A stretch of DNA of 64,000 bases. Source: Paraburkholderia ginsengiterrae. Lineage in GTDB: Bacteria; Pseudomonadota; Gammaproteobacteria; Burkholderiales; Burkholderiaceae. How positions within the stretch are numbered: position 1 is the stretch's first letter; every line of letters begins with the position of its first letter. The DNA lies in contig NZ_LXKA01000065.1 of the NCBI RefSeq assembly GCF_001645125.1, positions 1-64,000 of the forward strand, in the 5' to 3' direction. Below are positions 1 through 64,000 of the stretch, in pieces. The position numbers and the translations under genes are program-made. Below the pieces are notes generated by a model. It searched no databases. It saw nothing but the letters and a program-made list of their open reading frames with translations, and was not told the DNA's origin.

Positions 1-280
1 ACTGTTTTCGGTTGTGTTACCAACCGGTCGCTCACTCAACGTACTGACGAATGATTAATCTGTCCGAAGACAAAAAAACCTTCCTTTCATTACTGTGTGA
101 GACTTGATACTTTCGCTTCCTGCCCGACCCCGAAAGATCCGGCAGCGCGTCGCGCATCAAGCGCCCACACTTATCGGCTGTTAATTTTTAAAGATCGATT
201 ACGCATTCACCACCGAACCGGCACCGCACTTCAACCACCCGGCACCGCTTCGTTCTGCGTCGCTGCATCAGCAGCAGAGA
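1..280 (-). other. Leader of an rRNA operon (16S gene lies just left of the window)
   Basis: Read on the minus strand, this stretch contains the boxA-like antitermination segment GATCTTTAAAAATTAACAGC (near 179-199) followed by a leader ending GAGCGACCGGTT...GAAAACAGT at the window edge. This matches what I remember of the sequence preceding 16S rRNA genes in Burkholderia-group genomes. The mature 16S 5' end should lie about 20 bases beyond position 1, so none of the rRNA itself is present. No protein is encoded here; the short open frames on both strands are chance. The assignment rests on recognition of the leader plus two strong promoters immediately upstream. Confidence 0.8.
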
Positions 281-286
281 AACGAG

Positions 287-315
287 ATTATGAAGAACTT
301 TCGCTACGCCGTCAA
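287..315 (-). promoter_or_regulatory. rrn promoter P2 (sigma70)
   Basis: On the minus strand a TTGACG -35 (310-315) and CATAAT -10 (287-292) are separated by exactly 17 bp. It faces the rRNA leader and, with the promoter about 130 bp upstream, forms the tandem arrangement typical of rRNA operons. Confidence 0.8.
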
Positions 316-419
316 CAGGTTTTTTCCAGCTTTTCAAACCTGCCCACCGCGCTGAAAGCCTTGCCACTGCTGGCTCTCCCGCCTCCCGCGCCCCGTTGTC
401 CGGAGCACGAAAGAGCGAG

Positions 420-448
420 ATTCTAGCGAGCCCGCGAGCGCCTTGCAA
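420..448 (-). promoter_or_regulatory. rrn promoter P1 (sigma70)
   Basis: On the minus strand TTGCAA (443-448) and TAGAAT (420-425) are spaced by 17 bp. The bases after the -10 are GC-rich (CTCGCTC), like a stringently controlled discriminator. AT-rich sequence just upstream (450-475) could serve as an UP element. It lies only about 20 bp beyond the stop codon of the enoyl-CoA hydratase gene, which is transcribed in the same direction. Confidence 0.75.
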
Positions 449-468
449 GCGTTATTTTGACAAGCGCA

Positions 469-1245
469 TTAACGATGCTTGAAAACCGGTTTGCGCTTTT
501 CCACGAACGCAGCCATACCTTCCTTCTGATCTTCCGTAGCAAAGAGGGAATGGAACAAACGGCGCTCGAAGTGCACCCCTTCCGCGAGTGTCGTTTCATA
601 AGCGCGATTGACCGATTCCTTCACCATCATCACCGCCGGCAGAGGAAATTCAGCAATCGTCGCTGCCGCAGCCACCGCCTCGTCGATCAAGGTGGCCGCC
701 GGAATAACACGCGACACCAGTCCGGCGCGCTCGGCCTCCGCCGCATCCATGAAGCGCGCCGTCAAACAGAGGTCCATCGCCTTCGCCTTTGACACGGCAC
801 GCGGCAACCGCTGTGTACCGCCGGCGCCTGGCATGATGCCCAGTTTGATTTCCGGCTGGCCGAACTTGGCCGTGTCGGCGGCGAAAATGATGTCGCACAT
901 CATCGCCAATTCGCACCCACCGCCGAGCGCGAAGCCAGCTACCGCCGCAATGATCGGCTTGCGGATGGAGCGAACCGCCTCCCAGTTGCGCGTGATGTAG
1001 TCACCCTTATAGACATCCATATACGTATACGTGGACATCATGCCGATGTCGGCACCGGCCGCGAACGCCTTCTCGCTACCCGTAATCACGATCGCGCCGA
1101 TCGAGTCGTCGGCGTCGAACGCCCGCAGCGCCTCCCCCAACTCGTCCATCAACGCGTCGTTCAATGCGTTCAACGCCTTCGGACGATTCAGCGTGACCAA
1201 ACCGACCCGCCCCCGCGTCTCAACCAGAATGTTCTCGTAAGCCAT
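469..1245 (-). CDS. paaF: Enoyl-CoA hydratase (crotonase family, PaaF-like)
   Basis: A 258-aa crotonase-fold protein. It starts [12 protein letters not shown], carries the CoA-binding stretch AAGADIGMM and the active-site region [12 protein letters not shown], and has the conserved family C-terminus ending in [10 protein letters not shown] chose the ATG at 1245 because AGGAGG lies just upstream; the longer open frame has no ribosome site. Enoyl-CoA hydratases of this length hydrate 2-enoyl-CoA esters. Divergent to paaN and beside paaG, it probably hydrates the 2,3-dehydroadipyl-CoA intermediate of phenylacetate breakdown. Generic short-chain enoyl-CoA hydratase activity is the alternative, so the symbol is a context call. 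Confidence 0.8.
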
Positions 1246-1317
1246 GCCGCCTCCTAGGGATAGAAAAATCGCGCGCGAAAACACTTCGCACGGCCATCTT
1301 AATAATGCTACCATTCA

Positions 1318-1337
1318 CCAACCAACCGGTCGGTCAA
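1318..1337. promoter_or_regulatory. Candidate PaaR (TetR-family) operator
   Basis: The segment ACCAACCGGTCGGT (1321-1334) is an imperfect palindrome centred on CCGG, in the 135-bp gap between the divergent hydratase and paaN. TetR-family PaaR repressors of betaproteobacteria are reported to bind ACCG/CGGT-type palindromes and to be released by phenylacetyl-CoA. Its position could control both directions. No regulator gene is in this window, so the pairing is inference. Confidence 0.5.
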
Positions 1338-1380
1338 TTATTCGACAGGCTTTCTCCAACGCACAGCCAAGCCCCTTGCC

Positions 1381-3081
1381 ATGACACATCCGCTATTCAC
1401 CAAGCACGAAGACACGCTGCAAAAGGCACTTACCGCGGTTCAAACACGCGGCTACTGGAGCCCGTTCGTCGAAATGCCCAGTCCGAAAGTGTACGGGGAA
1501 ACAGCTAACGCGGACGGCGAAGCCGCATTCAAAGCGCATCTCAACACGACGTTCCAACTGGACCAGCCGTCGACGGGCGAAACGGTTGGCGCGGAAGTCT
1601 CTCCGTTCGGATTCCCGCTGGGTGTTCGATATCCCAAAGCCGACCCTGACGCCTTGATCGCAGCGGCCGCCGCTGCCCAGCGCGACTGGCGCGCGGCAGG
1701 CCCGCAGGCATGGATCGGCGTGTGTCTCGAAATTCTTGCGCGCGTGAATCGCGCGAGCTTTGAAATTGGCTATAGCGTGATGCACACGACCGGCCAGGCA
1801 TTCATGATGGCCTTCCAGGCCGGCGGCCCGCACGCACAAGACCGCGCGCTCGAAGCTGTTGTGTACGCGTGGGACCAGTTGCACCGCATTCCCGGCGAAG
1901 CCCACTGGGAAAAACCGCAAGGCAAAAACCCGCCGCTGGCAATGCACAAGCGCTACACAGTCGTGCCTCGCGGCACCGGCCTCGTGCTCGGCTGCTGCAC
2001 CTTCCCGACGTGGAACGGCTATCCGGGCCTGTTCGCCGACCTGGCCACAGGCAACACGGTCATCGTCAAGCCCCATCCGGGTGCGATTCTGCCGCTTGCG
2101 CTGACCGTACGAATCGCGCGGGACGTGTTGCGCGAAGCGGGTTTCGATCCGAACGTCGTCACGCTGCTTGCCACTGAACCGAACGACGGCGCACTCGTCC
2201 AGGAATTGGCCCTGCGCCCCGAAATCAAGCTCATCGACTTCACAGGCAGCACGCAAAACGGCACATGGCTGGAACGCAACGCGCACCAGGCACAGGTCTA
2301 TACCGAGAAAGCTGGCGTCAACCAGATCGTGATCGACTCGGCCGACGACATCAAAGCCGCAGCCCGCAATATCGCCTTCTCGCTCGCCCTGTACTCGGGC
2401 CAGATGTGCACCGCGCCGCAAAACATTTACGTGCCGCGCGACGGCATCCGCACCTCGGAAGGCACGCTCAGTTTTGATGAAGTCGCTCAAGCCATTTCCA
2501 GCGCCGTGCAAAAGCTTGTCGCCGACCCGGCCCGCGCTGTCGAACTACTCGGCGCAATTCAGAACGAAGGCGTGACCCAACGAATCGGCGAAGCCGCCAA
2601 GCTCGGCCGCGTTCTCGTAGAGAGCCAGACACTCGAACATCCGGCCTTTGCCGGCGCCCGCGTGCGCACGCCGCTCGTGCTCCAACTCGATGCCGCGACC
2701 GACCATGCGCAGTTCACCAAAGAATGGTTCGGGCCGATTTCGTTTGTGATCGCAACCGACTCGACCACCCAGTCGCTCGACCTCGCTGGAGCGATCGCCG
2801 CTGAGCACGGCGCGCTGACGTTGTCGGTCTACAGCACGGACGAAGCGGTGCTAGATGAAGCACACGAAGCATCGATTCGTGGCGGCGTTGCCTTGTCGAT
2901 CAATCTGACCGGCGGTGTGTTCGTCAATCAGTCGGCGGCCTTTTCCGACTTCCACGGCACGGGCGCAAACCCCGCAGCCAATGCCGCGCTGGCTGACGCA
3001 GCCTTCGTAGCAAACCGCTTTCGCGTGGTTCAAAGCCGCGTTCATGTTGAACCGAAAGCGGCGCCGGCGGTAGCTGGCTGA
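1381..3081 (+). CDS. paaN: Phenylacetate degradation aldehyde dehydrogenase PaaN
   Basis: A 566-aa aldehyde dehydrogenase superfamily protein matching the stand-alone PaaN type rather than the PaaZ fusion (no MaoC hydratase domain at the C-terminus). Visible motifs are GSTQNGTWLE in the cofactor domain, the YTEKAGVNQ segment with the general-base Glu region, and LYSGQMCTAPQN around the catalytic Cys. The likely substrate is the ring-cleavage semialdehyde 3-oxo-5,6-dehydrosuberyl-CoA semialdehyde. Because the hydrolase domain is missing, ring opening must be supplied by another protein. The start at 1381 lacks a good Shine-Dalgarno. First gene of the rightward paa group. Confidence 0.85.
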   Translation: MTHPLFTKHEDTLQKALTAVQTRGYWSPFVEMPSPKVYGETANADGEAAFKAHLNTTFQLDQPSTGETVGAEVSPFGFPLGVRYPKADPDALIAAAAAAQRDWRAAGPQAWIGVCLEILARVNRASFEIGYSVMHTTGQAFMMAFQAGGPHAQDRALEAVVYAWDQLHRIPGEAHWEKPQGKNPPLAMHKRYTVVPRGTGLVLGCCTFPTWNGYPGLFADLATGNTVIVKPHPGAILPLALTVRIARDVLREAGFDPNVVTLLATEPNDGALVQELALRPEIKLIDFTGSTQNGTWLERNAHQAQVYTEKAGVNQIVIDSADDIKAAARNIAFSLALYSGQMCTAPQNIYVPRDGIRTSEGTLSFDEVAQAISSAVQKLVADPARAVELLGAIQNEGVTQRIGEAAKLGRVLVESQTLEHPAFAGARVRTPLVLQLDAATDHAQFTKEWFGPISFVIATDSTTQSLDLAGAIAAEHGALTLSVYSTDEAVLDEAHEASIRGGVALSINLTGGVFVNQSAAFSDFHGTGANPAANAALADAAFVANRFRVVQSRVHVEPKAAPAVAG

Positions 3082-3083
3082 AC

Positions 3084-3118
3084 GGCATAAGGCAAAAGCA
3101 CGGCTTTCGTCCTATGCC
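3084..3118 (+). other. Intergenic hairpin between paaN and the thiolase gene
   Basis: GGCATAAGG (3084-3092) can pair with CCTATGCC (3111-3118), and AAAGC with GCTTT inside the loop. No U-tract follows, so it is not a simple terminator; it may modulate expression or mRNA decay between the two genes. Confidence 0.4.
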
Positions 3119-3207
3119 GTTTGGCCGAATGGACCAGGCCGTGCGCCCAACCTAACATGAGACATCGGATCGGCACCTCCCGCCGATCCGCTTCCGCGGG
3201 AATCCAT

Positions 3208-4410
3208 ATGAACGACGCCTTCATTTGCGATGCGATTCGCACCCCTATCGGCCGCTACGGCGGCGCCCTGAAAGACGTCCGCGCCGACGACCTCGGCGCA
3301 GTACCGATCAAGGCTCTGATCGAACGCAATCCCGGCGTCGACTGGCGAACTCTCGACGACGTGATCTATGGCTGCGCCAACCAGGCCGGCGAAGACAACC
3401 GAAATGTCGCCCGCATGTCGGCATTGCTAGCCGGCTTGCCCACCGAAGCACCCGGCGCGACCATCAACCGCCTGTGCGGCTCGGGCATGGACGCAGTCGG
3501 CACCGCTGCACGCGCCATCAAGGCGGGCGAAGCGCGCCTGATGATCGCCGGCGGCGTCGAAAGCATGACGCGTGCGCCGTTCGTCACGGGCAAGGCGACT
3601 AGCGCGTTCTCACGCCAGGCTGACATTTACGACACGACCATTGGCTGGCGTTTCATCAATCCGCTGATGAAGCGGCAGTACGGCGTCGACTCGATGCCTG
3701 AAACCGCGGAAAACGTTGCTGTCGAATTCGGCGTAAGTCGTGCGGATCAGGACGCGTTTGCGCTGGCGAGCCAGCAAAAGGCAGCCCGCGCACAGCAGGA
3801 CGGCACGCTCGCCCAGGAAATCGTCGGCGTCGAGATCGCACAGAAGAAAGGCGATCCAGTACGTGTGATGCTCGACGAACATCCTCGCGAAACTTCGCTT
3901 GAAAGCCTAGGCAAGCTCAAGGGAGTGGTTCGTCCGGACGGCAGCGTTACGGCCGGCAATGCGTCTGGCGTGAACGACGGCGCGTGTGCGCTGTTGCTCG
4001 CCGACCAGCAGGCGGCCGATCAATATGGCTTGCGTCGCCGGGCCCGCGTGGTGGGCATGGCAACAGCAGGCGTCGAACCGCGCATCATGGGTATCGGTCC
4101 GGCACCGGCTACGCAAAAGCTGCTCAAGCAACTCGGCATGACACTCGAACAACTCGACGTCATCGAGTTGAACGAAGCCTTCGCATCGCAAGGCCTCGCG
4201 GTTCTGCGCACGCTCGGTTTGCGCGACGACGACCCGCGTGTCAATCCGAACGGTGGAGCCATCGCGCTCGGCCACCCGCTGGGTGCATCGGGCGCGCGCC
4301 TGATCACGACCGCGCTATATCAACTGGAACGGATCAACGGCCGCTTTGCGCTCTGCACGATGTGCATCGGCGTAGGCCAAGGCATCGCACTGGTCATCGA
4401 GCGAATCTGA
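3208..4410 (+). CDS. paaJ: 3-oxoadipyl-CoA / 3-oxo-5,6-dehydrosuberyl-CoA thiolase
   Basis: A 400-aa type I thiolase. It begins MNDAFICDAIRTPIGRYGG, has the acylation Cys in NRLCGSGMDAV (around residue 90), the GGAIALGHPLGASGARL His motif and the C-terminal base Cys in CTMCIGVGQG. The long in-frame extension upstream (from 3121) has no support and the 400-residue length matches the PcaF/PaaJ family. It cleaves the beta-oxidation products of the phenylacetate pathway to succinyl-CoA/acetyl-CoA. Burkholderia annotations also call this gene paaE or pcaF. It could additionally serve the beta-ketoadipate pathway. Confidence 0.85.
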   Translation: MNDAFICDAIRTPIGRYGGALKDVRADDLGAVPIKALIERNPGVDWRTLDDVIYGCANQAGEDNRNVARMSALLAGLPTEAPGATINRLCGSGMDAVGTAARAIKAGEARLMIAGGVESMTRAPFVTGKATSAFSRQADIYDTTIGWRFINPLMKRQYGVDSMPETAENVAVEFGVSRADQDAFALASQQKAARAQQDGTLAQEIVGVEIAQKKGDPVRVMLDEHPRETSLESLGKLKGVVRPDGSVTAGNASGVNDGACALLLADQQAADQYGLRRRARVVGMATAGVEPRIMGIGPAPATQKLLKQLGMTLEQLDVIELNEAFASQGLAVLRTLGLRDDDPRVNPNGGAIALGHPLGASGARLITTALYQLERINGRFALCTMCIGVGQGIALVIERI

Positions 4411-4460
4411 CACCCACGCCACATCGCCCATCGGTCAAAGAGACTTTGAGGAGACAACCA

Positions 4461-5252
4461 ATGCCATATGAAGCGATTCGCCTGGACATAGACGCATCGA
4501 GCCATGTCGCAACCATCACGCTGAACCGGCCAGACAAGCTCAACAGCTTTACGCGTGCGATGCATCAGGAACTGAGCGCCGCGCTCAGTGAGGTCGAAAC
4601 GTCCGATGCCCGTGCGCTCGTACTCACCGGCGCGGGCCGCGGCTTCTGCGCCGGCCAGGATCTCGCCGATCTCGACTTCACGCCAGGCGCCATGACTGAT
4701 CTGGGCGAACTGATTGAACAACATTTCAACCCGCTGATTCGCCGCCTGCAGACGCTGCCGCTGCCCGTCATCGCCGCGGTAAACGGTACGGCTGCCGGCG
4801 CCGGCGCCAACCTCGCCCTCGCTTGCGACCTTGTGCTCGCCGCTCGCTCCGCCAGCTTCATTCAGGCGTTCGTGAAGATCGGCCTGGTGCCGGACTCAGG
4901 CGGGACGTGGTTCCTGCCACAGCGTGTCGGCATGGCGCGCGCCATGGGGCTCGCCATCACCGGCGACAAACTCAGCGCGGAAAAAGCCGAAAGCTGGGGC
5001 CTGATCTGGCAAGCCGTCGAGGACGCGGAGCTCGCCGCCATCGCGGCCAAACTCGCGGCGCAACTCGCTCAGCAACCCACGCGCGCCATCGCCGCGATCA
5101 AACAGGCCATGCGCGCGGGCGCAACGCAAACACTCGACCAGCAACTCGACCTCGAGCGCGATCTGCAACGCCAACTGGGAGCTTCCCACGACTACGCCGA
5201 AGGCGTGCAAGCCTTCGTGGAAAAACGCGCGCCGCGCTTCGAGGGCCGCTGA
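4461..5252 (+). CDS. paaG: 1,2-epoxyphenylacetyl-CoA isomerase PaaG
   Basis: A 263-aa crotonase-family protein with the CoA-binding FCAGQDLADL segment and the active-site NGTAAGAGANLALACDLVL. FIQAFVKIGLVPDSGGTW follows, where the PDSG Asp is characteristic of PaaG-type isomerases. GAGGAGAC lies just before the ATG at 4461. PaaG converts ring-1,2-epoxyphenylacetyl-CoA to the oxepin and also acts as a double-bond isomerase later in the pathway. It overlaps functionally with the paaF-like hydratase but is a distinct paralogue. The stop codon is one base from the paaI start, so the two are translationally coupled. Confidence 0.87.
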   Translation: MPYEAIRLDIDASSHVATITLNRPDKLNSFTRAMHQELSAALSEVETSDARALVLTGAGRGFCAGQDLADLDFTPGAMTDLGELIEQHFNPLIRRLQTLPLPVIAAVNGTAAGAGANLALACDLVLAARSASFIQAFVKIGLVPDSGGTWFLPQRVGMARAMGLAITGDKLSAEKAESWGLIWQAVEDAELAAIAAKLAAQLAQQPTRAIAAIKQAMRAGATQTLDQQLDLERDLQRQLGASHDYAEGVQAFVEKRAPRFEGR

Positions 5253-5253
5253 C

Positions 5254-5715
5254 ATGTCCACACAAGCCAACCATCCCAACCAGATGACACCGGACCAACT
5301 GGCCCGCGCGACCGCTTCCGCGATGTACGAGAACGACGCGTGCAGCAAGGCACTCGGACTCGAAATCGTTGAAGTGCGCCCCGGCTACGCGCGCCTGCGC
5401 ATGGCCGTGCGCGACGACTTTTTGAACGGCCATCAGATTTGCCACGGCGGCCTGATTTTCACGCTCGCTGATTCGACGTTCGCGTTCGCCTGCAACACGT
5501 ACAACATCAACACGGTCGCAGCAGGATGCTCGATCGAGTTTTTGCGCCCCGTGCAAGGCGGCGACGTGCTGACAGCGGAAGCCGTCGAGCAAACATTGAG
5601 TGGGCGCACCGGTATCTACGACATTCGCGTGACGAATCGCGCCGAGGAAACCGTCGCAATGTTCCGCGGCAAGTCGGCACAAATCAAAGGCAATCTGATT
5701 CCCACAGACAATTGA
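5254..5715 (+). CDS. paaI: Hotdog-fold acyl-CoA thioesterase PaaI
   Basis: A 153-aa hotdog-fold protein. The central-helix signature CHGGLIFTLADSTFAFACN contains the Asp used by PaaI-type thioesterases, and the GCSIEFLRPVQGGDVL strand follows. The family hydrolyses ring-hydroxylated phenylacetyl-CoA and so rescues CoA from dead-end intermediates. The start is one base after the paaG stop. Confidence 0.88.
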   Translation: MSTQANHPNQMTPDQLARATASAMYENDACSKALGLEIVEVRPGYARLRMAVRDDFLNGHQICHGGLIFTLADSTFAFACNTYNINTVAAGCSIEFLRPVQGGDVLTAEAVEQTLSGRTGIYDIRVTNRAEETVAMFRGKSAQIKGNLIPTDN

Positions 5716-5875
5716 TATCGGCAAGCCGACAGCCCTACGCAGCAAACCCGCGTTAAAACCGGCGCCCAGCAGCGGCTCATAGGTGACACACCCAAAGGCG
5801 GCAGCCCGCCCCAGTTTTTTGCGCGCAAGCGCACGTACATCAGACCCAAGCATTGAGGCAGCAAGGAGACATTCG

Positions 5876-7180
5876 ATGACCACCGCCCTTCCGCTCGATC
5901 CGATCGAGACCGCCAGCCGCGACGAACTCGCCGCGCTTCAACTTGAACGGCTCAAATGGTCGTTGAATCATGCCTATGAAAATTCGCCGGTCTATCGAAA
6001 GAAGTTCGACGAAGCCGGTGTTCATCCCGGCGACCTGAAAACCCTCGCGGACCTGGCACGCTTCCCCTTCACCACCAAGAAGGATCTGCGCGACAGCTAT
6101 CCGTTCGGCATGTTCGCAGTGCCGCAGGATCAGATTTCACGGATTCACGCGTCGTCCGGCACGACGGGCAAGCCGACCGTCGTGGGCTATACGGCACGCG
6201 ATATCGACACATGGGCGAATGTCGTCGCGCGCTCGATCCGAGCCGCCGGCGCGAAGCGCGGCGACAAGGTCCACGTGAGTTACGGCTACGGCCTGTTCAC
6301 AGGCGGCCTCGGCGCGCACTACGGCGCCGAACGCGCTGGGCTCACCGTAATCCCGTTCGGTGGTGGCCAGACGGAAAAGCAGGTGCAACTGATTCAGGAT
6401 TTCCGCCCGGACATCATCATGGTGACGCCGAGCTACATGCTGTCGATTGCGGACGAACTCGAGCGTCAAGGCATCGACCCGGCTCATTGTTCACTGCGCA
6501 TCGGCATCTTCGGCGCGGAACCGTGGACCAACGACATGCGTCAGGCGATCGAAAAGCGCATGGGCATCGACGCTGTCGATATCTATGGCCTGTCGGAAGT
6601 GATGGGCCCCGGGGTGGCATCGGAGTGCGTGGAAACAAAAGACGGTCCGACCATCTGGGAAGACCATTTCTATCCCGAGATCATCGACCCTGAGACTGGC
6701 GAAGTACTGCCGGACGGCGAACTCGGCGAACTGGTGTTCACGTCGCTCACCAAAGAGGCGCTGCCGATCATCCGTTACCGGACGCGCGACCTGACGCGCC
6801 TTCTGCCGGGCACCGCCCGCACCATGCGCCGAATGGAAAAAATCACCGGCCGCTCGGACGACATGATGATCGTGCGCGGCGTGAATGTGTTCCCGACGCA
6901 GATCGAAGAACTGCTGCTCAAGCAGCATGCGCTCGCGCCTCACTATCAGATCGTGCTGACCAAGGAAGGCCCGCTCGATGTGTTCACGTTGAACGTGGAG
7001 CCTTGCCCGGAAACGGCGCCAGATACGGCGGCGCTCAACACGGCCAAGCAGGCGTTGAGTTATGACATCAAGGCACTGATCGGCGTGACGGCCGTGGTGA
7101 ACGTGCTGGCTGTGAATGGGATCGAGCGTTCGGTGGGCAAAGCGCGGCGCGTGGTGGACAAACGCAAGCCGGGGCTCTAA
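5876..7180 (+). CDS. paaK: Phenylacetate-CoA ligase PaaK
   Basis: A 434-aa adenylate-forming enzyme. Motifs in order: IHASSGTTGKPTVVGYT (phosphate-binding loop), YGLSEVMGPGVASEC (A5 aromatic/acid motif), YRTRDLTRLL, and the hinge/C-terminal GRSDDMMIVRGVNVFPTQIEE. The start at 5876 is set by AAGGAG six bases upstream; the longer frame from 5783 has none. It activates phenylacetate to phenylacetyl-CoA with ATP, the first step of the pathway and the source of the likely inducer. A gap of about 160 bp after paaI, without a clear terminator, allows co-transcription. Confidence 0.93.
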   Translation: MTTALPLDPIETASRDELAALQLERLKWSLNHAYENSPVYRKKFDEAGVHPGDLKTLADLARFPFTTKKDLRDSYPFGMFAVPQDQISRIHASSGTTGKPTVVGYTARDIDTWANVVARSIRAAGAKRGDKVHVSYGYGLFTGGLGAHYGAERAGLTVIPFGGGQTEKQVQLIQDFRPDIIMVTPSYMLSIADELERQGIDPAHCSLRIGIFGAEPWTNDMRQAIEKRMGIDAVDIYGLSEVMGPGVASECVETKDGPTIWEDHFYPEIIDPETGEVLPDGELGELVFTSLTKEALPIIRYRTRDLTRLLPGTARTMRRMEKITGRSDDMMIVRGVNVFPTQIEELLLKQHALAPHYQIVLTKEGPLDVFTLNVEPCPETAPDTAALNTAKQALSYDIKALIGVTAVVNVLAVNGIERSVGKARRVVDKRKPGL

Positions 7181-7237
7181 TAACGTTCAGTGCTCTGCGC
7201 GAGGGATAAGGCACAAAGCATAAGGCGCGGCAATCCT

Positions 7238-7305
7238 GCGCCACTTGCGGATCAGCATCCGGAAGTGGCGCCATAGCCGGCGGCACGACGAAACTCGCCG
7301 CCGGC
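7238..7305. terminator. Two hairpins between convergent paaK and mltA
   Basis: GCGCCACTT (7238-7246) pairs with AAGTGGCGC (7263-7271), with GGAT/ATCC continuing the stem. A second stem pairs GCCGGCGG (7276-7283) with CCGCCGGC (7298-7305). No U-tract is present on either strand. The position between convergent genes suggests a bidirectional stop or mRNA 3'-end barrier. The rest of 7181-7396 shows nothing recognisable. Confidence 0.5.
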
Positions 7306-7396
7306 AGCCCCAACATAGAAATCGCCCGGATCGCGGCGGCGGCAGGTCACGCGAGGATTCGCAAAACCGGAATCCATCGCGCCCCTTGCTGAGAAG

Positions 7397-8524
7397 TCAC
7401 GAATTCGGCAACAACAGCCACATCCGGCCGCCCTGCTTCATCTTGCCGGCCAGATCGCCGGCATCGTCGCCAAGACCCCAGAAATAGTCGGCGCGCACAC
7501 CACCCTTGATCGCCGTGCCCGTGTCCTGAGCAAAGACGAGACGATTCATCGGCGAATTCGTCAACGGACGCGTGGTCTGCAAAAACACCGGCGTACCGAG
7601 CGGAATCGACGTCGGATCGACCGCAATCGACCGCTCGGGTGTCAACGGCACGCCCAGCGCACCAATCGGCCCGTCCGCACCGCCGCTCGGCGAACCTTCG
7701 CCAGAAGACGGCATCTCGCGGAAGAACACAAAGCGCGGATTCGTATCGAGCAGCGCATCGACCCGGGAGGGGTTCGCCCGCGCCCAAGCCTTGATGCCCT
7801 GCATGGTCGCCTGCGCGGGCGTGAGTTCACCACGATCGAGCAGCCAGCGTCCAATCGACTTATAAGGCTGATTGTTGGTGCCGCCAAAACCGACGCGCAT
7901 CACACCGCCGTCTTCCATCACGATGCGCCCGGATCCTTGCACCTGCAGGAAAAACGCTTCGATCGGATCGTCGACCCAAACGAGTTCATTGCCGTTGAGC
8001 ACACCCGCGCGCTCGAGTTGCGCACGCGCCGGCAGCGGCGCGCCCGCGCGATAGCCGGACGGCCAGCGATACAGTGCCGTCTGATACACGCCATGCCGCG
8101 TGCGCGAACCGCGCAGCAAGGGCTCGTAGTAGCCTGTGACAAGGCCGTCTAGCGTGCCGTCGGTATTCGCTAACTGGAACGGCGTGAAATAGGCTTCAAA
8201 AAACGCCCGCGCACCGGCGACATCGAGGTCGTCGATTTGCGCGGCGGCAGCGCAGGCCCGCGCCCAGTTCGGCTGCCGCGCGAGTCTCACGCAGTTCTGC
8301 CGCAATGCGGCTGTCGCGCCGATCAGCGAATCGTCCTGCCAGCCCGGCACCTGCTGCCATGCAACCGCGGTCAGCCGCGCCGCGGCAATCTGCCCGGGGA
8401 TGATCGCCGTGCCCGTGGGTGGCGAAACCGAGGGCCGGACCGCGCTGCCGCCACCGCAGGACGCCAGCATTACCGCAACCGAAAGCGCACCGAGCCATGC
8501 TCCGGCCGTGCGGACAAAACGCAT
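7397..8524 (-). CDS. mltA: Membrane-bound lytic murein transglycosylase A (MltA)
   Basis: A 375-aa lipoprotein starting MRFVRTAGAWLG with the lipobox LASC, so it is probably anchored to the outer membrane. The MltA core includes VTGYYEPLLRGSR and the substrate-cleft region PSGYRAGAPLPARAQLE. It ends with the 3D (three-Asp) domain VFAQDTGTAIKGGVRADYFWG. It cleaves peptidoglycan to 1,6-anhydromuramyl products. I chose the ATG at 8524 because the signal peptide begins there; the longer frame would add a charged, non-signal N-terminus. Confidence 0.9.
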   Translation of the reverse strand: MRFVRTAGAWLGALSVAVMLASCGGGSAVRPSVSPPTGTAIIPGQIAAARLTAVAWQQVPGWQDDSLIGATAALRQNCVRLARQPNWARACAAAAQIDDLDVAGARAFFEAYFTPFQLANTDGTLDGLVTGYYEPLLRGSRTRHGVYQTALYRWPSGYRAGAPLPARAQLERAGVLNGNELVWVDDPIEAFFLQVQGSGRIVMEDGGVMRVGFGGTNNQPYKSIGRWLLDRGELTPAQATMQGIKAWARANPSRVDALLDTNPRFVFFREMPSSGEGSPSGGADGPIGALGVPLTPERSIAVDPTSIPLGTPVFLQTTRPLTNSPMNRLVFAQDTGTAIKGGVRADYFWGLGDDAGDLAGKMKQGGRMWLLLPNS

Positions 8525-8552
8525 ACAATGTTCGTTCTTGATGGAAACCGCC

Positions 8553-8705
8553 ATGTCTGATCTGTTCGACGAATACCCGATGCTCATCTTCGCGCTGGAA
8601 TCGCTCCTCGCGCTCTTCCTGCTCGTCTTTATCGTTGTGTGGACGTCGTCCGGCAAGAAGAAAGCGGCGCGCGCCAACGCGATTGAACAGCAAAAGCAGC
8701 AGTAA
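8553..8705 (+). CDS. Small single-pass membrane protein, function unknown (50 aa)
   Basis: A 50-residue open frame beginning MSDLFDEYPML. One hydrophobic segment (about residues 10-31, LIFALESLLALFLLVFIVVW) is followed by a lysine/glutamine-rich tail ending QQKQQ. The layout suits an inner-membrane protein with a cytoplasmic basic tail. Only 28 bp separate its ATG from the divergent mltA start, so promoters must overlap the two coding starts. An alternative ATG lies four codons upstream. I do not recognise the family. The clean membrane topology and position favour a real gene, but it could be chance. Confidence 0.55.
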   Translation: MSDLFDEYPMLIFALESLLALFLLVFIVVWTSSGKKKAARANAIEQQKQQ

Positions 8706-8750
8706 ATCCGCGCGCTGAGCTTTTAAAAGACCGCGGGCCGCGCTCCCGGT

Positions 8751-9125
8751 TCAATGCAACGTGCGCGGCATGCGCAGAATGAACTCGGGCACCGGCGCAT
8801 CGAAACGCTCGCCGTCCTCGGCCACGCAGAAATACTCTCCGCGCATTGTGCCGACGGGCGTGGCAATCACTGCCCAACTCGTGTACTCGAAGTGTTCGCC
8901 CGGTTTAAGCAGGGGCTGATGGCCGACCACGCCCAAACCCTTCACTTCCTGCACGTGCTTGTCGCTGTCGGTAATCACCCAATGGCGCGCAATCAACTGC
9001 GCGGGCACCTGGCCGGTATTACGAATAGTCAGCGTGTAGGCGAACGCATACTGGCGGCGCTCCGGGTCCGACTCTTCGGGCAGATATTGCACCTGCGCCG
9101 AGACGCTGAATTCGTACTGGCTCAT
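8751..9125 (-). CDS. apaG: ApaG protein (Co2+/Mg2+ efflux-associated, fibronectin-like)
   Basis: A 124-aa protein of the usual ApaG length. It starts MSQYEFSVSAQVQYL and contains AYTLTIRNTGQVPAQLIARHW and the glycine-rich GLGVVGHQPLLKPGEHFEYTS, diagnostic for the beta-sandwich DUF525 fold. Enterobacterial ApaG is linked to cobalt/magnesium resistance and to the apaH locus; biochemical function is unsettled. The start at 9125 excludes a 71-residue upstream extension that lacks family similarity. It is convergent with the small membrane protein gene. Confidence 0.92.
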   Translation of the reverse strand: MSQYEFSVSAQVQYLPEESDPERRQYAFAYTLTIRNTGQVPAQLIARHWVITDSDKHVQEVKGLGVVGHQPLLKPGEHFEYTSWAVIATPVGTMRGEYFCVAEDGERFDAPVPEFILRMPRTLH

Positions 9126-9399
9126 CCTGATTCCGGTCTGCTGAAACGGCTTGTAAAAACGCGGGAATGCCCGAATGCCAATGGTTTGCGGGCGCACTGG
9201 CGAAGCGGCGCATATGGTTTGGCATTCTGCTTCATGCGCGGCACGCCCGCAACCGGACAAATCCCTTTGGCCAAGTGCTGCCAAGGCGTTCGGTCCCGCT
9301 CCCAATTCGGCCCGGGACCGTGACCAAACCGCCGGCAAACCGGATTACGCGCGCACAAAACGGTAAAATGGCGCTTTCCCGCTTGCATCCTCCATTGTC

Positions 9400-10083
9400 A
9401 TGACGCAATTCCGCATCGCCCCAAGCATTCTGTCCGCCGATTTCGCCCGCCTCGGCGAAGAGGTCCGCAATGTCGTCGCCGCCGGCGCCGACTGGATTCA
9501 CTTCGACGTAATGGACAACCACTACGTGCCTAATCTGACCATCGGCCCGCTCGTCTGCGAGGCAATCCGTCCGCACGTCGATGTGCCGATCGACGTGCAT
9601 CTGATGGTGCGCCCGGTCGACCGCATCGTGCCCGACTTCGCCAAGGCCGGCGCGAACCTGATCAGCTTTCACCCGGAAGGCTCGGACCATATCGACCGTA
9701 CGCTGTCGCTGATCCGCGACCACGGCTGCAAGGCGGGCCTCGTGTTCAATCCGGCCACCTCGCTGAATTATCTGGATCACGTGATGGACAAGGTCGATCT
9801 CGTGCTGATCATGTCGGTCAATCCGGGCTTCGGCGGCCAGTCGTTCATTCCCGAGGCGCTCAACAAGCTGCGTGAAGCCCGCAAGCGCATCGACGCCTAC
9901 ACGGCACGCACCGGCCGCGAGATTCATCTCGAAGTGGACGGCGGAGTGAAAGTGGACAACATTGCCGAAATCGCGGCCGCCGGCGCGGACACCTTCGTGG
10001 CCGGTTCGGCGATCTTCGGCCAGCCCGACCACAAAGTCGTGATCGACAAGATGCGCGCGGCGCTCGCCAACATTCAGCACTGA
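9400..10083 (+). CDS. rpe: Ribulose-phosphate 3-epimerase
   Basis: A 227-aa TIM-barrel enzyme with the family signatures [29 protein letters not shown] (metal-binding His and catalytic Asp), [23 protein letters not shown] and [11 protein letters not shown]. It interconverts ribulose-5-phosphate and xylulose-5-phosphate in the pentose phosphate and Calvin cycles. It is followed 27 bp later by gph, and the rpe-gph-trpE order is shared with pseudomonads. The 274-bp gap upstream (9126-9399) must hold its promoter; I see no clear -35/-10 pair. Confidence 0.95.
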
Positions 10084-10110
10084 GTCCTGCCCTCACACCC
10101 GGCACGCACG

Positions 10111-10827
10111 ATGACCACTCCGTTCCCCGCCCCGACCTTCACCGGCCCGCGCCTGCAAGCGGCGATCATCGACCTCGACGGCACGATGATCGATACCGCT
10201 GACGATTTCACCGCCGGCCTGAACGGCATGCTTGCGCAACTCGACGCGGCGGAAACCTCGCGCGAAGAAGTGGTCGGCTATGTCGGCAAGGGTTCGGAGC
10301 ACCTGATCCGCAGCGTGCTGGCGCCGCGCTTCGAAACGGAGCACGCGCAAGACCGTTTCGACGAAGCGCTCGCGATCTATCAGGAAGAGTACGCGAAGAT
10401 CAACGGCACGCACACACGTCTTTATCCCGACGTGGAAGCCGGCCTGATCGCCATGCGCGACGCCGGCCTCAAGCTCGCCTGCGTGACCAACAAGCCGCAC
10501 CGATTCGCGCTCGAGCTGCTGCAGCAATACGGGCTTGCGCAGTATTTCAGCGTCGTGCTCGGCGGCGACAGCCTGGCGAAAAAGAAGCCTGATCCGCTGC
10601 CGATGCTGACCGCCGCCGCGCAACTCGGCGTCGAGCCGCAAGCCACGGTCGCCATCGGCGATTCGGAAAACGACGCGCTGGCGGGCCGCGCGGCGGGCAT
10701 GGCGACGCTGACGGTGCCGTACGGCTACAACCACGGCCAATCTATACAAACAATAAAATCCGATGGTATAGTTGCCTCGCTGCTCGACGCCGCCAAGGCG
10801 ATTGCAGCACACCATTCCACGACTTGA
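10111..10827 (+). CDS. gph: Phosphoglycolate phosphatase
   Basis: A 238-aa HAD-superfamily phosphatase: motif I IIDLDGTMIDT, motif II CVTNKPH, the KKPDP lysine motif and motif IV GDSENDALAGRAAGM. It dephosphorylates 2-phosphoglycolate from DNA repair or oxygenase chemistry. The last 25 codons are unusually AT-rich, with three ATA codons (10744, 10753, 10768), rare for such a GC-rich genome. This looks like a promoter imposed on the coding sequence for the downstream trp genes. Confidence 0.93.
   Translation: MTTPFPAPTFTGPRLQAAIIDLDGTMIDTADDFTAGLNGMLAQLDAAETSREEVVGYVGKGSEHLIRSVLAPRFETEHAQDRFDEALAIYQEEYAKINGTHTRLYPDVEAGLIAMRDAGLKLACVTNKPHRFALELLQQYGLAQYFSVVLGGDSLAKKKPDPLPMLTAAAQLGVEPQATVAIGDSENDALAGRAAGMATLTVPYGYNHGQSIQTIKSDGIVASLLDAAKAIAAHHSTT
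10743..10772 (+). promoter_or_regulatory. Candidate trp promoter inside the 3' end of gph
   Basis: TATACA (10743-10748; four of six to TTGACA) and TATAGT (10767-10772; five of six to TATAAT) are spaced by 18 bp in an AT-rich island with rare ATA codons. Transcription would start near 10779, about 65 bases before the trpL start codon. No TrpR-like operator was recognised. Confidence 0.5.
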
Positions 10828-10843
10828 AAAGTCCTTCATCCTC

Positions 10844-10918
10844 ATGTTTCTGAATAAAAAACGGAGTCTGATTAGCATCGACCGGGGAGCCTGGCCCTGG
10901 CGTCGCTGGTCGCGCTAA
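10844..10918 (+). CDS. trpL: trp operon leader peptide (24 aa, three Trp codons)
   Basis: ATG at 10844, stop TAA at 10916-10918, 24 codons. The C-terminal part reads GAWPWRRWSR with TGG codons at 10892, 10898 and 10907. Three Trp in a 24-residue peptide, just ahead of a terminator hairpin and the trpE gene, is the signature of ribosome-mediated attenuation: stalling at Trp codons when charged tRNA-Trp is scarce would favour antitermination. The Shine-Dalgarno is weak. The coding reading was checked codon by codon. Confidence 0.82.
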   Translation: MFLNKKRSLISIDRGAWPWRRWSR

Positions 10919-10963
10919 CCTCGCCTGAGGTACGCTGAAGCTCGTCTTCAGCAACCGTTTTTT
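10912..10963 (+). terminator. trp attenuator: intrinsic terminator and competing hairpin
   Basis: GCTGAAG (10934-10940) pairs with CTTCAGC (10946-10952) over a CTCGT loop. GGT (10929-10931) with ACC (10954-10956) extends the stem, followed by G and six T (10958-10963). A competing hairpin pairs GCG...ACCTC (10912-10922) with GAGGT.A.CGC (10927-10935) and uses the same GGT, so the two are mutually exclusive. AAAAAACGG (10856-10864) is also perfectly complementary to CCGTTTTTT (10955-10963). Confidence 0.75.
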
Positions 10964-11197
10964 ACTTCGCTGCGCTCACGCGTTTTTTCCATCATCTTGT
11001 TTCGCTGCATGGGTTGATTCGGCCAACGTGTACCCGCAAAGTACAGTTGTGCGCTGAAACCCCTTGCACGCGTCGATGGGAAACTCGTGCCGATCGGTAT
11101 CATCGTGTCGAAACATCGAACGAACGCCTGACCGGCCGCGCAACGCCCCGCTTTGTCCGACGCACGCTGCCGCCGGACCACCGTACAGGATCGGAAC
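10964..11197 (+). other. Long trpE leader between attenuator and start codon
   Basis: These 234 bases carry no convincing gene. A second run of six T follows a weak GCG-CTCA-CGC stem near 10973-10990. Otherwise I see nothing; it is an unusually long spacer after an attenuator. Confidence 0.4.
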
Positions 11198-12691
11198 ATG
11201 ACCGAACTCGAATTCCAGTCCCTCGCCAATGAGGGTTTCAACCGCATTCCGCTGATCGCCGAAGCGCTCGCCGACCTCGAAACGCCGCTGTCGCTGTACC
11301 TGAAGCTCGCACAGAGCGAGCGCAACGGCGCCAATTCGTTCCTGCTGGAATCGGTGGTGGGCGGCGAACGGTTCGGCCGCTATTCGTTCATCGGCCTGCC
11401 GGCGCGCACGCTGCTGCGCACCCGCAATGGCGTGTCGGAAGTGGTGCGTGACGGCAAGGTCGTCGAAACGCACGAGGGCGATCCGCTCGAGTTCATCCAG
11501 CAATTCCAGGGCCGCTTCAAAGTGGCGCAGCGCCCCGGCTTGCCGCGTTTCGCCGGCGGCCTGGCCGGTTATTTCGGCTACGACGCCGTGCGATACATCG
11601 AGAAAAAACTCGCGCACACCGCGCCGAAAGACGACCTGAACCTGCCCGACATCCAGTTGCTGCTCACCGAAGAAGTCGCGGTGATCGACAACCTGGCGGG
11701 CAAGCTCTACCTGGTGGTCTACTCCGATCCGACGCAGCCGGAGGCGTACACGAAAGCCAAACAGCGACTGCGCGAACTGCGTCAGCGGCTGCGCTCGACC
11801 GTGCAGCCGCCGGTCACCTCGGCCAGCGTGCGCACCGAGACCTACCGCGAATTCGCCAAAGACGACTATCTGGCCGCCGTGCGCAAGGCGAAGGAATACA
11901 TCGCCGCCGGCGAACTGATGCAGGTGCAGGTCGGCCAGCGCCTGACCAAGCCGTACCGCGACAATCCGCTCTCGCTGTACCGCGCGCTGCGCTCGCTGAA
12001 TCCGTCGCCCTATATGTATTACTACAACTTCGGCGACTTCCATGTGGTCGGCGCATCGCCGGAAATTCTGGTGCGCCAGGAAAAGCGCGGCGAGGATCGC
12101 ATCGTCACGATCCGGCCGCTCGCCGGCACGCGTCCGCGCGGCAACACGCCGGAACGCGATGCAGAACTCGCGACCGAACTGCTGAACGACCCGAAGGAAA
12201 TCGCCGAGCACGTCATGCTGATCGACCTCGCACGCAACGACGTGGGCCGGATCGCGCAGATCGGCTCGGTGGTCGTCACCGACAAAATGGTGATCGAAAA
12301 GTACTCGCACGTGCAGCACATCGTGAGTTCGGTCGAAGGCAAGCTGAAGCCCGGCACCACCAATTTCGACGTGCTGCGCGCCACCTTCCCGGCCGGTACG
12401 CTGTCGGGCGCGCCCAAGGTCCGGGCGATGGAACTGATCGACGAACTCGAACCCGTGAAGCGCGGTCTGTATGGCGGTGCGGTCGGCTATCTGTCGTTCA
12501 CGGGAGAGATGGATCTGGCCATCACGATCCGCACGGGCGTGATCGCGAACGGCAATCTGTATGTGCAGGCGGCAGCGGGTGTAGTCGCGGATTCGGTGCC
12601 GGAATCCGAATGGCAAGAGACCGAGAACAAGGCGCGCGCGGTATTGCGCGCCGCCGAGCAGGTTCAAGACGGCCTCGATAGCGACTTCTGA
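11198..12691 (+). CDS. trpE: Anthranilate synthase component I
   Basis: A 497-aa chorismate-binding enzyme. The N-terminal region includes the feedback-site segment [18 protein letters not shown]. The catalytic domain contains [58 protein letters not shown] and GGAVGYLSF. It makes anthranilate from chorismate with the TrpG glutaminase. The ATG at 11198 with ACAGGA upstream fits the family start; the longer frame from 11153 does not. Expression is probably governed by the attenuator upstream. Confidence 0.96.
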
Positions 12692-12704
12692 CCGGAGACA
12701 CACC

Positions 12705-13307
<603 letters not shown>

Positions 13308-13324
13308 AGAAGAGAGACGAAATC

Positions 13325-14356
13325 ATGACGATTACGCCCCAGGAAGCGCTGCAGCGGACTATCGAGCACCGCGAAATTTTCCACGACGAAATGCTGCATC
13401 TGATGCGGCTCATCATGCGCGGCGAACTCTCGCCCGTGATGGCGGCCGCGATCATCACCGGCTTGCGCGTCAAAAAAGAGACCATCGGCGAAATCACCGC
13501 GGCCGCCACGGTGATGCGTGAATTTGCCCGGCATGTCGAGGTGCAGGACAACTCGAACTTTGTCGATATCGTCGGCACCGGCGGCGACGGTTCGCACACC
13601 TTCAATATTTCCACCGCCACCATGTTCGTCTCGGCGGCGGCGGGCGCGAAAGTCGCGAAGCACGGCAATCGCGGCGTGTCTAGCAAATCGGGCAGCGCTG
13701 ACGTGCTCGAAGCCCTCGGCGTGAATATCGACCTCCAGCCCGAGCAGGTGGCGGCATCGATTGCGGAGACCGGCATGGGCTTCATGTTCGCGCCGAACCA
13801 TCATCCGGCCATGAAGAACATCGCGCCGGTGCGCCGCGAACTCGGCGTACGGACCATCTTCAATATTCTCGGGCCGCTGACCAATCCGGCAGGCGCGCCC
13901 AACCAGCTTATGGGCGTGTTCCACGCCGACCTGGTCGGGATTCAGGTGCGCGTGATGCAGCGCCTCGGCGCCAAGCACGTGCTGGTGGTCTACGGCATGG
14001 ACGGCATGGATGAAGTCTCGCTCGGCGCGGCCACGCAAGTCGGCGAATTGCGCGACGGCGAGGTCCACGAGTATGAGATCCATCCGGAAGACTTCGGCAT
14101 GCAGATGGTGTCGAACCGCACGCTGAAAGTGGCCGACGCCACCGAATCCAAAGCCATGCTGCTGGAAGCGCTCGACAACAAGCCGGGCGTCGCACGCGAG
14201 ATCGTCACGCTGAATGCGGGCACCGCCCTCTATTCGGCGAACGTGGCTTCGTCGATCGCGGACGGCATTCAACTGGCACGCGAAGCGATCGCGAGCGGCA
14301 AGGCGCGCGCGAAGGTCGACGAACTGATCCGCTTCACCCAGCAATTCAAGCAGTAA
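13325..14356 (+). CDS. trpD: Anthranilate phosphoribosyltransferase
   Basis: A 343-aa enzyme with the PRPP-binding glycine loop [36 protein letters not shown] and the anthranilate-site region [13 protein letters not shown]. It joins anthranilate to PRPP. I prefer the ATG at 13325 over the TTG at 13304, which overlaps the trpG stop. The start lies 17 bp after trpG. Confidence 0.95.
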
Positions 14357-14374
14357 TCACGTAGCGAGACACTC

Positions 14375-15160
14375 ATGAGCGATATCCTCGACCGCATCAT
14401 CGCGGTCAAACGCGAAGAAGTCCGCGCGGCCGAACAGAGCGCGCCGCTCGAAGCGCTGCGCCTCGAAGCGTCCTCGCGCGACCTGCGCGATTTCGTCGGC
14501 GCATTGCGCGCCAAACACGCGGCGGGCCAAGCTGCGGTGATCGCCGAAGTGAAGAAGGCGAGCCCATCGAAAGGCGTACTACGCGAAAACTTCGTGCCGG
14601 CGGAGATCGCGCGATCGTATGAAAAGCACGGCGCAGCCTGCCTGTCCGTGCTCACCGACGTCCAATTCTTCAAGGGTAGCGTCGCGTATCTGCAGGAAGC
14701 GCGCGCGGCCTGCAATCTGCCGGTGCTGCGCAAAGACTTCATTGTCGATCCGTATCAGATCGTCGAAGCTCGCGCGATGGGCGCCGACGCGATCCTGCTG
14801 ATCGCCGCCGCGCTCGAAACATCGCAGATGCAGGACCTCGAAGCGCTCGCGCATTCGCTGGGCCTCGCGGTGCTGGTCGAGGTACACGACCACAACGAAC
14901 TGATGGAATCGCTCAAGCTGAAAACGCCGCTGATCGGCATCAACAATCGCAATCTGCGTACCTTCGAAACGTCGATCGAAACGACGATCGGCATGCTCGA
15001 AGCAATTCCGGACGATCGCATCGTGGTCACGGAATCGGGCATTCTGTCGCGCGTCGATGTGGAGCGGCTGCGCGCGATGGACGTGCACACGTTCCTCGTC
15101 GGCGAGGCGTTCATGCGGGCGGAAGAGCCGGGTGTGGAACTGGCGCGGATGTTTTTCTAA
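14375..15160 (+). CDS. trpC: Indole-3-glycerol phosphate synthase
   Basis: A 261-aa TIM-barrel enzyme: [18 protein letters not shown] (catalytic Lys), [37 protein letters not shown] and [15 protein letters not shown]. It forms indole-3-glycerol phosphate by decarboxylative ring closure. trpC closes the trpEGDC group; trpF, trpB and trpA are not in this window and must lie elsewhere. Confidence 0.96.
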
Positions 15161-15218
15161 ATACGGCGTCGGCATAAGACACACACGGGCATACACGGGC
15201 ATACGCGGCGGAGCAGTC

Positions 15219-15845
15219 ATGGGCATGGAACGCGAAATCAAACTGGCGCTGCCGTCTGCGCAGGTGCAGGCGGCGGAGCAATGGTTCGTTGCGCGTGCCG
15301 GCGTGGCGGGCCGGCCGGTCAAGCTGGTGAATATCTACTTCGACACGCCCGGCTTGACGTTGGCGACGTCGAAGAGCGCCTTGCGTCTGCGCCAGACGCC
15401 GGACGGCTGGCTGCAAACCTTCAAGACGGTCGGCAAAGCCAAAGATGGCTTGCACAGCCGGCATGAATGGGAACTGCCGGTCGCGGGCGCAAAGCTGGAA
15501 ATCGACGCGTTGCTGCGCGCGTGCGACGAGCCGTCCGCCGCGGATGCACTGCGTGCGGCGGCGCCGGCGTTAATCGAACTGGTCCACACGAATTTCACCC
15601 GGACGCTATGGCACATTGAAGTGGACGGCTCGGAAGTCGAGGCGGCCATCGATCAAGGCGAAGTCCTCGCCGAGGTCAACGGCGAAACGCGCCGCGCGCC
15701 GATTTCGGAAATCGAACTCGAGCTGAAATCCGGCGCTGAGACCGCGCTGCATGAGCTCGCGGCAGAACTCGCCAAGCAGATCGCCGGCCTCGCGCCGGAC
15801 AACATCAGCAAGGCGCAGCGCGGTTATCAGTTGCGGGCGGGTTGA
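15219..15845 (+). CDS. CYTH-domain inorganic triphosphatase (YgiF-like, no CHAD)
   Basis: A 208-aa protein starting MGMEREIKLALP, which contains the EREIK form of the ExExK signature of CYTH (CyaB/thiamine triphosphatase) tunnel enzymes. YFDTPGLTLATSKSALRLRQ and ISEIELELKSG follow, giving the acidic and basic residues of the tunnel. The family hydrolyses inorganic triphosphate or related triphosphates. YgiF-type proteins add a CHAD domain, which is absent here. GGAG precedes the ATG; just upstream are two short direct copies of CACGGGCATA. Probably read through from trpC. Confidence 0.8.
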   Translation: MGMEREIKLALPSAQVQAAEQWFVARAGVAGRPVKLVNIYFDTPGLTLATSKSALRLRQTPDGWLQTFKTVGKAKDGLHSRHEWELPVAGAKLEIDALLRACDEPSAADALRAAAPALIELVHTNFTRTLWHIEVDGSEVEAAIDQGEVLAEVNGETRRAPISEIELELKSGAETALHELAAELAKQIAGLAPDNISKAQRGYQLRAG

Positions 15846-15878
15846 GCATCGCCGCATTTGCTGCGACACTTCCCCGCC

Positions 15879-16718
15879 ATGACCTCCGCATCCCGCTCCC
15901 GCCCCAACCCGTCGCAGGCTTCGCTGTTCGGCGACGCCCCATCCACCCCGGCCGGCGCCATGACGATCACGCAGCCCCAACAATCCAGCGCCAGCGTGCC
16001 GCCAACGCTCGAAGCCCAATTCGACGCCCTGCCGGCAGCATGGCGCGCGCACCTCAAGCCTTTTATCGACAGCGACGCCTACGCGCCGCTCTGCCGTTTC
16101 GTCGACGGTGAACGCGCGGCCGGCAAAACCGTCTATCCCGCCGACGTATTCCGTGCGCTGCGCCTGACCAGCCCGGATGAAGTGAAAGTGGTGATTCTCG
16201 GCCAGGACCCGTACCACGGCGACGACCGCGGCATACCGCAGGCTCATGGGCTGGCATTTTCCGTCGCGCCGAATGTGCGCACGCCGCCTTCACTGCGTAA
16301 CATCTTCAAGGAAATCGCGGCGAGCCTCGGCCACGAGACGCCGGGTCACGGCTGCCTCGACACCTGGGCGAAGCAAGGCGTACTGCTGCTGAACACCGTG
16401 CTGACCGTCGAGCGCGACACGGCGGCAAGTCACGCGAAACGCGGCTGGGAGAAATGCACGGATACGCTGATTCATGAACTGGCCATGCGCCACGATGGCC
16501 TCGTGTTCATGCTGTGGGGCGCGCATGCTCAAGCCAAGCGTGCGCTGCTCGGCGGCAAGTCGCATTACGTGCTGGAAGCGCCGCATCCTTCGCCGCTGTC
16601 CGCGCATCGCGGCTTTCTCGGCTGCGGGCACTTTGCAAAGGCCAACGAATACCTCGCGCAGCATGGCCGCGAGCCGATCGACTGGCGCCTGCCCGACGAA
16701 GCGCAAATGCTCGCCTGA
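15879..16718 (+). CDS. ung: Uracil-DNA glycosylase (family 1)
   Basis: A 279-aa protein from the ATG at 15879 (or 252 aa from the ATG at 15960). The catalytic water-activating motif is [13 protein letters not shown], followed by GLAFSV, the [16 protein letters not shown] uracil-recognition segment and the minor-groove loop [13 protein letters not shown]. It excises uracil from DNA. The first ~50 residues are low-complexity (Ser/Pro/Ala), typical of the disordered N-terminus of Burkholderia Ung, so the exact start is uncertain. Confidence 0.93.
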
Positions 16719-16752
16719 ACCCGCTGGCATCCAACGCCCGCGCCTGAAAGCA

Positions 16753-16788
16753 AACAACGCCACGAACCGTGAGGTCCGTGGCGTTGTT
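16753..16788. terminator. Bidirectional terminator between ung and azoR
   Basis: AACAACGCCACG (16753-16764) pairs perfectly with CGTGGCGTTGTT (16777-16788). The loop can form a further ACC/GGT stem closed by GTGA. It sits between convergent genes. There is only a short T-rich tail on either side. Confidence 0.75.
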
Positions 16789-16841
16789 CATTCCATCGCT
16801 ATCAACCGCCTTGCCGCGCGGTTGAGGCAGAACGGCCAGGC

Positions 16842-17438
16842 TTACGCAGCGGCGATCGCTTCGCGTGCCGAAGCCAGCGCGGCGCCGGCGGCGTCCGGGC
16901 CCATGTTCAGGCCTTCGGCGTAGATGAAGTTCACGTCGGTCATGCCGAGGAAGCCCAGGAAGCTCTTCAGGTACGGCGTCTGGCTGTCGTTCGGCGTGCC
17001 AGCATACTTGCCGCCGCGTGCCGAAACGACGTGGACCTTCTTGCCCTTCACGAGACCTTCCGGACCGTTCGCGGTGTACTGGAACGTGATGCCGGCACGT
17101 GCGATGAAGTCGAAGTACGTCTTCAGTTGCGACGAGATGCCGAAGTTGTACATCGGGGCGCCGATCACGATGACGTCGGCGGCTTGCAGTTCGGCGATCA
17201 ACGCTTCGCTGCGCGCGGCGATCGCGGCTTGCTCGGCGGTGCGTTGTTCAGCCGGCGTGAAGAACGCGCCGAGGACGGCGTCGTCCAGGTGCGGCAGCGG
17301 TTCAGCTTGAAGATTGCGGACGACGACTTGCGCGCCCGGATTCGATTGTTGCAGCTTTGCGGTCAGCTCGTTGACGAGCAGCGTCGAGTTCGCGCCTTGC
17401 GAGCGTGCTGCCGAGTTGATTTGCAGGATCGTGGTCAT
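16842..17438 (-). CDS. azoR: FMN-dependent NADH-azoreductase
   Basis: A 198-aa flavodoxin-like enzyme beginning [18 protein letters not shown], with the FMN-binding [20 protein letters not shown] and VVSARGGKY motifs. The family reduces quinones and azo compounds by two electrons using NADH. The ATG at 17438 has TGGAGT upstream; the longer frame has no support. Confidence 0.93.
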
Positions 17439-17593
17439 CGTGTTACTCCAGTAGGGGGCGCGCAGCGTTGCGCGAGTGAAGCCATTGTGTTTATTTACCG
17501 CCGCGGGAAAAAGCCATCCGGCGGCGACGGATTGTTGCACTGGTAGAACAATCCGCCCCCTCACACGCCTATTAACGACAACCGGTATTACGA

Positions 17594-19384
17594 TCAGCTT
17601 GCGAGCCAGCGTTCCCGCGCCTTGCGCGCGGCGGGCCGCTTGTCGCTCACGGCAAGCTTGTAGCGCGCCGCCTCAGGCCCGTCCAGCTTGACTTGCGCAG
17701 TGCGCAGCTCGTCGCGGCGGAACGCATGGACTTCGACCGTCGCGCCCGGCAGATAGCGGGCGAGCAGCGTATCAAGATTCGAGCCGGTTACGCGCAGGCC
17801 ATCGAGCGCGATCAGCACGTCGCCGGCAGAAAGCCCGGCTTTTTGCGCGGCGCTGCCGTCGTGCACCGCCGTCAGGGTGCAATCCGCGCCGCCGCGCGCG
17901 CGCGCGCCGAGCGACGGCTTGCCGTTTTTCTCGAGCTCGGGTTTGAGATCGATGCCGAACGGCGCGAGCAGCGTGTCGAGCGGCAGATCGCGCGTGCCGT
18001 AGACGGCTTCGGCGAACAACTCGGCCAACTGCACACCGGTCGCTTCCGCAAAAATCGCCTCGATCTCGCCTTCTTCGACGCCGGCCGGCTTGCCGCGGTA
18101 GAAGTCACGGCCGAAGCGCTGCCACAGCAGCCGCATCACGTCATCGAGCGATTTGCGGTTGCTGGTCTGCGCGCGAATCGTCAGATCAAATGCGAGTGCG
18201 ACGAGCGACCCCTTGGTGTAATAGCTGACGATCGCGTTCGGCGCGTTCTCGTCCTGCCGGTAGTATTTGACCCACGCGTCGAACGAACTCTCGGCCACGC
18301 TCTGCTTCAGGCGGCCGCTGCCGCGCAGCACGCCGCCGATCACCTTGCCGAGCATCCCGAGGTAGTCGTCGGGAGAAATCAGGCCGCTGCGCACGAGGAT
18401 CAGGTCGTCGTAGTACGAGGTGAAGCCCTCGAACAGCCACAGCAGAGACGTGTAGTTCTCCACGTTAAGGTCGTACGGCGCGAACACGGCCGGTTTAATG
18501 CGCTTCACGTTCCAGGTGTGGAAGTATTCGTGGCTGCACAGGCCGAGGTAGGTCCGATAGCCTTCGGCGAGCGCCTCGCGGCCCTCCACCGGCAGATCGC
18601 CGCGGCTGCAGATCAGCGCGGTGGACGCTCGATGCTCGAGGCCGCCATAACCATCGGCCACCGCCTGCGTCATGAAGACGTAGCGATCCATCGGCGCTTT
18701 TTTCGACTTCGGCTCGAACAACGCGATCTGCGCTTCGCAGATACGCTTCAGGTCGGCGGACAAACGGGCCATGTCCAGCCCGATTACCCGTCCCGCGATC
18801 ACGATGTCGTGCGGCACGCCATGCGCCTTGAACGTCGCCAGCGCGAATTCACCTAGCGTGACAGGATGATCGATCAGCTCGTCGTAGTTTTGCGCGCGAT
18901 ACTCGCCGAAGCCGTAACGCTTCGTGCCGCGCGCCTCGGGCAGCGCGGTGGCGACGCGCCAGTTGCGATACGCGGCGCCTTCCGGCTTCTGGATACCGAC
19001 CACGCATTGCGCGTCCTCATGGCCGAGCGGCGAGAGGAACACGCTCGTGCCGTTGAAAAAGCCGGTCGTATCGTCGAGATGCGCCGCACGCACCGACAGA
19101 TCCCATGCATAGACCTCGTAGCGCAGCGTCAGCGCGCCTTTGACCGGCGCGGCCTGCCACGAATGCTTGTCGGTCTTTTCGACCCGCACCTTGCGACCCG
19201 CTTCGTTGACGGCGCGCAGCGTGACGATGTTGCGCGCGAATTCACGCACCATGTAGCTGCCCGGAATCCACACCGGCAGCATGAAACGCTGGCCGGCCGG
19301 GTCAGGGTCGGCGACGGTGACGGTAACTTCGAACAGGTGGGCGGCGGGTTGCTTGGGAACGATGGTGTAGCGGATCGGCTTCAT
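17594..19384 (-). CDS. M61-family metallopeptidase with PDZ domain
   Basis: A 596-aa protein with the zinc site HEYFH (residues 285-289) in [16 protein letters not shown], after an N-terminal beta domain with [18 protein letters not shown]. The C-terminal PDZ domain includes [18 protein letters not shown]. This matches the glycyl-aminopeptidase-like M61 family. No signal peptide is evident, so it is probably cytoplasmic. Its substrate is unknown. It lies downstream of dsbC on the same strand, separated by a terminator-like hairpin. Confidence 0.88.
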
Positions 19385-19447
19385 CGGCGGCGCTTAGAAG
19401 AGGTGAGGCGAGGAATTCGGGATTTGATACGTCGAGGCTCGATGCGA

Positions 19448-19472
19448 AAGGAGGCGCACGTCGCGCCTCCTT
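19448..19472 (-). terminator. Terminator downstream of dsbC
   Basis: AAGGAGGCGC (19448-19457) and GCGCCTCCTT (19463-19472) form a 10-bp perfect stem with a 5-base loop. On the minus strand it is followed by only a short TTTC tail, so read-through into the M61 gene is possible. Confidence 0.6.
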
Positions 19473-19493
19473 GATTCAGTGTCGGTTGCGTGC

Positions 19494-20219
19494 TCAGTGC
19501 ACCGCGGACATTTCCTTGTCCAGACGGTCAGCCGGCACGGCGCCGGGCAAACGGCGGCCGTCGGCAAGGAACACCGTGGGCGTGCCGTCGACGTTCATGG
19601 CGTGGCCGAGCGCCAGGTTCTTGTCGATCGCGGCGGTGTCGCAGGTGCCGGCGGCGGTGGGCGCCTGATGGTCCTGCATCCACGATTCCCAGGCCTTCGC
19701 GCGATCTGCCGAACACCAGATCGACTTCGACTTGGCGGTCGAATCCGGCGACAGAACCGGGTACAGGAAGGTGTAGACCGTTACGTTGTCGATCGACTTG
19801 AGCGTTGTTTCGAGCTGCTTGCAGTACGGGCAGTTCGGATCGGAAAACACCGCGATCTTGCGTGCGCCGTTGCCTTTCACGACCTTCACCGCGTTCGCGA
19901 ACGGCAGGCTCGCAAAGTCGATGCGGTTGGTTTCCGACAGACGCGCCTCCGTCAGATTCTTGCGCGTTTTCGCGTCGACCATGTCGCCGAGCAGCAGGTA
20001 GTCACCGTTCGCGTCGCTATAGACGATCTGCGTGCCGAGGTTCACTTCGTAAAGGCCGGCGATTGGCGACTTCGACACGCTCTTGATCGTCACGTCGGCG
20101 AGACGCGTTTGCAGCGTGGCTTTGAGCTTGTCGGTGGTCTGATCGGCCTGCGCCGAGCAGCCAATGGTGACGGCGGCGATCGCGAGCGCGGCGGCCGCCA
20201 TGCGGAAGGTCTTTTTCAT
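19494..20219 (-). CDS. dsbC: Periplasmic thiol:disulfide interchange protein DsbC
   Basis: A 241-aa secreted protein. The signal segment MKKTFRMAAAALAIAAVTIGC ends in a lipobox-like IGC. An N-terminal dimerisation domain (LYEVNLGTQIVYSDANGDYLL) follows, then the thioredoxin fold with catalytic CPYC (Cys130, Cys133) in FSDPNCPYCKQLE and the cis-Pro loop GTPTVFLADG. It isomerises wrong disulfides in the periplasm. Whether it is a lipoprotein or cleaved after AQA cannot be decided from sequence. Confidence 0.9.
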   Translation of the reverse strand: MKKTFRMAAAALAIAAVTIGCSAQADQTTDKLKATLQTRLADVTIKSVSKSPIAGLYEVNLGTQIVYSDANGDYLLLGDMVDAKTRKNLTEARLSETNRIDFASLPFANAVKVVKGNGARKIAVFSDPNCPYCKQLETTLKSIDNVTVYTFLYPVLSPDSTAKSKSIWCSADRAKAWESWMQDHQAPTAAGTCDTAAIDKNLALGHAMNVDGTPTVFLADGRRLPGAVPADRLDKEMSAVH

Positions 20220-20341
20220 GCTGAATTCCTGGGTTCAATCGCGCCCGCGGCGCGTTTTACGACATGTCCGGTCTGACTGGCAAAGCGTCCATCCGTTCAT
20301 GATACCTGTGTCGGGAGCCGCACCATGTTGGCCAGCGCGCT

Positions 20342-21514
20342 TTAACCCAGCGCGGCCGACACCAGCCAGCGCTTGATGAACGGCTGCGCGCCGACAAAAG
20401 CCATGCCGGTATTACGCAGCGCCTTGGCGAACGGACCGGGGACGGAGAAGAGTTTCTGCAGGCCGTCGGTGGCGATCATCAGCGCGCGGATGTCTTCGCG
20501 GCGCGCGCGTTCGTAGCGGCGCAGCAGCACCATGTCGCCGAGATCGCGAAACGACTCCTTGCCGGCGACGGTATCGGCTAGCGCGGCGACATCGCGCAGG
20601 CCGAGATTCATGCCCTGCCCGGCCAACGGATGAATCAGATGCGCGGCGTCGCCGACCAGCGCGACGCGCGGCGCCACCAGCCGGTCGACCGTTTGCAGCG
20701 CGAGCGGGAAGCCTTGGGCGGGCGTCACGCAGTCGAGCGCGCCGAACTGGCCGCCTGTCACACGCTCCACCTCGGCGGCAAGCTGTGCCGGATCGAGCGC
20801 GGTCAACTGCTCGGCGTGCTCGCTGCGCGCCGACCAGACCAGCGAAACGTGGCCGTCCGGCATGGGCAGGAGCGCGATGATCTCGCCGTCCTTGAACCAT
20901 TGGTAGGCGGTTTCGCCGTGCGGTTTCCCGGCCTTGAAGTTCGCGACCACGCCGGTTTGTTTGTAGTCACGCCTGTCCATCTTCGAGCCGATCTGCGCCC
21001 GCACCCAGGAATGCGCGCCGTCCGCGCCGACCACCAGATCGGCTTCGAGCACGTTACCGTTGGCGAGACCGACGCTGGCACTGTCGGCGCTCATATCGAT
21101 CGCCTGAGCGCGCGTGTCGATCCAGGTGAGATTCGGCTGAAAGCGCAGTGCCGCATCCAGCGCGCGCTCGATCACCGACGACTCGACGATCCACGCCAAT
21201 TGCGGCACTGAAGCCTGGAACGCTGAAAAATGCAGTTCGGCGTGGGCGTCGCCATAAACCCGCATGTCGTAGACCGGCCCAAGGCGCGCCAGATCGAGCG
21301 CCTGCCAGACCCGCAAACGCTCCAGCAGCGCTTGCGAACTCGACGACAGCGCGTAGACCCGCGAGTCGAAGTTGGCGCCGGCGGGCAGCGCCGCGCAGGG
21401 CTGCGCGAGCAGCGCCACGCGCAATCCGCCTTGGGTCAGCGCCAGCGCCGCGGTCTTGCCGACGAGGCCGCCGCCGATCACTGCGGCATCAAAGGTCTGG
21501 TGGTGTGCGTTCAT
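20342..21514 (-). CDS. UbiH/UbiF/VisC-family FAD monooxygenase (ubiquinone biosynthesis)
   Basis: A 390-aa flavoprotein hydroxylase: FAD dinucleotide motif VIGGGLVGKTAALAL near the N-terminus, DG motif LVVGADGAHSWVR, and the second FAD motif ALVGDAAHLIHPLAGQGMNLGLRD. The family hydroxylates the ubiquinone ring; which carbon (UbiH, UbiF or UbiI role) cannot be told from sequence. The start at 21514 removes a 53-residue upstream frame without similarity. A gap of about 122 bp separates it from dsbC downstream, so the two may be co-transcribed. Confidence 0.88.
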   Translation of the reverse strand: MNAHHQTFDAAVIGGGLVGKTAALALTQGGLRVALLAQPCAALPAGANFDSRVYALSSSSQALLERLRVWQALDLARLGPVYDMRVYGDAHAELHFSAFQASVPQLAWIVESSVIERALDAALRFQPNLTWIDTRAQAIDMSADSASVGLANGNVLEADLVVGADGAHSWVRAQIGSKMDRRDYKQTGVVANFKAGKPHGETAYQWFKDGEIIALLPMPDGHVSLVWSARSEHAEQLTALDPAQLAAEVERVTGGQFGALDCVTPAQGFPLALQTVDRLVAPRVALVGDAAHLIHPLAGQGMNLGLRDVAALADTVAGKESFRDLGDMVLLRRYERARREDIRALMIATDGLQKLFSVPGPFAKALRNTGMAFVGAQPFIKRWLVSAALG

Positions 21515-21594
21515 CCGCGCATTATAGCTGCGGGGGTTGCGGGGGACGGATCGGCGCGGGCGGCATTTGAGCCCGGGCAACACTCCGATGCGCC

Positions 21595-21957
21595 CTAATG
21601 TCCCACCGCGGCGTGTGCCGCGTTCGCTTCGCGCAGCCGCATGAATTCGCGGTCGTACGACAGAAGCCGCCACGCGCTCGCCTCAAGTTCGCTTTTGCGG
21701 TCACGCTGGTCGCTGCGCACGGCACAGTCGGGGAAATGGCGGTCGTATTCACGCCACAGGGAGTCGAGGTCGTTGGTATCGGCGAACTTCGCGATGCGCT
21801 GTTTATCGTTCAGCGTCAAACGGCTCGTCAGGCATTCGACCGTCTGCCGATCCGTGTTCGCCTGAGCGTCGTCGAAATTGCGCGACACCCAATTCACGAC
21901 GACCACGCCTACCAATGCCACGGCCAAGCCCGTCCCCAACCAACCAATTGTTCGCAT
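21595..21957 (-). CDS. Membrane-anchored hypothetical protein (120 aa)
   Basis: A 120-aa protein starting MRTIGWLGTGLAVALVGVVV: one N-terminal hydrophobic segment (about residues 4-23) followed by a charged soluble domain with two cysteines (VECLTSRL and HFPDCAVRS). I do not recognise the family. The layout suggests a periplasmic domain tethered to the inner membrane, with the cysteines possibly disulfide-bonded. It precedes the UbiH-family gene on the same strand with an 80-bp gap. Confidence 0.65.
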   Translation of the reverse strand: MRTIGWLGTGLAVALVGVVVVNWVSRNFDDAQANTDRQTVECLTSRLTLNDKQRIAKFADTNDLDSLWREYDRHFPDCAVRSDQRDRKSELEASAWRLLSYDREFMRLREANAAHAAVGH

Positions 21958-22276
21958 TTTTATCCCCGGAATGTGGGCTCTAGCGGCCCTGATCCGGCGA
22001 TTCTACAGCGCTCCCGAGCAATTGTTACCAAATAGTAAGATTTTGCCCCCAACCCGAGGCACTGCTTTCCCGTTCACGCTCCGGTGAGCCGATCCGAACG
22101 GGTTACAATTACGCCTTTCGTGAAAACTCGCACCCCGTCGTTGAGCTCACGCCCCGATCCGGTGTCTTGCCCCGCTCCGCTGCGTGTCTCTGACACGCCA
22201 ACCGCGCAGACTTCCCAAGTCCTGCACACAGCGTCGAGCGCATCACGCAACTTACTGATTCACTGAAGGAATTTTC
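21958..22276. other. Intergenic region between divergent genes
   Basis: This 319-bp gap must contain the ychF promoter. A TACAAT -10-like hexamer (22104-22109) has no good -35 partner. CCCGTTC (22069-22075) and GAACGGG (22096-22102) form an inverted repeat just upstream of it that could be an operator. Nothing else is recognisable. Confidence 0.35.
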
Positions 22277-23371
22277 ATGAGCCTCCAATGCGGCATCGTC
22301 GGCCTGCCTAACGTCGGCAAGTCCACCCTGTTCAATGCGCTGACCAAGGCGGGTATCGCCGCCGAAAACTATCCGTTCTGCACGATCGAGCCGAACGTCG
22401 GCATTGTCGAGGTGCCGGACGCCCGTCTGAAGGCGCTTGCCGAAATCGTCAAGCCGGAGCGCATCCTGCCGGCGGTGGTGGAGTTCGTCGATATCGCCGG
22501 TCTCGTGGCCGGTGCGAGCAAGGGCGAAGGCCTCGGCAACCAGTTCCTCGCCAACATCCGCGAAACCGATGCGATCACGCACGTGGTGCGCTGTTTTGAA
22601 GACGAGAACGTGATTCACGTCGCGAACAAGATCGACCCGCTGTCGGATATCGAAGTGATCAACACCGAACTGGCGCTGGCCGACCTCGCAACGGTCGAAA
22701 AGGCGCTGGCGCGCTATTCGAAGGCGGCCAAGTCGGGCAACGACAAGGAAGCGGTCAAGAACGCCGCCGTGCTGGAAAAGGTGCGCGCCCAGCTCGACCA
22801 GGCCAAGCCGGTCCGTGCGCTCGACCTGACCGACGAAGAAAAGGCCACGCTCAAGCCGTTCTGTCTGATCACTGCCAAGCCGACCATGTACGTCGCCAAC
22901 GTGAAGGAGGACGGCTTCGAGAACAATCCGCATCTCGACGCGGTCACGAAATTCGCCGCGGCGGAAAACGCGCCGGTGGTGGCCGTGTGCGCCGCGATCG
23001 AAGCGGAAATCGCCGACCTCGACGAAGCCGACATGGAAGTGTTCCTCGCCGACATGGGCATGCACGAGCCCGGCCTGAACCGCGTGATTCGCGCGGGCTT
23101 CAAGCTGCTCGGCCTGCAAACGTACTTCACGGCGGGCGTGAAGGAAGTGCGCGCGTGGACGATCCATATCGGCGACACCGCGCCGCAAGCGGCCGGCGCG
23201 ATTCACACCGACTTCGAGCGCGGCTTCATTCGTGCGCAGACGATCGCGTTCAACGACTACATCACGTACAAGGGTGAACAAGGCGCGAAAGAAGCCGGCA
23301 AGATGCGCGCGGAAGGCAAGGAATACGTCGTGCACGACGGTGACGTGATGAACTTCCTGTTCAACGTCTAA
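22277..23371 (+). CDS. ychF: Redox-regulated ATPase YchF (OBG family)
   Basis: A 364-aa protein of the universal YchF/Ola1 family: P-loop [15 protein letters not shown] at the N-terminus, switch region [18 protein letters not shown], the atypical G4 motif NVKED (which in this family gives ATP rather than GTP preference), a coiled-coil insertion around residues 120-180, and a C-terminal TGS domain. It binds ribosomes and is linked to the oxidative stress response. GAAGGAA precedes the start. Confidence 0.96.
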
Positions 23372-23451
23372 GTCCGCGTTCCGGCTTTGACGCCGGGCGG
23401 CCACGGGTGAAAGCCTCAGCGCCGCCGCCCGCAGCCTTGGAACTCACGAGA

Positions 23452-23484
23452 AGAGCCCGCGCCACGCGGGCTCTTTGTTTTGTT
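23452..23484 (+). terminator. Intrinsic terminator of ychF
   Basis: AGAGCCCGCG (23452-23461) and CGCGGGCTCT (23465-23474) form a 10-bp stem with a 3-base loop, followed by TTGTTTTGTT. Confidence 0.88.
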
Positions 23485-23651
23485 GGCCGCCACTTGCGTT
23501 TTCTGGCGCCGACTGTTTCCGTTTTGTGACACCGATGTTAGATTGCGGCATCCGGTATTCGTCAAAAGCGGCCCGCGCCGCCCGGCTATCGACTCCGGAT
23601 TGTCATCGAACACCAATAGAATCGCGCGATTCGCATCCGGGAGACCAATCG

Positions 23652-24977
23652 ATGAGTTTGAAGACGTTAGTCCGTTCGCTTTCCGTGGCAGCCGTGTTGA
23701 GCATCGGCGTCAGTCAGGCGGCCCAGGCCGCAACCGAAATCCAGTTCTGGCACGCCATGGAAGCCGCGCTGGGCGAGCGTCTGAACGACATCGCCAACGC
23801 GTTTAACGCGTCGCAAAGCGACTACAAGATCGTGCCAGTGTTCAAAGGCGCCTACGACCAGACGCTCGCCGCCGGCATTGCGGCTTATCGCAGCGGCAAC
23901 GCGCCGGCGATTCTGCAGGTCTATGAAGTCGGCACCGCCACGATGATGCAGGCGAAAAAGGCCGTGATTCCGGTCTCGGATGTGTTCAAGCAGGCGGGCG
24001 TGCCGCTCGACGAAAAAGCCTTCGTGCCGACCATCGCGAGCTATTACAGCGACGCCAAAACCGGCGAGCTGATCTCCATGCCGTTCAATAGCTCGACGCC
24101 GGTGCTGTACTACAACAAGGACGCCTTCAAGAAAGCCGGCCTCGACCCGAACCAGCCGCCGAAAACATGGGCTGAATTGCAGGTCGACGCGCAGAAGCTG
24201 AAAGCCTCCGGCATGACGTGCGGCTATTCGTCCGGCTGGCAAAGCTGGATTCAACTCGAAAACTTCAGCGCCTGGAACGGCGTGCCGTTCGCGTCGAAGG
24301 ACAACGGCTTCGGCGGCCCGGACGCCGAGCTGGAGTTCAACAAGCAGTTGCAGGTCGCGCATATCCAGTTCCTGCAGAACATGGAAAAGGACGGCACGTT
24401 CACCTATGTCGGCCGCAAGGACGAACCGGTGTCGAAGTTCTATAGCGGCGACTGCGGCATCATCACGAACTCGTCGGGATCGCTCGCCACGATCAAGAAA
24501 TACGCCAAGTTCAATTTCGGCACCGGCATGATGCCGTACGACGCCAGCGTGAAGGGCGCGCCGCAGAACGCGATTATCGGCGGGGCCAGCCTGTGGGTGT
24601 TGTCGGGCAAGGATCCGGCCGTGTACAAGGGCGTAGCGAAATTCCTCGCGTATCTGTCGTCGGCGCCGGTTGCGGCGAAGTGGCACCAGGACACCGGCTA
24701 TCTGCCGGTCACGACCGCCGCGTATCAATTGACGCAGCAGCAAGGCTTCTACGAGAAGAACCCAGGCAGCGACACCGCCATCAAGCAGATGCTCAACAAG
24801 CCGCCTCTGCCGTACACGAAGGGCCTGCGTCTGGGCAACATGCCGCAGATCCGCACCATCATCGACGAAGAGCTCGAACAGGTCTGGGCGCAGAAGAAGA
24901 CACCGCAACAGGCGCTCGACTCGTCCGTGTCGCGTGGCGATGAACTGCTGCGCCGCTTCGAGAAAGCCGGCAGCTAA
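23652..24977 (+). CDS. ugpB: sn-glycerol-3-phosphate ABC transporter, substrate-binding protein
   Basis: A 441-aa family 1 extracellular solute-binding protein. The signal peptide [19 protein letters not shown] ends AQA before [19 protein letters not shown]. Conserved blocks include [45 protein letters not shown] and [19 protein letters not shown], matching UgpB. GGGAGA precedes the ATG at 23652. It captures glycerol-3-phosphate or glycerophosphodiesters in the periplasm. A strong hairpin separates it from ugpA, consistent with extra expression of the binding protein. Confidence 0.93.
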
Positions 24978-24990
24978 GCCAGCGCCGCCG

Positions 24991-25018
24991 GGGTTTCGGC
25001 GCCCTCGCGCCGAAACCC
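24991..25018 (+). repeat. Perfect 12-bp hairpin between ugpB and ugpA
   Basis: GGGTTTCGGCGC (24991-25002), loop CCTC, GCGCCGAAACCC (25007-25018). No T-tract follows, and the ugpA start is 30 bases downstream. Such stems after a binding-protein gene usually protect the upstream mRNA from 3' exonucleases or attenuate downstream expression. Confidence 0.8.
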
Positions 25019-25048
25019 GTAGTGGCGGCGGAACCCCGGGAATTATCG

Positions 25049-25933
25049 ATGGAAAAGCGCTCCAGCTTCGGCACCAGCCTGCTGCCCTATCTGCTCGTCG
25101 CGCCGCAGCTCGCGATCACGGTGCTGTTCTTCCTGTGGCCGGCCGGCGAGGCGCTCTGGCAATCCACACAGAGCCAGGACGCGTTCGGCACATCGAGCGA
25201 GTTCGTCGGACTCGCCAACTTCAAGCAGTTGTTCGCCGATCCGCTTTATCTGTCGTCGTTCAATACGACGCTGATTTTCTGCGCGCTCGTCACCGTCTCG
25301 GGACTCGTGATTTCGTTGCTGCTGGCCATGTGCGCCGATCGCGTGACGCGCGGTGCAAAGGTTTATCAGACGCTCCTGATCTGGCCGTATGCGGTGGCGC
25401 CCGCCATTGCCGCGGTGCTGTGGTCGTTCCTGTTCAACCCGAGCATCGGCCTCGTGACGTACGCGCTCGCGAAGCAAGGCATCGTGTGGAATCACGCATT
25501 GAACGCGGGTCAGGCGATGTTTCTGGTGGTGCTCGCGTCCGTCTGGAAACAGGTCAGCTATAACTTCCTGTTTTTCTATGCGGGCTTGCAGGCGATTCCA
25601 CGCTCGCTCATCGAAGCGGCCGCAATCGACGGCGCGGGACCGGTGCGGCGCTTTTTCGGCATTGCGCTGCCGCTGCTGTCGCCGACCAGTTTCTTCCTGC
25701 TGGTGATCAACATCACCTATGCCTTCTTCGACACGTTCCCGGTGATCGACGCCGCCACCGGCGGCGGCCCCGCGCAATCGACCCGCACGCTGATCTACAA
25801 GATCTTCGCCGAAGGTTTCCAGGGGCTCGACATCGGCAGTTCGGGCGCGCAGTCGGTGGTCCTGATGGTGATCGTCGTGGCGTTGACCGTCGTGCAATTC
25901 CGCTTCATCGAACGCAGGGTTCAATACTCATGA
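25049..25933 (+). CDS. ugpA: sn-glycerol-3-phosphate ABC transporter permease UgpA
   Basis: A 294-aa inner-membrane permease with about six hydrophobic segments and the binding-protein-dependent permease EAA loop [27 protein letters not shown]. The ATG at 25049 starts [14 protein letters not shown]. It overlaps ugpE by four bases (ATGA), so the two are translationally coupled subunits of one transporter. Confidence 0.93.
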
Positions 25934-26775
25934 TCGAGAACCGCCGCGGTTTCGACCTGTTCTGCCACGCGGTGCTGATTCTCGGCGTCGTGCTGGTGGT
26001 GTTTCCGGTGTACGTCGCGTTCTGCGCGGCGACCATGAGCGAGCACGAGGTGTTCAGCGTGCCGCTCTCGCTAGTGCCGAGCACGCATCTGTTCGAGAAC
26101 ATCGCGACGGTCTGGTCGCAAGGCAGCGGCAACGCGGCGGCGCCGTTCGGCCGCATGCTGTTCAACAGCCTCGTGATGGCGCTGGTGATTTCGATCGGCA
26201 AGATTGCCATCTCGATGATCTCGGCGTACGCGATCGTGTTTTTCCGCTTTCCGTTTCGCAATCTGTCGTTCTGGCTGATCTTCATCACGCTGATGCTGCC
26301 GGTCGAAGTGCGGATCTTTCCGACCGTGCAGGTCGTGTCGTCGGTGCATCTGAGCAACACCTATAGCGGCTTGACGTTGCCGCTGATCGCGTCGGCCACC
26401 GCGACGTTCCTGTTCCGCCAGTTCTTCATGACGCTGCCGGACGAATTGATGGAAGCGGCACGCATCGACGGCGCGGGCGCCATGCGATTTTTCTGGGACG
26501 TCGTTCTGCCGCTGTCGAAGACGAATATGGCGGCGCTCTTCGTGATCACGTTCATCTACGGCTGGAATCAGTACCTGTGGCCGATCCTGATCACGAGCCA
26601 GCAATCGCTGACCACGGCCGTGGTCGGCATCAAGAGCATGATCGCCTCGGGCGACACCGCGACCGAATGGCATCTCGTCATGACCGCGACGTTGCTCGCC
26701 ATGCTGCCGCCGCTTGCGGTCGTACTGACCATGCAGCGCTGGTTCGTGCGCGGGTTGGTGGACTCGGAGAAATAA
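25930..26775 (+). CDS. ugpE: sn-glycerol-3-phosphate ABC transporter permease UgpE
   Basis: A 281-aa permease with six predicted membrane spans and the EAA loop [26 protein letters not shown] contacting the ATPase. It starts within the ugpA stop codon (ATGA overlap). It is the partner of UgpA in the transmembrane channel. Confidence 0.93.
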
Positions 26776-26852
26776 GCCGTTTCATGGCGAACTCCGGCAT
26801 TCAAATCAGGAACACCGCGCTACGCGGCACGCAACGAAAAGGCTAGAACGGC

Positions 26853-27953
26853 ATGGCTGCACTGACTCTGCAAGGCGTTAAAAAAACCTACGACGGCAAA
26901 CAGTTCGTGCTGCACGGCATCGACGTGAACGTCTCCGACGGTGAATTCATCGTGATGGTCGGCCCGTCCGGTTGTGGCAAATCGACCTTGTTGCGGATGG
27001 TGGCGGGACTCGAGCGCATCTCCGAGGGCAGCATTTCGATCGCCGGCAAGGTGGTCAACGAACTGGAGCCGAAGGATCGCAACATCGCGATGGTGTTCCA
27101 GAACTACGCGCTGTATCCGCACATGAGCGTGGCCGAAAACATGGGCTACGCACTGAAGATCGCGGGCGTCGAGCGCGGCCAGATTCACAGGCGCGTGCAG
27201 TCTGCCGCGCAGATTCTTGAACTCGAAGCACTGTTGCAACGCAAGCCGCGCGAGTTGTCAGGCGGCCAGCGGCAACGCGTCGCGATGGGCCGCGCGATTG
27301 TGCGCGAGCCGGCCGTGTTTCTGTTCGACGAACCCCTGTCGAACCTCGACGCGCGCCTGCGCGTGCAGATGCGTCTTGAAATCCAGCGTCTGCATTCCCG
27401 GCTTGCCACTACGAGTCTGTACGTCACGCACGATCAGATCGAAGCGATGACGCTGGCGCAACGCGTGATCGTGATGAACAAGGGCCACGCGGAACAGATC
27501 GGCGCGCCGACCGAGGTCTACGAACGGCCGGCCACGGTGTTCGTGGCGAGCTTCATCGGCTCGCCGGGGATGAATCTGCTGGAAGGCCGCGTGTCCGACG
27601 ACGGCGCGACATTCGACGTGGCCGGCAACGGCCCGAAGCTGCCGCTCACAGGCGTGCCGCCGATCGGCCGCGAAGTCGCCAAGGGACGCGAATGGGTGCT
27701 CGGCATTCGCCCGGAACATATGAACGGGGATACAAACGCGGGTCGGGCGGACGCACCGCATGCAACCCTCACCGTCGATTCCTGCGAACTGCTAGGCGCG
27801 GACAATCTCGCGCATGGCCGCTGGGGCAAGCATGACGTGACGGTGCGCCTGCCGCACGCGCATCGGCCCGCGGCGGGCGAAGCGCTGCAGGTGGCACTGC
27901 CCGCGCAGCATCTGCACTTCTTCGATCCGGCGAGCGGACGGCGCGCGAACTGA
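26853..27953 (+). CDS. ugpC: sn-glycerol-3-phosphate ABC transporter ATPase UgpC
   Basis: A 366-aa MalK-type ATPase: Walker A VGPSGCGKSTLLRMV, Q-loop VFQNYALYPHM, signature LSGGQRQRVAMGRAI, Walker B VFLFDEPLSNLDA and H-loop YVTHDQIEA. A C-terminal TOBE region (WVLGIRPEHM) probably senses regulators. It powers UgpABE. A 12-bp tandem repeat begins within its stop codon. Confidence 0.93.
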   Translation: MAALTLQGVKKTYDGKQFVLHGIDVNVSDGEFIVMVGPSGCGKSTLLRMVAGLERISEGSISIAGKVVNELEPKDRNIAMVFQNYALYPHMSVAENMGYALKIAGVERGQIHRRVQSAAQILELEALLQRKPRELSGGQRQRVAMGRAIVREPAVFLFDEPLSNLDARLRVQMRLEIQRLHSRLATTSLYVTHDQIEAMTLAQRVIVMNKGHAEQIGAPTEVYERPATVFVASFIGSPGMNLLEGRVSDDGATFDVAGNGPKLPLTGVPPIGREVAKGREWVLGIRPEHMNGDTNAGRADAPHATLTVDSCELLGADNLAHGRWGKHDVTVRLPHAHRPAAGEALQVALPAQHLHFFDPASGRRAN

Positions 27954-27999
27954 CGTCACCCCGGACGTCACCCCGGACATCACCGCGGACATGACGGCC
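27952..27999 (+). repeat. Four tandem 12-bp repeats after ugpC
   Basis: Two exact copies of GACGTCACCCCG (27952-27963, 27964-27975) are followed by GACATCACCGCG (27976-27987) and a decayed GACATGACGGCC (27988-27999). The first copy overlaps the ugpC stop. It looks like slippage expansion; copy number may vary among strains. Confidence 0.85.
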
Positions 28000-28206
28000 A
28001 ACACCCTTTGCCGTCTCCCCCCCGCCCCGAAGTACAATGCCACCTGAACAAACCGCCCGTGCGCGGAGCGTCGCGAGGTTAAACACCGCGCCCGACGCCG
28101 CGCCGGCCGGCGCCGGGCGCTCCGCCCGGCCATGACACCGGTTACCCTTCCACCCACGACCGCTCGCCCCCATGCGGCTGGCGTCGTCAACGTCTATTGC
28201 AAGCAA

Positions 28207-29874
<1,668 letters not shown>

Positions 29875-30026
29875 AGCCAGACTTGGTGGCCGCCCGTCGC
29901 CCGACGGGCGCCAAGGCACACGCATTGCGTGCGTCGGCGTGAAACCTGTCGTCGCGGCGGGACGCACCTGTTCCTCCCGAACGAGCACGGATAGCGCACG
30001 CCGAACCTGTGGGCGAGGAGGCAAGC

Positions 30027-31148
30027 ATGGCGATGTCGAAGGGCCAGCGCTGGATTGTGGCTGTCGTCGGCGTGCTGCTCGTGCTTCTCGTCGTCGCGGT
30101 CGGCGCCCTGCAATTCGCGCAGCGCGAAGTCAGGGCGCGCGTGATCGCGGCACTCGGCCCATTGGGCAGCGTCGAACGCATCGACGTTGGCCTCACCTCG
30201 CTCCATCTCACCCACGTCATCATTAAAGCGCCGCCTGGCTGGCCGGCCGGCGATCCGCTCAGAGCGGACGAGATCACGCTGACGCCCGACATTCGTGATC
30301 TGCTCGCGCGGCGCATGCACATACGCAGCGTGGTGGTGCGCGGCTTCGACCTGGCCGCGCTGCGCACGAAAGACGGCGAGATCCGCTTGCTGCCCAAACT
30401 GCGCGAATCGGTGGAGAAGTCCGACGAACCGGCCAGCGGCGTGACGGCGCCCACCTCACGCGAAAAATGGGTCGATCACATCCGCTTCGAGCAGGGCAAC
30501 TTCCACTTCTACGACGCGAGCGTCGGACCGCCGGCATTCAAGGTGACGGTCAGCAACGCCCACGCGAGCGTCGACAATCTGCGCCTACCCGCGCTCACTG
30601 AGCCGACCAGCGTCGACGTCACCGGCTCGATCAAAGGCCCGGCGCATACCGGCACGGTGTCGTTCAGCGGCTGGATCAAGATCGCCAGCAAGGATTCGCA
30701 GACCACGAGTCAACTGCGCGGCGTCGACATCGCGATGCTCGATCCGTATCTGGTGAAAAAAGCCGGCGCCAAAGCGCAAGTGACGGGTGGCACGGTCGAT
30801 CTGACGATCGAATCGACGGTGCGCAACTATCAGTTGCACGCCCCCGGCACGCTGACGGTCCACAATCTGCAGCTTGCCGACAGCGGCAATCCGCTCGACA
30901 CGTTCATGTCGATTCCGACCAAGGCGGCCGTCGCCGCGCTCAAGTCGCACAACGGTGACATCACACTGCATTTCGTGTTGGACGGGGATTTGCGCGACCC
31001 GAAATTCTCGGTGCAGGAAGGGCTGATGAAGCGCATCGGCGCCGGATTCGCCAAGGCGCTCGGCGTGAGCGTCGAAGACGTGGCGAAAGGCGCGGGAGAA
31101 ACCGTGAAAGGCTTGGGTAACGCGTTGAAAAATCTGCTGGGTCAGTAG
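30027..31148 (+). CDS. AsmA/DUF748-like membrane-anchored protein
   Basis: A 373-aa protein with one N-terminal membrane segment (IVAVVGVLLVLLVVAVGAL) followed by a beta-rich periplasmic domain resembling the AsmA-like DUF748 family (LHLTHVIIKAPPGW, ADEITLTPDIRDLL, FEQGNFHFYDAS). The C-terminus is amphipathic (KGAGETVKGLGNALKNLLG). AsmA-like proteins are implicated in phospholipid or outer-membrane transport, but no function is proven for this subgroup. GAGGAGG sits seven bases before the ATG at 30027. Confidence 0.65.
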   Translation: MAMSKGQRWIVAVVGVLLVLLVVAVGALQFAQREVRARVIAALGPLGSVERIDVGLTSLHLTHVIIKAPPGWPAGDPLRADEITLTPDIRDLLARRMHIRSVVVRGFDLAALRTKDGEIRLLPKLRESVEKSDEPASGVTAPTSREKWVDHIRFEQGNFHFYDASVGPPAFKVTVSNAHASVDNLRLPALTEPTSVDVTGSIKGPAHTGTVSFSGWIKIASKDSQTTSQLRGVDIAMLDPYLVKKAGAKAQVTGGTVDLTIESTVRNYQLHAPGTLTVHNLQLADSGNPLDTFMSIPTKAAVAALKSHNGDITLHFVLDGDLRDPKFSVQEGLMKRIGAGFAKALGVSVEDVAKGAGETVKGLGNALKNLLGQ

Positions 31149-31230
31149 GCGCGCGCTGGCGCCTGAGCAGAAGCGAAGCGGCGCCGCTGGAACGCAGACA
31201 CGCCGCCTTGCTGCTGGAAACGCGTGAAAA

Positions 31231-31854
31231 TCAAACCGGCAGTCCCAGTTCGCGCAGTTTCGCTTCGGTGCGTGCCGCGCCGGTGTGATGCACTCCCTGC
31301 CACCCGAGCGCCGTCGCGGCCTCGGCGTTTTTCTGGTTGTCGTCGATGAACACCAGCTCGCCGGGCTCGATACCCGGCAATTGCGCCTCGATCCGCTCAC
31401 GCATGGCGGCGAAGATCGCCGGATCGGGCTTGACCAGCTTCACCCGCCCCGACACGACGATGTCGCGAAACCGCCTGAGCACCGGGTAATGCTCCCACGC
31501 GTACGGAAAAGTCTCCGCCGACCAGTTGGTCAGCCCGAAGAGCGGCACCTTGGCCGCTTCGAGCTTTTCCATGATCGCCACGCCCTCTTCCAGCACGCCG
31601 GCCACCATTTCGTGCCAGCGCTCGTAAAACGCGCGGATCAGCGCTTCGTGATCGGGAAACTTCGCGACGAGTTCCTCGGTTCCCTCAGCAATCGGCTGGC
31701 CGCCGTCCTGACGCACCACCCAGTCCATCGAACAGACGTGGGTCAGAAACCAGCGGCGCTCGGTGTCGTCGGGAATCAGGCGGCGATACAGATACTCCGG
31801 ATTCCAGTCGATCAGCACGCCGCCGAAATCGAACACCACTGCCTTGATAGCCAT
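31231..31854 (-). CDS. HAD-superfamily hydrolase (HAD-IA, YihX-like)
   Basis: A 207-aa HAD phosphatase: motif I VVFDFGGVLIDWNP, motif II GLTNWSAETF, motif III VKPDPAIF with Lys, motif IV FIDDNQKNAEAATALGW. The FGGVL variant and NW after motif II are typical of YihX/epoxide-hydrolase-N-terminal-like phosphatases acting on sugar phosphates. Substrate unknown. Its start lies 30 bp after the stop of the aminopeptidase gene on the same strand. Confidence 0.85.
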   Translation of the reverse strand: MAIKAVVFDFGGVLIDWNPEYLYRRLIPDDTERRWFLTHVCSMDWVVRQDGGQPIAEGTEELVAKFPDHEALIRAFYERWHEMVAGVLEEGVAIMEKLEAAKVPLFGLTNWSAETFPYAWEHYPVLRRFRDIVVSGRVKLVKPDPAIFAAMRERIEAQLPGIEPGELVFIDDNQKNAEAATALGWQGVHHTGAARTEAKLRELGLPV

Positions 31855-31884
31855 GCACGCTCCGTAAGCCAGGTCTCAGGCGTT

Positions 31885-33699
31885 TCAGATGGGTTGCGTA
31901 CGCAACTCCAGCCACGCCTTCGCTTCGCCCGAAACATGCGGCGACAGGCGCGTGCGCACCGTCTCGTGATACGCGTTGAGCCACGCGCGTTCGTCCTCGC
32001 GCAGCAGCGACAGATCGAGGCAGCGCGTGTCGATCGGGCACAGCGTCAGCGTTTCGAACTTGAGGAAGTCGCCAAATTCGGTTTGCCCGGCGGGCACGTT
32101 CAGCACGAGGTTTTCGATCCGCACGCCCCACTTGCCTGGACGGTAAATGCCCGGTTCGACCGAGGTGATCATGCCTTCTTCCATCGCGGTCCACGGTTCG
32201 GCCGGCGCGTAGTGCGAGATCACCTGCGGGCCTTCGTGCACGTTCAGGAAGTAGCCCACGCCGTGACCCGTGCCGTGGCCGTAGTCGGCGCCGGCTTCCC
32301 AGATCGGCGCACGGGCGATCGCGTCGAGCATCGGCGAGCGGATGCCGCGCGGGAATTGCGCGCGCGACAACGCCATCGTGCCTTTGAGGACAATTGTGAA
32401 ATCGCGCCGCTGCGCTTCGCTGATGGTGCCGATCGGCACGACACGCGTGATGTCGGTCGTGCCGCTCAGATACTGCGCGCCGGAGTCGATCAGCAGCAAA
32501 CCGTTGCCCTCGATCACCGAATGCGATTCGGCAGTCGCGCGGTAGTGCGGCATCGCGCCGTTGGCATTGAAGCCCGCGATCGTCGCGAAACTCAGCGACA
32601 CGAAGCCCGGACGACGCGCGCGGGCGGCCGTCAGGCGTTCGTCGATGGTGAGTTCGGTGATCGTCTCGCGGCCCAACGCGCCTTCGAACCAGGCGAAGAA
32701 CTCCGCCAGCGCGGCGCCGTCCTGTTCCATCGTCTCGCGCACATGCTCGGCTTCGGCCGCGGTCTTGCGCGACTTGAAGAAGGTGGACGGATTGATCGCC
32801 TCGACCACCGTGACCGCCGGCGGCACGGACTGCAGCGAGCCAATCGTGATGCGGCGCGGGTCGATCAGCAGCGTGCTGCCGGCGGGCAGCGCGGCAAGCG
32901 CGTCGGCAGCCTTGGCATACGGCTCGACGCTGATGTTGTCGCGCGCCAGCGCATCGGCCAACGCTTGCGGCACCTTGCCGTCGGCGACGAACAAAGCTGC
33001 GTGGTCGACACCGATCAGCGCGTGCGCCACGAACACCGGGTTATAGCTGACGTCGGCGCCACGCAGATTCAGCAGCCACGCGAGATCGTCGAGCGTGGAA
33101 ATGAAGTGCCACTGCGCGCCCTTGTCCGCCATTGCGCGGCGAATCTGCGCGAGCTTGTCCGAACGCGCGACGCTCGCATGCGGCGCGGCATGCTCGAACA
33201 CGGCGGCGGCCGGCAGCACCGGACGCTGAGGCCAGATTGCGTCGAACAGGTCGACGTCCGTGCGCAGCTTGACGCCACGCGCGCTGAGCGCCTGGCTCAA
33301 TGCCCGCGCCGCCGCTACGCCGAGCACGGCACCATCCACGCCGACCGTGCCGCCCGCGGCCACGTTTTGCGCGAGCCATTCAAAATGCGGCGCGGTCTGT
33401 TGGCCACCGGTCATCTTCATGAGCTGAACGCCGGTGCCGGCCAGTTGGGCGTTGGCCTGCTCCCAATATCGGCTGTCGGTCCAGACGCCGGCGAAGTCAG
33501 CCGTGACGACCAGCGTGCCGGCCGAACCGGTGAAACCCGACAGCCACTGCCGGCCTTGCCAGCGTCCCGGCAGATATTCGGACAGATGCGGGTCCGAGGA
33601 CGGCACCAGATAGGCGGCGACCCCTTCTCGCGCCATTGCGTTGCGCAACGTGGCGAGCCGTTCGGGGATGGAGGAAGTTTCGGGAAGTCGGGCATTCAT
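31885..33699 (-). CDS. Aminopeptidase P family protein (M24B, long three-domain type)
   Basis: A 604-aa protein. It has two creatinase-like N-terminal domains, then the M24 metal-binding fold with ligands in LLIDSGAQYLSGTTDITR (two Asp), GHGTGHGVGYFLNVHEGP (His), MITSVEPGIY (Glu) and RIENLVL (Glu). The length and layout match the long XPNPEP1-like type rather than the ~440-residue PepP. It removes the N-terminal residue from X-Pro peptides. AGGTGA precedes the ATG at 33699. Confidence 0.88.
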   Translation of the reverse strand: MNARLPETSSIPERLATLRNAMAREGVAAYLVPSSDPHLSEYLPGRWQGRQWLSGFTGSAGTLVVTADFAGVWTDSRYWEQANAQLAGTGVQLMKMTGGQQTAPHFEWLAQNVAAGGTVGVDGAVLGVAAARALSQALSARGVKLRTDVDLFDAIWPQRPVLPAAAVFEHAAPHASVARSDKLAQIRRAMADKGAQWHFISTLDDLAWLLNLRGADVSYNPVFVAHALIGVDHAALFVADGKVPQALADALARDNISVEPYAKAADALAALPAGSTLLIDPRRITIGSLQSVPPAVTVVEAINPSTFFKSRKTAAEAEHVRETMEQDGAALAEFFAWFEGALGRETITELTIDERLTAARARRPGFVSLSFATIAGFNANGAMPHYRATAESHSVIEGNGLLLIDSGAQYLSGTTDITRVVPIGTISEAQRRDFTIVLKGTMALSRAQFPRGIRSPMLDAIARAPIWEAGADYGHGTGHGVGYFLNVHEGPQVISHYAPAEPWTAMEEGMITSVEPGIYRPGKWGVRIENLVLNVPAGQTEFGDFLKFETLTLCPIDTRCLDLSLLREDERAWLNAYHETVRTRLSPHVSGEAKAWLELRTQPI

Positions 33700-33718
33700 C
33701 AGAGTCACCTGCAAATAT

Positions 33719-33973
33719 TCATCGACGGGAAAGCAAGCCGACCGTCACGGCAACGGAGATCAACGCGACAGCGGTGCACGCCGGCCACTCAAGCGTATCA
33801 CCATCGTGAAAGAGGCCGACGACGTTGCCGGCCATCAGCGCGAAAGCCGCGCCCAGCACGCCCGCCAGCATCGCCATCCACCAGCGGGCGCGGCTCGAAC
33901 GCCGCAGCGGATGCAGCCACCACCCCGCGAGGCCGATCACCGCTCCCAGCACGACGATGCCGGCCCACCCCAT
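33719..33973 (-). CDS. GlsB/YeaQ/YmgE-like small membrane protein
   Basis: An 84-aa protein with three hydrophobic segments and the N-terminal GWAGIVVLGAVIGLAGWWL pattern of the transglycosylase-associated (GlsB/YeaQ/YmgE) family of stress-induced inner-membrane proteins. Function is not established despite the family name. It lies 19 bp before the aminopeptidase P gene on the same strand, so it probably shares its transcript. The family match is by pattern only. Confidence 0.6.
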   Translation of the reverse strand: MGWAGIVVLGAVIGLAGWWLHPLRRSSRARWWMAMLAGVLGAAFALMAGNVVGLFHDGDTLEWPACTAVALISVAVTVGLLSRR

Positions 33974-34174
33974 TACCGGCCAGCCCCGCGCAGTTTCAGA
34001 TTCGTCTCATGGGCGCAAGGGACCTGGACAGCTAGCATTTTTGTCTCATTAACTATTAAAGTCAGCATGGCGCTTTCCGCACAGCGGTTGAGTTTAGGGG
34101 TCGGGGTGATGTTAGGCAAGTTGTAAGCCTTACGGATAAACGATTCCCGGTCATTGCCAGGCTGAAAGCGCATC

Positions 34175-34885
34175 ATGCGAATCGCCCTTATCGAGCCGGA
34201 CGTGCGGCACGCCAAGCTGGTCTGCCGGTTGATCTTCGCCGCCGGCCATCTGTGCCAGCACTTCACGGCGAGCGCCACGTTCCTGAATCACGCCACCGAC
34301 GAATTCTTCGATCTTCTCATCACCGAGAGCTGGGCTGGCGACCATAGTGCCGAAGACGTCATCCCACGCGCCCGCGCGATCCTGCCGAGCTTGCCGGTGA
34401 TCGTGCTGATGTCGGCGCCGCGCGAAAGCCAGATCGTCGCGGCGCTGCATGCCGGCGCCGACGACTGCCTGGCCAAACCGGTGCGCGGTCCCGAGATGCT
34501 GGCCCGGATGGAAGCGCTTCTACGCCGCGCGGGCTTGCGCCGGCCACCCAACCGGCGGCACGATTTGATCAGCGGCTACAGGTTCGACTCGGCGCAGTTC
34601 GCCGTCACGTTCCGCGATCGCACGGTCTCGCTCACGCCGAAGGAGTTCCGCCTGGCGCTGCTGCTGTTCAGCAATCTGTCGCGGCCCGTGTCGCGCGCGC
34701 ATATTCTGGATAACATCTGGACGCGCCGCCGTGGCGTAACGTCGCGTACTGTTGATACCCATGCTTCGCGGGTGCGGAGCAAATTGCAGCTTCACCCCGA
34801 GCACGGCTACTGTCTGACGCCACTTTACGGCTACGGCTACCAACTCGACGCGATCCCGAGCGAAGCCGTTGTGGAGGCCGTATAA
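34175..34885 (+). CDS. Orphan OmpR-type response regulator with degenerate receiver
   Basis: A 236-aa protein: receiver domain (about residues 1-115) and winged-helix DNA-binding domain with SLTPKEFRLALLLFSN and RTVDTHASRVRSKL. The receiver lacks canonical chemistry: the phospho-acceptor position in FFDLLITESW is Glu51 instead of Asp, and the acidic pocket reads IEPD. The switch Ser80 (VLMSA) and Lys101 (AKPV) remain. No histidine kinase is adjacent. Such receivers are often regulated without phosphorylation, or Glu mimics the phosphorylated state. It lies 63 bp upstream of hemA, in the same direction. Confidence 0.85.
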   Translation: MRIALIEPDVRHAKLVCRLIFAAGHLCQHFTASATFLNHATDEFFDLLITESWAGDHSAEDVIPRARAILPSLPVIVLMSAPRESQIVAALHAGADDCLAKPVRGPEMLARMEALLRRAGLRRPPNRRHDLISGYRFDSAQFAVTFRDRTVSLTPKEFRLALLLFSNLSRPVSRAHILDNIWTRRRGVTSRTVDTHASRVRSKLQLHPEHGYCLTPLYGYGYQLDAIPSEAVVEAV

Positions 34886-34948
34886 CGCGCGCACAATGTA
34901 CGAATTGTGGAAACGCTATAATATTGGGCTAAACCATAGCTCCCACAA

Positions 34949-36235
34949 ATGCAGCTTCTAACGATCGGAATCAATCACCACACTGCGCCTGTCGCCTTGC
35001 GCGAACGCGTGGCGTTTCCGCTCGAACAGATCAAGCCGGCACTGGACACCTTCAAGAGCATCTGGCTTGGCCCTAGCGCCAGTACCGCGCCGGAAGCGGC
35101 AATTCTGTCCACCTGCAACCGCACCGAACTCTACTGCGCGACCGACGACCAGGCCGCGCGTGAAGCCGCGATCCAGTGGCTCTCGAAGTATCACAATCTG
35201 CCCATCGAGGAACTGGCGCCGCACGTCTACGCGTTGCCGCAGTCGGAAGCCGTGCGCCACGCGTTTCGCGTCGCGTCGGGGCTCGATTCGATGGTGCTCG
35301 GCGAGACGCAAATTGTCGGACAAATGAAGGATGCGGTGCGTACCGCGTCCGAAGCCGGCGCGCTCGGCACGTATCTGAACCAATTGTTTCAGCGCACCTT
35401 CGCCGTGGCGAAGGAAGTGCGCAGCACGACGGAAATCGGCGCGCAATCGGTTTCGATGGCCGCCGCTGCCGTGCGCCTCGCCCAGCGGATTTTCGACAAG
35501 ATCTCGAAGCAGCGCGTGCTGTTCATCGGGGCGGGCGAAATGATCGAGCTTTGCGCCACGCACTTCGCGGCGCAGCAACCGCGCGAACTCGTGGTCGCCA
35601 ACCGTACGGCCGAGCGAGGCGCGCGCCTCGCCGAGCGCTTCAACGGCCGGGCCATTCCGCTGTCGGAACTGCCGTCGCGCATGCACGAGTTCGACATCAT
35701 CGTTTCGTGCACCGCTTCCACCTTGCCGATCATCGGTCTGGGCGCGGTAGAGCGGGCCGTGAAAGCGCGCCGTCACCGGCCGATTTTCATGGTCGATCTG
35801 GCCGTTCCGCGCGACATCGAACCCGAAGTCGGCCAGCTCGAAGACGTGTTCCTGTACACCGTCGACGACCTCGGCGCGATCGTGCGTGAAGGCAACGCGT
35901 CGAGGCAAGCTGCCGTCGCGCAGGCCGAAGCGATCATCGAAACGCGCGTGCAGAATTTCATGCAGTGGCTCGACGCCCGCAGCATCGTGCCGGTGATCCG
36001 CCACATGCACACCCAGGCCGACGTGCTGCGCCGCGCCGAAGTCGAACGCGCACAGAAGATGCTCGCGCGCGGCGACGATCCAGCCGCGGTGCTCGAAGCG
36101 CTGTCGCAAGCTCTGACCAACAAGCTGATCCACGGTCCCACGCACGCGCTCAATCGCGCGAGCAGCGAGAACCGTGACACGCTCATCGAATTGATGGGCG
36201 GTTTCTACAAACACTCCGGCTCCACGGAGCGTTAG
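34949..36235 (+). CDS. hemA: Glutamyl-tRNA reductase
   Basis: A 428-aa enzyme starting [21 protein letters not shown], with the catalytic Cys56 in [33 protein letters not shown], and an NADPH-binding domain with [15 protein letters not shown]. It reduces glutamyl-tRNA to glutamate-1-semialdehyde, the first committed haem step. A TATAAT hexamer at 34917-34922 lies upstream without a convincing -35. It starts a group with prfA, prmC, grxD and ubiX. Confidence 0.96.
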
Positions 36236-36356
36236 CGGCGCAGCCACCGCCGCTGTCCGGACCACCCACAAGTGGCCCGCGACGTGCTTCTGACCAAAGC
36301 ATCTGCCCACTCCCCTAGTTGCAGTCCTTCCCGGAGCCCGCTCCGATACCCGTCCG

Positions 36357-37439
36357 ATGAAAACGAGCATGCAACGCAAGCTCGACCAGCTCACTACCCG
36401 GCTGGCCGAACTGAACGATCTGTTGAGCCGCGAGGACATCACCTCGAATCTCGACCAATACCGCAAGCTCACGCGGGAACACGCCGAACTCGGGCCCGTG
36501 GTCGAGCACTACGCGCTGTGGCGCCAGGCCATGACCGACGCGGCCACCGCGCAGGAGTTGCTGACCGACGCCTCGATGCGCGACTTCGCCGAAGAAGAAA
36601 TTCGCGCGGCGCGCGAGCGCATGGACAAACTCGGCGCCGAGTTGCAAAAAATGCTGCTGCCGAAGGACCCGAACGACGACCGCAACATCTTCGTCGAAAT
36701 CCGCGCCGGTACCGGCGGCGACGAATCCGCGCTGTTCGCGGGCGACCTGCTGCGCATGTACCTGCGCTTTGCCGAGCGCAACCGCTGGCAGGTCGAGATG
36801 ATGTCGGCGAGCGAGTCGGACCTCGGCGGCTACAAGGAAGTGATCGTGCGGATCGCCGGCGAAGCCGCCTATTCGAAACTCAAGTTCGAGTCGGGAGGCC
36901 ATCGCGTACAGCGCGTGCCGGCCACCGAAACGCAGGGGCGCATCCACACCTCCGCCTGCACGGTGGCGGTCATGCCCGAAGCGGACGAAATCGGCGAAGT
37001 CGAGATCAATCCGGCCGATCTGCGCATCGACACGTTCCGCGCGTCCGGCGCGGGCGGCCAGCACATCAATAAGACCGATTCCGCGGTGCGCGTCACGCAC
37101 TTGCCGACCGGTATCGTCGTCGAATGTCAGGACGACCGTTCGCAGCACAAGAACAAGGACCGCGCGCTGAAAGTGCTGGCCGCGCGCATCAAGGACAAGC
37201 AGTCGCACGAGCAGCAGGCGAAGGAAGCCGCCACCCGCAAGAGCCTGATCGGCTCGGGCGACCGCTCGGAGCGGATTCGCACCTACAACTTCCCGCAAGG
37301 GCGTCTCACGGATCACCGCATCAACCTGACGCTGTACCGTCTCGACGGGATCATGGACGGCGAGCTCGACGAGTTGATCGCAGCGCTCGTCAGCGAGCAC
37401 CAGGCGGAGTTGCTGGCCTCTCTGGGCGACGCGGATTAA
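36357..37439 (+). CDS. prfA: Peptide chain release factor 1
   Basis: A 360-aa RF1: N-terminal helical region [30 protein letters not shown], and the GGQ motif in [16 protein letters not shown] that triggers peptidyl-tRNA hydrolysis at UAA/UAG. Gln of GGQ is the target of PrmC, encoded immediately downstream. The 121-bp gap after hemA shows nothing recognisable. Confidence 0.97.
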
Positions 37440-37447
37440 GCGCGCCC

Positions 37448-38326
37448 ATGACATCGGCCACATCCGCCACGCCGGACACACCCGCCGCGCTATTGCGCGC
37501 CTCGCCGCTGCCACCGCTCGAAGCGCGCATTCTGCTCACGCATGTGCTCGGCTGGCGTCCCACGCAGCTCATTACGCGCAGTGACGAACCGCTCGACAGT
37601 GCGGGCGTCGAGCGTTACCGGGCGCTGGAGGCAAGGCGCCTCGCCGGCGAACCGGTGGCGCAGCTCGTCGGCGCGCGGGAGTTCTACGGGCTGGATTTCG
37701 AAGTCACGCCGCACGTGCTGATTCCGCGGCCCGAAACCGAATTGCTGGTCGAAACCGCGCTGACGGCAATGGAGCACATCTCGCGGCCTCGTGTGCTCGA
37801 TCTCGGCACGGGCACCGGCGCGATAGCGGTGGCCATCGCGTCGATGCGGCCCGATGCGCAAGTCTGCGCTGTCGATCGTTCGGCCGAGGCGCTGGCAGTC
37901 GCCACGCGCAATGCCGCCCGGCTACTCGACGTAAAGCGCCCCGGCGGCGCCGTGGAGCTGACCCAAGGCGACTGGTACGGCTCGCTCGACGCCACGCGCC
38001 GGTTTGACGTGATCGTGAGCAATCCGCCGTATATCGCGAGCGGCGACCCGCATTTGTCGGAGGGCGATCTGCGCTTCGAGCCGCGCGGTGCGCTCACTGA
38101 CGAAGCAGACGGCCTCAGCGCGATCCGCGTGATCATTGCGGGCGCGCCTGCGCGGCTCGCCGCCAATGGCGCATTGTGGATCGAACATGGCTACGATCAG
38201 GCTGAAACAGTGCGCGCGATGCTCGCCGCGCAAGGTTTCGCGCAAGTCCGCTCGGAGCGGGATCTCGCCGGCATCGAGCGGATCAGTGGCGGGCTGTACG
38301 CCGGCGCGGCTGAGGTGGCCGGCTAA
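37448..38326 (+). CDS. prmC: Release factor glutamine methyltransferase PrmC (HemK)
   Basis: A 292-aa SAM-dependent methyltransferase: an N-terminal helical substrate domain, IPRPETELLVETAL, SAM-binding VLDLGTGTGAIAVAIA, and the catalytic NPPY in DVIVSNPPYIASGD. It methylates the GGQ glutamine of release factors. The start is eight bases after prfA, which fits coupled expression of enzyme and substrate. Confidence 0.95.
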   Translation: MTSATSATPDTPAALLRASPLPPLEARILLTHVLGWRPTQLITRSDEPLDSAGVERYRALEARRLAGEPVAQLVGAREFYGLDFEVTPHVLIPRPETELLVETALTAMEHISRPRVLDLGTGTGAIAVAIASMRPDAQVCAVDRSAEALAVATRNAARLLDVKRPGGAVELTQGDWYGSLDATRRFDVIVSNPPYIASGDPHLSEGDLRFEPRGALTDEADGLSAIRVIIAGAPARLAANGALWIEHGYDQAETVRAMLAAQGFAQVRSERDLAGIERISGGLYAGAAEVAG

Positions 38327-38445
38327 TCTGCATGACCTGAATACCCACAAGCGACGAACGGACAATGCGGCCGTCGGCCGTTGTTACTGAAATCCGCTAT
38401 CATTTCAGCCTATTCTTTACACATCACGGAACCGCAAGGTCAGTC

Positions 38446-38757
38446 ATGGATACGCAACAACGCATCAAGCAAATCGTCGACGACAACAATGTCGTGCTCT
38501 TCATGAAGGGCAGCGCCCAGTTCCCGATGTGCGGCTTTTCGGGCCGCGCCATCCAGATCCTGAAGGCGTGCGGCGTCGGCGAATTCAAAACCGTCAACGT
38601 CCTCGAAGACGACGAAGTCCGCCAGGGCATCAAGCAATTTTCGAACTGGCCGACCATTCCGCAGCTGTACGTGAAGGGTGAATTCATCGGCGGCTCGGAC
38701 ATCATGATGGAAATGTACGAATCGGGCGAACTGCAACAACTGTTCGCCGCGGCCTGA
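38446..38757 (+). CDS. grxD: Monothiol glutaredoxin GrxD (Grx4)
   Basis: A 103-aa protein with the monothiol CGFS active site in [14 protein letters not shown], plus [23 protein letters not shown] for glutathione binding. CGFS glutaredoxins carry or relay [2Fe-2S] clusters with BolA partners. The start at 38446 gives the normal length; the longer frame from 38365 adds an unrelated N-terminus. Confidence 0.95.
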
Positions 38758-38824
38758 ACGGTCACCACTGACCGTTTGCCCCCGGGTTTCTTCCCGCATT
38801 TCTTCGCATAAGGCGCCGCGAGCC

Positions 38825-39424
38825 ATGGAAACACGCGCTGCGGCGCCACGTCGGCTGATCGTCGCCATCACTGGCGCGACCGGCGCCATCTACGGCGTCC
38901 GGATTCTCGAAACGCTGCGCAGGCTGGGCGGCGTCGAGAGCCATCTGCTGATTTCGAGCGCAGGCTGGCTCAATATCCAGCACGAACTCCAGTTGAGCAA
39001 GGAAGACGTGCATCCCCTCGCGGATGTCGTCCATTCGGTGCGCGATGTCGGCGCGAGCATTGCGTCGGGCTCGTTCGCCACCGAGGGCATGATCGTCGCG
39101 CCGTGCTCGATGAGAACACTCGCGAGCGTGGCGCACGGCCTCTCCGACAACCTGATCACCCGCGCCGCCGACGTCACGCTCAAGGAGCGCCGCCGGCTCG
39201 TGCTGCTCGTGCGCGAAACGCCGTTCAATCTGGCGCATCTGCGCAATATGACGGCCGTCACCGAAATGGGCGGCGTGATCTTTCCGCCCGTGCCCGCCTT
39301 CTACAACCAACCCAGCTCGATCGACGAAATGGTCGATCACACCGTGGCGCGGGTACTGGATCTGTTCGCGCTGGGGCCGGCTCTTTCGCCGGCCTGGACC
39401 GGGCTGCGCGGCACGCAGGACTAG
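38825..39424 (+). CDS. ubiX: Flavin prenyltransferase UbiX
   Basis: A 199-aa flavoprotein starting METRAAAPRRLIVAITGATGAIYGVRIL, with ASGSFATEGMIVAPCSMRTLASVAHG and RRLVLLVRETPFNLAHLRNM. It makes prenylated FMN for the UbiD decarboxylase in ubiquinone synthesis. The N-terminus is slightly extended relative to shorter homologues. Confidence 0.95.
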   Translation: METRAAAPRRLIVAITGATGAIYGVRILETLRRLGGVESHLLISSAGWLNIQHELQLSKEDVHPLADVVHSVRDVGASIASGSFATEGMIVAPCSMRTLASVAHGLSDNLITRAADVTLKERRRLVLLVRETPFNLAHLRNMTAVTEMGGVIFPPVPAFYNQPSSIDEMVDHTVARVLDLFALGPALSPAWTGLRGTQD

Positions 39425-39579
39425 CTTTTACTGGCGCCGTCGCATTGTCCGGCACGAACGGATTAACAACAACAGCGACACAATCAATTCCGCCTTCACC
39501 CGTTTATCAAACATGGGTGCGGATCTATATTGGTAGTTATCCAATCTCTACGCCGCGCCATCGCGGCAGTGCTGCCGCC

Positions 39580-40365
39580 ATGACCCGCTTACCTTCGCTT
39601 TTCCTGTCCCACGGCGCGCCTACGTTGCCGATCGACCCGTCGCTGCCGTCGGCGGAATTCGGCGTGCTGAGCGCCCAACTGCCCCGCCCGGAATCGATCC
39701 TGATGCTGTCGGCCCACTGGGGCACGGCGCAACCCGTGGCGAGCATTGCCACGGCGCCGGAAACCATCCACGATTTCTACGGCTTTCCGCGTCAGCTGTA
39801 CGAGATTCAGTACCCGGCGCCGGGCGCGCCCGAGGTGGCGCGCCGCGCCGCCGTGCTGCTCGGCGAGCACGGCGTCCTCACGGATGTCGAGCCGCATGGT
39901 CTCGATCACGGCGCGTGGGTGCCCATGCTGCTCATGTTCCCGCAAGCCGACGTGCCCGTCGCCCAGTTGTCGATCCAGCCGCACATGGACGCGGCGCATC
40001 ACTTCCGCGTCGGCCGGGCGCTGCGCTCGCTGCAAGACGACGGCGTGATGGTGATCGGCTCCGGCCAGATCACGCATAACCTGCGCGCCGCCGACTTCTC
40101 GGCGCGCCCGGAAGATGCCGATCCGCGTGTCGTCGAATTCACAAACTGGTTCGAGGAAAAGCTTGCCGCGCACGACATCGACGCGCTGCTCGACTATCGT
40201 CGCCAGGCGCCGCATGCGGTGCTGATGCATCCGACCGACGAGCATCTGCTGCCGGTGTTCGCCGCCCTGGGTGCGGCGGACGACGATTATTCGCTCGCCA
40301 TCCAGTCACTTGGGACTTATCAGCGCTCGCTCGCCATGACGAATTACGTGTTCGGCACGGCCTGA
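39580..40365 (+). CDS. Extradiol dioxygenase of the 4,5-DOPA dioxygenase (DODA/YgiD) family
   Basis: A 261-aa class III extradiol dioxygenase fold: metal-ligand histidines in LFLSHGAPTLP and LSAHWGT, and the catalytic region EPHGLDHGAWVPMLLMFP, followed by IGSGQITHNLRA. In plants and bacteria the family opens catechol rings such as DOPA; the in vivo substrate here is unknown. A possible promoter (TTATCA...TATATT, 16-bp spacing) lies about 50 bp upstream. The start at 39580 excludes a long frame overlapping ubiX. Confidence 0.85.
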   Translation: MTRLPSLFLSHGAPTLPIDPSLPSAEFGVLSAQLPRPESILMLSAHWGTAQPVASIATAPETIHDFYGFPRQLYEIQYPAPGAPEVARRAAVLLGEHGVLTDVEPHGLDHGAWVPMLLMFPQADVPVAQLSIQPHMDAAHHFRVGRALRSLQDDGVMVIGSGQITHNLRAADFSARPEDADPRVVEFTNWFEEKLAAHDIDALLDYRRQAPHAVLMHPTDEHLLPVFAALGAADDDYSLAIQSLGTYQRSLAMTNYVFGTA

Positions 40366-40405
40366 CCGGCACCGCGAACCGACGGCGTCGAAGCTGCCGG
40401 TAAAG

Positions 40406-40447
40406 AAAAAGCCCGCCTGTGAGCTAGCGCTCAGGCGGGCTTTTTTT
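40406..40447. terminator. Bidirectional intrinsic terminator between convergent genes
   Basis: AAAAAGCCCGCCTG (40406-40419) pairs with CAGGCGGGCTTTTT (40432-40445) around a 12-base loop, with a seven-base T-run on the plus strand and matching A-run for the minus-strand permease. Confidence 0.9.
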
Positions 40448-40493
40448 GCGCCGGGGCTCAACTGCGATCCGCCGGCGGATTCAATGCTGCGAC

Positions 40494-42089
40494 TTAGTGT
40501 GCGCCTATGCCTTCGAGCACTTCGTCATGTTCGCCACGCTCGTCCAGGTATTCGGAGCGGTAGCCGCTATTCACACCCCAGTAGTAGAACACCAGCGAAA
40601 ACGCGATGACCACCAGCATGTCCCAGCCGTAGGGAATGAGGTTATGACCGCCGAATTGCTTGCTGCCGATCAGCGACAGAATTGCCATGATCGGCAGATA
40701 GGCCACCAGCCACCATGCGGCCTTCAGATCGCGCCCCCAGCCGGCAAAACCCGACTTCGCCTGGAAGTAGAAGTACACCGGCAGCGCCACGACCATCAGC
40801 AGAATGATTTCGCCGGTCAGCGGCCACTTTGCCCAGTACAGGATCAGCGACGCGCAGACGAACGCGAACGGCGCAATGATCTTCATGCCCGGAATATGCA
40901 GCGGACGCTCGAGATCCGTCGCCGCGCGGCGCAGAGCCATCAGGCTGATCGGGCCGGTCAGGTACGAGATCACGGTCGCCACCGAGATCACCGCTGCCAG
41001 CGAGCTCCAGCCGCGGAAAAAGAACAGGAAGATGAACGACACCAGCAGGTTGAACCACATCGCCTGACGCGGCACGCCGTAGAACGGGTGCACGTTGCCG
41101 AACATCTTCGGCATCGTGTTGTTGCGCTCCATTGCGTAGATCATGCGGCTGGTGGTCGCCATGTAGGTCGTGCCGGTGCCGCTCGGGCTCACGAAGGCGT
41201 CGATGTACAGCAGGATCGCCAGCCAGTTCAGGTTCAGCGCGATCGCGAGTTCCGCGAACGGCGAAGCGAAGTTGAAGTGGCTCCAGCCCTTCATCACGTC
41301 GCTCGGATTCACCGCGCCAATATAGGCGACCTGCAGCAGCACGTAGATCACCAGCGCCAGCAGGATCGAGCCGATCACCGCGAACGGCACGCTCTTGGCC
41401 GGGTTGCGCGCTTCACCGGCAAGGTTGATCGGGCTCTGGAAACCGTTGAAGGCGAACACAATGCCGCTCGTCGACACCGCGGTCAGCACCGCCGACCAGC
41501 CGTACGGCGCGAAATTGCTGACTTGGCCGAAGTTTTCCTTGTGGAAGCCCGTCAGCATCAAACCAAGGATCGTCGCGCCCGGAATCAGGAACTTGAAGAT
41601 CGTGATCGCCGAGTTGGCCCGCGCGAACAGCTTCACACCCCAATAGTTGAGCATGAAGTAAATGATCACGAGCGCCGCGGACAGCAATAACCCGTTAGTG
41701 GTTAGCGAGCCATCCACGAACAGCGCATGCGCCCAAGGATAGGGCCACGTGCTCATGTACTGAATGGAGGCTTCCGCCTCGATGGGAATCACCGAGACAA
41801 TGGCGATCCAGTTGGCCCAGGCGCTGATAAAGCCGACCAGCGCGCCGTGCGAATAGCGCGCGTAGCGCACCATGCCGCCGGACTCCGGGAACATCGCGCC
41901 GAGTTCCGCGTAGGTCAATGCGATCGCGAGAATCACCACCGCGCCGATAATCCAAGCGCAAATGGCGGCCGGACCCGCAATTTTTGCAGCCTTCCACGCG
42001 CCGAACAGCCAGCCCGATCCGATGATCGAACCCAGACCGGTCAACATCAGCGCGAACGGCCCGATGTTCCGTTGTATAGAACTTTTCAC
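40494..42089 (-). CDS. APC-superfamily amino acid permease
   Basis: A 531-aa protein with about 12-14 hydrophobic segments. It begins with the APC signature LTGLGSIIGSGWLFGAWKAAK and includes FNGFQSPINLAGEARNPAKSVPFAVIG, typical of amino acid/polyamine transporters. I place the start at the GTG at 42089, because AGGAG lies just upstream on the minus strand; the ATG at 42146 would run through the hairpin array. The substrate is not evident. Its 5' leader consists of the tandem hairpins at 42101-42298, which may regulate it. Confidence 0.85.
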   Translation of the reverse strand: MKSSIQRNIGPFALMLTGLGSIIGSGWLFGAWKAAKIAGPAAICAWIIGAVVILAIALTYAELGAMFPESGGMVRYARYSHGALVGFISAWANWIAIVSVIPIEAEASIQYMSTWPYPWAHALFVDGSLTTNGLLLSAALVIIYFMLNYWGVKLFARANSAITIFKFLIPGATILGLMLTGFHKENFGQVSNFAPYGWSAVLTAVSTSGIVFAFNGFQSPINLAGEARNPAKSVPFAVIGSILLALVIYVLLQVAYIGAVNPSDVMKGWSHFNFASPFAELAIALNLNWLAILLYIDAFVSPSGTGTTYMATTSRMIYAMERNNTMPKMFGNVHPFYGVPRQAMWFNLLVSFIFLFFFRGWSSLAAVISVATVISYLTGPISLMALRRAATDLERPLHIPGMKIIAPFAFVCASLILYWAKWPLTGEIILLMVVALPVYFYFQAKSGFAGWGRDLKAAWWLVAYLPIMAILSLIGSKQFGGHNLIPYGWDMLVVIAFSLVFYYWGVNSGYRSEYLDERGEHDEVLEGIGAH

Positions 42090-42100
42090 GTCTTCTCCTG

Positions 42101-42298
42101 TGTCGGCCAGAGTTGGCGCTTTAGCGCTTACTCTGGCCCCATACATAGTATGTCGGTCGGAGTTAGCGCTTTAACGCTTACTCCGACCCCATACATCGTG
42201 TGTCGGCCAGAGTTAGCGCTGTAACACCCTCTAGCCCCTTACACCGTGTGTCGGCCGGAGTTAGTGCTTTAACACCGTCTCCAGCCCCATGCAAGTTT
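42101..42298 (-). repeat. Four tandem ~50-bp hairpin units in the permease 5' leader
   Basis: Units start at 42101, 42151, 42201 and 42249 (50, 50, 48 and about 50 bp), each opening TGTCGG on the plus strand. In unit 2, GGTCGGAGTTAGCG pairs with CGCTTACTCCGACC over CTTTAA with one mismatch. In unit 1, GGCCAGAG pairs with CTCTGGCC. The T/A and G/C differences between units 1 and 2 are compensatory on both arms. Units 3 and 4 are slightly decayed (one C-A mismatch each). Linkers are themselves partly palindromic (CATACTATGTATG on the minus strand). The array ends against the permease Shine-Dalgarno, so it is probably transcribed as structured RNA. Confidence 0.85.
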
Positions 42299-42386
42299 GT
42301 AGCAATACCATGTCGGCACCACGTGACACGCTTGTGGCGTTGGAGACGGGTGACGCGCATCTATGCGCGACGGGTCGTACCAATCA

Positions 42387-42426
42387 GGTGCAACCGACGC
42401 GCGGCGCGTAGTTTAACGGTTGCACC
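42387..42426. repeat. Nested 10-bp inverted repeat
   Basis: GGTGCAACCG (42387-42396) and CGGTTGCACC (42417-42426) are perfect arms. Inside them ACGCGC-G-GCGCGT (42397-42409) is a second palindrome. A further GCGCAT-CT-ATGCGC lies at 42355-42368. They sit between the hairpin array and the csp promoter; no T-run follows. The remaining bases of 42300-42540 show no gene. Confidence 0.6.
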
Positions 42427-42542
42427 CGTTCGCTGCAGCGAAACTAAGGGTTCTCCCTAGCAAAAAATTCAGATGAACAGCAAGGTTTGTAAGCAACTTT
42501 TGCGCCCAGCGGCTGAAAATTCGTAAAGTTGGGGGTTGAGTG

Positions 42543-42571
42543 TTGACCTTCTCTCAAAATCGCCGTATAAC
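42543..42571 (+). promoter_or_regulatory. Cold-shock gene promoter (sigma70)
   Basis: TTGACC (42543-42548) and TATAAC (42566-42571) are separated by exactly 17 bp. Transcription would begin near 42578, giving a 5' untranslated leader of about 140 bases. Confidence 0.8.
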
Positions 42572-42577
42572 GTTCGG

Positions 42578-42718
42578 GCAGGATTTCAAGCGGCGAGTGA
42601 ATTGGTCTTTCGTAGTTCGCCCATCAACGGTACTCCGGTTGGTCCCATTACCCCCTTCCTTGATTTTCATGCACCCTCTGGGCTTCGGCCTTATTTACCA
42701 TCTTTAGGAACAAGTAAT
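42578..42718 (+). promoter_or_regulatory. Long 5' untranslated leader of the cold-shock mRNA
   Basis: About 140 bases between the promoter and the csp start, with no convincing peptide. AGGAAC (around 42707) is the ribosome site. Cold-shock genes in other bacteria have long leaders that refold with temperature; a similar thermosensor here is inference. Confidence 0.5.
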
Positions 42719-42922
42719 ATGGAAACCGGTACCGTCAAGTGGTTCAATGACGCAAAGGGCTTTGGCTTCATCACGCCGGACGGCGGCGGCGAAGATCTGT
42801 TCGCGCATTTCTCGGAAATCCGCACGGAAGGCTTCAAGACGCTGCAAGAAAACCAAAAGGTTACGTTTGAAGTGAAGACGGGCCCGAAGGGCAAGCAAGC
42901 TGCTAACATCAAGCCGGTGTAA
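42719..42922 (+). CDS. Cold-shock protein (CspA family)
   Basis: A 67-aa single cold-shock domain: [34 protein letters not shown] carries both RNA-binding motifs (KGFGFI and DLFAHFS). It binds single-stranded RNA/DNA and melts structured mRNA. It has its own promoter and a strong terminator, so it is monocistronic. Whether cold-induced or constitutive cannot be told. Confidence 0.95.
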
Positions 42923-42945
42923 GCAACACGCTTCCTTCTGGACGC

Positions 42946-42974
42946 AAAAAACCCCGCCTCGGCGGGGTTTTTTT
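42946..42974. terminator. Intrinsic terminator of csp
   Basis: AAAAAACCCCGCC (42946-42958) pairs with GGCGGGGTTTTTT (42961-42973) around TC. T- and A-runs on both sides make it bidirectional for csp and the convergent YegD-type gene. Confidence 0.92.
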
Positions 42975-43034
42975 ATATCTATTGCGACTGAACATGGCGA
43001 TTATCTTCGCGGCATGCGATGAGCCGAGTATGGG

Positions 43035-44285
43035 TTATCCAAACACCCGTCGCGCGTGAATACCGAGTCCTGTTGCAACACTCGCGAGACGGTCGCCAAA
43101 TACCGCTTTGGCGTCGGGAAATGCCGCCGCCAGTGCCCCTGACAGAAACGCCAGACCGGTCGAGCCGCCGGTGAAATAAATCGCGTTGACGTCGCGCGGC
43201 GCCACACCGGCGGCTTGCACCGTATCGCGCGCCGCCTGCACGATGCGCAGCGTTTCGTCCTGCCCGGCCTTGATGAGCTGCACTTCGTCGAACGCGAGCC
43301 GCAGATCGTCTTCCACTGCGTCGAGATCGATGATGGTCTCGCCGCCCGCCGCCACGCCGATCTTGGCCTCTTCCGCGTGCGCTGCCAGCGCATGGCCCAG
43401 GCGCCGCTCCACGACGCGCATCAGGCGATCGTGATGCTTGAGCTCGGTGAACAGGTGCCGCATCAGCGCGAGTTCGCTGACACGCTTGGGCGAATAGACG
43501 GTGTTGATCAGGTGCCACGTCGCCAGATCGAAATAGATCCGGTTCGGAATCTCCCGGCCCTCGGGATCCAGCGCCTGGTAGCCGAGTTCGCGCAGAATCG
43601 TCGCCAGCTCGACGCGGCGGTCGAAGTCCGTGCCCGCGACGTGCACGCCGTGGTGGGCCAGCACGTCGTCCTTGCGCTCCACGCGCTTCATGCGCTGCGG
43701 GCCGACCCGCACCAGCGAAAAGTCCGAAGTACCACCGCCGATGTCGGCCACCAGCACGAGCCCCTCTTCCGTCAGATGCGACTCGTAGTCGAACGCGGCC
43801 GCGATCGGCTCATACTGGAAGTGAATCTCCTGCAGACCGACCGAACGCGCGGCAGCCTCGAGCTGCTGCTGCGCCATCTGATCGGCACGCGGGTCGTCGT
43901 CGACAAAAAACACCGGGCGGCCCAGCACGGCGCGATTGATCGGACCGCCGGCGCTTTTTTCGGCCGAGCGTTTGAGGTGATCGACAAAAATCGCGATCAC
44001 GTCCGTGTATTTGATTGCGGAGCCGTCGCCCAGATCGGTCGAGTTTTCCGCGAGCGGCGAGCCGAGAATGCTCTTCATGGAGCGCATCAGGCGGCCGTCG
44101 AAACCGTCGATGTACGCTTCCAGCGCGGCTCGCCCGAATTCGCGGGTGTTTTCGTCGGTATTGAAAAAGACGGAAGTGGGCAGCGTCGTGTAGTTGCCTT
44201 CGACCGGCGCGAGCCTGAGCTGAGCGCCATCAGGAACGGCCACGGCCGAGTTGGAAGTACCGAAGTCAATCGCGCAATAGTTCAT
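43035..44285 (-). CDS. yegD: Hsp70-family protein of the YegD type (no substrate-binding domain)
   Basis: A 416-aa actin-like ATPase: phosphate-1 loop MNYCAIDFGTSNSAVAV, phosphate-2 loop VLVADIGGGTSDFSLVRV and adenosine motif IYFTGGSTGLAFLSGAL. It matches DnaK's nucleotide-binding domain with the YegD-type insert but stops where the peptide-binding domain would begin, as in E. coli YegD. Its cellular job is unknown. It stands alone between the csp terminator and a divergent MFS gene. Confidence 0.85.
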   Translation of the reverse strand: MNYCAIDFGTSNSAVAVPDGAQLRLAPVEGNYTTLPTSVFFNTDENTREFGRAALEAYIDGFDGRLMRSMKSILGSPLAENSTDLGDGSAIKYTDVIAIFVDHLKRSAEKSAGGPINRAVLGRPVFFVDDDPRADQMAQQQLEAAARSVGLQEIHFQYEPIAAAFDYESHLTEEGLVLVADIGGGTSDFSLVRVGPQRMKRVERKDDVLAHHGVHVAGTDFDRRVELATILRELGYQALDPEGREIPNRIYFDLATWHLINTVYSPKRVSELALMRHLFTELKHHDRLMRVVERRLGHALAAHAEEAKIGVAAGGETIIDLDAVEDDLRLAFDEVQLIKAGQDETLRIVQAARDTVQAAGVAPRDVNAIYFTGGSTGLAFLSGALAAAFPDAKAVFGDRLASVATGLGIHARRVFG

Positions 44286-44474
44286 GGCAGGAATCGCCGC
44301 TCACGGCTGGCGCGGACAGAAAGGGGAGCGGCTTTGTATCACGAAAGCCCGATCAGCATCAACTAACGCTTTCGAGACGCCCGCAATCGCGCCAAAGCGC
44401 ACTTCGGCGGAATGAAAATTGCTCATTTCGACAGGATACGCCGCCAATTTTCGGGATCGAGGAGACTTCACGCA

Positions 44475-45950
44475 ATGAGCGCGCCGCCCACCGCTGCTGC
44501 CCACGAAAGAACAGCCACTGTACTCGAAACGGATCTGCCCGCGCGGCTCGACCGATTGCCCTGGGGCCGGTTTCACTCGCTGCTCGTGGTGGCGCTGGGC
44601 GTCACGTGGCTGCTCGACGGCCTGGAGGTCACGCTGGCCGGCGCGGTGGCAAGTGCGTTGAAATCGAGTCCGGCGCTGCGTTTCAGTAACGCCGATGTGG
44701 GTCTCGCCGGCAGCGCTTACATCGCGGGCGCGGTTCTGGGTGCATTGGTGTTCGGCTGGATGACCGACCGGCTCGGCCGCCGCAAGCTGTTCTTCATCAC
44801 GCTTGCCGTCTATCTGGCGGCCACCGCGGCAACGGCCTTTTCGTGGAATCTGGCCAGCTTTCTGCTGTTTCGCTTCCTGACCGGCGCGGGCATAGGCGGC
44901 GAATACACGGCGATCAATTCCACGATCCAGGAGTTCACGCCAGCACGCGTGCGCGGCTGGACCGACCTGGGCATTAACGGCACGTTCTGGGTTGGCGCGG
45001 CGATTGGCGCCGCCGGCTCGCTGGTGCTGCTCGAACCGCATCTGCTGCCGGCGGACTGGGGCTGGCGCGCCTGCTTCTTCGTGGGCGCGGTGCTCGCGCT
45101 GGGCATCCTGCCGATGCGCATCTGGGTGCCCGAAAGCCCGCGCTGGCTGCTCACGCACGGCAACGAGCGCGACGCGCGCCAGATCGTCGAAGGCATCGAA
45201 ACCCGCTTTCGCGGCGCAGGCCACGCACTTTCCGACCGCGACCTCCACCTGCTGCGTCTGCGCGCCCGCGGACATACGCCGCTGCGCGAGGTCTTCCACA
45301 CACTGTTCAATGTGCACCGGCAGCGCGCGCTGGTCGGCCTGTCGCTAATGACCGCGCAGGCGTTCTTCTACAACGCGATCTTTTTCACCTATGCGCTGGT
45401 GCTCACCGATTTCTATCAGGTGCCGGGCGACCACATAGGCTGGTATCTGCTGCCCTTCGCACTCGGCAACTTCCTCGGACCGCTGCTGCTCGGCCGGCTC
45501 TTCGACGTGATCGGGCGGCGCAAGATGATCGCAACAACGTACGCGCTCTCCGGGATCCTGCTGACGCTGAGTGGCTACCTGTTCGAGCAGCAGATGCTCG
45601 ACGTGGTGACGCAGACCATTGCGTGGATGGTGATTTTCTTCTTTGCGTCGGCGGCAGCCAGCTCGGCCTACCTGACGGTCAGCGAATCGTTTCCGTTGGA
45701 GATCCGTGCGCTGGCGATTGCTATTTTCTACGCGTTTGGCACGGCGCTCGGCGGCATCGCCGGCCCGGCGTTCTTCGGCAGGCTGATCGATACGCAGCAG
45801 CGCAGCGCGGTGTTCTCGGGCTACCTGGTCGGTTCGGGGCTGATGCTTGCGGCCGCGGTGATCGCGGCGATCTGGGGCGTGGACGCGGAACGCAAGCCGC
45901 TGGAGAGCGTCGCCGCGCCGCTGTCGAGCGTCGCGGACAGCGCGGAATAA
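44475..45950 (+). CDS. MFS transporter (sugar/aromatic-acid-like)
   Basis: A 491-aa protein with 12 predicted membrane spans. The cytoplasmic loop 2-3 motif is GWMTDRLGRRKLFF, and RFLTGAGIGGEYTAINSTI and PESPRWLL are typical of the metabolite:H+ and sugar-porter branches. The ATG at 44475 has GAGGAGA about nine bases upstream. Substrate unknown; no catabolic gene adjoins it. Confidence 0.85.
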   Translation: MSAPPTAAAHERTATVLETDLPARLDRLPWGRFHSLLVVALGVTWLLDGLEVTLAGAVASALKSSPALRFSNADVGLAGSAYIAGAVLGALVFGWMTDRLGRRKLFFITLAVYLAATAATAFSWNLASFLLFRFLTGAGIGGEYTAINSTIQEFTPARVRGWTDLGINGTFWVGAAIGAAGSLVLLEPHLLPADWGWRACFFVGAVLALGILPMRIWVPESPRWLLTHGNERDARQIVEGIETRFRGAGHALSDRDLHLLRLRARGHTPLREVFHTLFNVHRQRALVGLSLMTAQAFFYNAIFFTYALVLTDFYQVPGDHIGWYLLPFALGNFLGPLLLGRLFDVIGRRKMIATTYALSGILLTLSGYLFEQQMLDVVTQTIAWMVIFFFASAAASSAYLTVSESFPLEIRALAIAIFYAFGTALGGIAGPAFFGRLIDTQQRSAVFSGYLVGSGLMLAAAVIAAIWGVDAERKPLESVAAPLSSVADSAE

Positions 45951-45980
45951 AAAAACGCGCAGTCATTGCTGCGCGTTTTT
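45951..45980. terminator. Intrinsic terminator between MFS gene and nitroreductase
   Basis: AAAAACGCGCAG (45951-45962) and CTGCGCGTTTTT (45969-45980) form a 12-bp perfect stem with a six-base loop. It works for both convergent genes. Confidence 0.92.
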
Positions 45981-46005
45981 GTTCACCGCAAGGACGGCGA
46001 ATTGC

Positions 46006-46599
46006 TTAGAACGCCGCCTTCCAACCGCCGCCGTAGGCAATGTCTGCCAGCGGCAAACGCTGACGCACCGACTTCTCGCGTTCGCGCAACACCGGATCCA
46101 GCTTCTCGACGTCGCCGTAGTGGCCAAGCGAAATAATCGCGATCACTTCGACGTCGCTCGGCAGCTTGAACGCGGTGCGGAACGCATTCGGATCGAACCC
46201 GCTCATCTGGTGCGCGGCGAGGCCGAGCGCGTGAGCCTGCAGAACGAGCGACATGGCCGCGGCGCCCGCGTCGTACGCTGCGCAACGATTCACGTCGCCC
46301 TTGTTGGTGAGCGTATGCGTGGTCACCGCGATCAGCACCGGCGCCGGTGCATTCCACCCCTGGTTGAACGGCACCAGCGTGGCAAATGCCTGCTTGAACG
46401 ACACTTCGTCGACGCTGCGGTCGAATACGAGGAACCGCCACGGCTGCGCGTTATACGACGACGGCGCCCAGCGTGCCGCTTCGAGCACCGACTGGAGATG
46501 CTCGCGGCTCACCGGCTTGCTCGAATACGCGCGCGGGCTCCAGCGGCCTGCAATCAGGTCGTGAATGGCAACTGCGGTAGGGGCGGGTTTGTTGGTCAT
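46006..46599 (-). CDS. Nitroreductase-family flavoprotein
   Basis: A 197-aa FMN-dependent nitroreductase: RWSPRAYSSKPVSREHLQSVLEAARWAPSSYNAQPWRF holds the FMN-binding Arg, Ser and Gln residues. It ends in a family-like REREKSVRQRLPLADIAY. The family reduces nitroaromatics, quinones or flavins; substrate unknown. The ATG at 46599 is preferred (AGAGAAG upstream); the 42-residue extension lacks similarity. Confidence 0.87.
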   Translation of the reverse strand: MTNKPAPTAVAIHDLIAGRWSPRAYSSKPVSREHLQSVLEAARWAPSSYNAQPWRFLVFDRSVDEVSFKQAFATLVPFNQGWNAPAPVLIAVTTHTLTNKGDVNRCAAYDAGAAAMSLVLQAHALGLAAHQMSGFDPNAFRTAFKLPSDVEVIAIISLGHYGDVEKLDPVLREREKSVRQRLPLADIAYGGGWKAAF

Positions 46600-46789
46600 G
46601 CGCTTCTCTCGGTCGAAATTCATGATCGACGGGCAACTGCCCGGGGCCACATAGAATAACCGGCCTTCGAAGAGCGCGTGCGCCAACACGCTGGCAGATT
46701 GTTTCATCGCCGGCCGCCATGGCAAAACGGCCCCCTACGGAGCCGTATTTCTGGCGCGCCCTGAACCGGCGCGCGTCCTTTATCGCGTT

Positions 46790-48073
46790 TTATACGGCTT
46801 GCGGTTCCGGCACCTTGGCGGGCCGGTTGATCCGCAGCACGATCACCGCGGCCACGAGGCACAGGCCGCCGGAAATCATCGAAGCGACCGTATAGGTGCC
46901 GAGGCTCGCCCGCAGCATGCCCGCGCCCAGCGCGGCGAACGCCGCGCCAAGCTGGTGGCCGGCCACCACCCAGCCGAACACCACCGGCGCCGACTCTTTG
47001 CCGAAGGCGTCCGTCGCCAGACGCACGGTAGGCGGCACCGTGGCGATCCAGTCGAGGCCGTAGAACACGGCGAACAGCGGCAGGCCAAAGAAGTCGATGC
47101 CGAACGCGTGCGGCAGATACATCAGCGACAAACCGCGCAGGCCGTAGTACCAGAACAGCAAGACCCGGCTATTGAAGCGATCCGACAGCCAGCCCGAGAG
47201 CGTCGTGCCGAACAGATCGAAGATACCCATAGCGGCGAGGAGCGACGCGCCCTGCACTTCCGTCATCCCATAGTCGCCGCACATCGCGATCAGATGGGTG
47301 CCGACATAGCCATTGGTGCTCGCGCCACAGATAAAGAAGCTGAAGAACAGCAGCCAGAAGTCGCGGGATTTGCTTGCCATGGCGAGCGTGCCGAAAGCAA
47401 TGGCCAGCGGATTCTGTTTGGTGACGGTCGTGTTGAGCGGCGTGTCGTGCGGTTCGCCGTACGGGCGCAGATTCATGTCGGCCGGACGCTCCGGCAGCAG
47501 GAACGCCACCAGCGGAAGCACGACCGCGGCGGCGATCGCCACGACCCAAACGACCTGTCGCCAACCGAAGTGCTCGGCGATCGCCGCGAGCATCGGCAGG
47601 AATACCAGCTGGCCGGTGGCCGAACTGGCCGTGAGAATGCCCATGACCAGCCCGCGGTGCGTGGTGAACCAGCGCGTCACCACCGTCGCCGACAGCGACA
47701 GCGCCGCGACACCTGTCGAGCCCCCGACCATCACACCCCAGATCAGCACCATTTGCCACGGGTGGGTCATCAGCGAAGACAGCGCCACGCCCGCAGCCAT
47801 CGTGCCGAGAGCGGCGAGCAGCGTCGGGCGTACGCCAAAGCGTTGCATGGCCGCCGCCGCAAACGGCCCCATCAGTCCGTAGAGGGCGATGTTCACGGAG
47901 ATCGCGAGCGAGATCGTCGCGCGGCTCCAGCCGAATTGATGTTCCAGCGGCACCATCATCACGCTAGGCGTGGCGCGTGTGCCGGCCGCCGCCAGCAGTA
48001 CCAGAAATACCACCGCGACGGTCAACCAGCCGTAGTGGAAGCGTCCGCCAATCAGTTTCGCTGCCCAGTTCAT
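46790..48073 (-). CDS. MFS transporter (oxalate/formate-antiporter or monocarboxylate-like)
   Basis: A 427-aa 12-span transporter beginning MNWAAKLIGGRFHYGWLTVAVVF, with SGWLSDRFNSRVLLFW as the central loop motif and QFGWSRATISLAISV, typical of the OFA/MCT-like MFS branch. GGAGAA precedes the ATG at 48073. It is divergent to a TetR-family regulator with palindromes in the shared 154-bp gap, so that regulator probably controls it. Confidence 0.85.
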   Translation of the reverse strand: MNWAAKLIGGRFHYGWLTVAVVFLVLLAAAGTRATPSVMMVPLEHQFGWSRATISLAISVNIALYGLMGPFAAAAMQRFGVRPTLLAALGTMAAGVALSSLMTHPWQMVLIWGVMVGGSTGVAALSLSATVVTRWFTTHRGLVMGILTASSATGQLVFLPMLAAIAEHFGWRQVVWVVAIAAAVVLPLVAFLLPERPADMNLRPYGEPHDTPLNTTVTKQNPLAIAFGTLAMASKSRDFWLLFFSFFICGASTNGYVGTHLIAMCGDYGMTEVQGASLLAAMGIFDLFGTTLSGWLSDRFNSRVLLFWYYGLRGLSLMYLPHAFGIDFFGLPLFAVFYGLDWIATVPPTVRLATDAFGKESAPVVFGWVVAGHQLGAAFAALGAGMLRASLGTYTVASMISGGLCLVAAVIVLRINRPAKVPEPQAV

Positions 48074-48140
48074 CGGTTCTCCAATCGACGCCATCCACAT
48101 CGGTAGCGCCGCTCGCATTTTTACAGTTTCGGTAAAGGAC

Positions 48141-48160
48141 TTGTGACTGATCTGTCACAA
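48141..48160. promoter_or_regulatory. 20-bp palindrome in the MFS/TetR intergenic region
   Basis: TTGTGAC (48141-48147) and GTCACAA (48154-48160) are perfect inverted arms around TGATCT. It resembles a CRP box, but the TGTGA/TCACA spacing is eight rather than six, so I read it as a regulator operator. Confidence 0.5.
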
Positions 48161-48178
48161 TAGGTGTTGCGATATTAG

Positions 48179-48192
48179 TTACCGCTCGGTAA
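48179..48192. promoter_or_regulatory. Candidate TetR-family operator
   Basis: TTACCG-CT-CGGTAA is a perfect palindrome 36 bases before the regulator start. ACCG/CGGT half-sites are common for TetR repressors, and the location suggests autoregulation plus control of the divergent MFS gene. Confidence 0.55.
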
Positions 48193-48227
48193 CATGTCAA
48201 GGTATTAATCTGTCCGGGTGCCTATCC

Positions 48228-48869
48228 ATGTCCAACAGTGAAGCTCCTAAATCGTCTGGCGCGCGGCGCACGCGCGGTGCACAGACGGCCGGACCGCAAG
48301 CGCAGGAGCATTTGCTGCGCGCCGCGGACGAACTGTTCTATCGCGAGGGCGTACGGGCCGTGGGCGTCGATGCGGTGGTCGAGCGCGCCGGCGTGAACAA
48401 GATGAGTTTGTACCGCCAGTTTTCGTCGAAAGACGAGCTGGTCATGGCTTATCTGGATAGCAAGGACGAGCAGTTTTTCCATTACGTCGAAAAGAGCTTC
48501 GCCAAACATCCCGGCGAGCCGGCTCGGCAACTCCAGCAATATATCGACGACCTCGCGGTGCGCGCGTCGGTTGACGACTATCGCGGCTGTCCTTTTGTGA
48601 ACGTGTCGGTAGAGTTTCCGGACACGGCGCATCCCGCGAGGCAGTTCGTGTTTGGCAACAAGACACGCTTGATGGCACGGCTCACCGAGTTGACCACGGC
48701 GGCGGGCGCTGACGATCCAGAAGCGCTGGCCAATGCGCTTGGTTTGATCATCGAGGGCGTGTACGCCGCCAGCCAGACTTACGGTCCGGGGTGCGGGCCG
48801 ATTCTCGCCGCGCCGAAAGTCGCCTCGCAGTTGATTGCGGCCGCCTGCGGCACGACTCCGGCGCCGTGA
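48228..48869 (+). CDS. TetR/AcrR-family transcriptional regulator
   Basis: A 213-aa regulator. The N-terminal helix-turn-helix AADELFYREGVRAVGVDAVVERAGVNKMSLYRQFSSKDELV (about residues 32-72) is a clear TetR DNA-binding domain; the C-terminal ligand domain has YRGCPFVNVSVEFPD. The N-terminus is a basic, disordered extension. It likely represses itself and the divergent MFS transporter; the ligand is unknown. Confidence 0.9.
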   Translation: MSNSEAPKSSGARRTRGAQTAGPQAQEHLLRAADELFYREGVRAVGVDAVVERAGVNKMSLYRQFSSKDELVMAYLDSKDEQFFHYVEKSFAKHPGEPARQLQQYIDDLAVRASVDDYRGCPFVNVSVEFPDTAHPARQFVFGNKTRLMARLTELTTAAGADDPEALANALGLIIEGVYAASQTYGPGCGPILAAPKVASQLIAAACGTTPAP

Positions 48870-48962
48870 GTTTTCTGTCTGGCGGCTTCGGGTTCGCGCA
48901 GGTCGCGATGGGGTGCAGTTCCGCGCCGTTAGAATAGGACTTTATTCCCCGCGCTATCTGCC

Positions 48963-49517
48963 ATGCCGCTGCCTGCCGAATCCCACGATGCCGTTGTCGA
49001 CGTTACGCGTCACTGGCTGACCGAGGCCGTGATCGGACTCAACTTGTGTCCGTTCGCCAAGGCCGTGCACGTCAAGGGGCAGATCCGCTACGCCGTCAGC
49101 GACGCCGAGGACATGGAAGGTGTGCTTAGCGACCTCGAAACCGAGCTTCAGACGCTGGTCGCCGCCGATCCTCAAGCCGTGGATACGACGCTGCTGATCC
49201 TGCCGCGAGCACTCGGCGATTTTCTCGACTACAACGACTGCCTGTTTTTCGCCGATCGCATGCTCAAGCAGCTCCGGCTCGAGGGCGTGATTCAGATCGC
49301 CAGCTTTCATCCTCTTTATCAGTTTGAAGACAGCGAGCCTGACGATATCGAAAATTACACGAACCGCGCGCCTTATCCGATCCTGCATCTGCTGCGCGAG
49401 GACAGTATCGAACGGGCCGTCCAGGCGTTCCCCGAGGCGGAAGATATTTACGAGCGGAATCAGGAAACGCTTCGCCGAATTGGCCTTGCCGGCTGGAAAG
49501 CGTTGATGGAAAGATAA
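48963..49517 (+). CDS. DUF1415 family protein
   Basis: A 184-aa protein with the DUF1415 hallmarks: HWLTEAVIGLNLCPFAKAVHVKGQIRY near the start, FLDYNDCLFFADRML, and the C-terminal IASFHPLYQFEDSEPDDIENYTNRAPYPILHLLRE. The family is conserved in proteobacteria with no known function. The conserved Cys (NLCPF) and His (SFHPLY) hint at an enzymatic or metal site. Confidence 0.85.
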   Translation: MPLPAESHDAVVDVTRHWLTEAVIGLNLCPFAKAVHVKGQIRYAVSDAEDMEGVLSDLETELQTLVAADPQAVDTTLLILPRALGDFLDYNDCLFFADRMLKQLRLEGVIQIASFHPLYQFEDSEPDDIENYTNRAPYPILHLLREDSIERAVQAFPEAEDIYERNQETLRRIGLAGWKALMER

Positions 49518-49534
49518 TTCGAGCGGTGGCTCGT

Positions 49535-49563
49535 CCGCAGTGGCTCGTCACTAGCCACTGCGG
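49535..49563. terminator. Inverted repeat between convergent genes
   Basis: CCGCAGTGGCT (49535-49545) and AGCCACTGCGG (49553-49563) are perfect 11-bp arms with a seven-base loop, between DUF1415 and the methyltransferase. No T-run; probably a bidirectional transcript end. Confidence 0.55.
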
Positions 49564-49597
49564 GAGACAGATAAGACTAGCCAATCCGGCAAGCCGA

Positions 49598-50440
49598 TCA
49601 GGCCGGCACAAAGAACCGTTCTTTCAGCTCTTCGATCCCGAGCGTTTCCATCACCTCGTTCAGGCGCTCGGCCGGACGGCGCCTCGGCAGATCCTTGTAC
49701 TGGGCAATGATGAGTTCATTCTTCATGGAATGCTCCCACCCCACCAGCTCAGTCACGCTGACCTGATAGCCGTGCGCTTCGAGCTGCAAACACCGCAGCA
49801 CGTTCGTGATCTGGCTGCCGAATTCCCGCGTATGCAACGGATGCCGCCAGATCTCCGTCAATGCATTCCCCAGCGACTTGCCCTTGTTCTGCTTCAACAC
49901 CCCGGCCACCTCGGCCTGACAGCACGGCACGACGACGATGTACTTCGCCTTCTTTTCCAGAGCGAAGCGCAGCGCGTCGTCGGTTGCCGTATTGCAGGCA
50001 TGCAGCGCCGTCACGATGTCGATCCGCTCAGGCAAGCGCTCCGACGTAATGGACTCCGCCACTGACAGGTTCAGGAACGACATGCCCTTAAAACCCAGCC
50101 GGGCAGCCAGTTCCTCGGACTTCGCGACGAGCTCCTCGCGCGTTTCGATGCCGTAAATGTGCGAAGCACCACCCGCTGCGGCCTGAACTTCCTTGAAGAA
50201 AAGGTCATACAGGATAAAACCTAGATATGACTTGCCCGCCCCATGGTCGACGAGCGTGACGGCGCCCTGCTTGTCCTGGAGATCCTTGAGCAGCGGCTCG
50301 ATGAACTGGAACAGGTGGTAGACCTGCTTCAGCTTGCGCCGGCTGTCCTGGTTCATCTTGCCGTCGCGGGTGAGGATGTGAAGCTCCTTCAACAGCTCGA
50401 CGGATTGGTTAGGACGGATTTCGTGGGTTTTGCTGGACAT
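49598..50440 (-). CDS. Class I SAM-dependent methyltransferase, substrate unknown
   Basis: A 280-aa protein with the SAM-binding motif VTLVDHGAGKSYLGFILYD, the acidic loop IYGIETREELV, ALHACNTATDDALRFAL and a PCCQAEVAGVL motif. The DHGAGKSYL and PCC signatures match the Methyltransf_32-like group related to eukaryotic RRNAD1/METTL25 proteins. The target is unknown. Start ATG at 50440. Confidence 0.75.
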   Translation of the reverse strand: MSSKTHEIRPNQSVELLKELHILTRDGKMNQDSRRKLKQVYHLFQFIEPLLKDLQDKQGAVTLVDHGAGKSYLGFILYDLFFKEVQAAAGGASHIYGIETREELVAKSEELAARLGFKGMSFLNLSVAESITSERLPERIDIVTALHACNTATDDALRFALEKKAKYIVVVPCCQAEVAGVLKQNKGKSLGNALTEIWRHPLHTREFGSQITNVLRCLQLEAHGYQVSVTELVGWEHSMKNELIIAQYKDLPRRRPAERLNEVMETLGIEELKERFFVPA

Positions 50441-50826
50441 CGGGGAAGGCCGCCACCTTTTGCAACGCGAACGTGCGACAGGTGACGGAAAAAGGGAAAA
50501 GTTGCTGCCAGTTTACCCAAAGTGCGGCCGACTTACCGAGGGACCGTGCAAACCATGCAAGAAATGACATAAACCTGGAACACTTCCTGCAAGACATGCA
50601 CCACGCGGGATTTATCCAGAGTGGCGCAAAGACAGCTTGAGTGGCGGCTCGGCCCCAGTGGCATAAGCCGTGCCACCTAAAACAAGACGCTGGCGACTGT
50701 GGCTTCGATCACGCGAACCGAGTGCATGTGGGGAGGACGGTCCCGGAACACGGGCCGAACGTTACGTAACCAGCAGCGCGCCGAGACATCAACCGGACGC
50801 GCGCCTGGAAAATAGAAGAGGCAGCA
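50441..50826. other. Intergenic region with a possible sigma54 site
   Basis: No gene is evident in this 386-bp gap. TGGAACA-CTTC-CTGCA (50576-50591) has the GG and GC of a -24/-12 promoter at the right spacing, pointing to the downstream small gene, but three consensus positions differ. GTGGCA/TGCCAC (50658-50676) can form a short hairpin. Confidence 0.35.
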
Positions 50827-51147
50827 ATGGATACCGTACCCAACGGAAACGTCGAACAGAAATTTCAGGAAATGATGGCGAAGTTGCTGGCCACCCCAGC
50901 CTGGTCCGAGAAGCAGCAACTCGAACTGGAAATGGCCCGCGATATTTCCACCGAAATGCTCCGTCTGGCCGAAGTCATGCGCGATGGCAGTGTCGACATG
51001 GAAACCTGTCTCACCATGCTCAAGTACGCCAAAGTGCTCGACTTTGTCATGACCACGCTCGCATCGCGGCGCGACATCAAACCACAAACGCTGCGAGTCA
51101 TCTTCAAACTAGCCGGACTCAAGGTGGACGAGGCTTACCCCGGCTAG
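50827..51147 (+). CDS. Hypothetical helical protein (106 aa)
   Basis: A 106-residue protein starting MDTVPNGNVEQKFQEMMAKLL. It is soluble and almost entirely alpha-helical by composition (Leu/Met/Glu/Lys-rich, no Pro between about residues 26 and 85). The C-terminal half is basic (RRDIKPQTLRVIFKLAGLKV), which could bind nucleic acid. I do not recognise a family. A run of A/G (GAAGAGGCAGCA) just before the ATG is an acceptable ribosome site. Confidence 0.6.
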   Translation: MDTVPNGNVEQKFQEMMAKLLATPAWSEKQQLELEMARDISTEMLRLAEVMRDGSVDMETCLTMLKYAKVLDFVMTTLASRRDIKPQTLRVIFKLAGLKVDEAYPG

Positions 51148-51239
51148 CACACCCCGAAAAACGTAACGCCCTGTGCGGGCGGCCAGGTGCCGCTCGCACA
51201 GGCCGGCGCGAACCGTCTCAATCCCCGGAAGACGACTTC

Positions 51240-51449
51240 TCATGCGCGCGGCGCTTCGGCCGGCGGCGTACCGTCATGAAACAGGGCCTTGAGTTGCGAG
51301 CGCAGTTCCGGTGAATCGGTATGTTTATGCACGGAAACCGCGTGTTGCACGGCTGCGTCGAGCAATTCGCTCTCGGTGTCGGCGGATAGCGCCACGGTGC
51401 AGTTCATTTCGCTTGGGAACTCACGACAATCGATGTATTTGCGGGTCAT
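51240..51449 (-). CDS. DUF1059 domain protein (69 aa)
   Basis: A 69-aa protein with the DUF1059 pattern MTRKYIDCREFPSEMNCTVALSADTESELLDAAVQHAVSVHKH: the IDCR...NC cysteines, the DTESELLDAAVQHA helix and the HKH histidines could bind metal. Function unknown. AAGGAGG lies just before the ATG at 51449. Confidence 0.8.
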   Translation of the reverse strand: MTRKYIDCREFPSEMNCTVALSADTESELLDAAVQHAVSVHKHTDSPELRSQLKALFHDGTPPAEAPRA

Positions 51450-51829
51450 GGCTGCCTCCTTGATCCAGACGTTCAGACATCCACGCAGACAGCAGGCGCC
51501 TGAACCACGTCGACGGCCGTGACGCGGCGGCGGAAATACACTCCGGCAGCGTCACGGGGCACATAGGTAGTGTGGTGGTTCGACGCGGGAAAGACGCGAA
51601 CTGCGTCCGATGGAAGCTGTTCGAAAAGTATAGTTCGCACGGGTCAAGAGCGACGAGGCCAACGCATGCGCGGCCAATGCGGAACCGCCCGAGTTCTGTT
51701 TTTTTCCGCCCGCCGGCCCGCCCGCGCGTTTGCCCTGCGCTCCTCGCAGTGTGAAAATAGCGCCCTTCGCGCCGCCTGATTGCACGGTCAGCCTGGCGTG
51801 CCGCCGCTTCCGCTCATCCGCAGGTCCGC
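51450..51829. other. Intergenic region, nothing recognised
   Basis: This 380-bp gap between divergent DUF1059 and flavoprotein genes must carry both promoters. A TATAGT hexamer lies around 51629 without a clear -35. Open frames here are short and without features. Confidence 0.3.
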
Positions 51830-53110
51830 ATGTCATCCTCATTCGATTCCGCCTGCGTCGCCGTGATCGGCGGCGGTCCTGCCGGCCTGATGGCCGCGGA
51901 GGCCCTCGCCCAGCAGGGCGTGCAGGTCGACGTCTATGACGCCATGCCGTCGGTTGGCCGCAAATTCCTGATGGCGGGCAAAGGCGGCATGAACATCACG
52001 CATTCGGAACCGCTCGAGCCGTTTCTCGGCCGCTATGGCGCGCGCCGCCCGCAGATCGCGCCTCTGCTGGACGCGTTCAGTCCTGACGACCTGCGCGCGT
52101 GGTGCCACGGACTGGGGGTGGATACTTTTGTCGGCAGTTCGGGACGGGTGTTTCCCACCGACATGAAAGCCGCGCCCATGCTGCGTGCGTGGCTGCATCG
52201 GCTGAGAGAAGCCGGGGTGCGTTTTCACATGCGCCACAAGTGGACCGGCTGGGACACCGAAGCAGAGCGCACCGCCACGCATGCACTCCGGTTCGTCACG
52301 CCCGAAGGCGAGCTTGCCGTGACCTGCGACGCCGTGGTGTTCGCCCTTGGCGGCGCCAGCTGGCCGCGCCTCGGCTCGGATGCCGCGTGGGTGCCGCTGA
52401 TGGCGTCGCGCGAGGTGCCGGTGACGCCCCTGCAACCCGCGAACTGCGGCTTCGACGCGGACTGGAGCCCTTATCTGCGTGAGCGCTTCGCGGGCCAGCC
52501 GGTCAAGCCGGTAGCCATTACGCTCACCGATGTAGACAAAAAAGTCCACAATCGACAAGGTGAAATACTTCTGACCGAAACCGGCCTGGAAGGGAGTCTG
52601 ATATACGCGATGTCGGCCGTCATCCGTGAGCAGATTGCGGCCGGCGGTGACTGCACGATCTCGCTGGATCTCGCGCCAGGCTTGCCTCTCGAACGGGTCG
52701 TCGATGAGGTCACACGACCGCGCGGCTCGCGTTCGATGTCGAGTCATCTGCACGGCAGAATCGGCATTGGCGGCGTCAAACTCGCTTTGTTGCACGAGAT
52801 TCTGTCGAAGGAAGCCTTCGCCGACGCGCGAGGACTCGCGCACGCCATCAAGGCACTGCCGATCCGGCTCAAGCGCGCCCGTCCGATTGCGGAAGCGATC
52901 AGCACCGCCGGCGGGATCCCCTTCGAAGCGCTCGACGAGCATTTGATGATCGAGCATGTGCCCGGCGTCTTCTGCGCGGGAGAGATGCTCGACTGGGAAG
53001 CGCCGACGGGCGGCTACCTGCTCACGGCGTGTTTCGCCAGCGGCCTCGTGGCGGGCCGCGGCGCAGCGGACTATCTCGACAAGGTCAAGGCGCGCGGCGC
53101 CTCGACCTGA
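51830..53110 (+). CDS. BaiN/HI0933-type flavoprotein (TIGR03862-like)
   Basis: A 426-aa FAD protein: dinucleotide motif VAVIGGGPAGLMAAEALAQ, then VGRKFLMAGKGGMNITHSEP, VVFALGGASWPRLGSDAAW, and C-terminal GVFCAGEMLDWEAPTGGYLLTACFASGLVAG that closes the FAD site. The family is predicted to be NAD(P)/FAD oxidoreductases of unclear substrate; the branch with this N-terminus is the TIGR03862 type. A 16-base segment (52550-52565) recurs at 54489-54504. Confidence 0.85.
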   Translation: MSSSFDSACVAVIGGGPAGLMAAEALAQQGVQVDVYDAMPSVGRKFLMAGKGGMNITHSEPLEPFLGRYGARRPQIAPLLDAFSPDDLRAWCHGLGVDTFVGSSGRVFPTDMKAAPMLRAWLHRLREAGVRFHMRHKWTGWDTEAERTATHALRFVTPEGELAVTCDAVVFALGGASWPRLGSDAAWVPLMASREVPVTPLQPANCGFDADWSPYLRERFAGQPVKPVAITLTDVDKKVHNRQGEILLTETGLEGSLIYAMSAVIREQIAAGGDCTISLDLAPGLPLERVVDEVTRPRGSRSMSSHLHGRIGIGGVKLALLHEILSKEAFADARGLAHAIKALPIRLKRARPIAEAISTAGGIPFEALDEHLMIEHVPGVFCAGEMLDWEAPTGGYLLTACFASGLVAGRGAADYLDKVKARGAST

Positions 53111-53133
53111 CGCGGCACAACACTTCGCTCGAA

Positions 53134-54258
53134 TTAGCGCGCCTTGAGACGCCACAGCGACGTCACTTCGGCCATGCGCGCCGTGTGCAGCGCATCGGTT
53201 TCGTCGCTTGACTTGGGGTGCCGCGGACGAATGTCCTCGCGGCCCACCACGCTCAGCCCAGCCTTCTCAATCGCGTCGAGCAGCCATTCCCGCGTGCGCA
53301 AGCCGAGGTGCTCAGCGAAGTCGGACATGATCAGCCAGCCCTCGCCACCCGGCGACAGATGCTCCGCCAGGCCGTTCAGGAACCCGAGCAGCATGCGGCT
53401 GTCCGGATCGTAGACCGCGTATTCGATCGGCGAAGCGGGCCTGGCCGGCACCCACGGCGGATTGCAAACGACGAGCGGCGCACGACCCTCCGGAAACAGA
53501 TTCGCTTGCATGATCTCGACCTGCTGGTTGCAACCCAGCCGAGTGATGTTCTCTTGTGCACAGGCAAGCGCACGCGGGTCCTGGTCGGTTGCGACGATTT
53601 TCTTCACGCCGCGTCTCGCGAGCAGCACGGACAAGACACCCGTGCCGGTGCCGATATCGAACGCCTTGTTCAGCGAGGGCAACGGCATATTCGCGACGAG
53701 GTCCACATATTCGCCGCGCACGGGTGAAAACACGCCGTAGTGCGGATGGATACGCTCGCCCAGCACGGGAATCTCAACGCCCTTCTTGCGCCACTCGTGC
53801 GCGCCGATCAGGCCGAGCAGTTCGCGCAGTGACACGACCGAGGCCTCACCGGTCGCCGGTCCATAGGTTTCGATGCAAGCCTCGCGCACCTCGGGCCCGC
53901 GGCGCAGCGGCACACCGTACTCGGCGTCGAGAGGGATCAGGATCATGCCGAGCGTGCGGGCGCGCTGCGACTGCGCCTGCCGGTGCAGGTTGAACGCGTC
54001 CAGCGGTGTTTCGCCCTGTTTGCGCGGCTTGCGCTCCAGCCGTCGCGTCACCGCCTGCAACAGTTGGCGAGCGTTCTGGAAGTCGCCGTTCCACAGTAGC
54101 GCCGTCCCTTCGCAAGCAAGGCGGTAGGCCGAGTCGGCAGTAGTGCGGTCATCCGCGACGACGACGCGCTTGGGGGGCGGCACGGCCGCTTCGGAGCGCC
54201 AACGCGCGGTGCGGGGACCGTCGGCTTCGGGCCAGGTGATGGTTGCAGGGCTGGTCAT
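53134..54258 (-). CDS. SAM-dependent methyltransferase (RsmC/PrmC-like fold)
   Basis: A 374-aa protein: an N-terminal region of about 190 residues, then the SAM-binding KAFDIGTGTGVLSVLLARRG, acidic loop VATDQDPRAL and the catalytic LVVCNPPWVPARPASPIEYAVYD with NPPW. NPPY/W enzymes methylate amino groups on nucleobases or Gln/Lys side chains, so an RNA N-methyltransferase is likely; target unknown. I chose the ATG at 54258; upstream frame residues show no similarity, and no strong Shine-Dalgarno is visible. Confidence 0.78.
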   Translation of the reverse strand: MTSPATITWPEADGPRTARWRSEAAVPPPKRVVVADDRTTADSAYRLACEGTALLWNGDFQNARQLLQAVTRRLERKPRKQGETPLDAFNLHRQAQSQRARTLGMILIPLDAEYGVPLRRGPEVREACIETYGPATGEASVVSLRELLGLIGAHEWRKKGVEIPVLGERIHPHYGVFSPVRGEYVDLVANMPLPSLNKAFDIGTGTGVLSVLLARRGVKKIVATDQDPRALACAQENITRLGCNQQVEIMQANLFPEGRAPLVVCNPPWVPARPASPIEYAVYDPDSRMLLGFLNGLAEHLSPGGEGWLIMSDFAEHLGLRTREWLLDAIEKAGLSVVGREDIRPRHPKSSDETDALHTARMAEVTSLWRLKAR

Positions 54259-54605
54259 GATGAGGTGGGTCGAGTTGGCGGAAATGACGCGCTGAAAGGC
54301 TGCGGTGTCGGGGGCGTTGCCCGCCGGAGTACTGGATAGCGTTGCCGACTGACGCCCGAATGTTACCTCTGTCGTCAGGGTTCGCGGGGCGCTATTCGTT
54401 GGTGAACCATTGGCTAACGCCGGTGAAACCGCCAAGCGGCGGGGCTTTCACCGTTCCCGGAGGCCGCACCGTAGACTTAATTGTCCAAAATCGACAAGGT
54501 GAAAGAGATATGGTGATTTTGGACCGTTCCGCGCCTCACCGATACGGCACCCAAGCGGCCCGTCCTGCGGCCCGCCAGCGCGACTTCGCGGTGAATCGCG
54601 CGCAA
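54259..54605. other. Intergenic region with a 10-bp inverted repeat
   Basis: GTCCAAAATC (54483-54492) and GATTTTGGAC (54515-54524) are perfect arms with a 22-bp spacer, in an AT-richer patch upstream of the methyltransferase. It could be an operator or remnant of a mobile element. Part of it (AATCGACAAGGTGAAA) also occurs inside the flavoprotein gene. No gene is evident. Confidence 0.45.
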
Positions 54606-54643
54606 TAAAAAACGGGGTTCCTGAATGAACAGAAACCCCGTTT
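54606..54643 (-). terminator. Intrinsic terminator downstream of tRNA-Thr
   Basis: On the minus strand AAACGGGGTT (54643 to 54634) pairs with AACCCCGTTT (54619 to 54610), followed by TTTTATT. It ends transcription about nine bases after the tRNA CCA. Confidence 0.88.
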
Positions 54644-54651
54644 CGTACAAC

Positions 54652-54727
54652 TGGTGCCGGCTGCAGGACTCGAACCCGCCACCTCATGATTACAAGTCAA
54701 GCGCTCTACCTGATGAGCTAAGCCGGC
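54652..54727 (-). tRNA. tRNA-Thr (anticodon UGU)
   Basis: A 76-nt cloverleaf on the minus strand with encoded CCA (54652-54654). Acceptor stem GCCGGCT/AGCCGGC, D-arm GCTC...GAGC, anticodon loop CTTGTAA with TGT, T-arm GCGGG-TTCGAGT-CCTGC. The anticodon stem CTTGA/TCATG contains one U-U mismatch (28:42), otherwise paired. It lies 20 bp after the sspB stop, in the same direction, so it may be processed from the sspA-sspB transcript or have its own promoter in sspB. Confidence 0.95.
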
Positions 54728-54747
54728 ATTGAGGCCGTGATTCTACT

Positions 54748-55248
54748 TCATTTTACGATCTTGAGGCGAGCCCTTCCGCCACCTTTCGATCCGTCGTCGT
54801 CAGGTTGCGGGCCGTCCGTCGCGCTCTCCGCCTCGGCAGCGGCTGCCGGCGACGTTTCGACCGCACGCGGCGCTGCCGGACTGGGCTCGTCCGCCGGTTC
54901 CGCATCGGCGCCCGAATCCTGCGCTTCGCCGCCCGCCGACTCGACGGGAAATGCCATCCCCTGGCCGTTTTCTCGCGCGTAGATCGCAAGAACGTTGGCG
55001 ATCGGCACTTCGATCTTGTGCGACTTGCCGGAGAAACGCGCGCTGAACTCGATCCACTCATTGCCCATCTGCAGCTGGCTGGTCGCCTCGAAGCTGATGT
55101 TCAACACAATCTCGTTATCGCGCACGAACTGGCGCGGAACGCGCGTCTGATTGTCGACCCGCACCGCGATATGCGGCGTATAGCCGTTATCCGTGCACCA
55201 CTCGTACAACGCGCGCAGCAGATACGGCTTGGTGGAAATCTCTTGCAT
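54748..55248 (-). CDS. sspB: ClpXP adaptor SspB
   Basis: A 166-aa protein: conserved fold MQEISTKPYLLRALYEWCTDNGYTPHIAV and the substrate-binding NEIVLNISFEATSQLQMGNEWIEFSARFSGKSHKIEVPI, followed by an acidic, disordered tail and the C-terminal ClpX-binding patch RARLKIVK. It tethers ssrA-tagged proteins to ClpXP. GAGGA precedes the ATG at 55248. Confidence 0.95.
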   Translation of the reverse strand: MQEISTKPYLLRALYEWCTDNGYTPHIAVRVDNQTRVPRQFVRDNEIVLNISFEATSQLQMGNEWIEFSARFSGKSHKIEVPIANVLAIYARENGQGMAFPVESAGGEAQDSGADAEPADEPSPAAPRAVETSPAAAAEAESATDGPQPDDDGSKGGGRARLKIVK

Positions 55249-55317
55249 CAACAGTCCTCTTACCGGGCGCGGGCCCGCGCCCAGCCAGCCGCGCGGCGCC
55301 CTCACCCCAAGCCAAAC

Positions 55318-55929
55318 TTAACGGCGCATGACCTTTTCCGAAGGCGTCAGCGCTTCGATATACGCCGGGCGGCTGAAAATTCGCTCGGCGTACTTCATCA
55401 GCGGCGCGGCGTTCTTCGACAGTTCGATGCCGTAGTGATCCAGACGCCACAGCAGCGGCGCGATCGCCACGTCGAGCATCGAAAACTCTTCGCCCAGCAT
55501 GTACTTGTTCTTCAGGAAGATCGGCGCGAGCTGCGTCAGACGATCGCGGATCGCGAGACGCGCTTTCTCGTGATTCTTCTCGGCGGCCTTGCCCTTTTCG
55601 TTTTCGAGCGTGCCGACGTGAACGAACAGTTCCTTTTCGAAGTTCAGCAGGAACAGGCGGGCGCGCGCACGCTGGACCGGATCGGCCGGCATCAGTTGCG
55701 GGTGCGGGAAGCGCTCGTCGATGTACTCGTTGATGATGTTCGATTCGTACAGAATCAGGTCCCGTTCGACGAGAATCGGCACTTGACCATACGGATTCAT
55801 CACGGCGATGTCTTCCGGCTTGTTAAACAGGTCGACGTCGCGGATTTCGAAGTCCATGCCCTTTTCGAACAACACCAGCCGGCATCGCTGGGAGAACGGG
55901 CAAGTTGTGCCGGAATACAGAACCATCAT
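55318..55929 (-). CDS. sspA: Stringent starvation protein A (GST fold, RNAP-associated)
   Basis: A 203-aa glutathione-transferase-like protein: MMVLYSGTTCPFSQRCRLVLFEKGMDFE, VPILVERDLILYESNIINEYIDE and a helical C-terminal domain. SspA binds RNA polymerase and shapes stress transcription. The order petABC-sspA-sspB on one strand is common in beta/gammaproteobacteria. Confidence 0.95.
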   Translation of the reverse strand: MMVLYSGTTCPFSQRCRLVLFEKGMDFEIRDVDLFNKPEDIAVMNPYGQVPILVERDLILYESNIINEYIDERFPHPQLMPADPVQRARARLFLLNFEKELFVHVGTLENEKGKAAEKNHEKARLAIRDRLTQLAPIFLKNKYMLGEEFSMLDVAIAPLLWRLDHYGIELSKNAAPLMKYAERIFSRPAYIEALTPSEKVMRR

Positions 55930-56024
55930 GTTTACGTTTCCTCAAAAAGCTGAAGGGCCAGCGCGCGGAAAAACCGTTCAGCAGGTTTTTCCTGGCGCCG
56001 GCCCCACGCCGGGTGACGGCGTGA

Positions 56025-56780
56025 TTATTTGATATGTTTCCAGTACGCGGCGTTCAGTCGCCAGGCGAAAAAGCTCAGAATGCCGAGGAACATCAGCACC
56101 CACACACCAAGCTGTTTGCGGGTTTTCTGAGTCGGTTCGGACATCCATGACAGGTACGACACGAGGTCGGCCACAGCAGAATCATAATCTACCGGCGACA
56201 TCGTTCCCGGAGTGACCTGCTGGTAGCCGACAAATTTGTGTACCGTCTCACCTGTTTTTTCGTCGGTTTCGTCACCGAACTTCGCCGTACGTTCCCCTTG
56301 AAGCTGCCACAGCACGTGAGGCATGCTCACGTTTTCGTATACCAGATTGTTCCAGCCGGTCGGCCGCGTATTGTCGCGATAAAAGCTGCGCAGATACGTG
56401 TACAGCCAGTCCTTGCCGCGAGCCCGCGCTTCCACCGACAAATCCGGCGGACTCGCGCCGAACCACGCTTTCGCGTCGTCCGGGCGCATCGCGACCGTCA
56501 TGGTGTTGCCGATCTTGTCGGTCGTGAACAGCAGGTTCGCCTGAATTTCAGCCGGTTTGATGCCGAGATCGGTCAGCCGGTTGTAGCGCATCAGGCTCGC
56601 GCTGTGGCAATTCAGGCAGTAGTTTACAAACAATTGCGCGCCGTGCTGCAAAGACGCGAAATTCTCCGCATTATCCGGCGCGCGGTCGAGCGGGAAATTC
56701 TCGTCCGCGTAAGCCGGGGTTGCCAGCATGGCGAGCAGTGCCGCGCCGATCAACGCGCACTTCGTCAGCAGTTTTTTCAT
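56025..56780 (-). CDS. petC: Cytochrome c1 of the bc1 complex
   Basis: A 251-aa secreted haem protein: signal peptide MKKLLTKCALIGAALLAML...AYA, haem-binding CLNCH (Cys55, Cys58, His59), the axial Met region VYENVSMPHVLWQLQG, and a C-terminal membrane anchor LGVWVLMFLGILSFFAWRL. It passes electrons from the Rieske protein to soluble cytochrome c. Third gene of petABC. Confidence 0.95.
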   Translation of the reverse strand: MKKLLTKCALIGAALLAMLATPAYADENFPLDRAPDNAENFASLQHGAQLFVNYCLNCHSASLMRYNRLTDLGIKPAEIQANLLFTTDKIGNTMTVAMRPDDAKAWFGASPPDLSVEARARGKDWLYTYLRSFYRDNTRPTGWNNLVYENVSMPHVLWQLQGERTAKFGDETDEKTGETVHKFVGYQQVTPGTMSPVDYDSAVADLVSYLSWMSEPTQKTRKQLGVWVLMFLGILSFFAWRLNAAYWKHIK

Positions 56781-56802
56781 TTCGTGTTCTCCTGGCTCGC
56801 GA

Positions 56803-58182
56803 TTAATGAGGCTTGAACCGCACCCGCTCGGGCGGCTGCTTGAACTTGCCAAGCCGCGTCCAGAACGGCATGCCGAGGAAAAACGCGAAGTAAATCAGCG
56901 CGCAGATCTGGGCGATCAGCGTGGCCGCCGGCGACGGCGGCTTGGTGCCGAGAAAGCCCAGTGTCAGGAACGCCAGCACGAAGATCCCGTAGAACACCTT
57001 GTGAAAGAACGGCCGGTAGCGGATCGACTTGACCGGCGAACGATCGAGCCACGGCAGGAAGAACAGCGAAATCACCGCGCCGCCCATCACCACCACGCCC
57101 CAGAACTTCGATTCGGTGAGCGCCATCGCCAGAATCACCAGCACCGCGAGCACTGGCAGGCCGAGCTTCCACTTGCCGCGCGCGCGCACCAGGGCGAGCA
57201 GGCCGAGCAGCGCGATCACGATCATCAGGACAATCTTGAACGGATCGGTCGTGGCGCGCAGCATCGCGTAAAAGGCCGTGAAGTACCAGACCGGCGCGAT
57301 TTCGGGCGGGGTTTGCAGCGGATTGGCGGGGATGAAGTTGTTCGCTTCAAGGAAGTACCCGCCCATTTCCGGCGCGAAAAAGATAATCGCGGCGAAAATC
57401 AGCATGAACACCGACACGCCCATGAAGTCGTGCACGGAGTAGTACGGATGGAACGGAATGCCGTCGAGCGGAATGCCATCCGGATCCTTTTTCGCCTTGA
57501 TCTCGATGCCGTCCGGGTTGTTCGAGCCCACTTCGTGCAGCGCCACCAGGTGGGCCACCACCAGGGCGAGCAGCACCAGCGGAATCGCGATCACGTGAAA
57601 CGCGAAGAAGCGGTTGAGCGTGACGTCCGAGACCACGTAGTCGCCGCGAATCCACAGCGACAGATCCGGCCCGATGAACGGAATCGCCGAGAACAGATTC
57701 ACGATCACCTGCGCGCCCCAGAACGACATCTGGCCCCACGGCAGCAGATAACCGAAGAACGCCTCGGCCATCAGGCACAGGAAAATCGCGCAGCCGAAGA
57801 TCCACACCAGCTCGCGCGGCTTGCGGTACGAGCCGTACATCAGCCCGCGGAACATATGCAGATACACGACCACGAAAAACATCGACGCGCCCGTGGAGTG
57901 CATATAGCGGATCAGCCAGCCCCAAGGCACTTCGCGCATGATGTACTCGACCGACGAGAACGCGAGCGTCGCGTCGGGCTTGTAGTTCATGGTGAGGAAA
58001 ATGCCGGTGACGATCTGGTTGACCAGCACCAGCAGCGCGAGCGAACCGAAGAAGTACCAGAAGTTGAAGTTCTTCGGCGCGTAGTACTCGGAAACGTGCT
58101 TCTTCCACGTGGACGTCATGGGGAAGCGCCGGTCGATCCAGCCGGTCAGCCCCGTCGTCTCAACTTCGTGTTCGATCGCCAT
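56803..58182 (-). CDS. petB: Cytochrome b of the bc1 complex
   Basis: A 459-aa membrane protein with eight or nine spans. Haem ligands lie in RYMHSTGASMFFVVVYLHMFRG and FHVIAIPLVLLALVVAHLVALHEVG. The Qo-site loop reads APVWYFTAFYAMLR, i.e. PVWY in place of PEWY, a variant I recall from other beta/gammaproteobacteria. Its start codon shares one base with the petA stop (TAATG), so the two are coupled. Confidence 0.96.
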   Translation of the reverse strand: MAIEHEVETTGLTGWIDRRFPMTSTWKKHVSEYYAPKNFNFWYFFGSLALLVLVNQIVTGIFLTMNYKPDATLAFSSVEYIMREVPWGWLIRYMHSTGASMFFVVVYLHMFRGLMYGSYRKPRELVWIFGCAIFLCLMAEAFFGYLLPWGQMSFWGAQVIVNLFSAIPFIGPDLSLWIRGDYVVSDVTLNRFFAFHVIAIPLVLLALVVAHLVALHEVGSNNPDGIEIKAKKDPDGIPLDGIPFHPYYSVHDFMGVSVFMLIFAAIIFFAPEMGGYFLEANNFIPANPLQTPPEIAPVWYFTAFYAMLRATTDPFKIVLMIVIALLGLLALVRARGKWKLGLPVLAVLVILAMALTESKFWGVVVMGGAVISLFFLPWLDRSPVKSIRYRPFFHKVFYGIFVLAFLTLGFLGTKPPSPAATLIAQICALIYFAFFLGMPFWTRLGKFKQPPERVRFKPH

Positions 58183-58802
58183 TACGCTTCTCCTTTCTCG
58201 TCCTTGCCGATCACGAGGCCGGTGGCCGACGTGAACATGTAGGGCGGGATGTCGAGGTTCTGCGGCGCAGGTTTGTTCTTGAAGACGCGGCCGGCCATGT
58301 CATAGGTCGAACCGTGGCACGGGCACAGGAAGCCGCCTGGCCAGTCGTCCGGAAGATTGGGCTGCGCGCCCTCCTGGAAGCGCGGCGTCGGCGTGCAGCC
58401 CAAATGGGTGCACACGGCGACGGCGACGAAAAGATTCTTGTGGTCGGTACGTGAACGGAATTCGTTGTTGCAGTACTCGGGCAACGGCATCGAAAAAGGA
58501 TTCGTGCTGTGGGGGTCCGCGACTTCGTTATCGGCTTTCTGGACGTCGGCGAGCATTTTGTCGGTGCGGTTGATGATCCACACCGGTTTACCGCGCCAGG
58601 CAACGGTCTTCATGTCGCCGGGCTTGAGATCACTGATATCGACTTCGACCGGGGCACCTGCTGCCTTGGCCTTTTCAGATGGTGCAAACGAACTAACAAA
58701 GGGTACGACAGTGGCAACGCCTCCTATGCCACCTGCTACGGTCGTCGCTATCAGCCAGGTACGGCGGCTGCCGTCGACGCGTTCATCTTCCTTGTCTCGC
58801 AT
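58182..58802 (-). CDS. petA: Rieske iron-sulfur subunit of the bc1 complex
   Basis: A 206-aa protein. A twin-arginine signal-anchor GSRRTWLIATTVAGGIGGVA sits near the N-terminus. The [2Fe-2S] site has CTHLGC (Cys131, His133, Cys136) and CPCHGS (Cys160, Cys162, His163). The start MRDKEDERVDG at 58802 gives the usual family length; in-frame ATG 58880 and GTG 58838 lack better ribosome sites. It oxidises ubiquinol at the Qo site. Its export needs the Tat system, whose genes lie about 3 kb away. Confidence 0.95.
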   Translation of the reverse strand: MRDKEDERVDGSRRTWLIATTVAGGIGGVATVVPFVSSFAPSEKAKAAGAPVEVDISDLKPGDMKTVAWRGKPVWIINRTDKMLADVQKADNEVADPHSTNPFSMPLPEYCNNEFRSRTDHKNLFVAVAVCTHLGCTPTPRFQEGAQPNLPDDWPGGFLCPCHGSTYDMAGRVFKNKPAPQNLDIPPYMFTSATGLVIGKDEKGEA

Positions 58803-59033
58803 TACACGCCCCACTTCTGAGTTGGATTTTTCCTTCACGTCGCTTCTACCGCCGCTAGTTTGCGCGAATGGAGTCGCCATTTACAAGGGCCGAGCACCAA
58901 AAACCGTGCGAAGCCCTTGATAAATCAGGGTATCTCCGTACGGATCGCAAACTTTTTTGCACCTCCTTTTAAGCAACCTTTCCGTTATTCACACCTTTTT
59001 CTTCGGTAATGCGCTTGGCTCCAATCCCGTGAT

Positions 59034-59780
59034 TCAAACGGGATTCGGGATATCGATAAACAGGTGTTCAATATCGAACGACTCGGACAGATGCTTGCCC
59101 ACCGCCTGCACGCCGAAGCGCTCCGTGGCGTGGTGGCCGGCCGCGAGATACGCAACGCCGCTTTCCGCCGAGGTGTGCATGACCGACTCCGACACCTCGC
59201 CGGTCAGATAGACGTCGGCGCCCGCGTCAATGGCCGCGTCGAACATGCCCTGCGCGGCGCCCGTGCACCAGCCCACACGGCGCAACTCGCGGTCCGCGTC
59301 GCCGAAGCCGAGCGGCGTGCGGCCGAGGGTGTGCTCGACTTGCGCGGTGAAGTGCGCGAGCGTGATCGGCATTGGAAAGGTGGCGAGCCAGCCAAGGTCG
59401 TTCTCGCCGAAGCGCGCGTCGCTGATCCAGCCCATTTTTTCGCCGATCTGCGCGTTGTTGCCGAACTCGGGATGGTCGTCGAGCGGCAGGTGATAGGCGA
59501 ACAGGTTCAGATCGTTGCCGAGCAACAGTTTCAGGCGCCCGTATTTGCGGCCGACGATCTGTGGCGCCTCGTTGCGCCAGAAGTAGCCGTGGTGGACCAG
59601 CACGGCGTCCGCGCCCCAGTCGAGAGCCGCCTCCAGAAAGGCCACGGAGGCCGTCACGCCGGTCGCGAGCTTATTGATCCTGCGGCGCCCCTCGACCTGC
59701 AATCCATTGGGGCAATAGTCCTTGAAGCGCGCGGTTTCAAGGAGATTGTTCAAGTACAATTCAAGTTCGATCCGATCCAT
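59034..59780 (-). CDS. Nif3-like dinuclear metal centre protein (YbgI/DUF34)
   Basis: A 248-aa protein starting [31 protein letters not shown], with VLVHHGYFW (metal-binding His pair), [16 protein letters not shown] and the C-terminal [35 protein letters not shown]. It matches the toroid-forming Nif3/YbgI family; function unclear despite old 'GTP cyclohydrolase I type 2' annotation. Its start is 19 bp from the divergent protease start. Confidence 0.92.
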
Positions 59781-59799
59781 ATAAACCTCTAGTCTTCAG

Positions 59800-61017
59800 A
59801 TGCTTAGACGCTTTTGGCTGTTCTTTGCCCAAGCGGTGACCGTGCTGTTGGCGTTGATGTTCATCATTGCGACCCTCAAACCGCAGTGGCTCCAGCGTCA
59901 AGGGCAATTCGGCAAGCAACTCGCCGAACCGATCGTCGCCTTACGGGAAGTGGCGCCAGGCATCGGCAGCGGCCCGGCTCAGGCGTCGTATGCGGACGCG
60001 GCACAAAAGGCCATGCCCGCCGTCGTCAATGTGTTCTCCAGCAAGGATGGCTCACTGCCGCCCGATCCGCGCGCGAAAGATCCGCTGTTCCGCTACTTCT
60101 TTGGCGACAAGAACAAAGGCAAGCAGCAGGAGCAGCCCGCATCCAATCTGGGCTCAGGCGTGATAGTGAGTTCGGAAGGTTACATTCTAACGAACCAGCA
60201 CGTCGTGGACGGTGCCGACCAGATCGAAATCGCGCTGGCGGACGGCCGAACCACGAACGCGAAGGTAATCGGCGTGGATCCGGAAACGGATCTGGCCGTG
60301 CTCAAGGTCAACATGACCAATCTACCCACTATCACGCTCGGCCGCATGGACCAGACGCGCGTGGGCGACGTGGTGCTGGCGATCGGCAATCCGTTCGGCG
60401 TCGGGCAGACGGTGACCATGGGCATCGTCAGCGCGCTCGGGCGCAATCACCTCGGCATCAACACGTTCGAAAACTTCATTCAAACCGACGCGGCCATCAA
60501 CCCAGGCAACTCGGGTGGCGCGCTGGTCGACGTGCACGGCAACCTGCTCGGCATCAACACGGCCATTTATTCACGCTCCGGCGGATCGCTCGGCATCGGC
60601 TTTGCGATTCCCGTCTCCACGGCGCGCAGCGTGCTGGAGAGCATCATCACCACCGGTTCGGTCACGCGCGGCTGGATCGGCGTCGAACCGCAGGACGTGA
60701 CACCCGAGATTGCCGAGTCGTTCGGTCTGGAGCAGAAGTCGGGCGCCATCGTTGCGGGCGTGCTGAAGAACGGTCCCGCCGACCGCGCGGGCATCAAGCC
60801 GGGCGACATTCTCGTCAGCGTGAATGGCCAGGAAATCACGGACACCACGCGCCTGCTGAACGTGATCGCGCAAATCAAGCCGGGCTCGGCCGCGAAAGTG
60901 CATCTGGTGCGCAAGGCGCATGAGATGGACCTGGATGTGACTATCGGCAAGCGCCCGCCGCCGCCCAAACAACCGGCCGAGGATAACGGCGGCGATCAGC
61001 AGGACGACGACGGCTGA
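59800..61017 (+). CDS. Membrane-anchored HtrA-type serine protease (DegS/DegQ-like)
   Basis: A 405-aa S1C protease: an N-terminal membrane anchor (WLFFAQAVTVLLALMFIIA) instead of a cleavable signal, catalytic triad His134 (TNQHVVDG), Asp164 (TDLAVL) and Ser238 (NPGNSGGALV), and one PDZ domain (GPADRAGIKPGDILVSVNGQEI). One PDZ plus an anchor is the DegS layout. The C-terminal tail is Pro/Asp-rich. It probably degrades or activates envelope-stress targets. Confidence 0.9.
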   Translation: MLRRFWLFFAQAVTVLLALMFIIATLKPQWLQRQGQFGKQLAEPIVALREVAPGIGSGPAQASYADAAQKAMPAVVNVFSSKDGSLPPDPRAKDPLFRYFFGDKNKGKQQEQPASNLGSGVIVSSEGYILTNQHVVDGADQIEIALADGRTTNAKVIGVDPETDLAVLKVNMTNLPTITLGRMDQTRVGDVVLAIGNPFGVGQTVTMGIVSALGRNHLGINTFENFIQTDAAINPGNSGGALVDVHGNLLGINTAIYSRSGGSLGIGFAIPVSTARSVLESIITTGSVTRGWIGVEPQDVTPEIAESFGLEQKSGAIVAGVLKNGPADRAGIKPGDILVSVNGQEITDTTRLLNVIAQIKPGSAAKVHLVRKAHEMDLDVTIGKRPPPPKQPAEDNGGDQQDDDG

Positions 61018-61037
61018 CGTATCGCGAGCGGCAAACA

Positions 61038-61076
61038 AAAAGGGCAGTCCGCAACGGACTGCCCTTTTGCTTTTAC
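61038..61076. terminator. Intrinsic terminator between the protease and tatC
   Basis: AAAAGGGCAGTCCG (61038-61051) pairs perfectly with CGGACTGCCCTTTT (61055-61068) around CAA, followed by GCTTTTA. The A/T-runs on both sides serve both convergent genes. Confidence 0.92.
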
Positions 61077-61111
61077 CGATGTTGTTCGGCAATACCCAAC
61101 GCGCTACGCGA

Positions 61112-61891
61112 TCAATCCGCCGCACTCGCGTCTTCGACCACGGCCGGCTGTTTGCCGACGATCAAGCGCGCCGCAATAATGCCCGCCTCGTACAGCACGA
61201 TCAGCGGAATCGCCAGAATCAGCTGCGAGAACACGTCCGGCGGTGTTACCACGGCCGAAATCACGAACGCGCCGACAATCACATACGGACGAATCTCCTT
61301 GAGCTTCTTGATGGTCAGGACATTCATGCGCACCAGCAGAACCACCACAATCGGCACTTCGAACGTCACGCCGAACGCGATGAACATGGTGAGCACGAAG
61401 CTCAGGTAATTGTCGATATCGGTGGTCATCTCCGCGCCGAGCGGCGCGTTGTAGTGCGCCATCACGCGGAAAATGGTCGGGAATACGACGAAGTACGCGA
61501 ATGCCATGCCGCACAGGAACAGCGTGTAGCTGCTGCCCACCAGCGGCCCGACCAGCTTCTTCTCATGCTGGTAGAGCCCCGGCGCGACGAATGCCCAGAT
61601 CTGATACAGCACGACGGGCAGCGCGATCACGAAAGCGACCAGCATGGTCACCTTCATGGGCACGAAGAACGAGCCGGTGACATCGGTGACGATCATCTTG
61701 CCGTCCTTCGGCAGATTCTGCATCAGCGGCCGGGCCAGCAAGCGGAAGATATCCGGCGCCCAATAGACAAGTCCGATGAACACCACGATGACCGCAAGGC
61801 CCGCGCGGATGATGCGGTCGCGCAATTCAACGAGGTGCGAAATGAAGGTCTCTTCAGTGCCTTCGTCCTGGGTTTGCTGGGGGTCGCTCAC
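61112..61891 (-). CDS. tatC: Sec-independent translocase subunit TatC
   Basis: A 259-aa protein with six membrane spans: FISHLVELRDRIIRAGLAV, the conserved FVAPGLYQHEKKLVGPLV segment and VVTPPDVFSQLILAIPLIVLYEAGI. TatC is the receptor for twin-arginine signals. I place the start at the GTG 61891 (SDPQQTQDEG), with GAGGG upstream; the ATG at 62140 would run through tatB. Confidence 0.94.
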   Translation of the reverse strand: MSDPQQTQDEGTEETFISHLVELRDRIIRAGLAVIVVFIGLVYWAPDIFRLLARPLMQNLPKDGKMIVTDVTGSFFVPMKVTMLVAFVIALPVVLYQIWAFVAPGLYQHEKKLVGPLVGSSYTLFLCGMAFAYFVVFPTIFRVMAHYNAPLGAEMTTDIDNYLSFVLTMFIAFGVTFEVPIVVVLLVRMNVLTIKKLKEIRPYVIVGAFVISAVVTPPDVFSQLILAIPLIVLYEAGIIAARLIVGKQPAVVEDASAAD

Positions 61892-61925
61892 ACCGGCCCT
61901 CGGTTGGAGATTGTCGTTCTGATCA

Positions 61926-62444
61926 TCAGAAGAACCGCGTCGGACGACGCAGAGTGGCCGGCGTATGCCGCGCCACGCGCGCCGCACCCGACTGCACCCG
62001 CGTGCGCCGCGTGGTCGCGCGCTTGTACCAGGTGGGCGTGGCCGTCTGCTTGATGCGCCAGTTCTTGCGTTTCGCGCCTGCGGCCGGCGTGTTGCCGGAC
62101 CACGACGACGTGCCGACGTCTTCGAGCGCGCCGCCGGCAATGCTCGGCGACACCGACGTGCCGCTATTCCACGCGTCGTTCAGTTCGCTCTCATGCTTGC
62201 GCAGATTGTCCTGAACGGTGGTCTCGACGTTAGACGCCGCCGCTTCGAACTCGCTTTTCATGCGGCGCAGTTCGTCGAGCTCGATTTCGCGCGTGACTTC
62301 GGCCTTCACGTCGTTGATATACCGCTGCGCGCGCCCGAACAACGCGCCGGCCGTACGGGCGACGCGTGGCAGGCGCTCAGGCCCGAGTACGACCAGCGCG
62401 ACGACGCCGATCAGCGCCATCTTGGTTAGACCGAGGTCCAGCAT
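61926..62444 (-). CDS. tatB: Sec-independent translocase subunit TatB
   Basis: A 172-aa protein: MLDLGLTKMALIGVVALVVLGPERLPRVART is the single span with the GPERLP hinge, followed by an amphipathic and coiled-coil helix (AQRYINDVKAEVTREIELDEL) and a long basic disordered tail. It links TatC to TatA. Confidence 0.94.
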   Translation of the reverse strand: MLDLGLTKMALIGVVALVVLGPERLPRVARTAGALFGRAQRYINDVKAEVTREIELDELRRMKSEFEAAASNVETTVQDNLRKHESELNDAWNSGTSVSPSIAGGALEDVGTSSWSGNTPAAGAKRKNWRIKQTATPTWYKRATTRRTRVQSGAARVARHTPATLRRPTRFF

Positions 62445-62483
62445 GAAGTGAAGTGTCCGTCAGTAACGCGGCTAAGCCGCGGC

Positions 62484-62804
<321 letters not shown>

Positions 62805-62962
62805 TCATCTATTCGTTACCGCGGGCCGCTCCCATGCAACCTGCGATACAGCATGTCATTGTGACCAGACGACCGCGTCGGCGTCGTTACAATGCGGCAA
62901 AAACAACGGCCACGCCATTCATTGTCCATGAACCGAGCTTGCGTTGCAGTCACCGTGCCCGG

Positions 62963-63328
62963 TCAACCCATGCGCTGCCAGGGGCGCGGCCCGGCGAGAA
63001 TGTGGGCATGCAGGTGATACACCTCTTGCCCGCCGCCCGGACCCGTATTGATGACCGTGCGAAAACCCGTTTGGCCACCGGTGTACGCGACACCCAGCTG
63101 ATCGGCGAGACGCGCCGTCAAGACAAGCATTCTACCAAGCAGCGGTGCGTCGCTTTCTTCGCAATTCGACAGTGTGGCGATGTGCTTGCGCGGAATCACC
63201 AGCACATGCGTTTCAGCGGCCGGACGGATGTCGCGGAAAGCGACAAACTCTTCGTCTTCGTGGACTTTGGTCGACGGGATCTTGCCGGCGGCGATCTTGC
63301 AGAAAAGGCAGTTCGGGTCGTGACTCAT
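62963..63328 (-). CDS. hinT: HIT-family nucleotide hydrolase (HinT)
   Basis: A 121-aa histidine-triad protein: CLFCKIAAGKIPSTKVHEDEE at the N-terminus and the catalytic HLHAHILAGPRPW near the C-terminus. HinT-type enzymes hydrolyse adenosine 5'-phosphoramidates. The 239-bp gap to tatA shows no gene. Confidence 0.92.
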   Translation of the reverse strand: MSHDPNCLFCKIAAGKIPSTKVHEDEEFVAFRDIRPAAETHVLVIPRKHIATLSNCEESDAPLLGRMLVLTARLADQLGVAYTGGQTGFRTVINTGPGGGQEVYHLHAHILAGPRPWQRMG

Positions 63329-63405
63329 CGTATTCCTGACGCAATTGGGCTTAAGCGCAAAGCGCGGCGCGATTCAGGTCAGGTCCGGCAACGCCCGGAC
63401 AACCG

Positions 63406-63801
63406 TCAGAACCACGCACGCGGATCCGCGAGCGGCTTGTTATCGTACAGATACAGCCAGCCCTTGATAATACGGTACAACATCCAGATGCTGACGGCCC
63501 AGAGTACCGGAATGCCGATCACCACAAACAGCAGCACGCCACCAATCACATAGCCCAGCAAGGCCATCCAGAACGAGCGGATCTGCCATTCGAAATGGGC
63601 TTCATAAGGCGTGCCCACCGCATCGCCGCGCTTCACGTAATTGATGATGATCGCGATCAGGATCGTCAGGCCGCCCGTCAGCCAATGGACCGCATACAAC
63701 GCGTACAGCACATGCGTCAGCGTGCGCAGGCTGCGCTCGCGCTCAGGCTCGACAGCGTGGCGATAGGCAGGCGTCGGATAGCTTTCGTGCGACTGTTCCA
63801 T
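63406..63801 (-). CDS. DUF4870-like membrane protein
   Basis: A 131-aa protein with about three hydrophobic segments (HVLYALYAVHWLTGGLTILIAIII, FWMALLGYVIGGVLLFVVIGIPVLWAVSIWML) and the RIIKGWLYLYDNKPL C-terminus of the DUF4870/Tim44-associated small membrane family. Function unknown. It sits between hisE and hinT as in other Burkholderia-group genomes. Confidence 0.8.
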   Translation of the reverse strand: MEQSHESYPTPAYRHAVEPERERSLRTLTHVLYALYAVHWLTGGLTILIAIIINYVKRGDAVGTPYEAHFEWQIRSFWMALLGYVIGGVLLFVVIGIPVLWAVSIWMLYRIIKGWLYLYDNKPLADPRAWF

Positions 63802-63887
63802 ATGTGCGTCCTCCCAGGGATGCGGTCAGATACGTTCAGTGCAATGTGGGCGCCGGTGCCCGCCACTTCAAGACGGCACGCGTGAAC

Positions 63888-64000
63888 TCAGTCGCCGTTC
63901 TGCTCGCGGTCGCGGCTCTTGCGCAGCGCCTTTTCCTCGATGCCCGACATCCCTTCGCGGCGCTCGAGCTCGGCGAGCACGTCCGCCGGGCTCAGGTCGA
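63888..64000 (-). CDS. hisE: Phosphoribosyl-ATP pyrophosphatase HisE, C-terminal part
   Basis: The last 36 or so codons of a gene entering from the right: the frame reads [16 protein letters not shown], then [20 protein letters not shown] and stops at 63888-63890. This matches the C-terminal helix of HisE ([17 protein letters not shown]). The 5' part is outside the window. HisE removes pyrophosphate from phosphoribosyl-ATP in histidine synthesis. Confidence 0.75.

Follow-up and report, generated by a model that had tools for sequence, protein, structure and literature searches.

A dispersed palindromic repeat usually joined to ribosome-binding sites in Paraburkholderia ginsengiterrae and its relatives

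The hairpin array upstream of an amino-acid permease gene in Paraburkholderia ginsengiterrae is one site of a palindromic repeat family that is dispersed in the genome. There is good support for a mobile repeat that is joined, in most cases, to a ribosome-binding site. We put at roughly 0.58 the probability of the fuller reading, in which the array belongs to a dispersed and non-autonomous palindromic repeat that lies at ribosome-binding sites and acts in the mRNA on translation or decay.

In the window, i.e., the whole analysed stretch of 64,000 nucleotides (contig NZ_LXKA01000065.1, positions 1 to 64,000), the array occupies positions 42101-42294 of the minus strand. It consists of four head-to-tail units with spacings of 50, 50 and 48, and four placements of the covariance model described below agree with the first-pass annotation of four tandem units of about 50 bp. 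The unit adjoining the Shine-Dalgarno (SD) sequence (42101..42146, GTATGGGGCCAGAG..CTCTGGCCGAC) matched the model with 71.4 bits, the second (42151..42196) with 67.5 bits and the fourth, the 5'-most in mRNA sense (42249..42294), with 57.2 bits. The third (42201..42244) is degenerate and reached 33 bits vs. 57-71 for the other three. A decayed mini-palindrome, recognised from the sequence and from relatives, stands at the 5' side (42291..42303, minus strand, GCTACAAACTTGC; GCAANNNNTTGC-like in relatives). The unit nearest to the permease gene ends with GGCCGAC (to 42102), followed by A, C and the Shine-Dalgarno AGGAG (42095..42099, minus strand), which is present in orthologous leaders with the element (filled) and without it (empty) alike. 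Thus the last unit does run into the permease SD, as had been observed: AGGAG begins 2 nt and the GTG start codon (42089-42087) 12 bases past its end. The permease gene itself (AA_permease_2) covers 40494..42089 of the minus strand. The minus-strand RNA of positions 42080-42300 folds with -112.9 kcal/mol (z = -10.66), and none of 200 dinucleotide shuffles was as good. A sigma-70 consensus scan of 42000-42800 gave no promoter match. A transcription start 3' of the array would allow the permease a leader of at most about 11 nt, and we infer that the window array is transcribed.

The paired changes between units 1 and 2 (GGCCAGAG/CTCTGGCC vs. GGTCGGAG/CTCCGACC) are as first described. They are real but insufficient alone as proof of selection on RNA, since correction of a palindrome in the DNA could produce such changes as well. 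We also agree that the array is not CRISPR-like.

A BLAST search of the array against its own genome gave 42 matches, and 39 full units from 26 own-genome loci were aligned to build a covariance model of 46 positions. The consensus, TTGCATGGGACCGGAGTAAGCGCTAAAGCGCNAACTCCGGTCGACA, has 13 pairs, and 96.0% of the pair cells in the 39-unit alignment are paired. A unit is about 46-56 nt long and is laid out in mRNA sense as ATGGG-hairpin-GTCGAC; in full it comprises (GCAANNNNTTGC or GCTTTGC)ATGGG, a 9 bp stem, an A-rich internal loop, a 4 bp stem with its loop and GTCGAC. The consensus hence replaces the single stem of 14-15 bp proposed earlier by stems of nine and four pairs. As to the palindromic linkers noted at first, a GCAA..TTGC-like mini-hairpin was found 5' of the first unit in 16/33 own arrays and 25/53 arrays of relatives, counts that rest on a loose regular expression. 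Changes on both sides were seen at 9/13 pairs among the 39 dispersed units; the observed covariation was reached by 0/500 shuffles in four of five measures and by 16/500 in the fifth (further pair types). Among the unpaired positions, TGG just 5' of the stem is conserved in at least 90% of the 39 units. A mini-ORF, ATG/GTG-N9-TAA/TAG, is open in 42/47 own units and 90/100 related units, to which we give little weight because the stem and the CCA tail (TGG on the other strand) already dictate most of its letters.

The model found 85 matches in the own genome, of which 53 are full-length by our count; the others are mostly opposite-strand echoes of the palindrome. The genus, family and class searches were run with stricter filters, at which weak matches are lost. 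All 118 genus genomes (own included) were matched at E 0.01, some marginally. Eight of them have four matches or fewer (G013, G015, G024, G034, G082, G094, G105 and G115), with a single weak match each in G034 and G115, while high per-genome counts in this search are lower bounds, at least about 50. The family search was positive in 85/200 genomes and 8/25 genera, 63 of the 85 positives lying outside the genus, and the class search in 2/369, namely the own genome and one marginal match (E 9.5e-4). The best reading of this distribution is that the repeat belongs to Burkholderia in the broad sense. It also occurs in 29 plasmid or chromid records (Paraburkholderia 12, Caballeronia 10, Burkholderia 7); the phage search gave zero matches. 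A known structured RNA of Rfam was ruled out, since the only match at gathering score in the window was a tRNA; in 41900-42720 the scan gave only a sub-threshold mir-2290 (29.8 vs. 50 bits). No earlier description of the repeat was found in open-licence literature. A text search with 11-base pieces of the unit returned a single Burkholderia-titled match, a chance phage SD, and the parts of the B. cenocepacia transcriptome literature consulted mention no such repeat.

The position of the copies was assessed with an SD test, which is passed when an SD core starts no more than about 5 nt past the end of the element and the start codon after it begins a reading frame of 50 codons or more. In the own genome, 25/33 sites pass, always for a gene on the same strand, compared with 94/6600 random positions in these loci (1.4%). 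The best-per-genome sites of the genus search pass in 22/28 cases (random positions in those loci, 77/5600), and those of the family search, some of which also belong to the genus, in 15/24 (random, 54/4800). Three of the four plasmid sites examined pass by sequence, in four records that carry no annotation there, and the fourth (L434, GTCGACA-GGAGACAAACATG) fails the reading-frame part. A gene with an SD-like motif reads away from the other end of the element at 3/31 loci. Among the eight own-genome misses, L008 has an SD a few nt further, L019 lies beside a contig end, and L013, L015, L020, L026, L199 and L200 are real exceptions away from an SD. This count excludes L202 (no aligner match) and L048 (core only); from the 34 loci submitted, L203 fell below the score cut and adjoins an SD. 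At L048 (about 1500-1535) the core hairpin stands alone, just downstream of the point where a 23S rRNA gene presumably ends.

Five of the nine family-search misses lie inside larger palindromic repeats, with which they are amplified. Likewise, the high-scoring copies sampled in G150 and G218 mostly lie inside other repeats and pass the SD test in 0/30 and 1/9 cases, one of them (L247 in G150, GTCGACA-CAGGAGAGGTACATG) failing its reading-frame part. Most copies at L230-L259 (G150) and L261-L269 (G218) are within two other palindromic repeats and have been co-amplified with these hosts. Empty copies of the host repeats (GGGGGGCAGCGAACG in G150, G130 and G166; CTTTCTTTGCAGCGGCAAAG in G218) are palindromes themselves, so insertion there was mid-palindrome.

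Empty orthologous sites place the insertion point directly 5' of the SD. Among the permease leaders (80 named orthologs and the window), the empty form reads TTCTGAT-ACAGGAGAAGACGTG, and the filled form carries the element between these two parts. Twelve of the 81 leaders are filled, one change on the gene tree suffices, and we read them as a single gain in the group with P. xenovorans, P. fungorum and P. bryophila. The filled branch has a support of 65, and a set of 13 rows that includes one empty row has 96. One leader, L162, was counted as empty on this tree with a score of 14 vs. a cut of 15; by eye a pair of diverged units is present, which probably stems from a second insertion event at this position. 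For 15 other own-genome genes, inspected by eye in up to seven genomes each, 12 had at least one empty ortholog. The SD and spacer are plainly identical in empty and filled alleles at atpG, atpC, L004, L005, L010, L023 and L025; at atpG, for example, the empty allele reads CTTCGATC-AAGGAGCAAGCA-ATG and the filled one CTTCGATC-[GCTTTGCATGGG..GGCCGAC]-AAGGAGCAAGCA-ATG. The 3' edge of the insertions is constant and the 5' edge ragged. A simple target-site duplication was rejected, as none is uniform; by eye, the insertions into hairpins fit GC/AGC and those at SD sites fit none.

The two atp sites were compared in 90 of the 116 genomes found, 58 of which are filled at atpG and 59 at atpC (L392, with only a remnant at atpC, counted as empty). 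On the atpG-atpD tree the presence of the element changes 19 times at atpG and 20 times at atpC, so the repeat is dispensable; the changes fit equally well with gain on several occasions, with precise loss and with alleles passing from one species to another. In 31/31 measurable empty atpG alleles (e.g., L342) the SD is directly preceded by a stable native hairpin (-24 to -35 kcal/mol); three were folded, and in two of them part of the SD is drawn into the pairing. At L418, L425 and L427 the element stands in place of a native hairpin. The idea that insertion relaxes the constraint on this native hairpin was not supported, as it is not weaker in filled alleles (p = 0.84; 45/58 filled and 31/32 empty alleles measurable).

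Loss of pairing at homologous loci had been named at the outset as evidence against the proposal; at the atp sites pairing is kept. The atpG copies (45 distinct sequences) are 91.4% paired, with double changes at 6/13 pairs and 1/500 shuffles as high, although pair 4/37 is unpaired in 32/45 sequences. The atpC copies (53 sequences) are 93.3% paired, with double changes at 9/13 pairs and 0/500 shuffles. Alignment A3 was made without L347, and identical rows entered A2 and A3 once. Counted on the tree from paired states, G-U in mRNA sense arose 52 times and A-C 29 times (binomial p = 0.014). Third codon positions of atpG, a crude control, have more C-to-T than G-to-A changes, and this bias accounts for the C-to-T half of the excess (26 vs. 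17); it leaves the A-to-G excess (25 vs. 12) unexplained, as far as so crude a control can tell. The 39 dispersed units have roughly as many G-U as A-C cells (11 vs. 9, own count). The G-U excess on the tree gives moderate support to selection on RNA. The atpG and atpC copies sit between genes of a single operon, the atp operon, and are therefore expected to be transcribed.

Folding does not support an insulator role in which the hairpin would keep the SD exposed. The predicted accessibility of the SD at atpG is 0.248 in filled vs. 0.622 in empty alleles, the opposite direction; at atpC it is 0.476 vs. 0.399 (p = 0.07), and at 24 own sites 0.435 vs. 0.397 with shuffled upstream letters (p = 0.23). 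At atpG and atpC alike, the filled alleles have the higher predicted opening energy of the SD.

No common functional theme links the proteins encoded downstream, of which 28 were scanned. Among them are F1 ATPase gamma and epsilon, LpxD, FlgC, thiolases, CoA-transferase-like proteins, BoxC, HpaD and the permease, as well as an oxidative damage protection protein, ExbD/TolR, ABC transporter parts, DUF444, DUF3311 and a GNAT protein, several of these names being best matches below the curated cut-off. A regulator specific to the permease is ruled out by the genome-wide scatter and these mixed genes. The array had been described as fused to the ribosome site of an APC permease: the fusion to the ribosome site is general, because the repeat is usually joined to a same-strand ribosome-binding site genome-wide, while the link to a permease is incidental. 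A riboswitch or attenuator specific to amino-acid permeases would be restricted to related genes, whereas atpG, atpC, lpxD, flgC, thiolase genes, genes of the CoA transferase family, boxC and others lie downstream here. The first-pass annotation, which weighed a regulatory RNA of several hairpins, a REP-like element that had expanded in a leader and an array for protein binding, had set scatter, as in a REP/MITE family, against linkage to transporters, as in a cis-regulator; the downstream genes are not transporters as a class, and the repeat is scattered and polymorphic in its presence, yet usually joined to ribosome sites.

The closest described repeats are the CGTC-tagged REPs (Di Nocera et al. 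2013, PMC3733652), and the comparison was made against the text of that paper. As described there, CGTC REPs have an unpaired CGTC (or TGTC, CCTC) at one end and a CCA tail at the other, and an 8-9 bp stem that begins with A-T pairs and encloses a loop of 4-5 nt. They form mostly head-to-head dimers, head-to-tail ones being negligible, and are located near the 3' ends of genes at a variable distance from the downstream gene; Burkholderia is absent from the main text (PMC3733652). The opposite strand of our unit likewise reads NGTC-stem-loop-stem-CCA, with TGTC a listed variant of the head, and both repeats are dispersed and palindromic without a known dedicated transposase (PMC3733652). The head is present, as G43 and C45 are invariant, A44 is conserved in at least 90% of the 39 units and the next base is mostly A, giving mostly TGTC and overall NGTC on the other strand. 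The tail is present too, T6, G7 and G8 directly beside the stem being conserved in at least 90% of the units. On the other hand, the stem of our unit begins with G-C and A-U (A-T in DNA) and has 9 bp, an internal loop and 4 bp, its arrays are direct tandems (head-to-tail), and its 3' edge adjoins an SD at 25/33 own sites. As the stem, dimer and location differ, we regard the repeat as near the CGTC REPs and not as a member. The closest-described REPs lie mainly near gene ends, while copies of the repeat here usually adjoin a ribosome-binding site and share the strand of the gene.

The BRE of Bordetella is also a beta-proteobacterial intergenic repeat in strain-polymorphic tandem arrays of variable number; it is about 90 bp long, and in the parts of PMC3110155 consulted it is listed for Alcaligenaceae, Comamonadaceae and Rhodocyclaceae, not Burkholderiaceae. 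Those parts describe no copies fused to an SD (PMC3110155). REPIN/RAYT elements, going by excerpts of their literature, are short palindromes dispersed in intergenic DNA as well, and differ in forming inverted doublets where our copies are direct tandems. Mobilisation by a RAYT was rejected, as no Y1_Tnp match (PF01797, E 1e-10) was found in the own genome (G000); 17/118 genus genomes are positive, and a past or foreign Y1 enzyme may have served as the mobiliser. Correia/NEMIS and ERIC elements resemble the repeat as small mobile palindromes that are transcribed and able to change the fate of mRNA. To our knowledge they are longer than the unit, have terminal inverted repeats and are not anchored at the SD, and SD terms were not found in the available part of their literature.

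The repeat inserts with its fixed 3' edge directly 5' of an SD and, more rarely, in the middle of other hairpins, presumably through some mobilising machinery, after which arrays would grow by head-to-tail duplication or self-insertion. In the mRNA the units would form at least one stable hairpin in contact with the ribosome-binding site, and would most likely tune translation initiation, mRNA decay or both for the downstream cistron. Judged from sequence, an effect on expression of that gene is likely. A less probable account, to be taken seriously all the same, is a purely selfish palindromic repeat of the REP/MITE type without a regulatory role, whose bias towards SD sites would come from insertion chemistry or from purging elsewhere and whose pairing would be kept by palindrome correction at the DNA level. 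It fits the scatter and turnover between genomes, the nested insertion in own and other hairpins, the unrelated functions of the downstream genes and the NGTC head and CCA tail shared with CGTC REPs. The copy at L315, whose 3' side has turned into GGTCCCATGC to give a longer perfect palindrome, also suggests such correction. The constant placement of the 3' edge at an SD, in the orientation of the gene, and the excess of G-U over A-C changes on the tree argue against this account, as does the covariation within orthologous copies, though DNA correction could yield the latter too.

Somewhat more doubtful is a mobile cis-acting RNA module that targets SD sequences, with the ribosome-binding site as its landing site. 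Landing at AGGAG, e.g., by template switching or priming of a reverse transcript, would make the 3' edge precise and leave the 5' edge ragged, and the genome would be repeatedly re-equipped with hairpins at translation starts. We think it improbable that the hairpin is a true regulon element, read everywhere by one RNA-binding protein or sRNA that co-controls the genes: the conserved unpaired TGG (at least 90% of 39 units) would suit such a reader, but no function is common to the genes downstream, closely related species differ in which sites are occupied, and 8/118 genus genomes have four matches or fewer. A double-stranded protein-binding array, an operator upstream of the permease, is very improbable; palindromic units about 50 bp apart are what it would predict, but the stem letters vary while pairing is kept, and the position is tied to the SD, also between operon genes. 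The position of the family at ribosome-binding sites raises the question of how so short a repeat finds translation starts. Since filled as well as empty alleles of individual genes occur naturally across dozens of species, they are a ready experiment on the effect of an SD-touching hairpin on expression.

Further upstream of the permease, an inverted repeat, GGTGCAACCG..CGGTTGCACC around the motif TTAAACTACGCGCC, lies at 42388-42427 of the window on the minus strand. It was seen upstream of many permease orthologs, including Burkholderia leaders without the hairpin repeat, and is a better candidate than the array for a conserved control region of the permease. From position 42720 onward, a small ORF on the plus strand is divergent from the permease gene across the shared intergenic region, and by eye its product is cold-shock-like.
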